A DNA stretch of 36,831 nucleotides from Chloroflexota bacterium (GTDB lineage: Bacteria > Chloroflexota > Dehalococcoidia > UBA2247 > RBG-13-53-26), in the NCBI GenBank assembly GCA_016876035.1, contig VGOE01000020.1:1-36831 (forward strand). The letters run 5' to 3'. The notes beneath the pieces are model-generated. The model was not told the DNA's origin. It did not search any database and saw only the letters and a program-made list of their open reading frames with translations. The translations under genes and the position numbers were made by a program. Positions 1 to 36,831 of the stretch are shown here, piece after piece; within the stretch, counting starts at the first letter, position 1, and every line of letters starts with the position of its first letter.

Positions 1-9
1 CTGTACCAT
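1..9 (-). CDS. 5' end of a CDS cut by the window edge
   Basis: Reading leftwards on the minus strand, an AAGGAGG ribosome binding site (around 16-22) is followed by an ATG at 9-7 and two further codons (Met-Val-Gln) before the window ends. The strong site and its position just after the HMG-CoA-synthase-like gene suggest the next gene of the same minus-strand series. Thiolase-fold proteins of this type are often followed by a partner such as a DUF35 zinc-ribbon/OB-fold protein or another thiolase, but three codons cannot identify it. Confidence 0.45.
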
Positions 10-92
10 GGGGCGTCCTCCTTTCTAAGATATCTTTTTCTCTATATCTCTAGAAGGATACGCCCCCCTCTTTTTACACACAATATGTTACG

Positions 93-947
93 CTACCAAA
101 TTCTATCTCCCGCTTTGGCCTCTTCCAGCGCTCCCACCAGCATCATGAGCGAATAGGCCGCACAGGTATCCCCTACCTTATCCATCAGGTTATCCTGTAC
201 CTGCGCCGGTTCGGCGCCCATTCTCTTGGCGAGCGCTGCATGTAACCTGGCAATTGGATAGGAGAAGACCAACTTAGCTATGTCTTTCATGGCAAGATTC
301 TGCTGTTTGAGCATTCCGTTGATAGCCCGGGGAATCAGTTTTTCATAGCCCTCATCGCGAATCCACCTGTCTTCCCAGGCATGCTCGAATTTCTCATACA
401 CAGCGCGCCAGCGGTCTACAAAATCAACTGACAATGAATAGGTAGCCTCCAGTTCCGCAACAACATCATCTTTGCCGATTATGAAGGCGGCGGCGCCATC
501 GCCGTACACGTATTCCTGCGGGTTGCCCGGCTGAACTACCCTGCAATCAGCCGCACAGACTATCGCATTGTTCATAGAGCCAGCCTTGACGGCATCGAAA
601 GCATTCATTAAAGCTGTAGTCCCAGCCTTGCTGCCGGAGGCAAAATCCGCAACACGGATTTCCTCTCTCAGATCAAGGGCAGTCGACACTATGCTGGCCT
701 GTTGCCTGACCAGGTATGCTGGAGAACTGGTGGCAAAATACAGGCCGTCCACTTTGCTCCTGTCCTCTCCATCCAGACAGTAAATGCTTGCAGCCGTAGC
801 CATAGTTACAGAGTCTTCATTTTGATTGGCTACCGACCTTTCGCCCGGCGTTGGAAAACTCAGCAGGAAGCTGGTGGCATCTCCCATTTTAGCCTTGCTC
901 AACCGATACCAAGGTATATAAGCTGAATACGATGTAATCCCGATCAT
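93..947 (-). CDS. HMG-CoA synthase-like thiolase-fold protein, short and lacking catalytic residues
   Basis: The protein has 284 residues and resembles the archaeal-type hydroxymethylglutaryl-CoA synthase family: an early IGITSYSAYIP segment, a nucleophile-elbow region with SKAGTTAL near residues 106-113, and a YGDGAAAFIIG segment. Active enzymes use a Glu/Cys/His triad. Here the Cys position is Ser (about residue 106), the Glu region reads ATSSPAY instead of SESxPY, and the FHxPN His region reads FSYPI. The protein stops right after GDRI, where the last core beta strands of the fold should begin, so roughly 50 residues seem to be missing compared with about 350-residue homologues. The ATG at 947 is chosen because a GTGGGAGG ribosome binding site lies 13 nt upstream; the GTG of the longer frame falls inside that site. 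It may be a pseudo-enzyme, a non-catalytic partner in a thiolase complex, or a decaying gene. Confidence 0.7.
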   Translation of the reverse strand: MIGITSYSAYIPWYRLSKAKMGDATSFLLSFPTPGERSVANQNEDSVTMATAASIYCLDGEDRSKVDGLYFATSSPAYLVRQQASIVSTALDLREEIRVADFASGSKAGTTALMNAFDAVKAGSMNNAIVCAADCRVVQPGNPQEYVYGDGAAAFIIGKDDVVAELEATYSLSVDFVDRWRAVYEKFEHAWEDRWIRDEGYEKLIPRAINGMLKQQNLAMKDIAKLVFSYPIARLHAALAKRMGAEPAQVQDNLMDKVGDTCAAYSLMMLVGALEEAKAGDRIW

Positions 948-1187
948 TCTGTGAAATTTACCTCCCACAAATTAACAATTGAGAAACCGACCGAAATCCA
1001 ATTACTAATCTGCTAGTTCCAACTCCCTCCTTTTTGACATGTACTCACATATTCCGATATCGGGTTGCGTCTTCTGAATTCCGTTGGACTACAATCCAGA
1101 CTGTAGTAAAAGTATAGCACCTTATCCTTTGAGCTGTCCGCGGAAATGGTGCCACTTACTGACATATACACAGTCGCATGGTACGCT

Positions 1188-1457
1188 CTACTTCTTCAGT
1201 CGCCTCAGTTCGAAGACCACCGGGTTCCCAGGATCAGGGCAGGCAACTGTGGTCTTGCTCGGGTCGTCCTTTTCCCAGGGGAAAGAGCCGCCAAACTGCA
1301 AGACCGCGGCAAAGGGAAAGACAGTCTCAAACGCCCAGGAGCACATGCCCTTTGGCGTCTGGTCCCCAATGAGGAACTCATCACCTACCTTGTGCTCCGC
1401 AGCACAAGTCCCCTTCTGGCTCACTACCTTTGCTATTACCTCGTACTGTTTTGCCAT
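1188..1457 (-). CDS. TIGR04076 family protein
   Basis: This 89-residue protein matches the small conserved family TIGR04076 over its whole length. It has an N-terminal YEVIAKVVSQKGTC segment, HKVGDEF, a CSWAFETVFPF centre, FGGSFPWE, and a C-terminal CPDPGNPVVFELRR. Four family-type Cys residues are visible at about 18, 39, 73 and (with His) near HKVGD, so metal or cofactor binding is possible, but no function is established for the family. The start is well supported: a GGAGGG site lies 5 nt before the ATG. It sits alone between two intergenic stretches, in the same orientation as its neighbours. Confidence 0.85.
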   Translation of the reverse strand: MAKQYEVIAKVVSQKGTCAAEHKVGDEFLIGDQTPKGMCSWAFETVFPFAAVLQFGGSFPWEKDDPSKTTVACPDPGNPVVFELRRLKK

Positions 1458-1925
1458 CGTTTCCCTCCTTCTAGCCTAGTCAACCGCTCTAGCCGTTTGT
1501 ACTACCATAACATGCGGCTCTAAGGCAACTCAGAAGTTTGCTTTTAGCCATTACCCGTTGGCAAGGCAAGCGGTCTAAGGTGTCTATGGTGCCGGGCACG
1601 TTCGAGTATCGTTCTTGTAGCCTCTCCCGGGCACAGTATCCTGGCAATAGCCATAGCGCATGTCATTACTCTCAACATTGGCTTTGATTTGTTCGCCTTG
1701 AGCCTATCGAAGGGCTATTTGTGGTTCGACAAGGTCACCACGAAAGACATAGCATACCCATTCCCATTTACCGTGATGTGAGCGGCAACAAACATAAAGG
1801 ATTGCTGCTCAGAATTGTCAGCGGCTTTTTCCAATCCACACGAGGCCGGGGTAAGTTCATTTGCTAAGCGTCAGCCGCTAGTGCCCCAGGTTGAACATGT
1901 ATACGCTGACCACAGCAACTTTGGG
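1458..1925. other. intergenic stretch without a supported gene
   Basis: About 470 bases. No frame here has both a ribosome binding site and a recognisable protein. The stretch holds the upstream region of the TIGR04076 gene and a repeat-like segment at 1690-1745 (listed separately). Confidence 0.6.
1690..1745. repeat. REP-like intergenic repeat
   Basis: The segment contains GTTCGCCTTGAGCCTATCG and, further on, GTTCGACAAGGTCACCACG. These resemble the widespread REP-type motif family built around TTCGACAGGCTCA/TGAGCCTGTCGAA. The two halves are partly complementary and could form an imperfect hairpin. No transposase is nearby. Confidence 0.45.
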
Positions 1926-2744
1926 CTAAGCCGGCAGTCCAAAGGCCGATCTCACCCTCTTCCAGTCGTCCGCGGAAGGCAGAGCAAGGTTCCGCGCCCG
2001 GCTGGGAATAGGCAGCCCGGTGGCCTTCCTGATATCCGCCTGCATCTCGGCTATCTTGGCTGCCACCATGGTGGGGTCGAGGACAGGTATGTCCCGTCCG
2101 TCCACTGTGATCTTGTTCACCCCAGCGGCGCTGCACATCGGCCCCAGGGCACAGCAGCCGACCACGATGACATCAGCTCCACTAGCCACACACTCCTTGG
2201 CCACCTCAGTCACGCTGTCGGCGGCCAGCCTGGGGTTCTCCTGCGCCTTGGGCCAGATCTCTACGAAAGGCTCTTTGTCCAACCTGATGCCGTTGGGGCT
2301 GAGGCGGCTCTCCAGTCCATGATATCTCACTGTCTCGGACATTTGATCGAATTGACCAGGCATGTTAGCCCCGATGACGGCAAAGCGCCGCCCCAACTGA
2401 CAGGCAAAATGCAGGGTAGCCTCGGCAGGACCGATGACCGGTATGCCTACAACGTGTCTGGCCTGCTTCACGCCCGGGTCGCCGAAGCAGTTCACCCAGA
2501 CCGCATCGAATCCCTCCTTCTCCGCCTCCAGGTAAGCTTCGATGAGCGCTCTCTCATTCAAGAGCACGAAGTAGGGATTGTCCATGTCCTGGGGGTCTTC
2601 TCCCCTCCACCCGTTCTTGGGACACTTGACCACCACCTCGGTATCTGGACGCAGCACCTTCTCGAAGCTAGGGCGAATCCAACCAAGAGACATTTCCATA
2701 AATTCGTCAGGTATCATGCCAATCTGGACAACACAGAGTCTCAT
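1926..2744 (-). CDS. Asp/Glu racemase superfamily protein (hydantoin racemase-like)
   Basis: The protein has 272 residues. The superfamily uses two Cys residues as a two-base pair to racemise amino acids, hydantoins or maleate-type acids. Both appear here: Cys86 in NCFGDPG and Cys197/198 in GCCALGPM, each after a hydrophobic strand (DAVWV and DVIVV), as expected for the two pseudo-symmetrical half-domains. A central IGPAEAT segment and FAVIGAN also fit. The length is slightly above the usual 230-250 residues because of a C-terminal extension of about 30. A GGAGGG site lies 4 nt before the ATG. The substrate cannot be told from sequence; maleate isomerase or arylmalonate decarboxylase relatives are alternatives. 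Confidence 0.8.
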   Translation of the reverse strand: MRLCVVQIGMIPDEFMEMSLGWIRPSFEKVLRPDTEVVVKCPKNGWRGEDPQDMDNPYFVLLNERALIEAYLEAEKEGFDAVWVNCFGDPGVKQARHVVGIPVIGPAEATLHFACQLGRRFAVIGANMPGQFDQMSETVRYHGLESRLSPNGIRLDKEPFVEIWPKAQENPRLAADSVTEVAKECVASGADVIVVGCCALGPMCSAAGVNKITVDGRDIPVLDPTMVAAKIAEMQADIRKATGLPIPSRARNLALPSADDWKRVRSAFGLPA

Positions 2745-2910
2745 TTTGCCCTCCTTCTCTTTCTTGCGATGGAAATACTATGCTTCGTTAACCCTGTTAT
2801 TTATAATCCATGCCCAACTATGTAGCGCGGCTATTGGTTGAGACGCCCCCAGTAATTTCTGACAGTGCGTCGATATTCAGAGCAACACGCAGTCTCACGT
2901 TATGCCCCTG

Positions 2911-3714
2911 TCATGGGGTATTCTGTGCGAAACCTAGATCAAAAAGATTCGCAGCCCCGGAAGTGGCTGTCACACCACCATCGACCACCAGGCACGTGCC
3001 AGTCACAAACAGGGAATCCTCGCAGGCCAGGTAGAGAGCAGCTCGGGCGACATCATCAGGTTGGCCCAGCCTTTCCAGGGGTTGCCGTCGCATCCAGACC
3101 TCCATGGCAGCGGGATAACCTATGAGTCCTTCACTCATTCCCGTTCGGATCAAGCCTGGGCAAATGCAGTTAACCCGGATGTTCTTCTTGCCATATTCTA
3201 TAGCCATCGACTTAGTGAGCAGGACGACTCCTCCCTTCGAAGCGCAGTAGATGGCCTCGTACGGTGACCCCACAAGCCCCCCGATCGACGCGGTATTGAT
3301 GATCACGCCACCACCCTGTTTGAGCATTACTGGAATAGCGTACTTTGCACCAAGGAACACGCCCTTCATATTTATATCAACGACTCTGTCCCACTCCTCT
3401 TCTGTAATGTCTGCCACAGGAGCCATTGGCTGAGGAACGCCAGCATTACTGTAGAGGATGTCTAGCCGCCCGTATGTGGCCACAGTTGTTTTGACCATTC
3501 CCTCCACATCGGCTGCTTTGGAGACATCAGCTTCGATGAAGATGGCCTGTCCGCCCCCTTTCTGGATTATCTTGACTGTTTCCCCGCCTCCTGCCGGGGA
3601 ATAATCGGAAACAGCCACCCTGGCGCCTTCTTTAGCAAAGAGAATCGCCGTAGCTCGTCCCATTCCGGACCCGGCTCCAGTGATCAAGGCCACCTTTCCA
3701 TCTAGCTTGCCCAT
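2911..3714 (-). CDS. short-chain dehydrogenase/reductase (SDR)
   Basis: A classical SDR of 267 residues. It has the nucleotide-binding TGAGSGMG motif at residues 12-19, Asp63-Val in the adenine pocket, NAG at 90-92, and the catalytic Asn115, Ser143, Tyr156 and Lys160 (YCASK). An acidic residue at the end of strand 2 (SDY, about residue 37) favours NAD(H) over NADP(H). The C-terminus has the usual [18 protein letters not shown] site lies 8 nt upstream of the ATG. It closely resembles the SDR at 35839-36618, with the same first nine residues and the same GVFLGxKYAIPxMxKQGGG block, so the two are paralogues. The substrate is unknown; a secondary alcohol or 3-hydroxyacyl-CoA is typical. Confidence 0.9.
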
Positions 3715-3872
3715 TTCCCGTGCCTCCCTCGCTTCTTATCAGGTCAATAGATTGGTGGCAGAGTCCAAACCCAACTCTACCAATGTTTCAGCCAATGATG
3801 AACCCTCTCCCCCCTGACTGTCAAGCACTCTTTGAGACCTGACATCAGCTTCGCTGCCTCGGCAGGGGATCA

Positions 3873-4637
3873 CTATTTGATCCCTGGAAGTCGAAAAAGC
3901 CGCAGAGCGTTTTCCGTGGTGGCCTCGGCTACTGTATCTGGCGATAGTCCCTTTAGTTCGGCGGCGGCCTGCAAAACGCGGCTGACATCAGCCGGTTCCG
4001 CCTGATGGCCTCTATATACCACCGGACAGTCTGTTTCCAGCAGCAGGTTCTGTAAGGGCGTCTCCTTTATGGCTCTGCGGTGCTCCGCATGGTATTCTGC
4101 GGCCAGGGTGGCAGAGACAAAATACCCACCATCTAGAATATCCTTCAGAATGTTTGTCGGGCCGGTGTACCAGTGGAAGATGGCCTTCCCCACCCCGGCA
4201 CCCTCTGCCAGGGTGAGGGAGTCCCTCCAAGCGTATCGGGAATGGATTATCACTGGTTTATTGTATCGTTTGGCCAAGGTCAGGACACCCCTAAAGGCTT
4301 CCTTTTGCCGGTCTTTGCCAGCACGAGCTACCACCCTCTTGTCATAGTCCAGCCCTACCTCACCTATGGCTACTACGTCTTCCATCTTGTCTTCAACGAA
4401 CCGAAGGTCGTGCCCAAGGGATAGGATATCTTTGTTCAAACTACCAGGGTGCAACCCTAGTGCTGGGTACACCAGGTTCGGGTATTTTGCCGCTATTTCC
4501 AGCACATGGACATTCGATTCATAATCTGAACCAACGGCAATAATAGCTATTACCCCGGTCTGGCGGGCCCTTTCCAGGGCTGCGTCCAGGTCTTCCAGTT
4601 CCTCCAGGTGAGCGTGCGAATCAACCAGCCGATACAT
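3873..4637 (-). CDS. TatD family metal-dependent hydrolase
   Basis: The protein has 254 residues from the chosen start. TatD proteins are TIM-barrel hydrolases with two metal ions, many with DNase activity. The ligands are visible: DSHAHL near the N-terminus (residues 6-11), GEVGLDY with its Glu, the His of VIIHSR, the His of IFHWYTG and the Asp of LETDCP. A start 10 codons upstream (4667) has no ribosome binding site. The ATG at 4637 has AGGA 5 nt before it and places DSHAHL at the usual family distance from the N-terminus, so it is preferred. The upstream VOC gene ends 45 nt away, suggesting cotranscription. Confidence 0.87.
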   Translation of the reverse strand: MYRLVDSHAHLEELEDLDAALERARQTGVIAIIAVGSDYESNVHVLEIAAKYPNLVYPALGLHPGSLNKDILSLGHDLRFVEDKMEDVVAIGEVGLDYDKRVVARAGKDRQKEAFRGVLTLAKRYNKPVIIHSRYAWRDSLTLAEGAGVGKAIFHWYTGPTNILKDILDGGYFVSATLAAEYHAEHRRAIKETPLQNLLLETDCPVVYRGHQAEPADVSRVLQAAAELKGLSPDTVAEATTENALRLFRLPGIK

Positions 4638-4682
4638 CTTCTTCCTGTTCCCTTTGTCCAGTGTCATGCCGTGGCAAATTAT

Positions 4683-5096
4683 TTAGGACAACTCCACCAG
4701 TTGGACAGGCACACCATGAAATGAGCGAGGGTTAACAAAGACAGACCTTGCTCTTTTGGAGCGATATTCGCCTTCAAGCGGAGTCTCCTGGATAAACTCT
4801 ATTCCTTTCTTCTTCAACTGGCTAATGGCCTCTTCCAGGTTTGGAACCTTAAGACTGATGTGCTGCAACCCTTCACCATGCCTCTCAATGAACTTGGCTA
4901 TCGGGCTACCTGGTCTCAAGGGTTCCATGAGTTCAATAGAAAAATCATCCAAGTGACAGAGGGCGCCTCTCATTCCGGCGGGCTCGAATGGCCCTATACC
5001 TCCAGGGGTTAGTCCTAATGCCTCGGTGAATAGTCTGTACGCTTCATTCAAGTCTTTCACCGCTATGCCGACTTTCAGCACTCTCTCCATAGCCAT
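4683..5096 (-). CDS. VOC family protein (methylmalonyl-CoA epimerase-like)
   Basis: The protein has 137 residues and the paired beta-alpha-beta-beta-beta units of the vicinal-oxygen-chelate fold: VGIAVKDLNEAYRLF at the start of the first unit and LQHISLKVPNLEEAI at the start of the second. The arrangement and length fit methylmalonyl-CoA epimerase. In that enzyme the first strand usually begins DHIGIAV and supplies a metal-binding His; here the position is Lys (LKVGIAV). The second-unit His (QHISLKV) and the final Glu (VQLVELS) are kept. Epimerase activity is therefore uncertain. The ATG at 5096 is chosen because AGGA lies 8 nt upstream; the longer frame start has no site. Confidence 0.75.
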   Translation of the reverse strand: MAMERVLKVGIAVKDLNEAYRLFTEALGLTPGGIGPFEPAGMRGALCHLDDFSIELMEPLRPGSPIAKFIERHGEGLQHISLKVPNLEEAISQLKKKGIEFIQETPLEGEYRSKRARSVFVNPRSFHGVPVQLVELS

Positions 5097-5251
5097 GATT
5101 GTTGTCCTCACCAACGTCAACGATTACAGTAGAACAGAATAGGTTTCGCTACGCTAGACCCACCACCCCGATACATCCCCAGAAGGGAAATGGGGTTCAC
5201 CTACCATGCAAAGCTGACCCGTTACTACTGCTGTCCGACAACAGATCAGCA

Positions 5252-5283
5252 GGGCGGGTTGACCGCTGGTGGTCAACCCGCCC
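5252..5283 (-). terminator. strong hairpin after the formate dehydrogenase gene
   Basis: A perfect 13-bp inverted repeat, GGGCGGGTTGACC and GGTCAACCCGCCC, is separated by a 6-nt loop. It begins 9 nt beyond the formate dehydrogenase stop codon. No T-run follows on the minus strand, so it may be a Rho-assisted terminator, or an mRNA-stabilising or attenuating structure, rather than a textbook intrinsic terminator. Confidence 0.6.
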
Positions 5284-5291
5284 CTTCGGTA

Positions 5292-8200
5292 CTAACTCAC
5301 AGAGTCGCTTTTCTCCACCCTGACAGCGCAGACCTTCAACTCGGGCGTTTTGGCCACCGGATCAAAAGCGGGGTTTGTGAGCCGGTTAGTAGGGCTTTCC
5401 GCAAAATGGAAGGTCATACTCACCACGCCGGGCGGCGAAGCTTGAGTCACCTTAGCCTTGGCCGTCACCTCACCTCGTCGGGAGACCACCTTTACCGGTT
5501 GGCCGTCAGAGACCCCCAGTTTGGTGGCGTCTGCCGGATTCATCTCCACTAGCTCCTCAGGGCGCAGCTTATTTAGCCCCTTCACCTTGCGCGTCATGGT
5601 GCCGGTGTGGTAGTGATACAGACTGCGCTCGGTGGTGAGGATGAGAGGATATTCCTCGTCAGGCATTTCGGCAGGAGGCCTGTACTCCAGAGGCATGAAC
5701 TTCCCCTTGCCTCGGCTGAAAGTATCCTTATGTAGAAAAGGCGTCCCTGGATGCTCTTTCGTGGGACAGGGCCATTGCAGGCCCGTCTTCTCCAGTCTTT
5801 CGTAGGAGATGCCGCCGTAGCTGGGAGTCAGGTCAGCGATCTCCCTCATAATCTGTACTGGGTTCTCGTAATCGAAGCCTTTTCCGCCCATTCTTTTGGC
5901 TATCTGGCAGGTGATCCACCAGTCGGGCTTGGAACCTCCGATAGGCTCTATAGCCTGGCCCACCCGTTGCACCCTTCGCTCGGTATTGGTGAAAGTGCCA
6001 TCCTTCTCAGCGAAGCTGACCGCCGGGAACACCACATCAGCCAGACGGGCGGTCTCAGTAAGGAAGATATCCTGCACCACCAGGAATTCCAGTTTCTCCA
6101 AAGCCTCCTGGGTGTGCTTGGCATCGGGGTCGCTGAGGACAGGGTTCTCGCCAACCAGATATACAGCCTTTATTTGTCCCTGATGTGCCGCCTGAAAAAC
6201 GTCTGTCAGGGTCAGTCCGGCCGTGGGGGACAGTGAGGTGCCCCAGGCAGTCTCAAACTTTTTCTGGATGTTGGGATCAGCAACGGCCTGGTATCCAGAA
6301 TAGACGGTAGGCAGAGCGCCCATATCGCAAGCACCCTGGACATTGTTCTGACCTCTGAGTGGGTTGACCCCTGTGGAAGGCTTACCTATGCTTCCGGTGA
6401 GCATGGCCAGGTTGGCTATCGCCAGCACGTTGTCCACACCATGGGTATGCTGGGTAATGCCCATAGTGTAGAGGATGGTGGCTGGTTTTTGAGTAGCGTA
6501 TATCCGGGCTGCCTCGGCTATTTTCGCTCTGGGCACGCCGGTGGTCTCCTCCACGAAGTCAAGATCAAAGTTTCTCAGCGATTTCAGGAGAGCATCGTAG
6601 TTCTCACAGCGCTCCTGTATGAAGGCCTGGTCGTGGAGTCCTTCATCGACGATAACTCTCACCATGCCCATGAGCAAGGCAACATCGCTTCCGGGGCGCT
6701 GCTGGAGCCAGAGGTCAGCCAGACGGCAGAGGTCAATCTCTCTTGGATTTGCCACAATGAGCTTGGCCCCCTGTCTTACTGCTCTCTTTATCTCCAGGGC
6801 AACGATGGGGTGTGCGGTCGTGGTGTTGGTGCCGGTGGCCAGGATGCACCTGGCATCACCAATTTCATTGATAGAATTCGTCATAGCGCCGCTGCCGAAG
6901 CTGGTGGCCAGACCGGCCACTGTGGGAGCATGTCAGAGACGGGCACAGTGGTCAATGTTGTTGGTGCCCATCACTGCGCGGGTGAACTTCTGGATAACGT
7001 AGTTATCCTCATTCGTGCACCTAGCCGAGGATATGGTGGCAAACCGGCCATCTCGGTACTTCTTCAGCTTGTCGGCCACAAGCTCCAAGGCCTCCATCCA
7101 TGTTGCCTGAACGAATTCCCCATTCCGCTTGATCAGTGGCGAGGTGAGGCGGCTGGGGTCATGCACAAAGTCAAGGCCAAACTTGCCTTTGACACAGGCT
7201 TGCCCTTTATTGGGGCCGCCATCTCGGCTCGGAACGACCTTTACGATGTGCTCCTTCTTGATCTCGAGATTGAGTTGACAGCCGACGCCACAATAGGGAC
7301 AGGTAGTCTTTACTTCACGGTCAGGCAAGCCACTCCAGCGGCTGCTGACCTCGACCAGCGCACCGGTGGGGCAGGCATCTACACAAGCACCGCAGAACTG
7401 GCAATTAGCGTCTTGGAGCAAGAGTTCGTCAGGAGGGGTGATCACATGGCACTGGAGGCAGCGCAAGGCTTCAGCCACGGCCATCTCTTCGGCCAGCCCA
7501 TGCTCCACCTCGTCAAAGCTCCTGATGGCAACCTCGGGAGAAAGGTGGGAAAAGGCAGCTATCTTCTCCTGTGGCAGATCCGCGTCCAGCCAGTACATGG
7601 CTTCTTCTGGGTCAACAAGAGATTCCGAGATATCTCCTTTGCCACCGAGGTAACGGTCAATAGCCTCAGCTGCTTTTCGGCCAGCAGCTATGGCTTCGAT
7701 AACTGAAGCTGGCCCGGTGGCGCAATCGCCGCCAGAGAAAACCCCCTCACGGGTTGTCCGCAAATTGTCATCCACCTTTAATACGTTGCCTCGCTCCACC
7801 TTGACATTGAAGCCTGGCGGGACCTCCGGGCGTTGCCCAATGGCGGCAATCAGCGTATCTAGCTCGATAACGAACTCACTCCCCTTGATGGGGATGGGGC
7901 GACGTCGCCCGCTGGCATCGGGTTCACCCAATTCCATGCGGATCGATTCCAGTTTGAGAATGCTATCCTCCCGACTTACCTTGGAAGGAGCCACCAGGTA
8001 CATGATCTCCACACCCTCCTCCAAGGCGGCATCGATTTCCTCGGGACTGGCTGGCATCTCAGCCCGCGTGCGGCGGTAAAAGATCGTTACCTTCTTCGCT
8101 CCGAGGCGGAGAGAAATACGGGCGGCATCAATAGCCACATTCCCCCCTCCGACTACACCTACCCTCTGCCCCACATTTACTTTCTCGCCCAGATTGGCAC

Positions 8201-9422
8201 GGCGCAGGAACTCTGCTGACTCAATGACGCCAGGCAGGTCTTCACCCTCAACCCCCAACTTCATTCCTTCATGAGCCCCGACAGCCACAAAGATGGCCTT
8301 GTATCCCTTATCAAAAAGTGGGTCCAGCGACTCGATTCTGGCGTTTAGCTTGATGTCTACGCCGACGCTCTTGATCTCCTCGATCTCGCGACTGAGTATA
8401 TTGCGGGGCAGGCGATATTCAGGGATACCGACACGCATCATGCCACCAGGTTCGGGTAGGGCCTCATAGACAGTGACTTTATGGCCTAGCTTGCCTATAT
8501 AGTAGGCAGCAGTCAGGCCTGCTGGCCCCGCTCCCACCACCGCTACACTCTTTCTTGTGGGCGCAAGCCTCTTGGCTCTCTCTTTCCAGGAATGGTCACT
8601 GTTGTCATCAGCGAAGCGCTTCAGCATTCGGATACATATCGCTTGTTCCACCACCTTGCCACGCTGGCAAGCAGTCTCGCAGGGGTGAATGCAAACCCGA
8701 CCTAGTGAACCAGGAAAGGGGACCGTCTCCCGAATCACCGCCAAAGCAGCACTGTGCCTTCCTCTGGCGACAAGCCGCACATAGCGAGGGATGTCTATTC
8801 CGGCAGGGCAGGCCTTGTAGCACGGATAGGCAAACTCGATAGCTTTCACTCCCCTTATGTCTTGGCAGACGCGGACGCAGCGCTCGCAGAGAATACACAA
8901 GTTATGGTCTCGAACAAAGAAAGGGCTGTCGGTTCGAACAGGCAGTTTCTTTGGGGTGTAAGGAGGAAGCTCATCTACGCCAACATAGTCCACTGCTCTT
9001 TGCAGTTCGCAGTTACCGTTCTCAGGGCAGACGATGCACCGATCCTCAACGGCAACCTGGCGAAGACAGATATCGAAAGGACTGCATCGCTCACGTCGAT
9101 CACAGGTAAAACAAGCAGTGGGATGCCTCCGCAGTATGGCTTTCAGGTGTTTTCGCCGCAATTCCTGCACCCTTGGCGTCTCAGTCTGAACTACCATCCC
9201 TTGGGAGACCGGCGTAGTGCAGGACAGCAGAACTCTACTGCCCACCTCTGCCAGACAGAGCTGGCAAGCCCTATCAGGCACCTCTTCAGCTAACGCCTTC
9301 AGGCCAGGATAGGCACACAGTGCAGGGATGTAAATCCCGGCTGCTGAAGCCGCCTCCAGAATGGTTCCACCCCGTTTAGCTGTAACCGTTTGCCCGTTTA
9401 TCGTCAGAGTAATATCGTCCAT
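5292..9422 (-). CDS. fdhA: selenocysteine-containing formate dehydrogenase alpha subunit with inserted GltD-like flavin module
   Basis: One gene of 1376 residues read through an in-frame TGA (residue 830, Sec). Domains in order: NuoG-like [2Fe-2S] (Cys36, 53, 56, 68); His/Cys [4Fe-4S] (His100, Cys104, 107, 113); first half of a two-cluster ferredoxin domain (Cys176, 179, 182, 186); a GltD/NfnB-like module at about 200-660 with PCYKACPAGIDIP, an FAD site (VAVVGAGPAGLTAAYY, 293-308), an NAD(P) site (VGVVGGGNVAIDAA, 421-434), YRRTRAEMPA and GGDCATGPASV; the second ferredoxin half (Cys674, 677, 680, 684); then the molybdopterin catalytic part with its own [4Fe-4S] cluster (Cys708, 711, 715, 743), the Sec site DHCARL-U-HAPT and a C-terminal molybdopterin-dinucleotide domain. 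It should oxidise formate or reduce CO2 in the cytoplasm; no signal peptide is seen. The built-in flavin module suggests NAD(P)H coupling without separate HydB/NuoF subunits. An AGAGG site lies 4 nt before the ATG. Confidence 0.92.
6904..6935 (-). promoter_or_regulatory. selenocysteine codon and bacterial SECIS element
   Basis: The TGA at 6935-6933 follows the codons for DHCARL. The hairpin GTGGCC (6920-6915), loop GGTCT (6914-6910), GGCCAC (6909-6904) has the same apical loop sequence, GGUCU, as the Escherichia coli fdhF SECIS. The loop starts 18 nt after the TGA, which is also the fdhF distance as I count it. SelB bound to this loop would deliver Sec-tRNA. The reading frame is unbroken on both sides and encodes the expected protein, so this is a recoding site and not a nonsense mutation. 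Confidence 0.92.
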
Positions 9423-9603
9423 CGCACCTCTTTATTACCGCACTCTTGCTCTTTCTGCAACAAGCTGCCCAATTTTCTTAGGATATTCTACCGCCTGCTG
9501 CGAGAGTACTCAAATCCGTACCGAAGGAGCGCAGAGGGCTTGACGGACAACGAATAGACGTCTATCATCTGAGCACAGCCCCAGTTAATTTCGGAAACGC
9601 CAA

Positions 9604-9632
9604 TTGACAGGGCCCTATTTGAACAATACAAG
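9604..9632 (+). promoter_or_regulatory. candidate sigma-70 promoter for the SDR gene
   Basis: A perfect TTGACA (9604-9609), a 17-nt spacer and TACAAG (9627-9632, four of six consensus bases) lie 41 nt before the SDR start codon. The region also separates it from the divergent formate dehydrogenase gene. Confidence 0.45.
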
Positions 9633-9673
9633 AGAAAGTACAATGACAGAATCTAAAATGAAGGAGGACATTC

Positions 9674-10462
9674 ATGGATCTGGGACTCAAAGGTAAGGTG
9701 GCCATCGTAACCGGTGGGGCAAGGGGTATTGGCAAGGCGACCGTCGAAGCTTACGCCAGAGAAGGGGCTAATGTGGTGATCGGTGATATGTTACTGGATG
9801 AGGCACAGGCGGTGGCGAAAAGTGTATCGAAAGGCGGGGTAAAGGCGATAGCCGTAAAGTGTGATGTGAGCAAAAAAGCCGACGCCGATAACCTCGCGGC
9901 TACTGCCTTGAAGGAATTGGGCAAGATTGACATTCTGTTCAATAACGCCGGGTTTGCCGTGCCGAAGCTTTTCGTTGAAATCGACGAAAAGGATATTGAC
10001 AGGGTTCTTGGTGTTCTGGTCAAAGGAGTGTTTCTTTGTACCCAGGCAGTTCTGCCACATATGATAGAAAAGAACCACGGTAAGATCATTAATACTTGCT
10101 CCATAGCTGGCTTAGAAGGGATGGAGAACTCCAGCATATATAGCGCCGCCAAGTTTGCTGTCCTCGGCCTGACAGAGTCTCTGGCCAAGGAGATGGCAGC
10201 TAACAAGATCAATGTGAATGCGGTTTGTCCTGGTTTCACACGCACCCATTTCTACGACCCCGTGATTACATTGTTGGGTATGTCGCCGGATGACTCCCAG
10301 GCAAGGGAAACCATAGAACAAATGCTAGGTCCAAAGAGCCTCTTTGGGAAAATGATTGACCCCGAAGATATTGCCGCTGCTGTCTTGTTCTTAAGTTCTG
10401 ATATTTCAAGCAGTATGACCGGAACCTACATCAATGTCAGTGGTGGCGCCAGAATGCCTTAA
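9674..10462 (+). CDS. short-chain dehydrogenase/reductase (SDR)
   Basis: A classical SDR of 262 residues with TGGARGIG (13-20), CDVS at about 63-66, NNAG near residue 90-93, the catalytic Ser in NTCSIAG, and YSAAK for Tyr and Lys. Strand 2 ends in an Asp (VVIGDM), which favours NAD(H). The C-terminus SSSMTGTYINVSGGARMP is the family tail with GG kept. GGAGGAC lies 4 nt before the ATG. It is alone on the plus strand, divergent from formate dehydrogenase, and is more distant from the other three SDRs in the window than the 2911 and 35839 copies are from each other. The substrate is unknown. Confidence 0.9.
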   Translation: MDLGLKGKVAIVTGGARGIGKATVEAYAREGANVVIGDMLLDEAQAVAKSVSKGGVKAIAVKCDVSKKADADNLAATALKELGKIDILFNNAGFAVPKLFVEIDEKDIDRVLGVLVKGVFLCTQAVLPHMIEKNHGKIINTCSIAGLEGMENSSIYSAAKFAVLGLTESLAKEMAANKINVNAVCPGFTRTHFYDPVITLLGMSPDDSQARETIEQMLGPKSLFGKMIDPEDIAAAVLFLSSDISSSMTGTYINVSGGARMP

Positions 10463-10873
10463 GCTGGCACTCGAGTCCGTCTATCTGTGGGGGAGACCCT
10501 TACCAATGTTGGTTCGCTTTGCAAGGCGTTCGTGATCCAGAGATCAGACTCCTCGGGAATCTGATAGATGGAGGCCCGCCCCTTTCTACGAGTGGATGTC
10601 CCCGACTTTCAGCAAAGCAGAGACAAGACTCTACCTGCCCATCAGACCTTATGCCAAATCACCAGCTTTGCGCCGGGTCCCTCGAGAGTCAAGCGGCGCT
10701 CTAATGCTTAGTTACAATAATTAGCGTTACATCAGTGAACTAGGGACCCTTCTCTGCCTTCGGCGGATCAGGACGGCAAAATAGGCCTGCTATCCTGAGC
10801 GTAGCGAAGAATCTCACTTCGCTGATTTCAACAAGTAAGCATTAGCACTTGGGAACCGAGATAGGCGTGCCAA
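10463..10873. other. convergent intergenic stretch with repeat
   Basis: About 410 bases between the ends of an SDR gene and a flavoprotein gene. No supported gene. The right half is the dispersed repeat at 10742-10845. A 7-bp hairpin within it (AGCGAAG at 10803-10809, CTTCGCT at 10817-10823) could serve as a weak bidirectional transcription stop. Confidence 0.6.
10742..10845 (-). repeat. dispersed intergenic repeat, copy 1
   Basis: Read on the minus strand this segment aligns with 27279-27377 on the plus strand. Shared blocks, in the same order, include GAAATCAG, GAGATTCTTC, GCTCAGG, CAGGCCTAT, CTGATC, GCCG and AAGGGTC. A shorter related piece lies at 32200-32240. The similarity is roughly 80% by eye over the best part. 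No open frame is conserved, so it looks like a REP- or MITE-like element. Confidence 0.6.
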
Positions 10874-12538
10874 TCATTCCAAATAGGTCTTGATATACTT
10901 CTCCATGATAGGCGTAGGCTTCCACCATTTCTTAACGCCCATATCCTCAGCCACCTTATCGGCAGCGAGGTAACCTGGTCCCCCGAGCACCATACCGCCC
11001 GGATAGGTAGAGGCCCCACAGACGTAGAGGCCATCAATGGGTGTCTTAGTGCTGGAGCAGTCTTGATTAGGGCGAAGGCAACCCAATTGCACCGGCGTGT
11101 AGTCGCCGTGTTTGATTCCACCGCGGCGCATGTTGGGGAAGCGGGTCACAATGTCCTCCGGAGTCTCCTGATTGGTCATGACGATATTCTCTCGCTTCAT
11201 GTTGGGAGCGGCCTTCTGCCATTTGGACAGGATGGCCTCCTCCACCTCAGGGCCACGTTTTTCCCACCCACCATCAATGCTGTAAGGAGCATGCATCTGG
11301 AAAAAGGAGACTTCTTTGTTACCGGGCATGCGGACAAGATGCTTATCCCAGAAGCTTTCGCAGGTGGCATGGCCACCGAAGTTTTTCAGATCGATCTTGC
11401 CAGCCGTCACATTGTCCCAGTGTGCAAGAATCTGATCCATGCTTTCAAACCCGAATATGGTCATGAAGGCCTCGTTGACCCATGGATCACGGCAGGCATA
11501 GCGTGGCGCCTCCTCAGAGACAACGTGCAGCGTGTTGAGACTCCACTTGTCGTATTTCCATCCCTCAACCGCGGCCTTGAGATTGACAGGGAGATTCTCT
11601 TTCCCAACGAGATCGAGGAATGTGGTATGCGGGTCGAGGCTGGAGACAATAACCTTGCTGAAGAGGGTGCGGCCCTCCCAAAGCTCGACCCCGGAGACAG
11701 CGCCCTTCTGTGTGATTATCTTGTTGACCTGCGACGACTCAAGAATCACGCCGCCTGCCTGGACGATCGCCCGTCCTAGGGAACCAGCCAACTTGTGTGA
11801 ACCGCCGTGGCAGTAATTCTTGTTCGTACCCCGGTCGAGAAGCAGAGGCACAAAGAAGCCGACCCCGGTCTCTCTGGGGTCCAGACCCCACATGCAGGAG
11901 ACATACAGCAAGAGAGCACGAACACGGTCGTTCTCAAAGGTCTTCGTAATGATCTCCAGGGGGCTTTGCTCGGTGAGTTCCAGCATCTCTCGGCCAATTT
12001 CGGTGCGTTGTAGTGCTATCGAGGTATCTACGGGAGGCATAGGCGGCAGGTAAGTAGCTGGAGCGATTATCTCTCTGACTATCTGGCGCCATCTTGCCAT
12101 GACCTTGCTAAACGTCACGGCATCTTTGGTTGAAAACTTGTGTATGGAGTCAGCCGTGTCTTCAATCATGCGTGTCAGAAGCAGTGAGTTGCCGTCCCTG
12201 AACACCATGGCGGTCTGAACATTGGGATTGATCCACACCAAGCCATGGCGGCTCAAATCAAAGTCTCTGAGGACGGGCATGTAGTCGACCATCATGTGAT
12301 AGATGGCGTGCATATTGGAGTAGAATCCCGGATAGAGGATCTCCTCCGTGGCCAGGCCGCCTCCGATCTCGTAGCGACGCTCCACCAGAGCAACTTTGAG
12401 GCCAGCCCTGGCCAGATAGGCTGCCGTTATCAGGCCGTTGGGCCCAGCCCCGATGACAATTACGTCCCATTCACTCTCAGGGGGGAACTCTTCAAAAAAG
12501 CTTTGGGGGTGCTGGAAGCCTTTGAACTCTATCGCCAT
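10874..12538 (-). CDS. phytoene desaturase-like FAD-dependent oxidoreductase
   Basis: The protein has 554 residues from the chosen start. It has an N-terminal dinucleotide-binding motif, VIVIGAGPNGLITAAYLA, followed by LVERRYEIGGG, and a C-terminal GLYVCGASTYPGGMVLGGPGY, which together mark the CrtI/carotenoid-isomerase-like flavoprotein family. No membrane segment or signal peptide is seen. The frame opens 35 codons earlier, but those codons overlap the upstream gene; the ATG at 12538 has AGGAG 7 nt upstream and is chosen. It follows the related flavoprotein gene with a 19-nt gap, so they are very probably one operon and may act together. No other carotenoid gene (crtB, crtE) is near, so the substrate may be a different polyunsaturated or isoprenoid compound. 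Confidence 0.82.
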   Translation of the reverse strand: MAIEFKGFQHPQSFFEEFPPESEWDVIVIGAGPNGLITAAYLARAGLKVALVERRYEIGGGLATEEILYPGFYSNMHAIYHMMVDYMPVLRDFDLSRHGLVWINPNVQTAMVFRDGNSLLLTRMIEDTADSIHKFSTKDAVTFSKVMARWRQIVREIIAPATYLPPMPPVDTSIALQRTEIGREMLELTEQSPLEIITKTFENDRVRALLLYVSCMWGLDPRETGVGFFVPLLLDRGTNKNYCHGGSHKLAGSLGRAIVQAGGVILESSQVNKIITQKGAVSGVELWEGRTLFSKVIVSSLDPHTTFLDLVGKENLPVNLKAAVEGWKYDKWSLNTLHVVSEEAPRYACRDPWVNEAFMTIFGFESMDQILAHWDNVTAGKIDLKNFGGHATCESFWDKHLVRMPGNKEVSFFQMHAPYSIDGGWEKRGPEVEEAILSKWQKAAPNMKRENIVMTNQETPEDIVTRFPNMRRGGIKHGDYTPVQLGCLRPNQDCSSTKTPIDGLYVCGASTYPGGMVLGGPGYLAADKVAEDMGVKKWWKPTPIMEKYIKTYLE

Positions 12539-12557
12539 GGTATTTCTCCTTTTTCCT

Positions 12558-14279
12558 TTAGCGCCCTGCGGCTGATATCTTTCCTTGCTGGGGTATATAC
12601 CAGGGTGAGGGGTACCACCAGCTACCTGGTTTGGCAATGCCATCCTCGATGAGAATGTGCATCAGGTTGTAACCCACAGCCATGAGGCACAAGCCTCCTG
12701 GGTGGGCCGCTGACTGGTGGGCCAGGTAAAGGCCCTCGATCTGAGGAACGCGGTAACGAGCCAACTCCGGCAGTGGGCGCTCGTTCCACCACTCATCCCG
12801 GTCGCAACGGATCCCATACCATGAGCCTCCCAGCATCCCTGTGTTGCGGAACTCCTGCTCCAGAGGGCTATCGCTGAAGATACGGACAAGGTTGTCGTCA
12901 TCAAGGTTCTCAACTACACAACTGAGCGCCTGCCGCATATATTCGTCCCACTTCTTCTTGTCGTTCTTCTTGTCCATGGCGTATAGCCCGTCCACGTTGT
13001 ACTCGGGGGTGGGTACCATCATCCACAGCGGCCCGTTAATGTGGAAGCCGGGACGGGTGGACTGGGGCTGGGTGCGGTCGTACAGTTCCGCGGCAACCAT
13101 ACCCCAGATGGCTCTCTCCGGAGGGATGGTGAGATTCTCCTGGCGACCAAGCACATTCTCTACGTTTTCAAAGTAGATCTTTCGCGAATCCATGGGGAAA
13201 AACCCACCGACAAAAGAACCCCACTCCTCAGGTGGCTTGATCCGGAACTTAGGACGGTAGCGTAGCCGTTCACGGGTGAGGTAATGGGTCATGTACAGGC
13301 TTCCCCCTTTGAGACTGAGGTCCTTTATTCGCTGGAGGAAACCCTTGTCCAAATGCCTTGTCCCGAGGAGATCGAGGAATGTGGGCTTGATGTGAACTGC
13401 GCTGATCACGGCTTTGTTGGCGTAGATCTTCTTGGCACCCCAGGTAGCATCATCCCTAAGTCGCACCCCCACGGCCCGTCCGTGTTCAACAAGAATCTCC
13501 TCCACCGGACAGCAGGTGCGCACTACCGTTCCGTGAGCTACCGCACAGCGAAAGATAGCGTGGTAATAGCCATGCATGTTTCCTCGAGAGGCGACGGGTT
13601 TAGCTACAGCAGGTGGAATGACGGTGGCCACGCTGCACAGGGCTGGGATACCCACTCCCTGCATGTGGCCATGGGCTCCCGAAACCAGGGCTATGTATGC
13701 CTGGTTCACCTTGAAAGGCTCGCACTCTATGTATTCGTCCATAAGATCAAATAGGGACATCTCGAGCAGCTCTTTCGTCCACATGTCCGGCTGATGCTGC
13801 TTATATACCTGCATATACGGGATGGTATGTTCGTTCAGCTCAACTTCAGGGGGATGCGGTGGACACCAGAAGGTGGCCCGCATGAGGTCTTTGTAGAAGG
13901 GCGGATCACTGAGCAGGCCAGTTATCTTGGCCCACCCCATAATATCCTTTTCAGGCACCGGCACCAGCCCGTCACTGGTCAGCATGTTAGCATGGAGTGC
14001 CAGCTCCACCATCTCGCGCGGGTTGTAGTCCATGCGGAACCCATAGCGCCAGAGTTCTAGCTGTTCCCACCCCGGGGCTGATCCCCCGTAGTTGCCTATG
14101 GCGTGAGGCTGGATGCGCACGCCGGCAATAGGCTCCGCAGTCTCCTGTGCCCCGCCGCATTCCGGGCGCTCTTCCAGCAGACAAACGCTCACTCCGCATT
14201 TCGCCAGATAGGCAGCTACCGTTGTGCCATTGTGACCCGCACCTATGATTACGACGTCATATCTCTCCTCTTTGCCCAT
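12558..14279 (-). CDS. phytoene desaturase-like FAD-dependent oxidoreductase
   Basis: The protein has 573 residues. Its N-terminus carries VVIIGAGHNGTTVAAYLA (residues 9-26) and LLEERPECGGA for FAD binding, and the C-terminus has GLYLAHQSAAHPGGLCLMAVGYN, the usual family closing motif. It is a diverged paralogue of the next gene, encoded 19 nt downstream. Compared with typical CrtI proteins of about 490-510 residues it is longer in the middle. GGAGG lies 4 nt before the ATG. The pair could form a heteromer, since tandem CrtI-like genes often act on one pathway, but nothing in the window names a substrate. Confidence 0.8.
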   Translation of the reverse strand: MGKEERYDVVIIGAGHNGTTVAAYLAKCGVSVCLLEERPECGGAQETAEPIAGVRIQPHAIGNYGGSAPGWEQLELWRYGFRMDYNPREMVELALHANMLTSDGLVPVPEKDIMGWAKITGLLSDPPFYKDLMRATFWCPPHPPEVELNEHTIPYMQVYKQHQPDMWTKELLEMSLFDLMDEYIECEPFKVNQAYIALVSGAHGHMQGVGIPALCSVATVIPPAVAKPVASRGNMHGYYHAIFRCAVAHGTVVRTCCPVEEILVEHGRAVGVRLRDDATWGAKKIYANKAVISAVHIKPTFLDLLGTRHLDKGFLQRIKDLSLKGGSLYMTHYLTRERLRYRPKFRIKPPEEWGSFVGGFFPMDSRKIYFENVENVLGRQENLTIPPERAIWGMVAAELYDRTQPQSTRPGFHINGPLWMMVPTPEYNVDGLYAMDKKNDKKKWDEYMRQALSCVVENLDDDNLVRIFSDSPLEQEFRNTGMLGGSWYGIRCDRDEWWNERPLPELARYRVPQIEGLYLAHQSAAHPGGLCLMAVGYNLMHILIEDGIAKPGSWWYPSPWYIPQQGKISAAGR

Positions 14280-14803
14280 GCATCCTCCTTTCCTGGGGGC
14301 CTATCTCAAGGCTAACCTGCATGATCTCGCCAACAAGAGCAGGACAATTAACTTAGGATTAATGCGTATCTTCGCGGCTGTTGCCCTACCCCTTGATCAT
14401 CCTATGGTAGTTTGCTCTAGCCCTGATGTCAATCCCTTGCATGACGAGGTAGTTTAATGCGCCTTCGCTTTGATTCAGCGTCTTTATCAAAGCTACAGCA
14501 GCCAATGAGTGCTGTTGACAGTGTCAACCCTGTCCAGCTACAACTTGACAAGCTAATCGCGCCTATGAAAAAATACCTACGGAGGCTGTGCACCGGAAGA
14601 TTCGTATCATGCCAAAATTTGATGCCCACAGCGACGGCTCTAAGGCCGCACCAGCTTCTAACCGGCTCTTCCAGAAATTCTTTCTGAAGCCGATGCGTGC
14701 GCCGATTCGATTAGACTGCAGTGTCTCTCGAAGAATAAGTGAGAAGTGACGGTGCCATGAGTGTGCCACCGTCTCAAGAACCAAGCGGAAAGGAAGGTTT
14801 TGG
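14280..14803. other. divergent intergenic stretch with operator-like palindromes
   Basis: About 520 bases between divergent genes. No supported protein. It contains the palindrome and promoter-like sequence at 14514-14544 and a hairpin, GACGGTG (14747-14753) and CACCGTC (14768-14774), located 30 nt before the DUF6125 start, which could sit in the leader of that mRNA. Confidence 0.5.
14514..14544 (+). promoter_or_regulatory. candidate promoter with overlapping operator palindrome
   Basis: GTTGACAGTGTCAAC (14514-14528) is a perfect 7-1-7 palindrome that contains a consensus TTGACA. TACAAC follows at 14539-14544, giving an 18-nt spacer. A repressor bound at the palindrome would cover the -35 box. 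The nearest plus-strand gene starts 260 nt downstream, so the leader would be long; the assignment is tentative. Confidence 0.3.
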
Positions 14804-15376
14804 ATGGCGAAAGAGTTGAATGATCTCAGTGGCCCCTACAATCCACATCTAACCTTTGATATGTTCTCCAAGGAGTTTCTGCTTAAGCTGATGCAGGTGT
14901 GGCAATTTGCCTGGCTCCATTTGTCAGAGGCCTGGTACAAAGAAGTGGAACTGAAGTGCGGTCGTGAGGTGGCTGATGAACTGGAGATAAAATCCTGGTG
15001 CCGGATGGCCGAGAGGGTAAACCCGCGGTATGCCAAGGTGGGCAATATTGAACTGAAAACCGTGGTCGATTCCATGAAAGCTCTCCAGTTGCCCCTGGAC
15101 AACACCACTGGCGGGCTATATCCCATCATAGTTGAGATCATAAACGAGAACCATGTCATCTGGACTTTACCCAGGTGTAAGTCACTGGAGTTTTTTGAGG
15201 CCAAAGACCCGGGCAGGATAAACCAGGTCTGCTATGTTAACGAGAAGAAGGTGATAGAAAGATACCTTATTAACCGCAAGATAAAGGTAACTCCCCTTAA
15301 GCTTCCCCCCCGCAAAAGCCCCGATGAGATCGCCTGTAAGTGGGAGGCCATTATGACCAACGAGGATCAGTGGTAG
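14804..15376 (+). CDS. DUF6125 family protein
   Basis: The protein has 190 residues and matches the DUF6125 pattern along its length: DLSGPYNP at the start, FSKEFLLKL, a Trp-rich helix (FAWLHLSEAWY), MKALQLP in the middle, and the family signature VTPLKLPPRKSPDEIACKWE at the end. Four or five Cys residues (about 52, 66, 124, 142 and 177) are partly at family positions, so a metal or thiol role is possible. The function is unknown. GGAAGG lies 6 nt before the ATG. Two desulforedoxin-like mini-genes follow within 250 nt on the same strand, and the three are probably cotranscribed. Confidence 0.78.
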   Translation: MAKELNDLSGPYNPHLTFDMFSKEFLLKLMQVWQFAWLHLSEAWYKEVELKCGREVADELEIKSWCRMAERVNPRYAKVGNIELKTVVDSMKALQLPLDNTTGGLYPIIVEIINENHVIWTLPRCKSLEFFEAKDPGRINQVCYVNEKKVIERYLINRKIKVTPLKLPPRKSPDEIACKWEAIMTNEDQW

Positions 15377-15438
15377 GCAGATCACATTAGAATTAGAGCA
15401 CACGCTAGATACGTGAGTTTTGGTAAAGGAGCTGAGAG

Positions 15439-15558
15439 ATGGCAAACCAGATAGGCAAGAGGTACTTCTGCCCCAAGTGCGGCTCAGAGTTCATTGTTAC
15501 CCGCGGAGGCGAAGGCACCGTCCATTGCTGTGGCCAGCCGATGCAATTGAAGAAATAG
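15439..15558 (+). CDS. desulforedoxin-like mini-protein
   Basis: The protein has 39 residues: RYFCPKCGSEF, then TRGGEGTVHCCGQPM. Cys11, Cys14, Cys30 and Cys31 form the C-x2-C ... C-C iron site of desulforedoxin and of the N-terminal domain of desulfoferrodoxin, and CCGxPM is the diagnostic ending. It should bind one iron as Fe(Cys)4 and carry single electrons in the cytoplasm, probably as a homodimer as desulforedoxin does. AAGGAG lies 7 nt before the ATG. The superoxide-reducing C-terminal domain of desulfoferrodoxin is absent. Confidence 0.85.
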   Translation: MANQIGKRYFCPKCGSEFIVTRGGEGTVHCCGQPMQLKK

Positions 15559-15609
15559 CCGAGCCGACAAGACCTGAAATACTGTAGGAGTAGGAGGTTG
15601 TGAGCTTAA

Positions 15610-15753
15610 ATGGCCAATCAGTTAGGTAAGAGGTACCGCTGCGAAGTCTGTAACACCGAGGTTCTGTGCACCAAGCAAGGTCAGGGTGCTGTTAGCTGCT
15701 GCGGCAAAGAAATGACAGAGCAACAGCCGAGACCATTGCCCTCTTCAGACTAG
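15610..15753 (+). CDS. desulforedoxin-like mini-protein, second copy
   Basis: The protein has 47 residues and shares MANQxGKRYxC with its upstream neighbour. Cys11, Cys14, Cys30 and Cys31 are all kept (CEVC and CCGKEM), with an extra Cys20 and a polar, Pro-rich tail of about 12 residues. It is a tandem duplicate encoded 51 nt after the first copy. TAGGAGG lies about 12 nt before the ATG. The changes TKQGQG for TRGGEG and CCGKEM for CCGQPM suggest the two copies have separated in redox potential or partner. Confidence 0.8.
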   Translation: MANQLGKRYRCEVCNTEVLCTKQGQGAVSCCGKEMTEQQPRPLPSSD

Positions 15754-15935
15754 ATTTTGATTTTCGTCTGCATAGTCCTGTAATCTTTATCATGCCCTGC
15801 TCACAGCGGCGTAATTCTATATTGACGTGCAGCAGGGAGTTCACGATTCGACGGTTTCACCTGTGCCGTTGTTGCTGCTATGCTTATGCTTCCCCTTTTT
15901 GTGACTCATGAAGGGCGACCTCTTCCACTCTGTGG

Positions 15936-15944
15936 TGCTATAAT
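15936..15944 (+). promoter_or_regulatory. extended -10 promoter for the phosphatase-nth genes
   Basis: TGCTATAAT is a perfect extended -10 element (TG-n-TATAAT) ending 24 nt before the TTG start. No clear -35 box is present, which is acceptable for extended -10 promoters. The AAGGAGG ribosome binding site (15955-15961) would lie very near the transcript's 5' end. Confidence 0.5.
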
Positions 15945-15968
15945 CCACTTGCTCAAGGAGGCGATCTC

Positions 15969-16589
15969 TTGACCCGTATATTTTTGATCAGGCACGGGCA
16001 GACGGCGTGGAACGAAGGCCAGGGAGAAAGGCTTCGGGGGAGAGCCGATATCCCGTTGGATGAGATAGGCGTCAGGCAGGCCAGGGCAACAGCAGCCAGG
16101 TTGGCTCAGTGGCCAGTGGCGGCAGTCTATACCAGCCCCCTGAGAAGGGCTTTGAGCACAGCATCTATCCTGGCTGAACCTCTAAAACTGCAACCGCAGC
16201 CCCAGGGGGGACTGATCGACATAGATTACGGAAGGTGGCAAGGGCTTTCTCTGGACGAGGCAGCCTCCGATGACAACGATCTCTACCGCCTCTGGTTGGA
16301 GAGTCCTCACCTGGTCAGGTTTCCCCATGGTGAGAGCCTGGAACAAGTCCGGGAGAGGGCGATTGCCGCTGTAAGAGGCCTGGTACCACTGCATGCCGGC
16401 GAATCCATTGTTCTGGTGTCACACAAGGTAGTGTGCAAAGTGCTGGTTTGTGCGCTTCTGGGATTGGATATTCCCCATTTTTGGCGGGTACAGCAAGACC
16501 TCTGTGCAATCAGCATCTTTGAAGCGGACAAGGATCCCTGCACAGTGGTCAAACTGAACGATACCTGCCACCTTGATAAGCTGCGGTGA
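15969..16589 (+). CDS. histidine phosphatase family protein (alpha-ribazole phosphatase / phosphoglycerate mutase-like)
   Basis: The protein has 206 residues with the catalytic LIRHGQTAWN at residues 6-15, whose His forms the phospho-enzyme. Other active-site residues are the Arg in SPLRRAL, the Glu in HGESLEQV and the second His in VLVSHKVV. The length and motifs fit CobC (alpha-ribazole-5'-phosphate phosphatase) as well as broad-specificity phosphatases; no cobalamin gene is nearby, so CobC is not assigned. The start is TTG, chosen because AAGGAGG lies 7 nt upstream and the protein then begins right at the first beta strand. The stop overlaps the next gene by 4 nt. Confidence 0.82.
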   Translation: MTRIFLIRHGQTAWNEGQGERLRGRADIPLDEIGVRQARATAARLAQWPVAAVYTSPLRRALSTASILAEPLKLQPQPQGGLIDIDYGRWQGLSLDEAASDDNDLYRLWLESPHLVRFPHGESLEQVRERAIAAVRGLVPLHAGESIVLVSHKVVCKVLVCALLGLDIPHFWRVQQDLCAISIFEADKDPCTVVKLNDTCHLDKLR

Positions 16590-17242
16590 CGGTTGGCGAA
16601 ATTCTCCGCCTCCTGCGGAAGGAGTACGGCCTGCGGCACTGGCAGCCAGATCGTGATCCGGTTTCCACCCTGATCGCCACTGTCCTTTCACAAAACACCT
16701 CCGACGTGAACTCAAAGCGGGCCTTTGACGCTCTAATTGATCGCTTCAGTAACTGGGAATCGGTGGCAGCGGCCACCGTTGAACAAATAGCCGAATGCAT
16801 CAGGTTAGGCGGTTTAGCTGCGGTCAAGGCAAAGAGGATAAAGCTCATCCTGGAGAGGATTCAGGAACAGCGCGGACGCCTCGACCTGAGTTTCCTGGCG
16901 GAACTTCCTTTGCCTGAAGCCAGGTCGTGGCTGACGCAACTCCCGGGCGTAGGGCCGAAAACAGCCAATTGCGTGCTTCTCTTTTCTCTGGGGAAGCCAG
17001 CCTTGCCTGTGGATACCCATGTCTTCCGTGTCGCTAGAAGATTGGGGCTAATCGACTCAAGGGTGAGCATAGGACGAGCGCACGAGCTGCTTGAGAACCT
17101 CATGTCACCCGCAGATATCTATGCCTTCCATGTTCTGATGATCGAACACGGCCGGCTCATCTGTAAAGCTCAGCGCCCCCGTTGCCACCTCTGCGCGTTG
17201 CAAGAGCCCTGTCCCAGCGACATCCATAAGCATAAGGGATGA
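16586..17242 (+). CDS. nth: endonuclease III
   Basis: The protein has 218 residues and is a bifunctional DNA glycosylase/AP lyase that removes oxidised pyrimidines. Visible features are the helix-hairpin-helix LPGVGPKTA (119-127) with catalytic Lys125, the catalytic Asp143 in VDTHV, and the C-terminal [4Fe-4S] loop Cys193-x6-Cys200-x2-Cys203-x5-Cys209, with canonical spacing. The start is GTG, overlapping the TGA of the phosphatase gene (GTGA), so translation is probably coupled. No independent strong ribosome binding site is seen. The length is typical (211 in Escherichia coli). Confidence 0.92.
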   Translation: MTVGEILRLLRKEYGLRHWQPDRDPVSTLIATVLSQNTSDVNSKRAFDALIDRFSNWESVAAATVEQIAECIRLGGLAAVKAKRIKLILERIQEQRGRLDLSFLAELPLPEARSWLTQLPGVGPKTANCVLLFSLGKPALPVDTHVFRVARRLGLIDSRVSIGRAHELLENLMSPADIYAFHVLMIEHGRLICKAQRPRCHLCALQEPCPSDIHKHKG

Positions 17243-17327
17243 TTACACCACCAGTCTTTCTAACGTTGCTTGGATCAGGACTAAGCGCTACAATGTACAC
17301 GCACTGGTGTGAAAGTGACACAGGGGG

Positions 17328-17342
17328 AGTTTTATAAAAACT
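17328..17342 (+). promoter_or_regulatory. small palindrome between the ribosome site and the argC start
   Basis: AGTTTT-ATA-AAAACT is a perfect 6-bp inverted repeat that ends 10 nt before the argC ATG and overlaps the end of the GGGGGAG site. It may be an operator or a small leader hairpin that sets start spacing. It does not match the usual ARG box well. Confidence 0.3.
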
Positions 17343-17352
17343 GGAAACGAAT

Positions 17353-18387
17353 ATGGCAAAGGTAGCTATAGTTAACGTTACAAGCTATATGGGGGCAGAG
17401 GTAGCCCGTTTGCTCTGCTGCCATCCCCACGTGCAGATCGTTTCGGTTACCGGACGCAGTGAAGCTGGAAAGAAACTGGGAGAGGTTCTTCCGCACCTGG
17501 CACAGATCGATCTGACTATCGGTATTGATCCTGGGGAGGCTGATGTGCTTTTCTTTTCACTGCCGCACAAGGCAAGCGCCGAGGCTATTGTGCCGCTAGT
17601 GGGAAAAGGCATAAGGGTAATAGACCTCAGCGCTGACTTCAGGTTAAAGGAACCGACAGAGTATCAGCGCTGGTATGACTTCACCCACCCAGCCCCCGGG
17701 TTGCTCCGGAGCGCTGTCTACGGTCTGACTGAACTCCATCGCTCTCAGATCAAGGGATCGTCTTTGGTGGCCAACCCAGGTTGCTATCCTACAAGCGCCA
17801 TTCTTGCTCTGGCTCCCGCAGTCAAGGAAAGGCTTATTCGTCCTCAAATCATAGTGGACAGCAAGTCCGGCGTATCCGGAGCCGGCAGAACCCTTAGTCT
17901 GCAAACACACTATGCCGAGGTCAACGAAAGTGTTTCTGCCTATGCTCTGGAAGGGCACCGCCACTTACCCGAGATGGTACAGGAATTGGGCGCTCTCCAG
18001 TCAAGCGGTCAGTTGTCGGTCACTTTCTTGCCTCATCTGGTGCCGATGACACGAGGCATCTTGAGCACTTGCTATGCCGAGTTGGCAGCAGGGAAGTTGC
18101 CAGAGGGACAGAGGGGGATTGCGGAATTAAGACAGATCTATCTGGATTTCTACAAGGGCGAGCCTTTTGTGAAGGTTGTGGGTCTGTCCCCGCAGACCAA
18201 ACATACCCTGGGGACAAACCTTTGCCTTATTCATCCCACCATTGACCTGAGGACCAACAGGCTGGTGGTGATCAGTTGCCTTGATAATTTGGTAAAAGGG
18301 GGAGCAGGGCAGGCGATCCAGAATATGAACTTGATGTTGGGCTTTCCCGAAACCTTAGGACTGGAATCCCTTGCCCTTTATCCTTGA
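17353..18387 (+). CDS. argC: N-acetyl-gamma-glutamyl-phosphate reductase
   Basis: The protein has 344 residues. ArgC reduces N-acetylglutamyl phosphate to the semialdehyde with NADPH, the third step of arginine biosynthesis. The catalytic Cys144 lies in NPGCYPTS; the second key region, EGHRHLPE, carries the active-site His; and DLSADFRL and SGVSGAGR are typical of the family. The N-terminal nucleotide loop reads NVTSYMGAE instead of the common GASGYTGAE, a mild change. No other arg gene is in the window. A GGGGGAG site lies 23 nt before the ATG, with a short palindrome (17328-17342) between them; folding of that palindrome would bring the site closer. Confidence 0.93.
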   Translation: MAKVAIVNVTSYMGAEVARLLCCHPHVQIVSVTGRSEAGKKLGEVLPHLAQIDLTIGIDPGEADVLFFSLPHKASAEAIVPLVGKGIRVIDLSADFRLKEPTEYQRWYDFTHPAPGLLRSAVYGLTELHRSQIKGSSLVANPGCYPTSAILALAPAVKERLIRPQIIVDSKSGVSGAGRTLSLQTHYAEVNESVSAYALEGHRHLPEMVQELGALQSSGQLSVTFLPHLVPMTRGILSTCYAELAAGKLPEGQRGIAELRQIYLDFYKGEPFVKVVGLSPQTKHTLGTNLCLIHPTIDLRTNRLVVISCLDNLVKGGAGQAIQNMNLMLGFPETLGLESLALYP

Positions 18388-18406
18388 CCCTGGGTACACA
18401 CCAGGG
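18388..18406 (+). terminator. hairpin after argC
   Basis: CCCTGG, a 7-nt loop and CCAGGG follow directly on the argC stop codon. No T-run follows and the tRNA gene begins 4 nt later, so it may instead be a processing signal between argC and the tRNA. Confidence 0.35.
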
Positions 18407-18410
18407 ATGT

Positions 18411-18484
18411 GCCCTCATCGTCTAGTGGTCTAGGACATCGGCCTTTCAAGCCGAAGATCAGGGGTTCGAATCCCCTTGAGGGCA
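18411..18484 (+). tRNA. tRNA-Glu (anticodon UUC)
   Basis: A full cloverleaf can be drawn: acceptor stem GCCCTCA with TGAGGGC, a D arm with the Glu-type TAGTGGTCTAGGAC, anticodon stem TCGGC/GCCGA with loop CTTTCAA (anticodon TTC at 18445-18447), a 5-nt variable loop, T stem AGGGG/CCCCT with TTCGAAT, and discriminator A. CCA is not encoded. No integrase or repeated tRNA 3' end is seen next to it, so it does not appear to be an occupied attachment site. Confidence 0.97.
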
Positions 18485-18622
18485 CTTGGTTCGCCTACAG
18501 TCCAACAATGCTATGTTGAATCGAGTGTGGTTTATCCTGTTGATTCCGGCTTCCACAGCTTGTCATGTCAAGGCTGAACAGTGTGCAAGCATGGTGATAG
18601 AGAAACCTTATTAATAGAAAAG

Positions 18623-18643
18623 TGCCACCAGGAGTAGGTGGCA
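18623..18643 (+). promoter_or_regulatory. leader hairpin before the pyruvate-kinase-like gene
   Basis: TGCCACC, a 7-nt loop and GGTGGCA form a perfect 7-bp stem about 35 nt before the start codon. It may be an operator or an mRNA leader structure. Confidence 0.35.
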
Positions 18644-18677
18644 GGTAAACGCACCAGCATTTTATGAAGGGGGGAAA

Positions 18678-19223
18678 ATGGAAGAGAAGATTGTTTACTT
18701 TGAGACGCCAGGCAAGGAGAACACCCCCGAGGTTCTGAGGCTTGTTAAGGAAAGGGCGCAGGCAAGGGGCATCACTAAGGTTGTGCTCGCCTCCACCCGA
18801 GGAGATACCGCCAAAGCTGCTCTCGAAGCGTTTGCCGGTCTGGATATACGTCTGATCGTCATTCCCCACCAGTTTGGTTTTAGAGAGCGGCAAAGGTTTC
18901 CACAGGAGTTGGTTTCCGAGCTAGAGAAGAAAGGCCACCACGTTCATTTTGGCACGATGCTGTTTCATACTGAAGAGCTATACGGCTCTGGGGTACCCCG
19001 GGTCATGGCGACTTTGCTGCGAACCTTCTGCCAGGGAATTAAGGTCTGTGTGGAGATAACCTTGATGGCCTGTGATGGCGGCCTTGTTGCTGCCGGCGAG
19101 CGGATCATCGCCGTCGCTGGGACAGGGGCCGGAGCCGACACGGCTGTAGTGGCCACATCTGCACCCAGCACCAAGCTAGCTGACTTACGCATCCACGAAA
19201 TCATCTGTAAACCATGGATTTGA
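18678..19223 (+). CDS. pyruvate kinase alpha/beta (C-terminal) domain-like protein
   Basis: The protein has 181 residues and resembles the stand-alone form of the pyruvate kinase C-terminal domain (PF02887). It has TPEVLRLVKERAQARGITKVVLAST at the start, RLIVIPHQFGF in the middle, and a C-terminal GLVAAGERIIAVAGTGAGADTAVV, which resembles the effector-binding phosphate loop of that domain. The catalytic TIM-barrel and B domain of pyruvate kinase are absent, so it cannot be a pyruvate kinase. A sensor or nucleotide- or sugar-phosphate-binding role is inferred. GGGGGG lies 4 nt before the ATG. Confidence 0.75.
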   Translation: MEEKIVYFETPGKENTPEVLRLVKERAQARGITKVVLASTRGDTAKAALEAFAGLDIRLIVIPHQFGFRERQRFPQELVSELEKKGHHVHFGTMLFHTEELYGSGVPRVMATLLRTFCQGIKVCVEITLMACDGGLVAAGERIIAVAGTGAGADTAVVATSAPSTKLADLRIHEIICKPWI

Positions 19224-19271
19224 GCCTACGCGTCCGTGTCAAACCATTCAAGAAAGTAACCGAACGGGTAC

Positions 19272-19301
19272 TTGACAAATAGGCTGAAGGCACTATATAA
19301 T
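19272..19301 (+). promoter_or_regulatory. consensus sigma-70 promoter of the surface-protein locus
   Basis: A perfect TTGACA (19272-19277), an 18-nt spacer and a perfect TATAAT (19296-19301). It is the best promoter match found in the window and predicts strong expression of the downstream surface protein, with a leader of about 115 nt. Confidence 0.75.
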
Positions 19302-19318
19302 TCGCTAACTTAGAGCAC

Positions 19319-19341
19319 ATTCGGAGCGGACATCTCCGAAT
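19319..19341 (+). promoter_or_regulatory. leader hairpin of the surface-protein mRNA
   Basis: ATTCGGAG, a 7-nt loop and CTCCGAAT form a perfect 8-bp stem shortly after the expected transcription start. It could protect the 5' end of the mRNA or act as an operator. Confidence 0.45.
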
Positions 19342-19424
19342 TTATCTTATGGTGGGTGTTGTTGAGCGGGGGGTGCGGTCAAAATTCTGAGACTCGAAGG
19401 GGTCGTAAAGAGAAGGAGGCTGAC

Positions 19425-22262
19425 ATGCCTAGTAATCCAGCGAAGTGGTTCGGTCACAGTAAGCGTCTGAGCCTGATTCTCCTGGTAGCTCTTTTCCTGG
19501 TGATAGCGCCTGTAGTGGCAGTAAACGTGCTGAACCCAGGCGGGGCGAAGGCTCATATATCGCCCGCCCCGCCCCCCGACCCCAATACCGCTTCGGTAGC
19601 CATCGGCCTTAGTGCCTACAAGATGCCCGGGGAGCTAATTATCCCCCCGGCCACGGTCACTCATGGCGATGTGGTGAAGTACAAGGTAACCCTTTCTTTC
19701 GGGGCCGTACCACCTGGAGGGGTGGGATACGATTTCCAGAGTGGCCAAGTCAAAGTGACCTTGCCCAACGGTACTGTGGTAGAGGTGGCTGGCTTTGGCG
19801 GGGCTACGCCTGATGTGCCTCTGATAACTGCCGCTACTCCCTGGACTGTTGAGGTACCAGTGCTTTATACCGTAAACCTGGCGGACATGGTTGGCGGCAT
19901 GATTATTGCCTATGCTGCCTACGGGGTAGGGGTCGGCATACATCTAGAAAACGGTTATTTCCACAACGAAGAAGGCGATCCAGGGATGGAGCATCCACGG
20001 ACAGCCAGCGCCACCACGGCGAGCATGGTTACGCCTACCACGGGGAACCTGATAATCTACAAATACAATGATCTGAATGGGAATGGGAGTTGGGATGGTG
20101 GGGAGCCTTATTTGCCCGGTTGGTACTTTGACGTCACCGGGCCGCAGAACTTCCCGAATCAGATGACCGATGGCACGGGCAAGATCACTCTTAGCGGTAT
20201 TGCCACAGGTGACTACACTATCACGGAGAAGACGCCCCTGCCTGCGGGCTGGGTTAACACCGATCCGCCGGGCAGCCCGCCGTTAACAAAGCCAGCTACT
20301 GTAACCGATGGTGCGACCACTGAGATCAAGTTTGGGAACCGGCCATTAGGGACGCTGATCATCTTTAAGTTCAACGATCTCAATGGTAATGGGATACAGG
20401 ATGGTGCTGAGGGGCCGCTCTCTGGCTGGGACTTCACGGTAACGGGCGGGCCATCGCCTACCCCAGGGACGTACACTACCAATGGCAGCGGCCTGATAAC
20501 CATCACCGACCTGCTTCCGGGGGACTACACGGTAACGGAGACGCTGAAGGCCGGGTGGCGGAACACCAGTCCCGGTGGGGTGGCTCCGTATGTCAAGGTA
20601 GGGGCGGTGCCCACGGGTGGCAGTGTCACGGTGACCTTTGGCAACCAGCAGTTAGGCACGCTCATCATCTTCAAGTTCAACGACCTCAATGGCAATGGGG
20701 TACAGGATGGAGCTGATGGGCCGCTCTCTGGCTGGGACTTCGCGGTGACCGGCGGGCCATCGCCCACTCCAGGGCCGTACTCCACAGATGTTAACGGCCT
20801 GATAACCATCACCGGCCTGATTCCAGGGGACTACACGGTAACGGAGACGCTCAAGGCGGGATGGCGGAACACCAGTCCTGGTGGAGCGCCTCCGTATTCG
20901 AAGGTAGGTGTGGTGCCGGCTGGTGGCGATGTCACGGTGACCTTTGGCAACCAGGAGTTAGGGACGTTGATCATCTTCAAGTTCAACGACGTTAATGGTA
21001 ACGGGATACAGGATGGCGCAGAAGGGCCACTGGCAGGGTGGGCCTTCACGGTGACGGGCGGGCCGTCGCCAACCCCTGGACCGTACGTGACAGATGGTAG
21101 CGGCTTGATAACCATCACCGATCTGATACCGGGCTCATACACGGTGACGGAGACGCTGAAGGCTGGCTGGCGGAACACCAGTCCCGGTGGAGTGGCTCCG
21201 TATGTGAAGATAGGGGTGGTGCCGGCTGGTGGCAGTGCGACGGTTACCTTTGGCAACCAGGAACTGGGCACGCTCATCATCTTCAAGTTCAACGACCTCA
21301 ATGGCAATGGGGTACAGGATGGAGCTGATGGGCCGCTCTCTGGCTGGGACTTCACGGTAACGGGCGGGCCATCGCCTACCCCGGGGCCGTACACTACCAA
21401 TGCCAGCGGCCTGATAACCATCACCGGCCTGATTCCAGGGGACTACACGGTAACGGAGACGCTCAAGGCGGGATGGCGGAACACAAGTCCTGGTGGAGCG
21501 CCTCCGTATTCGAAGGTAGGTACGGTGCCCAATGGTGGCAGCGTGACGGTGACCTTTGGCAACCAGCAGCTAGGCACGCTCATCATCTTCAAGTTCAACG
21601 ACGTTAATGGTAACGGGATACAGGATGGCGCGGAAGGGCCTCTGGCGGGCTGGGCCTTCGCGGTGACGGGCGGGCCATCGCCTACCCCAGGGCCGTACAC
21701 TACCAATGCCAGCGGGCTCATAACCATCACCAACCTGATCCCCGGCGATTACACCGTAACGGAGACGCTACAGCCTGACTGGCAGTGCACTACCCTTAAT
21801 CCGCAACTAGGTACGGTGCCCGCTGGTGCCAGTGCCCAGGTTAACTTTGGCAATAGATACGTCAAGAAGACCTTGAAGATCTACAAGTTCAACGACCTCA
21901 ACGGCAACGGTGTGCCCGACGCGGGTGAGGTTGGCCTGGGAGGTTGGGAGTTCACTATCAGCGGCATAGGCAAGCGCATCACCGGTTCCGATGGCTGGAT
22001 AATCATCAACATCACCAATCCGGACATCTATAAGGTGACCGAGACGCTCAAGGCCAGTTGGCTGTGCACTACGGACAACCCGCAATTTGCTGACCTGATC
22101 AGCAATGACCTGGTGATCCTCTACTTTGGCAATGTGGAGCAGGTGGAACATCCGCCTCTGGTGCCGACTATAGGCATTTGGGGTGCGGCGCTCATGGCGG
22201 CTGCTTTTGCCGGCGCCCTGATCTGGGTAGTAGCTCTAAGAAGGAGACGCCAGACAGTATAG
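19425..22262 (+). CDS. secreted SdrD-B-repeat surface protein with IPTL-like C-terminal tail
   Basis: The protein has 945 residues. It has a signal peptide (basic HSKR, a hydrophobic stretch at about 15-34 and a probable cut after AKA at 41-43), a unique beta-rich domain at about 45-205 shared with the paralogue downstream, then seven SdrD-B-like repeats. Each repeat has an NDLNGNGxxDxxE-type acidic loop that probably binds calcium, followed by GDYTVTETLKAGW and VTFGNQ. Repeats 2-6 are nearly identical; the first and seventh are diverged. The tail VPTIGIWGAALMAA plus a hydrophobic stretch and RRRR resembles IPTL/PEP-CTERM sorting signals, implying membrane anchoring or processing at the surface. 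The ATG at 19425 is chosen because GGAGG lies 5 nt upstream; a longer frame starting at 19356 lacks a site and a signal-like N-terminus. No exosortase-type gene is in the window. Confidence 0.85.
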   Translation: MPSNPAKWFGHSKRLSLILLVALFLVIAPVVAVNVLNPGGAKAHISPAPPPDPNTASVAIGLSAYKMPGELIIPPATVTHGDVVKYKVTLSFGAVPPGGVGYDFQSGQVKVTLPNGTVVEVAGFGGATPDVPLITAATPWTVEVPVLYTVNLADMVGGMIIAYAAYGVGVGIHLENGYFHNEEGDPGMEHPRTASATTASMVTPTTGNLIIYKYNDLNGNGSWDGGEPYLPGWYFDVTGPQNFPNQMTDGTGKITLSGIATGDYTITEKTPLPAGWVNTDPPGSPPLTKPATVTDGATTEIKFGNRPLGTLIIFKFNDLNGNGIQDGAEGPLSGWDFTVTGGPSPTPGTYTTNGSGLITITDLLPGDYTVTETLKAGWRNTSPGGVAPYVKVGAVPTGGSVTVTFGNQQLGTLIIFKFNDLNGNGVQDGADGPLSGWDFAVTGGPSPTPGPYSTDVNGLITITGLIPGDYTVTETLKAGWRNTSPGGAPPYSKVGVVPAGGDVTVTFGNQELGTLIIFKFNDVNGNGIQDGAEGPLAGWAFTVTGGPSPTPGPYVTDGSGLITITDLIPGSYTVTETLKAGWRNTSPGGVAPYVKIGVVPAGGSATVTFGNQELGTLIIFKFNDLNGNGVQDGADGPLSGWDFTVTGGPSPTPGPYTTNASGLITITGLIPGDYTVTETLKAGWRNTSPGGAPPYSKVGTVPNGGSVTVTFGNQQLGTLIIFKFNDVNGNGIQDGAEGPLAGWAFAVTGGPSPTPGPYTTNASGLITITNLIPGDYTVTETLQPDWQCTTLNPQLGTVPAGASAQVNFGNRYVKKTLKIYKFNDLNGNGVPDAGEVGLGGWEFTISGIGKRITGSDGWIIINITNPDIYKVTETLKASWLCTTDNPQFADLISNDLVILYFGNVEQVEHPPLVPTIGIWGAALMAAAFAGALIWVVALRRRRQTV
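20349..21866 (+). repeat. five tandem 306-bp coding repeats
   Basis: Repeat starts are at 20349, 20655, 20961, 21267 and 21573, exactly 306 bp (102 codons) apart; the fifth is 294 bp long to the start of the diverged seventh protein repeat. Copies starting at 20655 and 21267 share the block TACAGGATGGAGCTGATGG, while those at 20961 and 21573 share GACGTTAATGGTAACGGG, giving an A-B-A-B pattern. Confidence 0.95.
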
Positions 22263-22282
22263 CCTGGCAATAAAGAAGGAGA

Positions 22283-22316
22283 GGTGAAGCCCCGCCTTTG
22301 ACGGCAGGGCTTCACC
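22283..22316 (+). terminator. hairpin after the large surface-protein gene
   Basis: GGTGAAGCCC and GGGCTTCACC form a 10-bp stem with a further GCC/GGC pairing inside the loop. No T-run follows, and the paralogue begins 80 nt later, so partial readthrough or attenuation is possible. A related hairpin follows the second gene. Confidence 0.6.
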
Positions 22317-22396
22317 GTCAATGGCTGTCTGCTTTTGCCCTGCCGGCAGTGAAAATCCTGGCCGGCAGCGGGCGGTATGAAGGAGGGAGGTGAGTC

Positions 22397-23434
22397 ATGT
22401 TCAGGAATTCATCCCAGTGCATTCGTCACAGCAGGTGGAGCTTCATCTTCATACTGGTAGCTCTCTCCCTGGTCATGGCACCTCTGGCAGCGCTGAACGT
22501 GCTGAATCCAGGGGAGGCTGGGGCTCATATATCGCCCCCCAATGCCAATACGGCTTCGGTAGCCATCGGCCTTAGTGCCTACAAGATGCCTGGGGAGCAG
22601 ATCATACCCCCAGCCATGGTCAGCAGCGGCGATGTGGTGAAGTACAAGGTAACCCTCTCCTTCGGCACCTTAGGAGTCGGGCAGGTGGGTTACAATTTTC
22701 AGAGTGGACAGGTCAAAGTTGTTCTACCCGACGGTATTACGGTCAATGTGGCTGGCTTTGGTGGGGCTACCCCGGATGTTCCTCTAGTAACCTCTGCTAC
22801 TCCGTGGACGGTTGATGTGCCAGTGACTTATACCGTGAACCCGGCGCACATGGTAGGCGGCTTCCTCATTGCCTACGCCGCCTACGGGGTAGGAGTGGGC
22901 GAGCATCCAGAGAACGGCTATTTTCATAACAGCGAGGGTCCACAGGAAATGGAGCATGCGCGGACAGCCAGCGCCACCACGGCGAACATGATTGCCCCGA
23001 CAACAGGGGAAACAGGGAACCTGATAATCTACAAATACAATGACCTGGATGGAGATGGGGGTTGGGATGTTGGGGAGCCGTATTTGTCGGGTTGGCATTT
23101 TAACGTCACTGGACCGCAGGTCTTCATAGATCAGGTGACCGATGGCACAGGTCGGATCGTCCTTAACGGTATCGCCACAGGTGCCTACTCCATTGTGGAG
23201 ACAAGCCTGCCGATGGGCTGGAAACATACGGATCCGGGCAGCCCGCCTTACCAGAAGGTCGCCACCGTGATCGCCAACCAGACCGCCGAGGTGAAATTCG
23301 GAAACCAGGAAGTGGAGCGGCATCCGCCTGTTGTCCCCACCATAGGTATTTGGGGCGCGGCACTCATGGCGGTTGCTTTTGCCGGTGCCCTGATCTGGAT
23401 AGTAGCTTTCAGAAATAGACGCCGGACAGCATAG
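22397..23434 (+). CDS. secreted surface protein with one SdrD-B repeat and IPTL-like tail
   Basis: The protein has 345 residues and is a short paralogue of the upstream gene. The signal peptide has the same length with a probable cut after AGA at 41-43, and the N-terminal domain is near-identical in layout (NTASVAIGLSAYKMPGE, GYNFQSGQVKV, VAGFGGATPDVP). A single SdrD-B-like repeat follows (LIIYKYNDLDGDGGWDVGE), then the tail VPTIGIWGAALMAVAF, a hydrophobic stretch and RNRRR. GGAGGGAGG lies 8 nt before the ATG. It lacks the five-copy repeat array, so it probably represents the ancestral length, or a minor cap subunit to the long protein's stalk; that role is inference. Confidence 0.85.
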   Translation: MFRNSSQCIRHSRWSFIFILVALSLVMAPLAALNVLNPGEAGAHISPPNANTASVAIGLSAYKMPGEQIIPPAMVSSGDVVKYKVTLSFGTLGVGQVGYNFQSGQVKVVLPDGITVNVAGFGGATPDVPLVTSATPWTVDVPVTYTVNPAHMVGGFLIAYAAYGVGVGEHPENGYFHNSEGPQEMEHARTASATTANMIAPTTGETGNLIIYKYNDLDGDGGWDVGEPYLSGWHFNVTGPQVFIDQVTDGTGRIVLNGIATGAYSIVETSLPMGWKHTDPGSPPYQKVATVIANQTAEVKFGNQEVERHPPVVPTIGIWGAALMAVAFAGALIWIVAFRNRRRTA

Positions 23435-23477
23435 AAAGACTCAGGATTCACCCCTGACGAAGGAGCACAGGAGCGAT

Positions 23478-23512
23478 GGAAAGCCCCGCCTCTGAGGGTG
23501 GGGCTTTCCTTT
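23478..23512 (+). terminator. intrinsic-like terminator after the surface locus
   Basis: GGAAAGCCCC and GGGGCTTTCC form a 10-bp stem, with inner CC/GG pairing, followed by TTT. It resembles the hairpin at 22283-22316, suggesting the hairpin was duplicated along with the gene. Confidence 0.75.
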
Positions 23513-24313
23513 AGAATCTGCCACAGAGCCAGCACGGTGATTCTCTCATAATCTTTTATGGTTCAAGAGGCCACCGTTTGGCTACCCTCTCAAAAGATCG
23601 TTTATCAACGCCTTCATGTTATTCCTCGCTTCGCCCACAATCACCCGTGCTGGCTTGCAACCAGCACCACAAAACATGAAAGCGGTGGATCTTCGTAGCA
23701 ATTCGCCATGCCTCGGATTGCATCGGGGCACCACGGAGGACAAGGATTCTATTTTCACAGAGATGATAAGTGCCGGATTTGCATGCGTCATTGCGAGCCC
23801 GCCGCAGGCGGGCGCGGCAATCCCAGGGTGGTGGGGTATCACCTCACCAGATTGCTTGTCCTTCCTTGGAAAAACCGCAATCGCAGAAAAAGGCTGCACT
23901 CACTCAGTCACGCCGTATCTTCGGAGTAGTGCCATTACTAAACAACCTCTTCTTGAGGATTTGGCACGTCGTCCTTCTCTTGGCTCAAGACACAACTCCC
24001 AGACATCAATGATGAGATACGGTCTGTCGTCCCCGTGATGCGGGGAAAGCCTCCGCTGTCCTGGGCTCCTGGAGCAGTTACCATGTCCCGGACACCGCAC
24101 ACACCGCATTTGACAACATGGGTCGCAATGACGATGATGTGATATACGCACCCAACTTCTTTAGAGCATTGAAGATCCGAAGTCTCAAGGTTGGGTGAGG
24201 TGTGCCCACCGCAAAATCCTGTCTTGTGCCATGAACAAGGTGGGCCTGGAGTAGCAAATAGGTTGAAGAAATCAGAATCCTGGCAGGCTAATGGAAAAGG
24301 AGGTTGAACAAAT
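23513..24313. other. long intergenic stretch, repeat-rich, no supported gene
   Basis: About 800 bases. Several overlapping frames exist but none has a ribosome binding site or recognisable domain. The middle is bounded by inverted repeats (23786-24133). A short CCCCG-TGATG-CGGGG hairpin lies near 24028-24042. The right end carries the GGAGG site of the next SDR gene. Confidence 0.55.
23786..24133. repeat. degenerate element bounded by inverted repeats
   Basis: CGTCATTGCGAGCC at 23786 and GGTCGCAATGACG ending at 24133 are inverted copies with one mismatch. GTCATTGCGA...CAATC is a common ending of REP- and MITE-like elements, and CAATCCC and AGATTGCTT lie just inside. No transposase is encoded, so it would be non-autonomous or a relic. 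Confidence 0.4.
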
Positions 24314-25072
24314 ATGGGTAAGCTGGACGGTAAGGTGGCCATTGTCACCGCGGGTGGGCAGGGCATCGGGCGGGGGGCTGCCCTGGAGTTGGCCAGGGAG
24401 GGTGCCGCAGTGGTGGTGGCCCAGAGGACGTTGGAGAAGGTCGTTCGGGTGGCCAAGGAGATCGAGGCCTTCGGCGGCAGGGCACTGCCAGTAACCTGTG
24501 ACACCAGCCGCCGCGATCAGGTCAAGGCCACGGTGGCAGCGGCGGTGAAGGAGTTCGGCACAGTGGATATCCTGGTCAACGCAGCACAGTCCATGAGGAA
24601 TGACGTCCCCTTAGAGGAGACCACGGATGAGGATATGGCCCTCGCCCTGGGGTCGGGGTTGATGGGGACTTTCTACTTCATGCAGGAGTGCTTCCCGTAC
24701 ATGAAGCAACGCGGCGGCAAGATCATCAACGTCGCCTCCGGCGCTGGCACGGAAGGCGCTGCGGGGTGGGCAGCCTATGCCGCGGCCAAGGAGGGCATTC
24801 GGGCACTGACCAGAGTAGCCTGTCATGAATGGGGCAAGTATAAGATTAATGTGAACGTCATTTGCCCCTGGGCCGATTCTCCCCGCTTCATGGAGCACGT
24901 CGAGACGAAGCCAGGCATGATGGACTTCATGTTGATGATGAACCCGCTGGGCCGCATTGGCGATTGCCAGAAGGACATTGGGCGAGTAATAGTGTTCCTG
25001 GCCAGTCCGGACTCCGACTATATCACCGGCCATACCATCATGGTGGACGGTGGTCAGTTGATGCTGCGTTAG
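24314..25072 (+). CDS. short-chain dehydrogenase/reductase (SDR)
   Basis: The protein has 252 residues with nucleotide motif TAGGQGIG (12-19), CDTS at 61-64, catalytic Ser in NVASGAG, and YAAAK for Tyr and Lys. The usual NNAG is NAAQ here. The loop after the active site reads VICPWADSPRF instead of the common ICPGxxxT, so the substrate pocket may differ from the other SDRs. An Arg after strand 2 (VAQRT) suggests NADP(H). The C-terminus DYITGHTIMVDGGQLMLR is typical. GGAGG lies 10 nt before the ATG. It stands alone, about 175 nt before folP. Confidence 0.88.
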   Translation: MGKLDGKVAIVTAGGQGIGRGAALELAREGAAVVVAQRTLEKVVRVAKEIEAFGGRALPVTCDTSRRDQVKATVAAAVKEFGTVDILVNAAQSMRNDVPLEETTDEDMALALGSGLMGTFYFMQECFPYMKQRGGKIINVASGAGTEGAAGWAAYAAAKEGIRALTRVACHEWGKYKINVNVICPWADSPRFMEHVETKPGMMDFMLMMNPLGRIGDCQKDIGRVIVFLASPDSDYITGHTIMVDGGQLMLR

Positions 25073-25247
25073 ACTGCTGCGACCGATACCTGGATCGGGG
25101 CGTGCGCTCGGGGTGCCCCGCCTCAGGCTGATCCTCGGTATCGAGAAGCCGATAAACACCGTCCAGATTGCTTCTGAATCACCGGGACAGTATAAGGAAC
25201 AAAAGTATGGCGGCCGGTATTTTGGACAGGGGCCATGGGTGTAAGAC

Positions 25248-26084
25248 ATGGATAGCCGTGTTCTAGGCATCACTTGTTGTGCCAATAGAGAGTTCAGGTG
25301 GGGCGAGCGCACCTATATCATGGGTGTCATCAATGTTACCCCGGACTCCTTCTCTGGTGACGGGCTGGGCCATGATATCGAAGCTGCCGTAGCCCAGGGG
25401 AAGCGGTTTGCCGCTGAGGGAGCCGATATCCTGGACATCGGAGGGGAGTCCACCCGTCCCAAGTCAGAACCTGTGTCCGTGGACGAAGAGCTGATGCGAG
25501 TGATTCCAGTAATCGAGAGACTGGCCAGCGAGGTATCCCTGCCCTTAAGCATTGATACCTACAAATGGGAGGTAGCCAAACGGGCGCTATCTGCGGGGGC
25601 ACGGATGATAAACGATATCTGGGGGCTGAAACACGATCCTCGGCTGGCTGACCTAGCGGCGGAGTGGGGGGTGCCCATCATACTGATGAGCAACCAGCGT
25701 GACGCCAGCACCCAGGACATCATGACAGAAGTCATTTCCGGCCTGAGGAAAGGCATGACGCTGGCCATGGAACGGGGCGTTGCTCGGGAAAACATTATCA
25801 TTGACCCCGGCGTGGGTTTCGGCAAGACGCTGGAACAGAACCTGGAAATCGTCCGCCGACTGGATGAGCTTAAGTGCTTGGGCAGGCCTATCCTCATAGG
25901 CACCTCGCGGAAGTCGATGATCGGCTTGGTGCTCGATCTGCCCCCCGACCAGCGCCTCGAGGGGACGGCAGCTACCATAGCCATCAGCATAGCTAAGGGA
26001 GCAGATATCGTTCGGGTGCACGATGTGCCTCAAATGGCCAGGGTATGCCGAATGAGTGATGTCATCATCAGAGGAAAATGTTAA
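25248..26084 (+). CDS. folP: dihydropteroate synthase
   Basis: The protein has 278 residues. It joins 6-hydroxymethyl-dihydropterin diphosphate to 4-aminobenzoate in folate synthesis. Family motifs are all present: MGVINVTPDSF (25-35), DIGGESTRP, SIDTYK, MINDIWG, IDPGVGFGKT, GTSRKSMIG and a final VRVHDV. The first 24 residues are a normal DHPS lead-in (ending ERTYI). No good ribosome binding site is seen before the ATG at 25248, so the exact start is less certain than the identity. The stop overlaps the folK start by 7 nt. Confidence 0.95.
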   Translation: MDSRVLGITCCANREFRWGERTYIMGVINVTPDSFSGDGLGHDIEAAVAQGKRFAAEGADILDIGGESTRPKSEPVSVDEELMRVIPVIERLASEVSLPLSIDTYKWEVAKRALSAGARMINDIWGLKHDPRLADLAAEWGVPIILMSNQRDASTQDIMTEVISGLRKGMTLAMERGVARENIIIDPGVGFGKTLEQNLEIVRRLDELKCLGRPILIGTSRKSMIGLVLDLPPDQRLEGTAATIAISIAKGADIVRVHDVPQMARVCRMSDVIIRGKC

Positions 26085-26602
26085 CCGAAAGACCGAAACC
26101 TGGGCCTGTAAAGGTCTACCTCGGCCTGGGAGCTAACCTGGGCGATCGTCAAGGCAACCTGCTGAGGGCCGTGGAGCTGTTGTCGCAGTGGGGCCAGATA
26201 GAGAAGCTTTCTTCGCTTTACCAGACTGAGCCTGTGGGCTATCTCGATCAGCCACCTTTTCTTAATGCCGCCTGTCAGTTAACAACCACTCTTACGGCAG
26301 AGGAGCTACTATTCGTTTCCAAAAAAATTGAGGCGGCGTTGGGCCGCATTCCAAGTTTCCTCAATGCTCCCCGTCCCATAGATATCGACATCCTTTTCTA
26401 CGGCGAGCAAGTCATAAACTCACCCGGCTTGACCGTTCCTCACCCACGGTTACAGGAACGGGCCTTTGTGCTGATACCCCTGGACGAAATTGCTTCTGAC
26501 CTGGTACATCCGGTGAGCGGGTTGACAGTTCAGGAAATGACGCAAAGATTGGGAAGTTTGAGGAGAGTGACAAAATGGAACCAGGAGGCCAATGATGTAT
26601 GA
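26078..26602 (+). CDS. folK: 2-amino-4-hydroxy-6-hydroxymethyldihydropteridine diphosphokinase
   Basis: The protein has 174 residues. HPPK transfers diphosphate from ATP to 6-hydroxymethyl-dihydropterin, making the folP substrate. YLGLGANLGDR, SSLYQTEPVGY, QPPFLNAACQL, PRPIDIDILFYG and VPHPRLQERAFVLIPL are the expected signatures, including the Asp pair that binds Mg2+. It overlaps folP by 7 nt and the pterin synthase gene by 8 nt, so the three are translationally coupled. Confidence 0.96.
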   Translation: MLTERPKPGPVKVYLGLGANLGDRQGNLLRAVELLSQWGQIEKLSSLYQTEPVGYLDQPPFLNAACQLTTTLTAEELLFVSKKIEAALGRIPSFLNAPRPIDIDILFYGEQVINSPGLTVPHPRLQERAFVLIPLDEIASDLVHPVSGLTVQEMTQRLGSLRRVTKWNQEANDV

Positions 26603-26978
26603 GGTTTCAGTTCGGGAGCACTTTGACGCGGCGCATTACTTGAGAGGTTATCAAGGCAAGTGCGAGAAGGTTCACGGGCACCGCTTTCAGGTGGTGGTAA
26701 ATGTGAGGGCAGGGGAAACAGATGAGGTCGGCATGGCGTACGACTTTACCAAACTGAGGCGCCAGCTAGGCGAGATAGTGAGCCGCTTTGACCATACCTG
26801 CCTCAATGATATGCCCCCTTTTGACAGGATCAACCCCTCCTCAGAAAATATCGCCTCTACCATCTGTAGTGAGCTTCAGGTTCGACTGAAGGAAGCCGGA
26901 GTCTCCCTGTATAGCGTTCAGGTGTGGGAGTCCCCGCACAGCGCCGTGACCTATTTCCCCAAGAAGGGGCTTCGTTAA
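26595..26978 (+). CDS. queD: 6-pyruvoyl tetrahydropterin synthase / QueD family, CExxHGH type
   Basis: The protein has 127 residues. Zinc ligands His14, His28 and His30 and catalytic Cys23 lie in FDAAHYL and CEKVHGH, and PSSENIA and VWESPHSAVTY close the active site. QueD makes 6-carboxy-tetrahydropterin for queuosine. The Glu after the Cys gives the CExxHGH pattern reported for dual PTPS-I/III proteins, which can also turn dihydroneopterin triphosphate into 6-hydroxymethyl-dihydropterin and so bypass FolB. Being coupled to folP-folK with no folB in sight supports a folate role. Two ATGs are adjacent; the second (26595) is 6 nt after AGGAGG and preferred over the first at 3 nt. Confidence 0.88.
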   Translation: MYEVSVREHFDAAHYLRGYQGKCEKVHGHRFQVVVNVRAGETDEVGMAYDFTKLRRQLGEIVSRFDHTCLNDMPPFDRINPSSENIASTICSELQVRLKEAGVSLYSVQVWESPHSAVTYFPKKGLR

Positions 26979-27157
26979 CCCCTCAGCTCTGGTGGAAGGA
27001 GATTGGGGATAGCGTCCACAATAGGATACCGCAGGTTGCACTTGACGCAGTGGAGTGAGCCAGTGATTACCTCCTTCCCGTTCTCCTTTTCAACAGCGAG
27101 CTCCAGGTCCCCTCTGCACACCGGACAGACCAGGATGTCCATCAGTTCCTTTTTCAT
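26975..27157 (-). CDS. Trm112 family zinc-ribbon protein
   Basis: The protein has 60 residues with Cys11-x2-Cys14 (CPVC) and Cys37-x2-Cys40 (CVKC), the typical four-Cys zinc site, then YPIVDAIPNLLP, which is the Trm112/YcaR ending. In eukaryotes and archaea Trm112 activates methyltransferases; in bacteria the role is mostly undefined. GGGAGG lies 10 nt before the ATG. It is convergent with the pterin synthase gene and the two stop codons overlap by 4 nt. Confidence 0.9.
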   Translation of the reverse strand: MKKELMDILVCPVCRGDLELAVEKENGKEVITGSLHCVKCNLRYPIVDAIPNLLPPELRG

Positions 27158-27552
27158 ATCTTGCTTGCCTCCCTTATAAAGCTGGGTACTAGATTATCTG
27201 GAGCAGGCCGGTTAATCAAGACTGCGATTAAGGATCGGCCCGTCATGTCTCGGCATGAATCGTCCAGAGCAGAAGACCAGTGCTTTCTTGCTGAAATCAG
27301 GGGAATGAGATTCTTCTCTGCGCTCAGGTAGTCAGGCCTATGTTGTGACCCTGATCTGCCGCGGGCAAAAAGGGTCTATGCCTCAGTACGGTGACGGCAA
27401 TCAATAGAATTGAGTACCAGTGCTCGTTTTCAGATGGGTGACAGCGGATGGATTCTGTAGACCGGTATCTGATGGATGCCATTCACGGCTTCCAGTGCCG
27501 GAGACGTCTCTGCCTTCAGCTGAGCATAGAATTGTATGTCGAGCCCAGCAGC
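27158..27552. other. intergenic stretch holding a dispersed repeat
   Basis: About 395 bases. The repeat at 27279-27377 fills the centre. A plus-strand frame at 27448-27639 has no ribosome binding site, no recognisable domain, and runs into the crotonase gene on the other strand. Confidence 0.55.
27279..27377 (+). repeat. dispersed intergenic repeat, copy 2
   Basis: Matches the minus strand of 10742-10845 in ordered blocks (CTTGCTGAAATCAG, GAGATTCTTC, GCTCAGG, CAGGCCTAT, CTGATC, GCCG, AAGGGTC). The shared order over about 100 bp makes chance unlikely. It has no open frame in common with the other copy. Confidence 0.6.
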
Positions 27553-28359
27553 TTATCTGCCCCTGAAAACCGGCGGCCTCTTTTCCAAAAAGGAAAGCAC
27601 TCCCTCCTTGTAATCCTCGGTTTGAGTAAGGATGGATGAAGCGTGGCCCTCAGTGCGAAGCTGCACATCGAAGTTGGTCTCCAGGGCCTGATAGATTAGT
27701 TGCTTTAGCGTCTGCAAGGCTAGCGGTGGCATCTTAGCCAGCTTACCGGCCAGTGTCTGAGCTGCCGGCATCAGGCCCTCGGGAGGCACTACCTCTCTCA
27801 CTAATCCAAACCTCTCTGCCCACCCGGCATCCTTTCTCTCTCCGGTGCTCAGAAACTCAAGGGCCACAGGTAGGGGCATGAGGCGCGGTAGAATATAGGT
27901 GAGTCCCAGTTCTGCTGCCATGCCTAGACTGATGAAGCCGGGTGTGAAGGTGGCCTGCTCCGAGGCAATGCGATAGTCACAATGACAGATCATAGCCAGA
28001 CCCATGCCGGCGACGGCACCATTGACAGCAGCTATGGTGGGCTTATAGCAAGCGCGAAGGCATGTGGGTACCACCTGAGCCAGCCCGAAGGGCTGAAGAA
28101 GGGTCGATCGGCCCATGTCTATGGACATTGGGTCGTCCACTGCCTGAGCAACAGCTCCGAGGTCCATACCAGGGCAGAAAAACCGTCCTGATCCCGTGAT
28201 GATTATAGCTCTGGTCTCGTCATCATTGGTTAACTCATCTATACACTGGCTAAACTCCCTCAGGGAAGCCGCATCCATAGCGTTGTGTCTCTCGGGCTTG
28301 TTAAGGGTGACGGTGGATACGTAGTTTTCTTTATTGAGTAGGATGTTCTTGTAGGTCAT
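27553..28359 (-). CDS. enoyl-CoA hydratase/isomerase family protein
   Basis: A crotonase-fold protein of 268 residues. The two oxyanion-hole segments are visible: GRFFCPGMDLGA (about 58-69) and NGAVAGMGLAM (about 113-123). In hydratases the second acid lies in PE near residue 140; here that reads TPGFISLG, but a Glu follows in GMAAELGLTYILPRL, at the position used by isomerase-type members such as PaaG. An isomerase or other crotonase reaction is therefore as likely as hydration. Strong GGGAGGTGATC lies 4 nt before the ATG. No acyl-CoA dehydrogenase or thiolase gene is adjacent. Confidence 0.87.
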   Translation of the reverse strand: MTYKNILLNKENYVSTVTLNKPERHNAMDAASLREFSQCIDELTNDDETRAIIITGSGRFFCPGMDLGAVAQAVDDPMSIDMGRSTLLQPFGLAQVVPTCLRACYKPTIAAVNGAVAGMGLAMICHCDYRIASEQATFTPGFISLGMAAELGLTYILPRLMPLPVALEFLSTGERKDAGWAERFGLVREVVPPEGLMPAAQTLAGKLAKMPPLALQTLKQLIYQALETNFDVQLRTEGHASSILTQTEDYKEGVLSFLEKRPPVFRGR

Positions 28360-28696
28360 AGATCACCTCCCATGGATGCGCATAGCAGGTCAAGCTCTTT
28401 GCCTCTGACATTTACTTTGCTGTGCCTGCAAGTGCTTTCGACAATAATAACCTATTTCGCCCTGTGAGGCAGAAATCAATTCGACCCCTGACCACCTGGC
28501 TTGAAAGATGAAGCGGAGGGATTCGGCCATGTCAGGACTGTCTTCAATGATCAGAATTCAATTCCACCTTCTTTGCGTCTAACTCGGCCGCAGTGCCGCA
28601 AGGACAGATTCCCTTAAAATTGACCAAACGCTGTCAAATAATCGCTCGGTTGTGCTGTAGCCACGAGGCCAGTCAGATACCAACAACGGCTAAGCA
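28360..28696. other. intergenic stretch with a gene fossil
   Basis: About 340 bases between the crotonase start and the sensor-kinase stop. It holds the response-regulator remnant at 28456-28557; I see nothing else supported. Confidence 0.6.
28456..28557 (-). pseudogene. response regulator receiver-domain remnant
   Basis: Read on the minus strand from 28557, 34 codons give ILIIEDSPDMAESLRF, then IFQARWSGVELISASQGE. This lines up without gaps with residues 3-36 of the intact regulator at 32394-33086 (ILIIEDNAEIVESVRF, CFARRWPGVEVISAS). The codon before is TGA instead of a start or Lys codon, and after the 34th codon the similarity ends; the frame runs into a stop about 23 codons later. The phosphorylated Asp, the rest of the receiver and the DNA-binding domain are gone. 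It lies just after the sensor-kinase gene in the same orientation, where a cognate regulator gene would be expected. Confidence 0.75.
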
Positions 28697-31387
28697 CTAC
28701 CTAGCCTCGTTCAACTGAGCCACCTCTACCAGAGGCACAGAAAAGCCAAAGGTGCTTCCCGCTCCTTTCTTGCTATTGACCCATATCTGTCCCCCATGGA
28801 GCTCCACAAGGGTCTTGCATAAGGCCAGTCCCAGACCCAACCCCCTGAAACGCTTCCCATTCCCTTCCACCCGGTAATAAGGAGTGAACAACTGCTGCTG
28901 CTCCTCCTCGCCTATCCCGGGCCCTGTGTCCTCTACCTCCACTACAAGCTTGTCACCTTTCCCTCTGCCCCTTAACGTGATCTTTCCTCTCTCACCGGTG
29001 AATTTGCAAGCGTTGCCCAGGAGATTGAGCACCACCTGCCGCAGGCGGTCTGCATCAGCCGACACTGGTGGCAGAAAGGGGGGCAGATCCAAAACCAGAG
29101 ACTGCTGCCGATTCGAAGCCACGGGGCTCATTTCGTCGGCTAGCTCCTGTAGCAATGGCAGCGGGTCTACGGTGGTGAGACTCAGTTGCAGCATACCCAT
29201 CTCTCCTCGTGCAACGTCGAGAAGTTCGTCGACTCTCTTGTTCAGGTTATCGGCGCTGCGGCTGATGTTCCTGGCCATCCTGAGCAGCGGCCCTTCTGGA
29301 AGCTCTGACGCCAGCAGCTCACTTGAAGCAATCACCGAGGTGAGTGGTGTTTTCAGCTCGTGTACCAAGCCTCTGGTGAAATCAACCCTTTTCTTTATCT
29401 CAGCTTGCAATTCAGACCGCAGCTTTCTTTCTTCTTCACAAGTCTCCTGTATCTTCTGTTCTGCCTGCTTCCGCTCGGTGATGTCCATCAAGACTCCCAG
29501 AGTTGCTCTTTGACCCTGATATTGAATGCTTGTGGCCTTTTCCAGCAGCCATCTGATCTGGCCATCCTTGTTGACCAGTCGGAATTCATACATAGGAGAA
29601 AGCTGTCCCTTAAGCATCTTTATAGCGTTTTCTCTCACCATACTCCTATCGTCTGGCAAGACGAGGTTCAGAGGGTGCATACCGCGCAGCTCTTCCTCTG
29701 TGTATCCTGTCAGTTCCTCGAACTGGTGGTTAGCCATCTGAAATTTCCCGTGCTGTGCAATGTAGGCGCCGGTCGGAGAACTGCCAAACAAAGTGCGGAA
29801 CAGGTGTTCTGCCTGCTTGCGCTCGCTGATGTCACGCAGAACGCTGACAACTTCCAGCGGTTGCCCATGCGAGTCACGGACGATAGATGAGGAGGTTTCC
29901 GCCCAGACTGTGGAGCCATCCTTGCGATAGAACTCAAGCTCCACGGGACGCCGCCTAGATTGCGGGCTCTCTTCATCGGCGTCACCCGCCAGAACCTTCG
30001 CCAGCCACTCCCTAGCCATTTTGGCAGAAGCAGGCGTCAGGGATTGTTCCGGCGGGTGATCCATAGCTTCTTCGACGCTGTAGCCCAGCAGGCGCGTGAT
30101 AGAAGGGCTGATGTAAACTGGCTGTCCGTTCATGCCGGTACTGGTAATAACATCGGTCACATTCTCAGCCAGCAAGCGGTATCGCTGCTCACTCTCTCTC
30201 AGCGCATCTTCAACCCGCTTGCGATCGCTGACGTCGCGTGTGATGCCGACGTAGCCAATCACATGACCTTGCCTATCCCTCAGCGCACCAGCGCTTATTT
30301 CCACTGGAAGCTCAGACTTATCTGCACGCAATACTGAGCATTCGTACCTTACCGCCCCTTGTGAGGTGCCTTCCTGCCACACTGCCAGTGCCTTCTGGCG
30401 GTCACGCGGTGCAATTAATTCGCTAGTGTTTTTCCCCAGAATTTCTTCTTTGGTGCTGAACCCATGTATTTCCACCACTCTTTGATTAACATCAGTAATA
30501 ATACCCTGCGGGTCAGCAACCGTTATCCCGTCCATTGCACTCTCAAGCATAAGCCGTAGTCTTTCCTCTGATTTCCACAGCCTTTCCTCCGCTTGCTTGC
30601 GCTCCGTGATATCATGAGAAACGATTTGCACCGCATAGACCTTGCCGCTCTTGTCTCTGACAGGTTGAAGAATTGACCAAAACCAGCGTCTGCCCGAAGG
30701 TATCTCCACCTCACTCTCAAAATGAATAGCTTTTCCTGACATAGCTATCTGGCGAAATCCCTCCGCGTAACCGGAGGCCTGTTCAGGATGCAGATCGTAT
30801 ATTGACTTGCCAACAAAGTCTTCCGGTTTTCCTCCCAGGTTCTTGACTCCAACGGAGTTCACCATGAGGAGGGTGCCATCTATGCTGTAAACAGTGATCG
30901 GATCACCGTAGTTGTCGAAGAGCAGCCTGTATCTTTCTTCTGACCTTTGCAGTTCCTCCGCTACCCCTTGGTCATCGGCGATACTCCGGAAGACCACCAC
31001 GATGCCGGCGATCCCTCCCCTGCCACTTGACACAGGTACGATGTCCCCGAAAATACGGCGCGCAGTGCCATCCCTGGTAAGGAGCGTCGTGCCACCTGGC
31101 ACGCTGGCGACGGCACCTTCTCTGAGTGCCTTCGTCAGTAGGCTCTCTGTCAAGTTGCGTTTTTCTTCATCCGTGATGTCAAATACCTGGGTCAAGTATC
31201 TGCCGAGAGCCTCCTCCTCCCTCCATCCGGTCAGCGCCTGTGCAGCCTGATTCAGGAAGGTTACTACTCGTTTACTATCGGTCGCAATCAATCCGTCAGC
31301 CGTGCTTCGGCACATCACACTGAGGAACTTCTCCCTCTGCCCAACGTGGGCTGTTGCTTCTGTGGCCGCCTTGCTAGTCCTCCTCAT
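28697..31387 (-). CDS. soluble multi-PAS sensor histidine kinase
   Basis: The protein has 896 residues with no membrane segment. Five PAS domains can be marked at about 20-140, 150-265, 275-392, 400-525 and 527-642, most ending in the PAC-type DITERKQAE or DVSDRKRVE. A short coiled linker leads to the HisKA domain with phospho-acceptor His676 in LVHELKTPL, then HATPase_c with the N box NLLGNACKF (Asn792), DTGPGIG and GLGLGLALCK. It should phosphorylate a response regulator in response to a cytoplasmic signal, perhaps redox state or a small ligand, but no haem- or flavin-binding motif is clear. GAGGAGG lies 7 nt before the ATG. The intact regulator at 32394-33086 is the likely partner. Confidence 0.93.
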   Translation of the reverse strand: MRRTSKAATEATAHVGQREKFLSVMCRSTADGLIATDSKRVVTFLNQAAQALTGWREEEALGRYLTQVFDITDEEKRNLTESLLTKALREGAVASVPGGTTLLTRDGTARRIFGDIVPVSSGRGGIAGIVVVFRSIADDQGVAEELQRSEERYRLLFDNYGDPITVYSIDGTLLMVNSVGVKNLGGKPEDFVGKSIYDLHPEQASGYAEGFRQIAMSGKAIHFESEVEIPSGRRWFWSILQPVRDKSGKVYAVQIVSHDITERKQAEERLWKSEERLRLMLESAMDGITVADPQGIITDVNQRVVEIHGFSTKEEILGKNTSELIAPRDRQKALAVWQEGTSQGAVRYECSVLRADKSELPVEISAGALRDRQGHVIGYVGITRDVSDRKRVEDALRESEQRYRLLAENVTDVITSTGMNGQPVYISPSITRLLGYSVEEAMDHPPEQSLTPASAKMAREWLAKVLAGDADEESPQSRRRPVELEFYRKDGSTVWAETSSSIVRDSHGQPLEVVSVLRDISERKQAEHLFRTLFGSSPTGAYIAQHGKFQMANHQFEELTGYTEEELRGMHPLNLVLPDDRSMVRENAIKMLKGQLSPMYEFRLVNKDGQIRWLLEKATSIQYQGQRATLGVLMDITERKQAEQKIQETCEEERKLRSELQAEIKKRVDFTRGLVHELKTPLTSVIASSELLASELPEGPLLRMARNISRSADNLNKRVDELLDVARGEMGMLQLSLTTVDPLPLLQELADEMSPVASNRQQSLVLDLPPFLPPVSADADRLRQVVLNLLGNACKFTGERGKITLRGRGKGDKLVVEVEDTGPGIGEEEQQQLFTPYYRVEGNGKRFRGLGLGLALCKTLVELHGGQIWVNSKKGAGSTFGFSVPLVEVAQLNEAR

Positions 31388-31542
31388 GATTCTTCCTCCT
31401 CACTCTTTGCCCCTTGTCAAAACCGTGCTCCGGACTACCGGGTCGAAAGATTGGCACACTATAACGAACCCAGAACTACCGCATTGTTTTGCGGATCTCC
31501 TGTCGCAAAGCTATACACTGCCGTCCAGCGTTCTTTTCTCTG

Positions 31543-31746
31543 TTACCTCTCCAGCAACTCCTTATCTACAGGCATATCGTTAGCTCTAAGGAAATCCATG
31601 AGAGCGCTCTGGGTAATGCGATACTGTCCACCCGGATGAAGATACGCTTTGAGGCTGCCAATCTTGACCCACTTCAGAACCGTAGACCTGCTCACATGGC
31701 AGTATTTCATGACGTCGCCTGTAGTCAATCGTCTATCTTTGTCCAT
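31543..31746 (-). CDS. small excisionase/BldC-like helix-turn-helix protein
   Basis: The protein has 67 residues: RLTTGDVMKYCHVSRSTVLKW is a MerR/excisionase-type winged helix-turn-helix, followed by GSLKAYLHPGGQYRI (the wing) and a short C-terminal helix. It should bind DNA, probably as a small regulator and not a true excisionase, since no integrase is present. The ATG at 31746 is chosen since the protein then begins at the domain; the frame opens 24 codons earlier without support. The ribosome binding site (GAGG, 13 nt away) is weak. It lies 155 nt before the sensor-kinase gene on the same strand. Confidence 0.75.
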   Translation of the reverse strand: MDKDRRLTTGDVMKYCHVSRSTVLKWVKIGSLKAYLHPGGQYRITQSALMDFLRANDMPVDKELLER

Positions 31747-31870
31747 AGTTTCAGGCCCGCCTCTTCTTGACAGATTGTGATCGTAACAGATGTTTTGTTC
31801 GATGCAACTGAACGACAACTTCGATCACTTTGCTACCTTCTAATCCTGTACTACTTCAGTCATGAAGATG

Positions 31871-31916
31871 TCACAATTATTTGGAAAAACTCACAGTTAC
31901 GTCACAAATACTGTGA
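31871..31916 (-). promoter_or_regulatory. cluster of TCACA/TGTGA boxes upstream of the HTH gene
   Basis: TCACA occurs at 31871, 31891 and 31902, and TGTGA at 31912-31916. TCACAGT (31891-31897) and ACTGTGA (31910-31916) form an inverted pair. Spacings of 20 and 11 bp put the boxes on about the same helix face. This could be the operator of the HTH protein or of the nearby two-component regulator. Confidence 0.35.
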
Positions 31917-32199
31917 TGTCGCCACAGGGCTTGCCTTGTTGTATCCCCCGACTTATTGCTGTAGCTGTTTGCAAAGCTCCTTCCTGCCGAAGAAGCCATT
32001 ACAGGATAGGCCTAAGAATTCGGTGTTACCCCTTTTGGGGAGAGCCCGGCAAAGTTACCCACTTGAGTACAGATGAAGCAGAACCAAGACCGACAGTTTA
32101 GGCCCGATTCCGGGACACACGAAAGTAACGGACGGACAGTCACCAGGTTTCTTAGTGTTCGACTTTCCGGCTTGGCAAGATTATAGTTCCCCGTAACAA

Positions 32200-32240
32200 C
32201 CGAGATTCTTCTCCACCTGCGGCGGATCAGAATGACACCT
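32200..32240 (+). repeat. short copy of the dispersed intergenic repeat
   Basis: Contains GAGATTCTTC and CGGCGGATCAG, blocks also found at 10742-10845 (in the latter on opposite strands), but most of the intervening sequence differs. It is probably a decayed or rearranged member. Confidence 0.35.
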
Positions 32241-32276
32241 GTGGACACTACTGCCCTGAGCCGAAGCCCTGATCCG

Positions 32277-32355
32277 AGGCTGTACGAAAAGCCTGTGGTC
32301 TAGCTTTGGACCAGCTAGTTCTTTAGCTTTGGCTCCTTCAGTTTTCGGACAGCCT
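32277..32355. repeat. 14-bp inverted repeats around a 51-bp core
   Basis: AGGCTGTACGAAAA (32277-32290) and TTTTCGGACAGCCT (32342-32355) pair with one mismatch. The core has two copies of TAGCTTTGG. It lies just beyond the stop of the response-regulator gene. It may be a mini transposon relic or a large terminator-like hairpin. Confidence 0.45.
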
Positions 32356-32393
32356 GAGCTAAGGGGTAGTGAAGGGTCTCATGCTACGAGGCA

Positions 32394-33086
32394 CTATTCC
32401 TGGCTCACGAACTTGTAGCCCGACCCTGGCTCCCCGACGATCATCTTTGGCTTCTTCGGGTCAATCTCCAGCTTATCCCTGAGGTGAGTAATATATACCT
32501 TGATATAGTCGGTTTCTGCTAGATCGTTCTTTCCCAGCAGGTTTTCCAGAAGCGTTTGCTCAGACAGAAGCTTTCCTTCGTTGCTTGCCAGGTGATATAG
32601 CAGCCTATAGGCACTCGGTGCTAGGGGCACTGGTTTGCCGTCAATGAACACCCGTTGGGTACGGTAGTCGATTGTCAGCCTCCTACGGGGCGAGGTCGTC
32701 GTATCAGATGCCGGTACAGGCACGTGGGAACGGCGAAGCACGGCTCGTACCCGAGACAGAAATTCGCTGGGTGAAAAAGGCTTGACGACGTAGTCGTCAG
32801 CTCCCAGTTCCAGTCCCCTGACCTTATCGGACTCGTCCCCCCTTGCGGTGAGAATGATGAGGGGGGCGTTGGAAAAGCTGCGTATTTCTGGCAGTATGTC
32901 GAGGCCATCCCTGTCAGGCAGACCGAGGTCCAGGATGATAAAGTCTGGCAACTCTACTTTGGCTACCTGCAAGCCACTCCCTCCAGTGGAAGCAGAGATC
33001 ACTTCAACCCCGGGCCATCTCCGCGCAAAGCAAAACCGGACGGATTCCACAATTTCGGCGTTGTCTTCTATGATCAGGATTTTCAT
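32394..33086 (-). CDS. OmpR/PhoB-type response regulator
   Basis: The protein has 230 residues. The receiver domain (1-115) has the acidic pair Glu7-Asp8, phospho-acceptor Asp53 in IILDLGLP, Thr80 and Lys102 in VKPF. After a linker of about 20 residues comes a winged-helix DNA-binding domain (about 135-230) with LAPSAYRLLYHLA, VYITHLRDKLE and the closing GSGYKFV. GGGAGG lies 5 nt before the ATG. It is on the same strand as the small HTH gene and the PAS kinase, and the fossil at 28456-28557 is a close relative, so this regulator is the likely remaining partner of the kinase. Confidence 0.93.
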   Translation of the reverse strand: MKILIIEDNAEIVESVRFCFARRWPGVEVISASTGGSGLQVAKVELPDFIILDLGLPDRDGLDILPEIRSFSNAPLIILTARGDESDKVRGLELGADDYVVKPFSPSEFLSRVRAVLRRSHVPVPASDTTTSPRRRLTIDYRTQRVFIDGKPVPLAPSAYRLLYHLASNEGKLLSEQTLLENLLGKNDLAETDYIKVYITHLRDKLEIDPKKPKMIVGEPGSGYKFVSQE

Positions 33087-33293
33087 GATTGCCTCCCTGT
33101 TCCGTCACTTGTACGTCGGCGATTGACCAGGAAATGCTATCAGAACAGGTTCTTGCCGTAATTATAACACTCCAAACTCAACTTGAATATATGGCTACCA
33201 TGTCCTGGCCTCAGCACCTTGCATTTCTTTCCTCGAATGGCTCTGGTATCGCGACGCCAGGCGTCGGGTTAGGCGCCCAACAGGCACCGAGGG

Positions 33294-34643
33294 CTACCGG
33301 AACGGACTTTCAGGTCGGTTTGCCTGCTCAAGATGACGAGAATCACCGACGTCTTTGGGACAGAAGCGGTTTAGATAATCGGGCAGGATGCGCTTCAGTT
33401 CCTCCGTCGTGAAGTCACTGGCCGCAATGTAGTCACGAGCCTCAGCTATTACCCCGGCGGCGTTTCGAGACTTGGCATATTTGCTGAACCTGTTTTCGTG
33501 TGTCACTCCCACGGCCTCGGCCAGCAGGTTGATGTAGCTCCGGACTTCAAAAGGATATTCGTCTTCAAGGGGTGTAAAGCTCGCGATGCACCCTGTGCAG
33601 CTGGTAGCCATGATTTCAGCACCAGTGGCCTTAGCTTCCTCCAGCGGGGCACGGCGCATGGGGCCAGTTATCTCAGGACGCATCGTCTTGGCAGTGCCTC
33701 CGCAGCATAAAGCATCATCCCTATTGTGTTCCATCTCGACAAGAGTGATGCCAGGGATAGCTCGAAGAAGCTGGCGCTGCAGTTCAAAGGTTCCCAAACG
33801 AGCCACGCTACAGCTATCGTGCATCGTGACTACCTTATCGATCCTGCGCTTGAAGGGTATTCTATCCAGGTTTTCCACGAGAAACTGAGATAGCTCATAT
33901 GATAGGAAAGGAACAGACATAAACCGCGGCAGCGTTCCCAGGCATGTCAAATGACAGCCGGTGCAGAAGAACACAGCTTTCTTGGGTCGGAAAGCAGCGA
34001 TGGCAGAGACGAAATTCTGCCCCATTTGCTGCGCGGCCTCCGCATCCCCCCATAACATGGCAGCCGTTCCGCAGCAGAGGTCGCCACCTGCTAAAGCAAC
34101 GAAGTCTATCCCCATCCTGTCCAGGATATCTACCGTCTCCAGGAGCGTGTGGGGTGTACCCATGGGAGAGCAGCCGGTAAAGAAAACCACATCTACAGGG
34201 TTGGGGTTATCCGGGACCTTCTTTATCCAGCGTGTCTCTGACGGCTTGATCTGTAAGGCAGAAAAAACGTGGGCAAAGTTGTAGCGGTGTCCGGGCATAT
34301 ACTGATAGTTGAGAGGATGTGCTTTCCTGCCTGCCTTGTGTACCTTGACCAAGGCAGACATGAAGGCGGAGTAAGGGATCAATTTCTCCGGGCAGGCTTT
34401 GGCGCAAAGGCCGCACGCCCCGCTGCAACTGCACAGCATATCATAGGCTTCCTCAGAAACCTCGCCTCCCCTCAGCAAGCCTGTGATTTTTTCGATGATG
34501 GCTTGTGGGCCCTTATGAGCAAATTTTGTTAGCGGGAAGAGGGGGCAGACCTCCAGGCAATCTCCGCAGTTGGTACATTTTTCCGCGAACCGCCTTCCTC
34601 TATAGTCAAAGTATTCAGCCATGTTGCTGTACTTTGTGGTCAT
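33294..34643 (-). CDS. HdrD/GlpC-like (Fe-S)-binding oxidoreductase
   Basis: The protein has 449 residues. Two N-terminal [4Fe-4S] motifs are visible: Cys23-x2-Cys26-x2-Cys29-x3-Cys33-Pro, and a second with Cys73 or Cys71, Cys77, Cys80 and Cys84-Pro. Two CCG domains follow (TGCSPMG...LCCGTA...CTGCHLTC and HDSCSVAR...LCCGGT...CTGCIASF), as in HdrD, GlpC and lactate-utilisation LldE/LutA-like proteins. These act in electron transfer to or from a quinone, disulfide or flavoprotein. No membrane segment is seen. No HdrE, flavoprotein dehydrogenase or Etf gene is adjacent; the nearest redox gene is the flavodoxin-like protein upstream. GAGGAG lies 12 nt before the ATG, slightly far; the ATG 7 codons later has no site. 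Confidence 0.85.
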   Translation of the reverse strand: MTTKYSNMAEYFDYRGRRFAEKCTNCGDCLEVCPLFPLTKFAHKGPQAIIEKITGLLRGGEVSEEAYDMLCSCSGACGLCAKACPEKLIPYSAFMSALVKVHKAGRKAHPLNYQYMPGHRYNFAHVFSALQIKPSETRWIKKVPDNPNPVDVVFFTGCSPMGTPHTLLETVDILDRMGIDFVALAGGDLCCGTAAMLWGDAEAAQQMGQNFVSAIAAFRPKKAVFFCTGCHLTCLGTLPRFMSVPFLSYELSQFLVENLDRIPFKRRIDKVVTMHDSCSVARLGTFELQRQLLRAIPGITLVEMEHNRDDALCCGGTAKTMRPEITGPMRRAPLEEAKATGAEIMATSCTGCIASFTPLEDEYPFEVRSYINLLAEAVGVTHENRFSKYAKSRNAAGVIAEARDYIAASDFTTEELKRILPDYLNRFCPKDVGDSRHLEQANRPESPFR

Positions 34644-34852
34644 ATCTCATCCATTCTCCTCTAATCCTTGGTCGCCGTACCCTCATCCCGAGCTACGGAA
34701 GTTGCTCTCAGCCTAGCAACCGACTAGCGATCATCCTTTGGGTTTGGTTGTCTCAGCGTCTTCAAGTGTTACTTTGGTCGTAGGACCTGTCGGAAAGCCT
34801 CCCTTGGCAGAAGCCTGAAACCGTGCGGAGTTTGCTGGCGGTGTGAAGCGAG

Positions 34853-35419
34853 TTACCGCGACCGAGCCAATATGGCCTTAACCAGTTTTGAGACATCGCT
34901 GCGCACTCTCGCCAGATCCGCTTCATTGGGACGGCCTCTTATATCGCCCAGTCTCCCCATAGTATTACCTTCCTCCCAATTTCGAAACTGCCCCACTACA
35001 TACCATTCGTCAGCCACATCGAAGCCAAGGTGCTCAAAGAACTGCCTCATGTACTTGCCCGCAGTAGTAGCTTCGCTTATCCCAGTATGGGGGCCAGAGT
35101 ATGTACAGAATACGACAGCGGTTTTGCCGGGTATCTTGGGCGCACATAGCTTGATGTCGCCTCTCTCCCTGTGCAATTTCAGCTTGTCTTTGATGAAGCG
35201 CATCACTGGCTCTGCGGGCAAGAATTCGATCGACGGTGATCCAAGAAAGACCAGGTCGTAGTCGTACAGTTCCTGTTCTGAAGCATCTTGTACCCTGAGC
35301 AGGAGTGACTCCACTTTCTCGTCGATGAGACTATTATGTATAGTATCGGCGACCTTCTTCGTGTTCCCAGTACCTGAGTAATAGACCACCAATGCCTTCA
35401 GCCTTTGCTTATTAGTCAA
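34853..35419 (-). CDS. flavodoxin-like protein
   Basis: The protein has 188 residues from the chosen start. KALVVYYSGTGNTKKVADTI is the phosphate-binding loop of flavodoxins, DYDLVFLGSPSIEFLP and VVFCTYSGPHTG mark the two flavin-ring loops. It should carry electrons or act as an FMN-dependent oxidoreductase in the cytoplasm. The frame opens at a TTG at 35491, but that overlaps a likely -10 box and has no ribosome site. A TTG at 35419 has GGAGG 9 nt upstream and puts the first strand about 8 residues from the start, so it is preferred. Confidence 0.82.
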   Translation of the reverse strand: MTNKQRLKALVVYYSGTGNTKKVADTIHNSLIDEKVESLLLRVQDASEQELYDYDLVFLGSPSIEFLPAEPVMRFIKDKLKLHRERGDIKLCAPKIPGKTAVVFCTYSGPHTGISEATTAGKYMRQFFEHLGFDVADEWYVVGQFRNWEEGNTMGRLGDIRGRPNEADLARVRSDVSKLVKAILARSR

Positions 35420-35464
35420 TTTCCTTCGCCTCCAAGCCTCTTTGCTTCTTTGATTATCGAAATT

Positions 35465-35488
35465 CTCACCACTGGTGAGGCAATTATA
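35465..35488 (-). promoter_or_regulatory. -10 box and operator palindrome of the flavodoxin-like gene
   Basis: On the minus strand a perfect TATAAT (35488-35483) is followed 3 nt later by the perfect 7-1-7 palindrome CTCACCAGTGGTGAG (35479-35465). The palindrome would cover the transcription start, a normal place for a repressor. The -35 region is weak (a TTGCCT about 19 nt upstream). Confidence 0.5.
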
Positions 35489-35491
35489 CAA

Positions 35492-35838
35492 TGTTCGCCG
35501 TCCTAAAAGGCAACTTCAGGTTTCAAGAAATCGGAGCCATCGACTAGAACCAAGTAGTGTGGTGAGCTGAAGCTTTGGGATAGGTTCAACTCTTCTTGAT
35601 AGTGGTAGTTGTCAGACGCAGCGCTTTGAAATCAGGGTCAGAGCGAGCAAGCACGAGCCCGACATGTCCCACGCTAACAAGCACATGAAGCTCATTGAGG
35701 ATGAACTGTTCCAGTCAATTGGCCGGTTGGGGTCAGGTCGTGGACCTGCCCCCCCGTTCCGTTTTTCCCAACAGGGGCTGAACCTGCCCTAAGGTTTCTT
35801 CTCTCGATGCCAGACTGATGTGCCCCGTCACCCAGCAG
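35492..35838. other. intergenic stretch with a short hairpin
   Basis: About 350 bases, no supported gene. CAGGTC-GTG-GACCTG at 35734-35748 is a short perfect hairpin extended by partial GG/CC pairing, lying about 90 nt beyond the stop of the SDR gene on the minus strand, and may help end its transcript. No T-run follows. Confidence 0.45.
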
Positions 35839-36618
35839 CTATGCTTCCTTCTTTGGCGTGAACTTGGTTAGGCCGGTTGTCCAGCCACCGTCAACCACTG
35901 CCGACGTGCCGGTGACGTAAGACGAGTCGTCAGAAGCAAGGTACAGCGCCACCTTAGCCACTTCCTCCGGTTGCGCGAATCTCCCCATGGCTGGCGGCTG
36001 TCGGAATAGCGGCGGATGGTCGGCATCGGAGGAGGCCCATATCGGAGTCTGTATGCCACCGGGGCAAATGCAGTTGACCCTGATGTTCTTGTCCGCATAC
36101 TCCAGGGCCATGGTCTTGGTCAACTGGATGACCCCTGCCTTGGATGCGCCGTAGGCCGGCAAACCGGGCAGGCCAATTATGCCCGCAGTGGAGGCGGTAT
36201 TGATGATGATGCCGCCACCCTGTTTTATCATTATGGGGATAGCATACTTCGAACCCAGGAAGACCCCCTTCAGATTAGTAGCCATGATGTTATCCCATGT
36301 CTCCTCTGGCGTGTCGACAGTCATGGCGAAGTTGCCCTGGATCCCCGCATTGTTGAACAGGATATCCAGCCGCCCGAAGGTGTCCAGGGCCAGCTTGATC
36401 ATCTTCTGCACATCGGCAGACCTGGACACATTCACTTCCACGAAAACAGCTTGCCCCCCAGCCTCTTCTATCATTTTCACTGTCTCATGCCCGCCTTGAG
36501 GCACATAATCAGCCACCACGACTTTGGCTCCCTCTTTGGCAAAAAGGAGCGCTGTGGCGCGCCCGATTCCCGATCCAGCCCCTGTGATGAGAGCTACCTT
36601 ACCATCCAATTTACCCAT
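35839..36618 (-). CDS. short-chain dehydrogenase/reductase (SDR)
   Basis: A classical SDR of 259 residues with TGAGSGIG (12-19), NNAG at about 89-92, catalytic Ser in NTASTAG, and YGASK for Tyr and Lys, ending [15 protein letters not shown] and a Lys-rich tail. Asp at the end of strand 2 (VVADYV) favours NAD(H). It is a paralogue of the SDR at 2911-3714: [17 protein letters not shown] is identical and the central block [19 protein letters not shown] differs by few residues. GGAGGG lies 8 nt before the ATG. The substrate is unknown. Confidence 0.9.
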
Positions 36619-36694
36619 GCTGAGAACCCTCCTTATTATCTATACTCTATACTCTCGACATTCTTACTGCCAACACTCCGAACACTGTTGGATA

Positions 36695-36711
36695 ATAGAA
36701 TATTATTCTAT
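36695..36711. promoter_or_regulatory. 17-bp AT-rich palindrome, candidate operator
   Basis: ATAGAATATTATTCTAT is a perfect 8-1-8 palindrome about 77 nt upstream of the SDR start. Its size suits a TetR- or MarR-like dimer. It could serve the SDR gene or a gene to the right of the window. Confidence 0.4.
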
Positions 36712-36831
36712 GTAGCGTTCAACATGGCACTAATCCATGGCCAGTTTGTTAGGCTTTTCAGAGCTCCCCTGTTGGATGCTAGGTTGGCTAACCCGTGTTC
36801 TGCCTGAAGAGTGGCTGCGTTAAGTGAGTCG

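Follow-up and report, generated by a model that had tools for sequence, protein, structure and literature searches.

Long and short surface proteins encoded in tandem in a Chloroflexota bacterium, probable substrates of an XrtH/IPTL-CTERM-type exosortase system

Exosortase-type sorting is best known in outer-membrane bacteria and in archaea. In the closest described system, that of IPTL-CTERM tails (TIGR04174/PF18203) and the exosortase XrtH (TIGR04177), many unrelated proteins per genome end in the motif P-x-h-x-x-W-G, a transmembrane (TM) helix and a basic cluster, and the exosortase is encoded beside an XrtH-associated membrane protein. PEP-CTERM/EpsH follows the same tripartite logic with an enzyme of the same superfamily, and a related enzyme family comprises archaeosortase B, which goes with VPXXXP-CTERM tails (TIGR04144), and archaeosortase A, both from single-membrane hosts; C-terminal lipid anchoring is known for archaeosortase A (ArtA) (PMC7157517). 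The occurrence of one tail on many unrelated proteins is an established signature of such sorting signals (PMC3237569). Cultured Chloroflexota mostly have an envelope made up of a single membrane and an S-layer (PMC10284905). Prealbumin-like repeats with the calcium loop DxNxNGxxD are familiar as SdrD B-repeats and CnaB domains (PF17210, PF17802), SdrD being anchored through LPXTG and a sortase. The system described here shares features with all of these and is a slightly unusual representative of known exosortase/IPTL-CTERM-type sorting.

The window, that is, the whole stretch of 36,831 nucleotides that was analysed, stems from a Chloroflexota assembly of 2.53 Mb that is 97.7% complete and fragmented into 159 contigs. 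It contains two adjacent genes, P0001 and P0002, with the following features.

19272..19301, + strand: promoter-like TTGACA-N18-TATAAT, 12/12 matches (consensus scan)
19425..22262, + strand: P0001, long surface protein, 945 aa, ATG start
19425..19553, + strand: P0001 signal peptide (from sequence; Kyte-Doolittle (KD) maximum 3.08 at residue 15)
19584..20039, + strand: N-domain of P0001, orphan
20043..22133, + strand: seven SdrD_B/CnaB-like repeats of P0001 (Pfam SdrD_B, 7 stretches)
22158..22259, + strand: P0001 tail, VPTIGIWG-TM-RRRR
22283..22316, + strand: hairpin between P0001 and P0002, without a T-run on the + strand
22397..23434, + strand: P0002, short surface protein, 345 aa, ATG start
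22397..22525, + strand: P0002 signal peptide (from sequence; KD hydropathy 2.52)
22547..23002, + strand: N-domain of P0002, 77.8% identical to that of P0001
23015..23314, + strand: single SdrD_B/CnaB-like repeat of P0002, 68% identical to P0001 repeat 1
23330..23431, + strand: P0002 tail, VPTIGIWG-TM-RNRRR
23478..23509, + strand: strong hairpin followed by TTT (a short T-run), 3' of P0002

The two genes are arranged in tandem on the same strand with a spacer of 134 bp, and each is preceded by an AGGAGG-type ribosome-binding site. As judged from their sequences they are paralogues, the predicted long and short versions of one secreted surface protein, with identities of 51% in the leader, 67.7% in the first repeat and 80.6% in the tail. 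Cleavage of the P0001 signal peptide is probable after AKA, and the C-terminal TM segments, with hydropathy values of 2.19 (P0001) and 2.28 (P0002), are followed by arginine residues. An earlier, sequence-only reading of this DNA had described paralogues with signal peptides, a shared N-domain, seven versus one repeats and a VPTIGIWG tail, and both the coordinates and the layout were borne out.

The P0001 repeats have a period of 306 bp (about 102 residues), the last two being shorter (294 and 267 bp), and they score 151.7 bits against SdrD_B and 127.2 bits against SpaA, above the Pfam cut-off, while the P0002 repeat alone reaches 17.7 bits to SpaA, below the cut-off of 23.1. Their sequence matches are SdrD B-repeats, and in a Foldseek search the P0002 repeat part of a predicted model (pLDDT 60–82) resembled pilins, SdrD and, with a TM score of 0.69 by target length, the CnaB2 domain of Lactobacillus plantarum. 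Lys7, Asn9-Asp10, Gly13, Gly15, Asp18, Glu64 and Asn99 are kept in all eight repeats, Glu64 being part of YTVTET, which resembles the E-box of pilins. The invariant Lys7, Glu64 and Asn99 are, on sequence grounds, what is expected of isopeptide-type CnaB domains, and the SdrD-type calcium loop DxNxNGxxD is conserved as well; this residue set and the loop suggest that the repeats may be rods, cross-linked within each unit and stiffened by calcium. They differ from SdrD B-repeats, which have Val where Lys is found here, and they are joined to an exosortase-type tail rather than to LPXTG. Repeats 2–5 of P0001 share 80–92% of their DNA sequence (dS 0.18 between repeats 3 and 5), and the count of seven could be off, as DNA this similar lies in a fragmented assembly.

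Both tails consist of VPTIGIWG, a 19-residue hydrophobic helix and a cluster of arginines. Against TIGR04174, P0002 scores 8.1 bits and the isolated tails 13.0 (P0001) and 8.5 (P0002), so that the tails of the window, with their reading VPTIGIWG, miss the cut-off of 20.5 bits. A search of the whole genome with P0002 identified four more proteins, which match mainly at the tail: one of 446 aa with FG-GAP repeats (C113, VPTVSQWG), one of 470 aa with SdrD_B (C13, VPALSQWG), one of 158 aa that is DUF11-like (C5, VPGLSRWG) and one of 473 aa with DUF11 (C80, VPGISSWG). A fifth, of 222 aa (C14, VPGISLWG), was added by a tail profile. Three of these five tails exceed the TIGR04174 cut-off (24.7, 33.5 and 23.2 bits) and also pass PF18203. 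A profile made only from the five tails outside the window, when applied to the entire genome, ranked the window tails directly after its own seeds (E 6.5e-6 and 1.9e-5), separated by a clear gap from the following match, a non-tail sequence with an internal stop (E 0.013). When the window tails were shuffled in full 10,000 times, the real score was never attained; when the nine-residue motif alone was shuffled, it was attained in 2 of 4,000 cases.

In all seven proteins V-P-x-h-x-x-W-G stands at an equal distance from the TM helix and the arginine cluster. The profile and shuffle results thus support the tail as a common module of at least seven proteins with largely unrelated bodies, and hence as a sorting signal of the IPTL-CTERM type. 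The PEP motif is absent from the tails, TIGR02595 gave no match, and the second proline of VPXXXP-CTERM is also absent. The sequence-only reading had called the tail IPTL/PEP-CTERM-like; its IPTL half is upheld by the genome-wide tail family and by the exosortase gene described below, its PEP-CTERM half is not supported, and the profile comparison that it had proposed favours the IPTL model through the three other tails and not through the two of the window.

The XrtH model TIGR04177 has a match (E 2.2e-6) at the extreme end of contig C62, where the final 57 codons of an exosortase gene encode the C-terminal third of an XrtH-like enzyme, the rest being cut off by the contig end. This fragment scores 25.8 bits against the superfamily model TIGR04178 (cut-off 23), 29.8–30.4 bits against TIGR04177 (cut-off 86), and slightly higher at its C-terminus against archaeosortase B than against XrtH; it is 46% identical to the full-length enzyme of a relative, G003 (E 4.5e-11). 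A search for the missing 5' part with the relative's protein recovered the C62 fragment alone. Cys, Arg and His are the catalytic residues of exosortases; the N-x-x-R and His motif columns are conserved in the fragment and the Cys column falls in the missing part. The intact 182-aa enzymes of G003 and of a second relative, G004, align with the fragment at the Arg and His motifs and have the Cys motif (ECTS/ECTA) upstream, so that all three columns are present in the relatives. These two enzymes score 82.4 and 79.5 bits to XrtH, just below the cut-off of 86, and 69–73 bits to archaeosortase B, far below its cut-off of 150. In G292, from another family of the class, an enzyme with 88.3 bits to XrtH, which is over the cut-off, occurs together with a tailed protein. 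The EpsH model PF09721 found no match in the genome, a further difference from PEP-CTERM/EpsH systems, since just 57 codons of the gene are there to be matched. The model of class A–F sortases (PF04203), applied to the genome at E 1, had no match either.

The gene that immediately follows the fragment encodes a 454-aa membrane protein. In its first helix and over its last 100 residues this protein is homologous to the product of the gene after XrtH in G003 (44%, E 5e-22), and it has a weak match to NF041730 (XrtH_assoc; 14.2 bits, cut-off 35). It differs from the partner proteins of XrtH systems by two CARDB domains inserted between these parts (PF07705, E 2.9e-10), which are absent from the protein of the relatives. 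In G004 three genes lie in a row, encoding a tailed protein with VPGVTTWG, then XrtH, then the partner, so that the tailed gene is directly upstream of the pair. The genome search suggested by the sequence-only reading was thus productive on both counts, with an XrtH-like fragment and five more tailed proteins; a genome holding neither a sortase-type gene nor another tailed protein was what that reading would have taken as the mark of a plain membrane anchor.

A statistical, though imperfect, association of tail and enzyme was seen across the class. Out of 294 genomes, 46 gave a match to the exosortase family and 11 gave one to the tail at E 0.02; upon reading, 7 of the 11 carry real tails. 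An exosortase is present in 5 of these 7 genomes as against 41 of the 287 others (Fisher P 0.0013, an optimistic value, the tails having been selected by reading); with all 11 raw tail matches P is 0.017. Two genomes (G005 and G174) have closely similar tails (VPTLSQWG, VPTMSQWG or VPTVSQWG) yet only a second exosortase subtype, and in two others with tails (G252 and G227) no exosortase was found; draft assemblies may explain these exceptions.

The N-domains of the two proteins are identical at 77.8% of positions over 158 aa, with dN 0.15, dS 0.69 and dN/dS 0.22, values which indicate purifying selection on both copies even though they are old (dS 0.69), and that both have been kept. No match to the N-domain was obtained in Pfam, NCBIfam or the PDB, in agreement with the earlier reading, which had not recognised it, nor were relatives found in GTDB contigs (by peptide pattern), viral contigs or plasmid records. 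The same holds for the 293 other genomes of the class, where three weak matches turned out upon reading to be unrelated proteins. The domain looks lineage-specific. A kinship to DUF11, given a probability of 18% by profile comparison, is not claimed. The structure prediction proposed earlier was of little use: from a two-row alignment, AlphaFold gave pLDDT values of 25–39 for the domain in a longer construct and a mean of 43 for the domain alone, which conveys, at low confidence, that it is probably all-beta. From its position at the tip we would guess at an adhesive or coat role.

We consider it probable that P0001 and P0002 are substrates of one XrtH/IPTL-CTERM-type exosortase system and present the same head at two heights. 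In such a process the signal peptide would export each protein, the tail helix and arginine cluster would hold it in the membrane, and the XrtH-like exosortase, with its Cys, Arg and His, would cut at VPxhxxWG and transfer the protein to an anchor. As Chloroflexota are mainly single-membrane, the acceptor would more likely be a lipid anchor of the kind that archaeosortase A produces. The repeats would serve as rigid rod segments, the bonds being those that Lys7, Glu64 and Asn99 could form by analogy with isopeptide-forming CnaB domains, and would raise the head at the N-terminus, presumably adhesive or part of a surface coat, by about one rod unit in P0002 and about seven in P0001. Against this reading count the scores of the two tails below the IPTL-CTERM cut-off, the exosortase gene that is present as a fragment without its Cys column and leans slightly towards archaeosortase B, and the exceptions among the genomes of the class.

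It is quite improbable that the tails are plain membrane anchors, alike through common descent or TM composition and with no enzyme acting on them. Such anchors would account for window tails that score below the IPTL-CTERM cut-off, for an assembly that lacks a full-length exosortase gene and for relatives that are tailed without a detected exosortase, but they leave unexplained why seven unrelated bodies (SdrD_B, FG-GAP, DUF11 and others) share V-P-x-h-x-x-W-G and its spacing, and why the genome encodes an XrtH-like protein together with its partner. More of a possibility, although still a doubtful one, is that the pair are redundant or phase-varying tandem duplicates in which repeat number drifts by recombination and no labour is divided. 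The DNA identity of 80–92% among repeats 2–5 and the dS of 0.18 between repeats 3 and 5 do point to recent turnover of units, and the similar hairpins at the ends of both genes are in line with duplication; the purifying selection on N-domains that diverged to a dS of 0.69 argues instead that both copies were kept.

The sequence-only reading had suggested that the long and short proteins could form one surface structure, as its stalk and its cap (or anchor). We regard a single fibre, with one protein as the stalk and the other as the cap or base, as very improbable, even though the genes are adjacent and probably co-transcribed and CnaB-type repeats occur also in Gram-positive pilins: each protein has a head of identical type and an anchor tail of its own, and the genome has no match to a class A–F sortase for linking subunits, the class C enzyme of sortase-assembled pili included. 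For the same reasons, two independently anchored length variants are the simplest reading and more likely than a joint structure.

If Chloroflexota do have a functioning XrtH-like system that acts on several substrates, the attachment target of the cut protein becomes a concrete question, for which a long and a short protein with the same head and the same kind of tail are a convenient natural test substrate. A more far-reaching version, which we put forward as a speculation and think unlikely in its entirety, is that an XrtH-type system in these single-membrane bacteria lipid-anchors the rods, much as archaeosortase A operates in haloarchaea, that the partner has gained extracytoplasmic CARDB domains serving as a receptor for the substrate or the envelope, and that the head is a new, lineage-specific fold.

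The two genes are likely transcribed as a single transcript, as one perfect promoter-like site lies upstream of the pair and one hairpin with a T-run downstream. The promoter-like site is a consensus match only, in a region where the total of such hits is at chance level, and no riboswitch was found in the leader in an Rfam search. The hairpin at 23478..23509 is probably the terminator of the gene pair; a similar GC-rich hairpin closes both genes.

A second exosortase subtype, about 205–210 aa long and with a Cys within its CLGG motif, occurs in other genomes of the class, and the members scanned scored below the cut-offs of every named exosortase subfamily model. It was found at these loci:

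L018, L021, L022 and L088, in genomes G005, G008 and G174
L019 and L020, further loci, in genomes G007 and G006

A C-terminal tail of a distinct kind (VFP[SN]IY, a TM segment and RRR) is carried by a secreted protein adjoining the exosortase of this subtype, such neighbours being present in G005 (two cases) and in G008. We regard this exosortase and the VFP[SN]IY tail as a candidate for a separate enzyme-tag pair.

The own genome encodes a homologue of the XrtH-associated membrane protein, which differs from that of the relatives in that the latter have merely a short loop where two CARDB domains are inserted:

L015:5533-6897 (own-genome contig C62), the gene for this homologue, which carries both CARDB insertions

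A short contig of G227 (C100, L091) codes for two tailed proteins, one with VPTLTQWG and one with the canonical IPTLSEWG, in a genome where no exosortase was found; recent transfer, a gap or contamination could account for this combination.

The 5' leader of the long surface-protein gene contains a hairpin, to which no Rfam family corresponds:

Window 19319-19341, hairpin shortly past the promoter-like site

Large FG-GAP/beta-propeller-like proteins, each with many similar repeats, are encoded in G174 (C139, L092) and in the own genome (C113, L009), and the two share the same kind of tail, their hosts belonging to two different families of the class.
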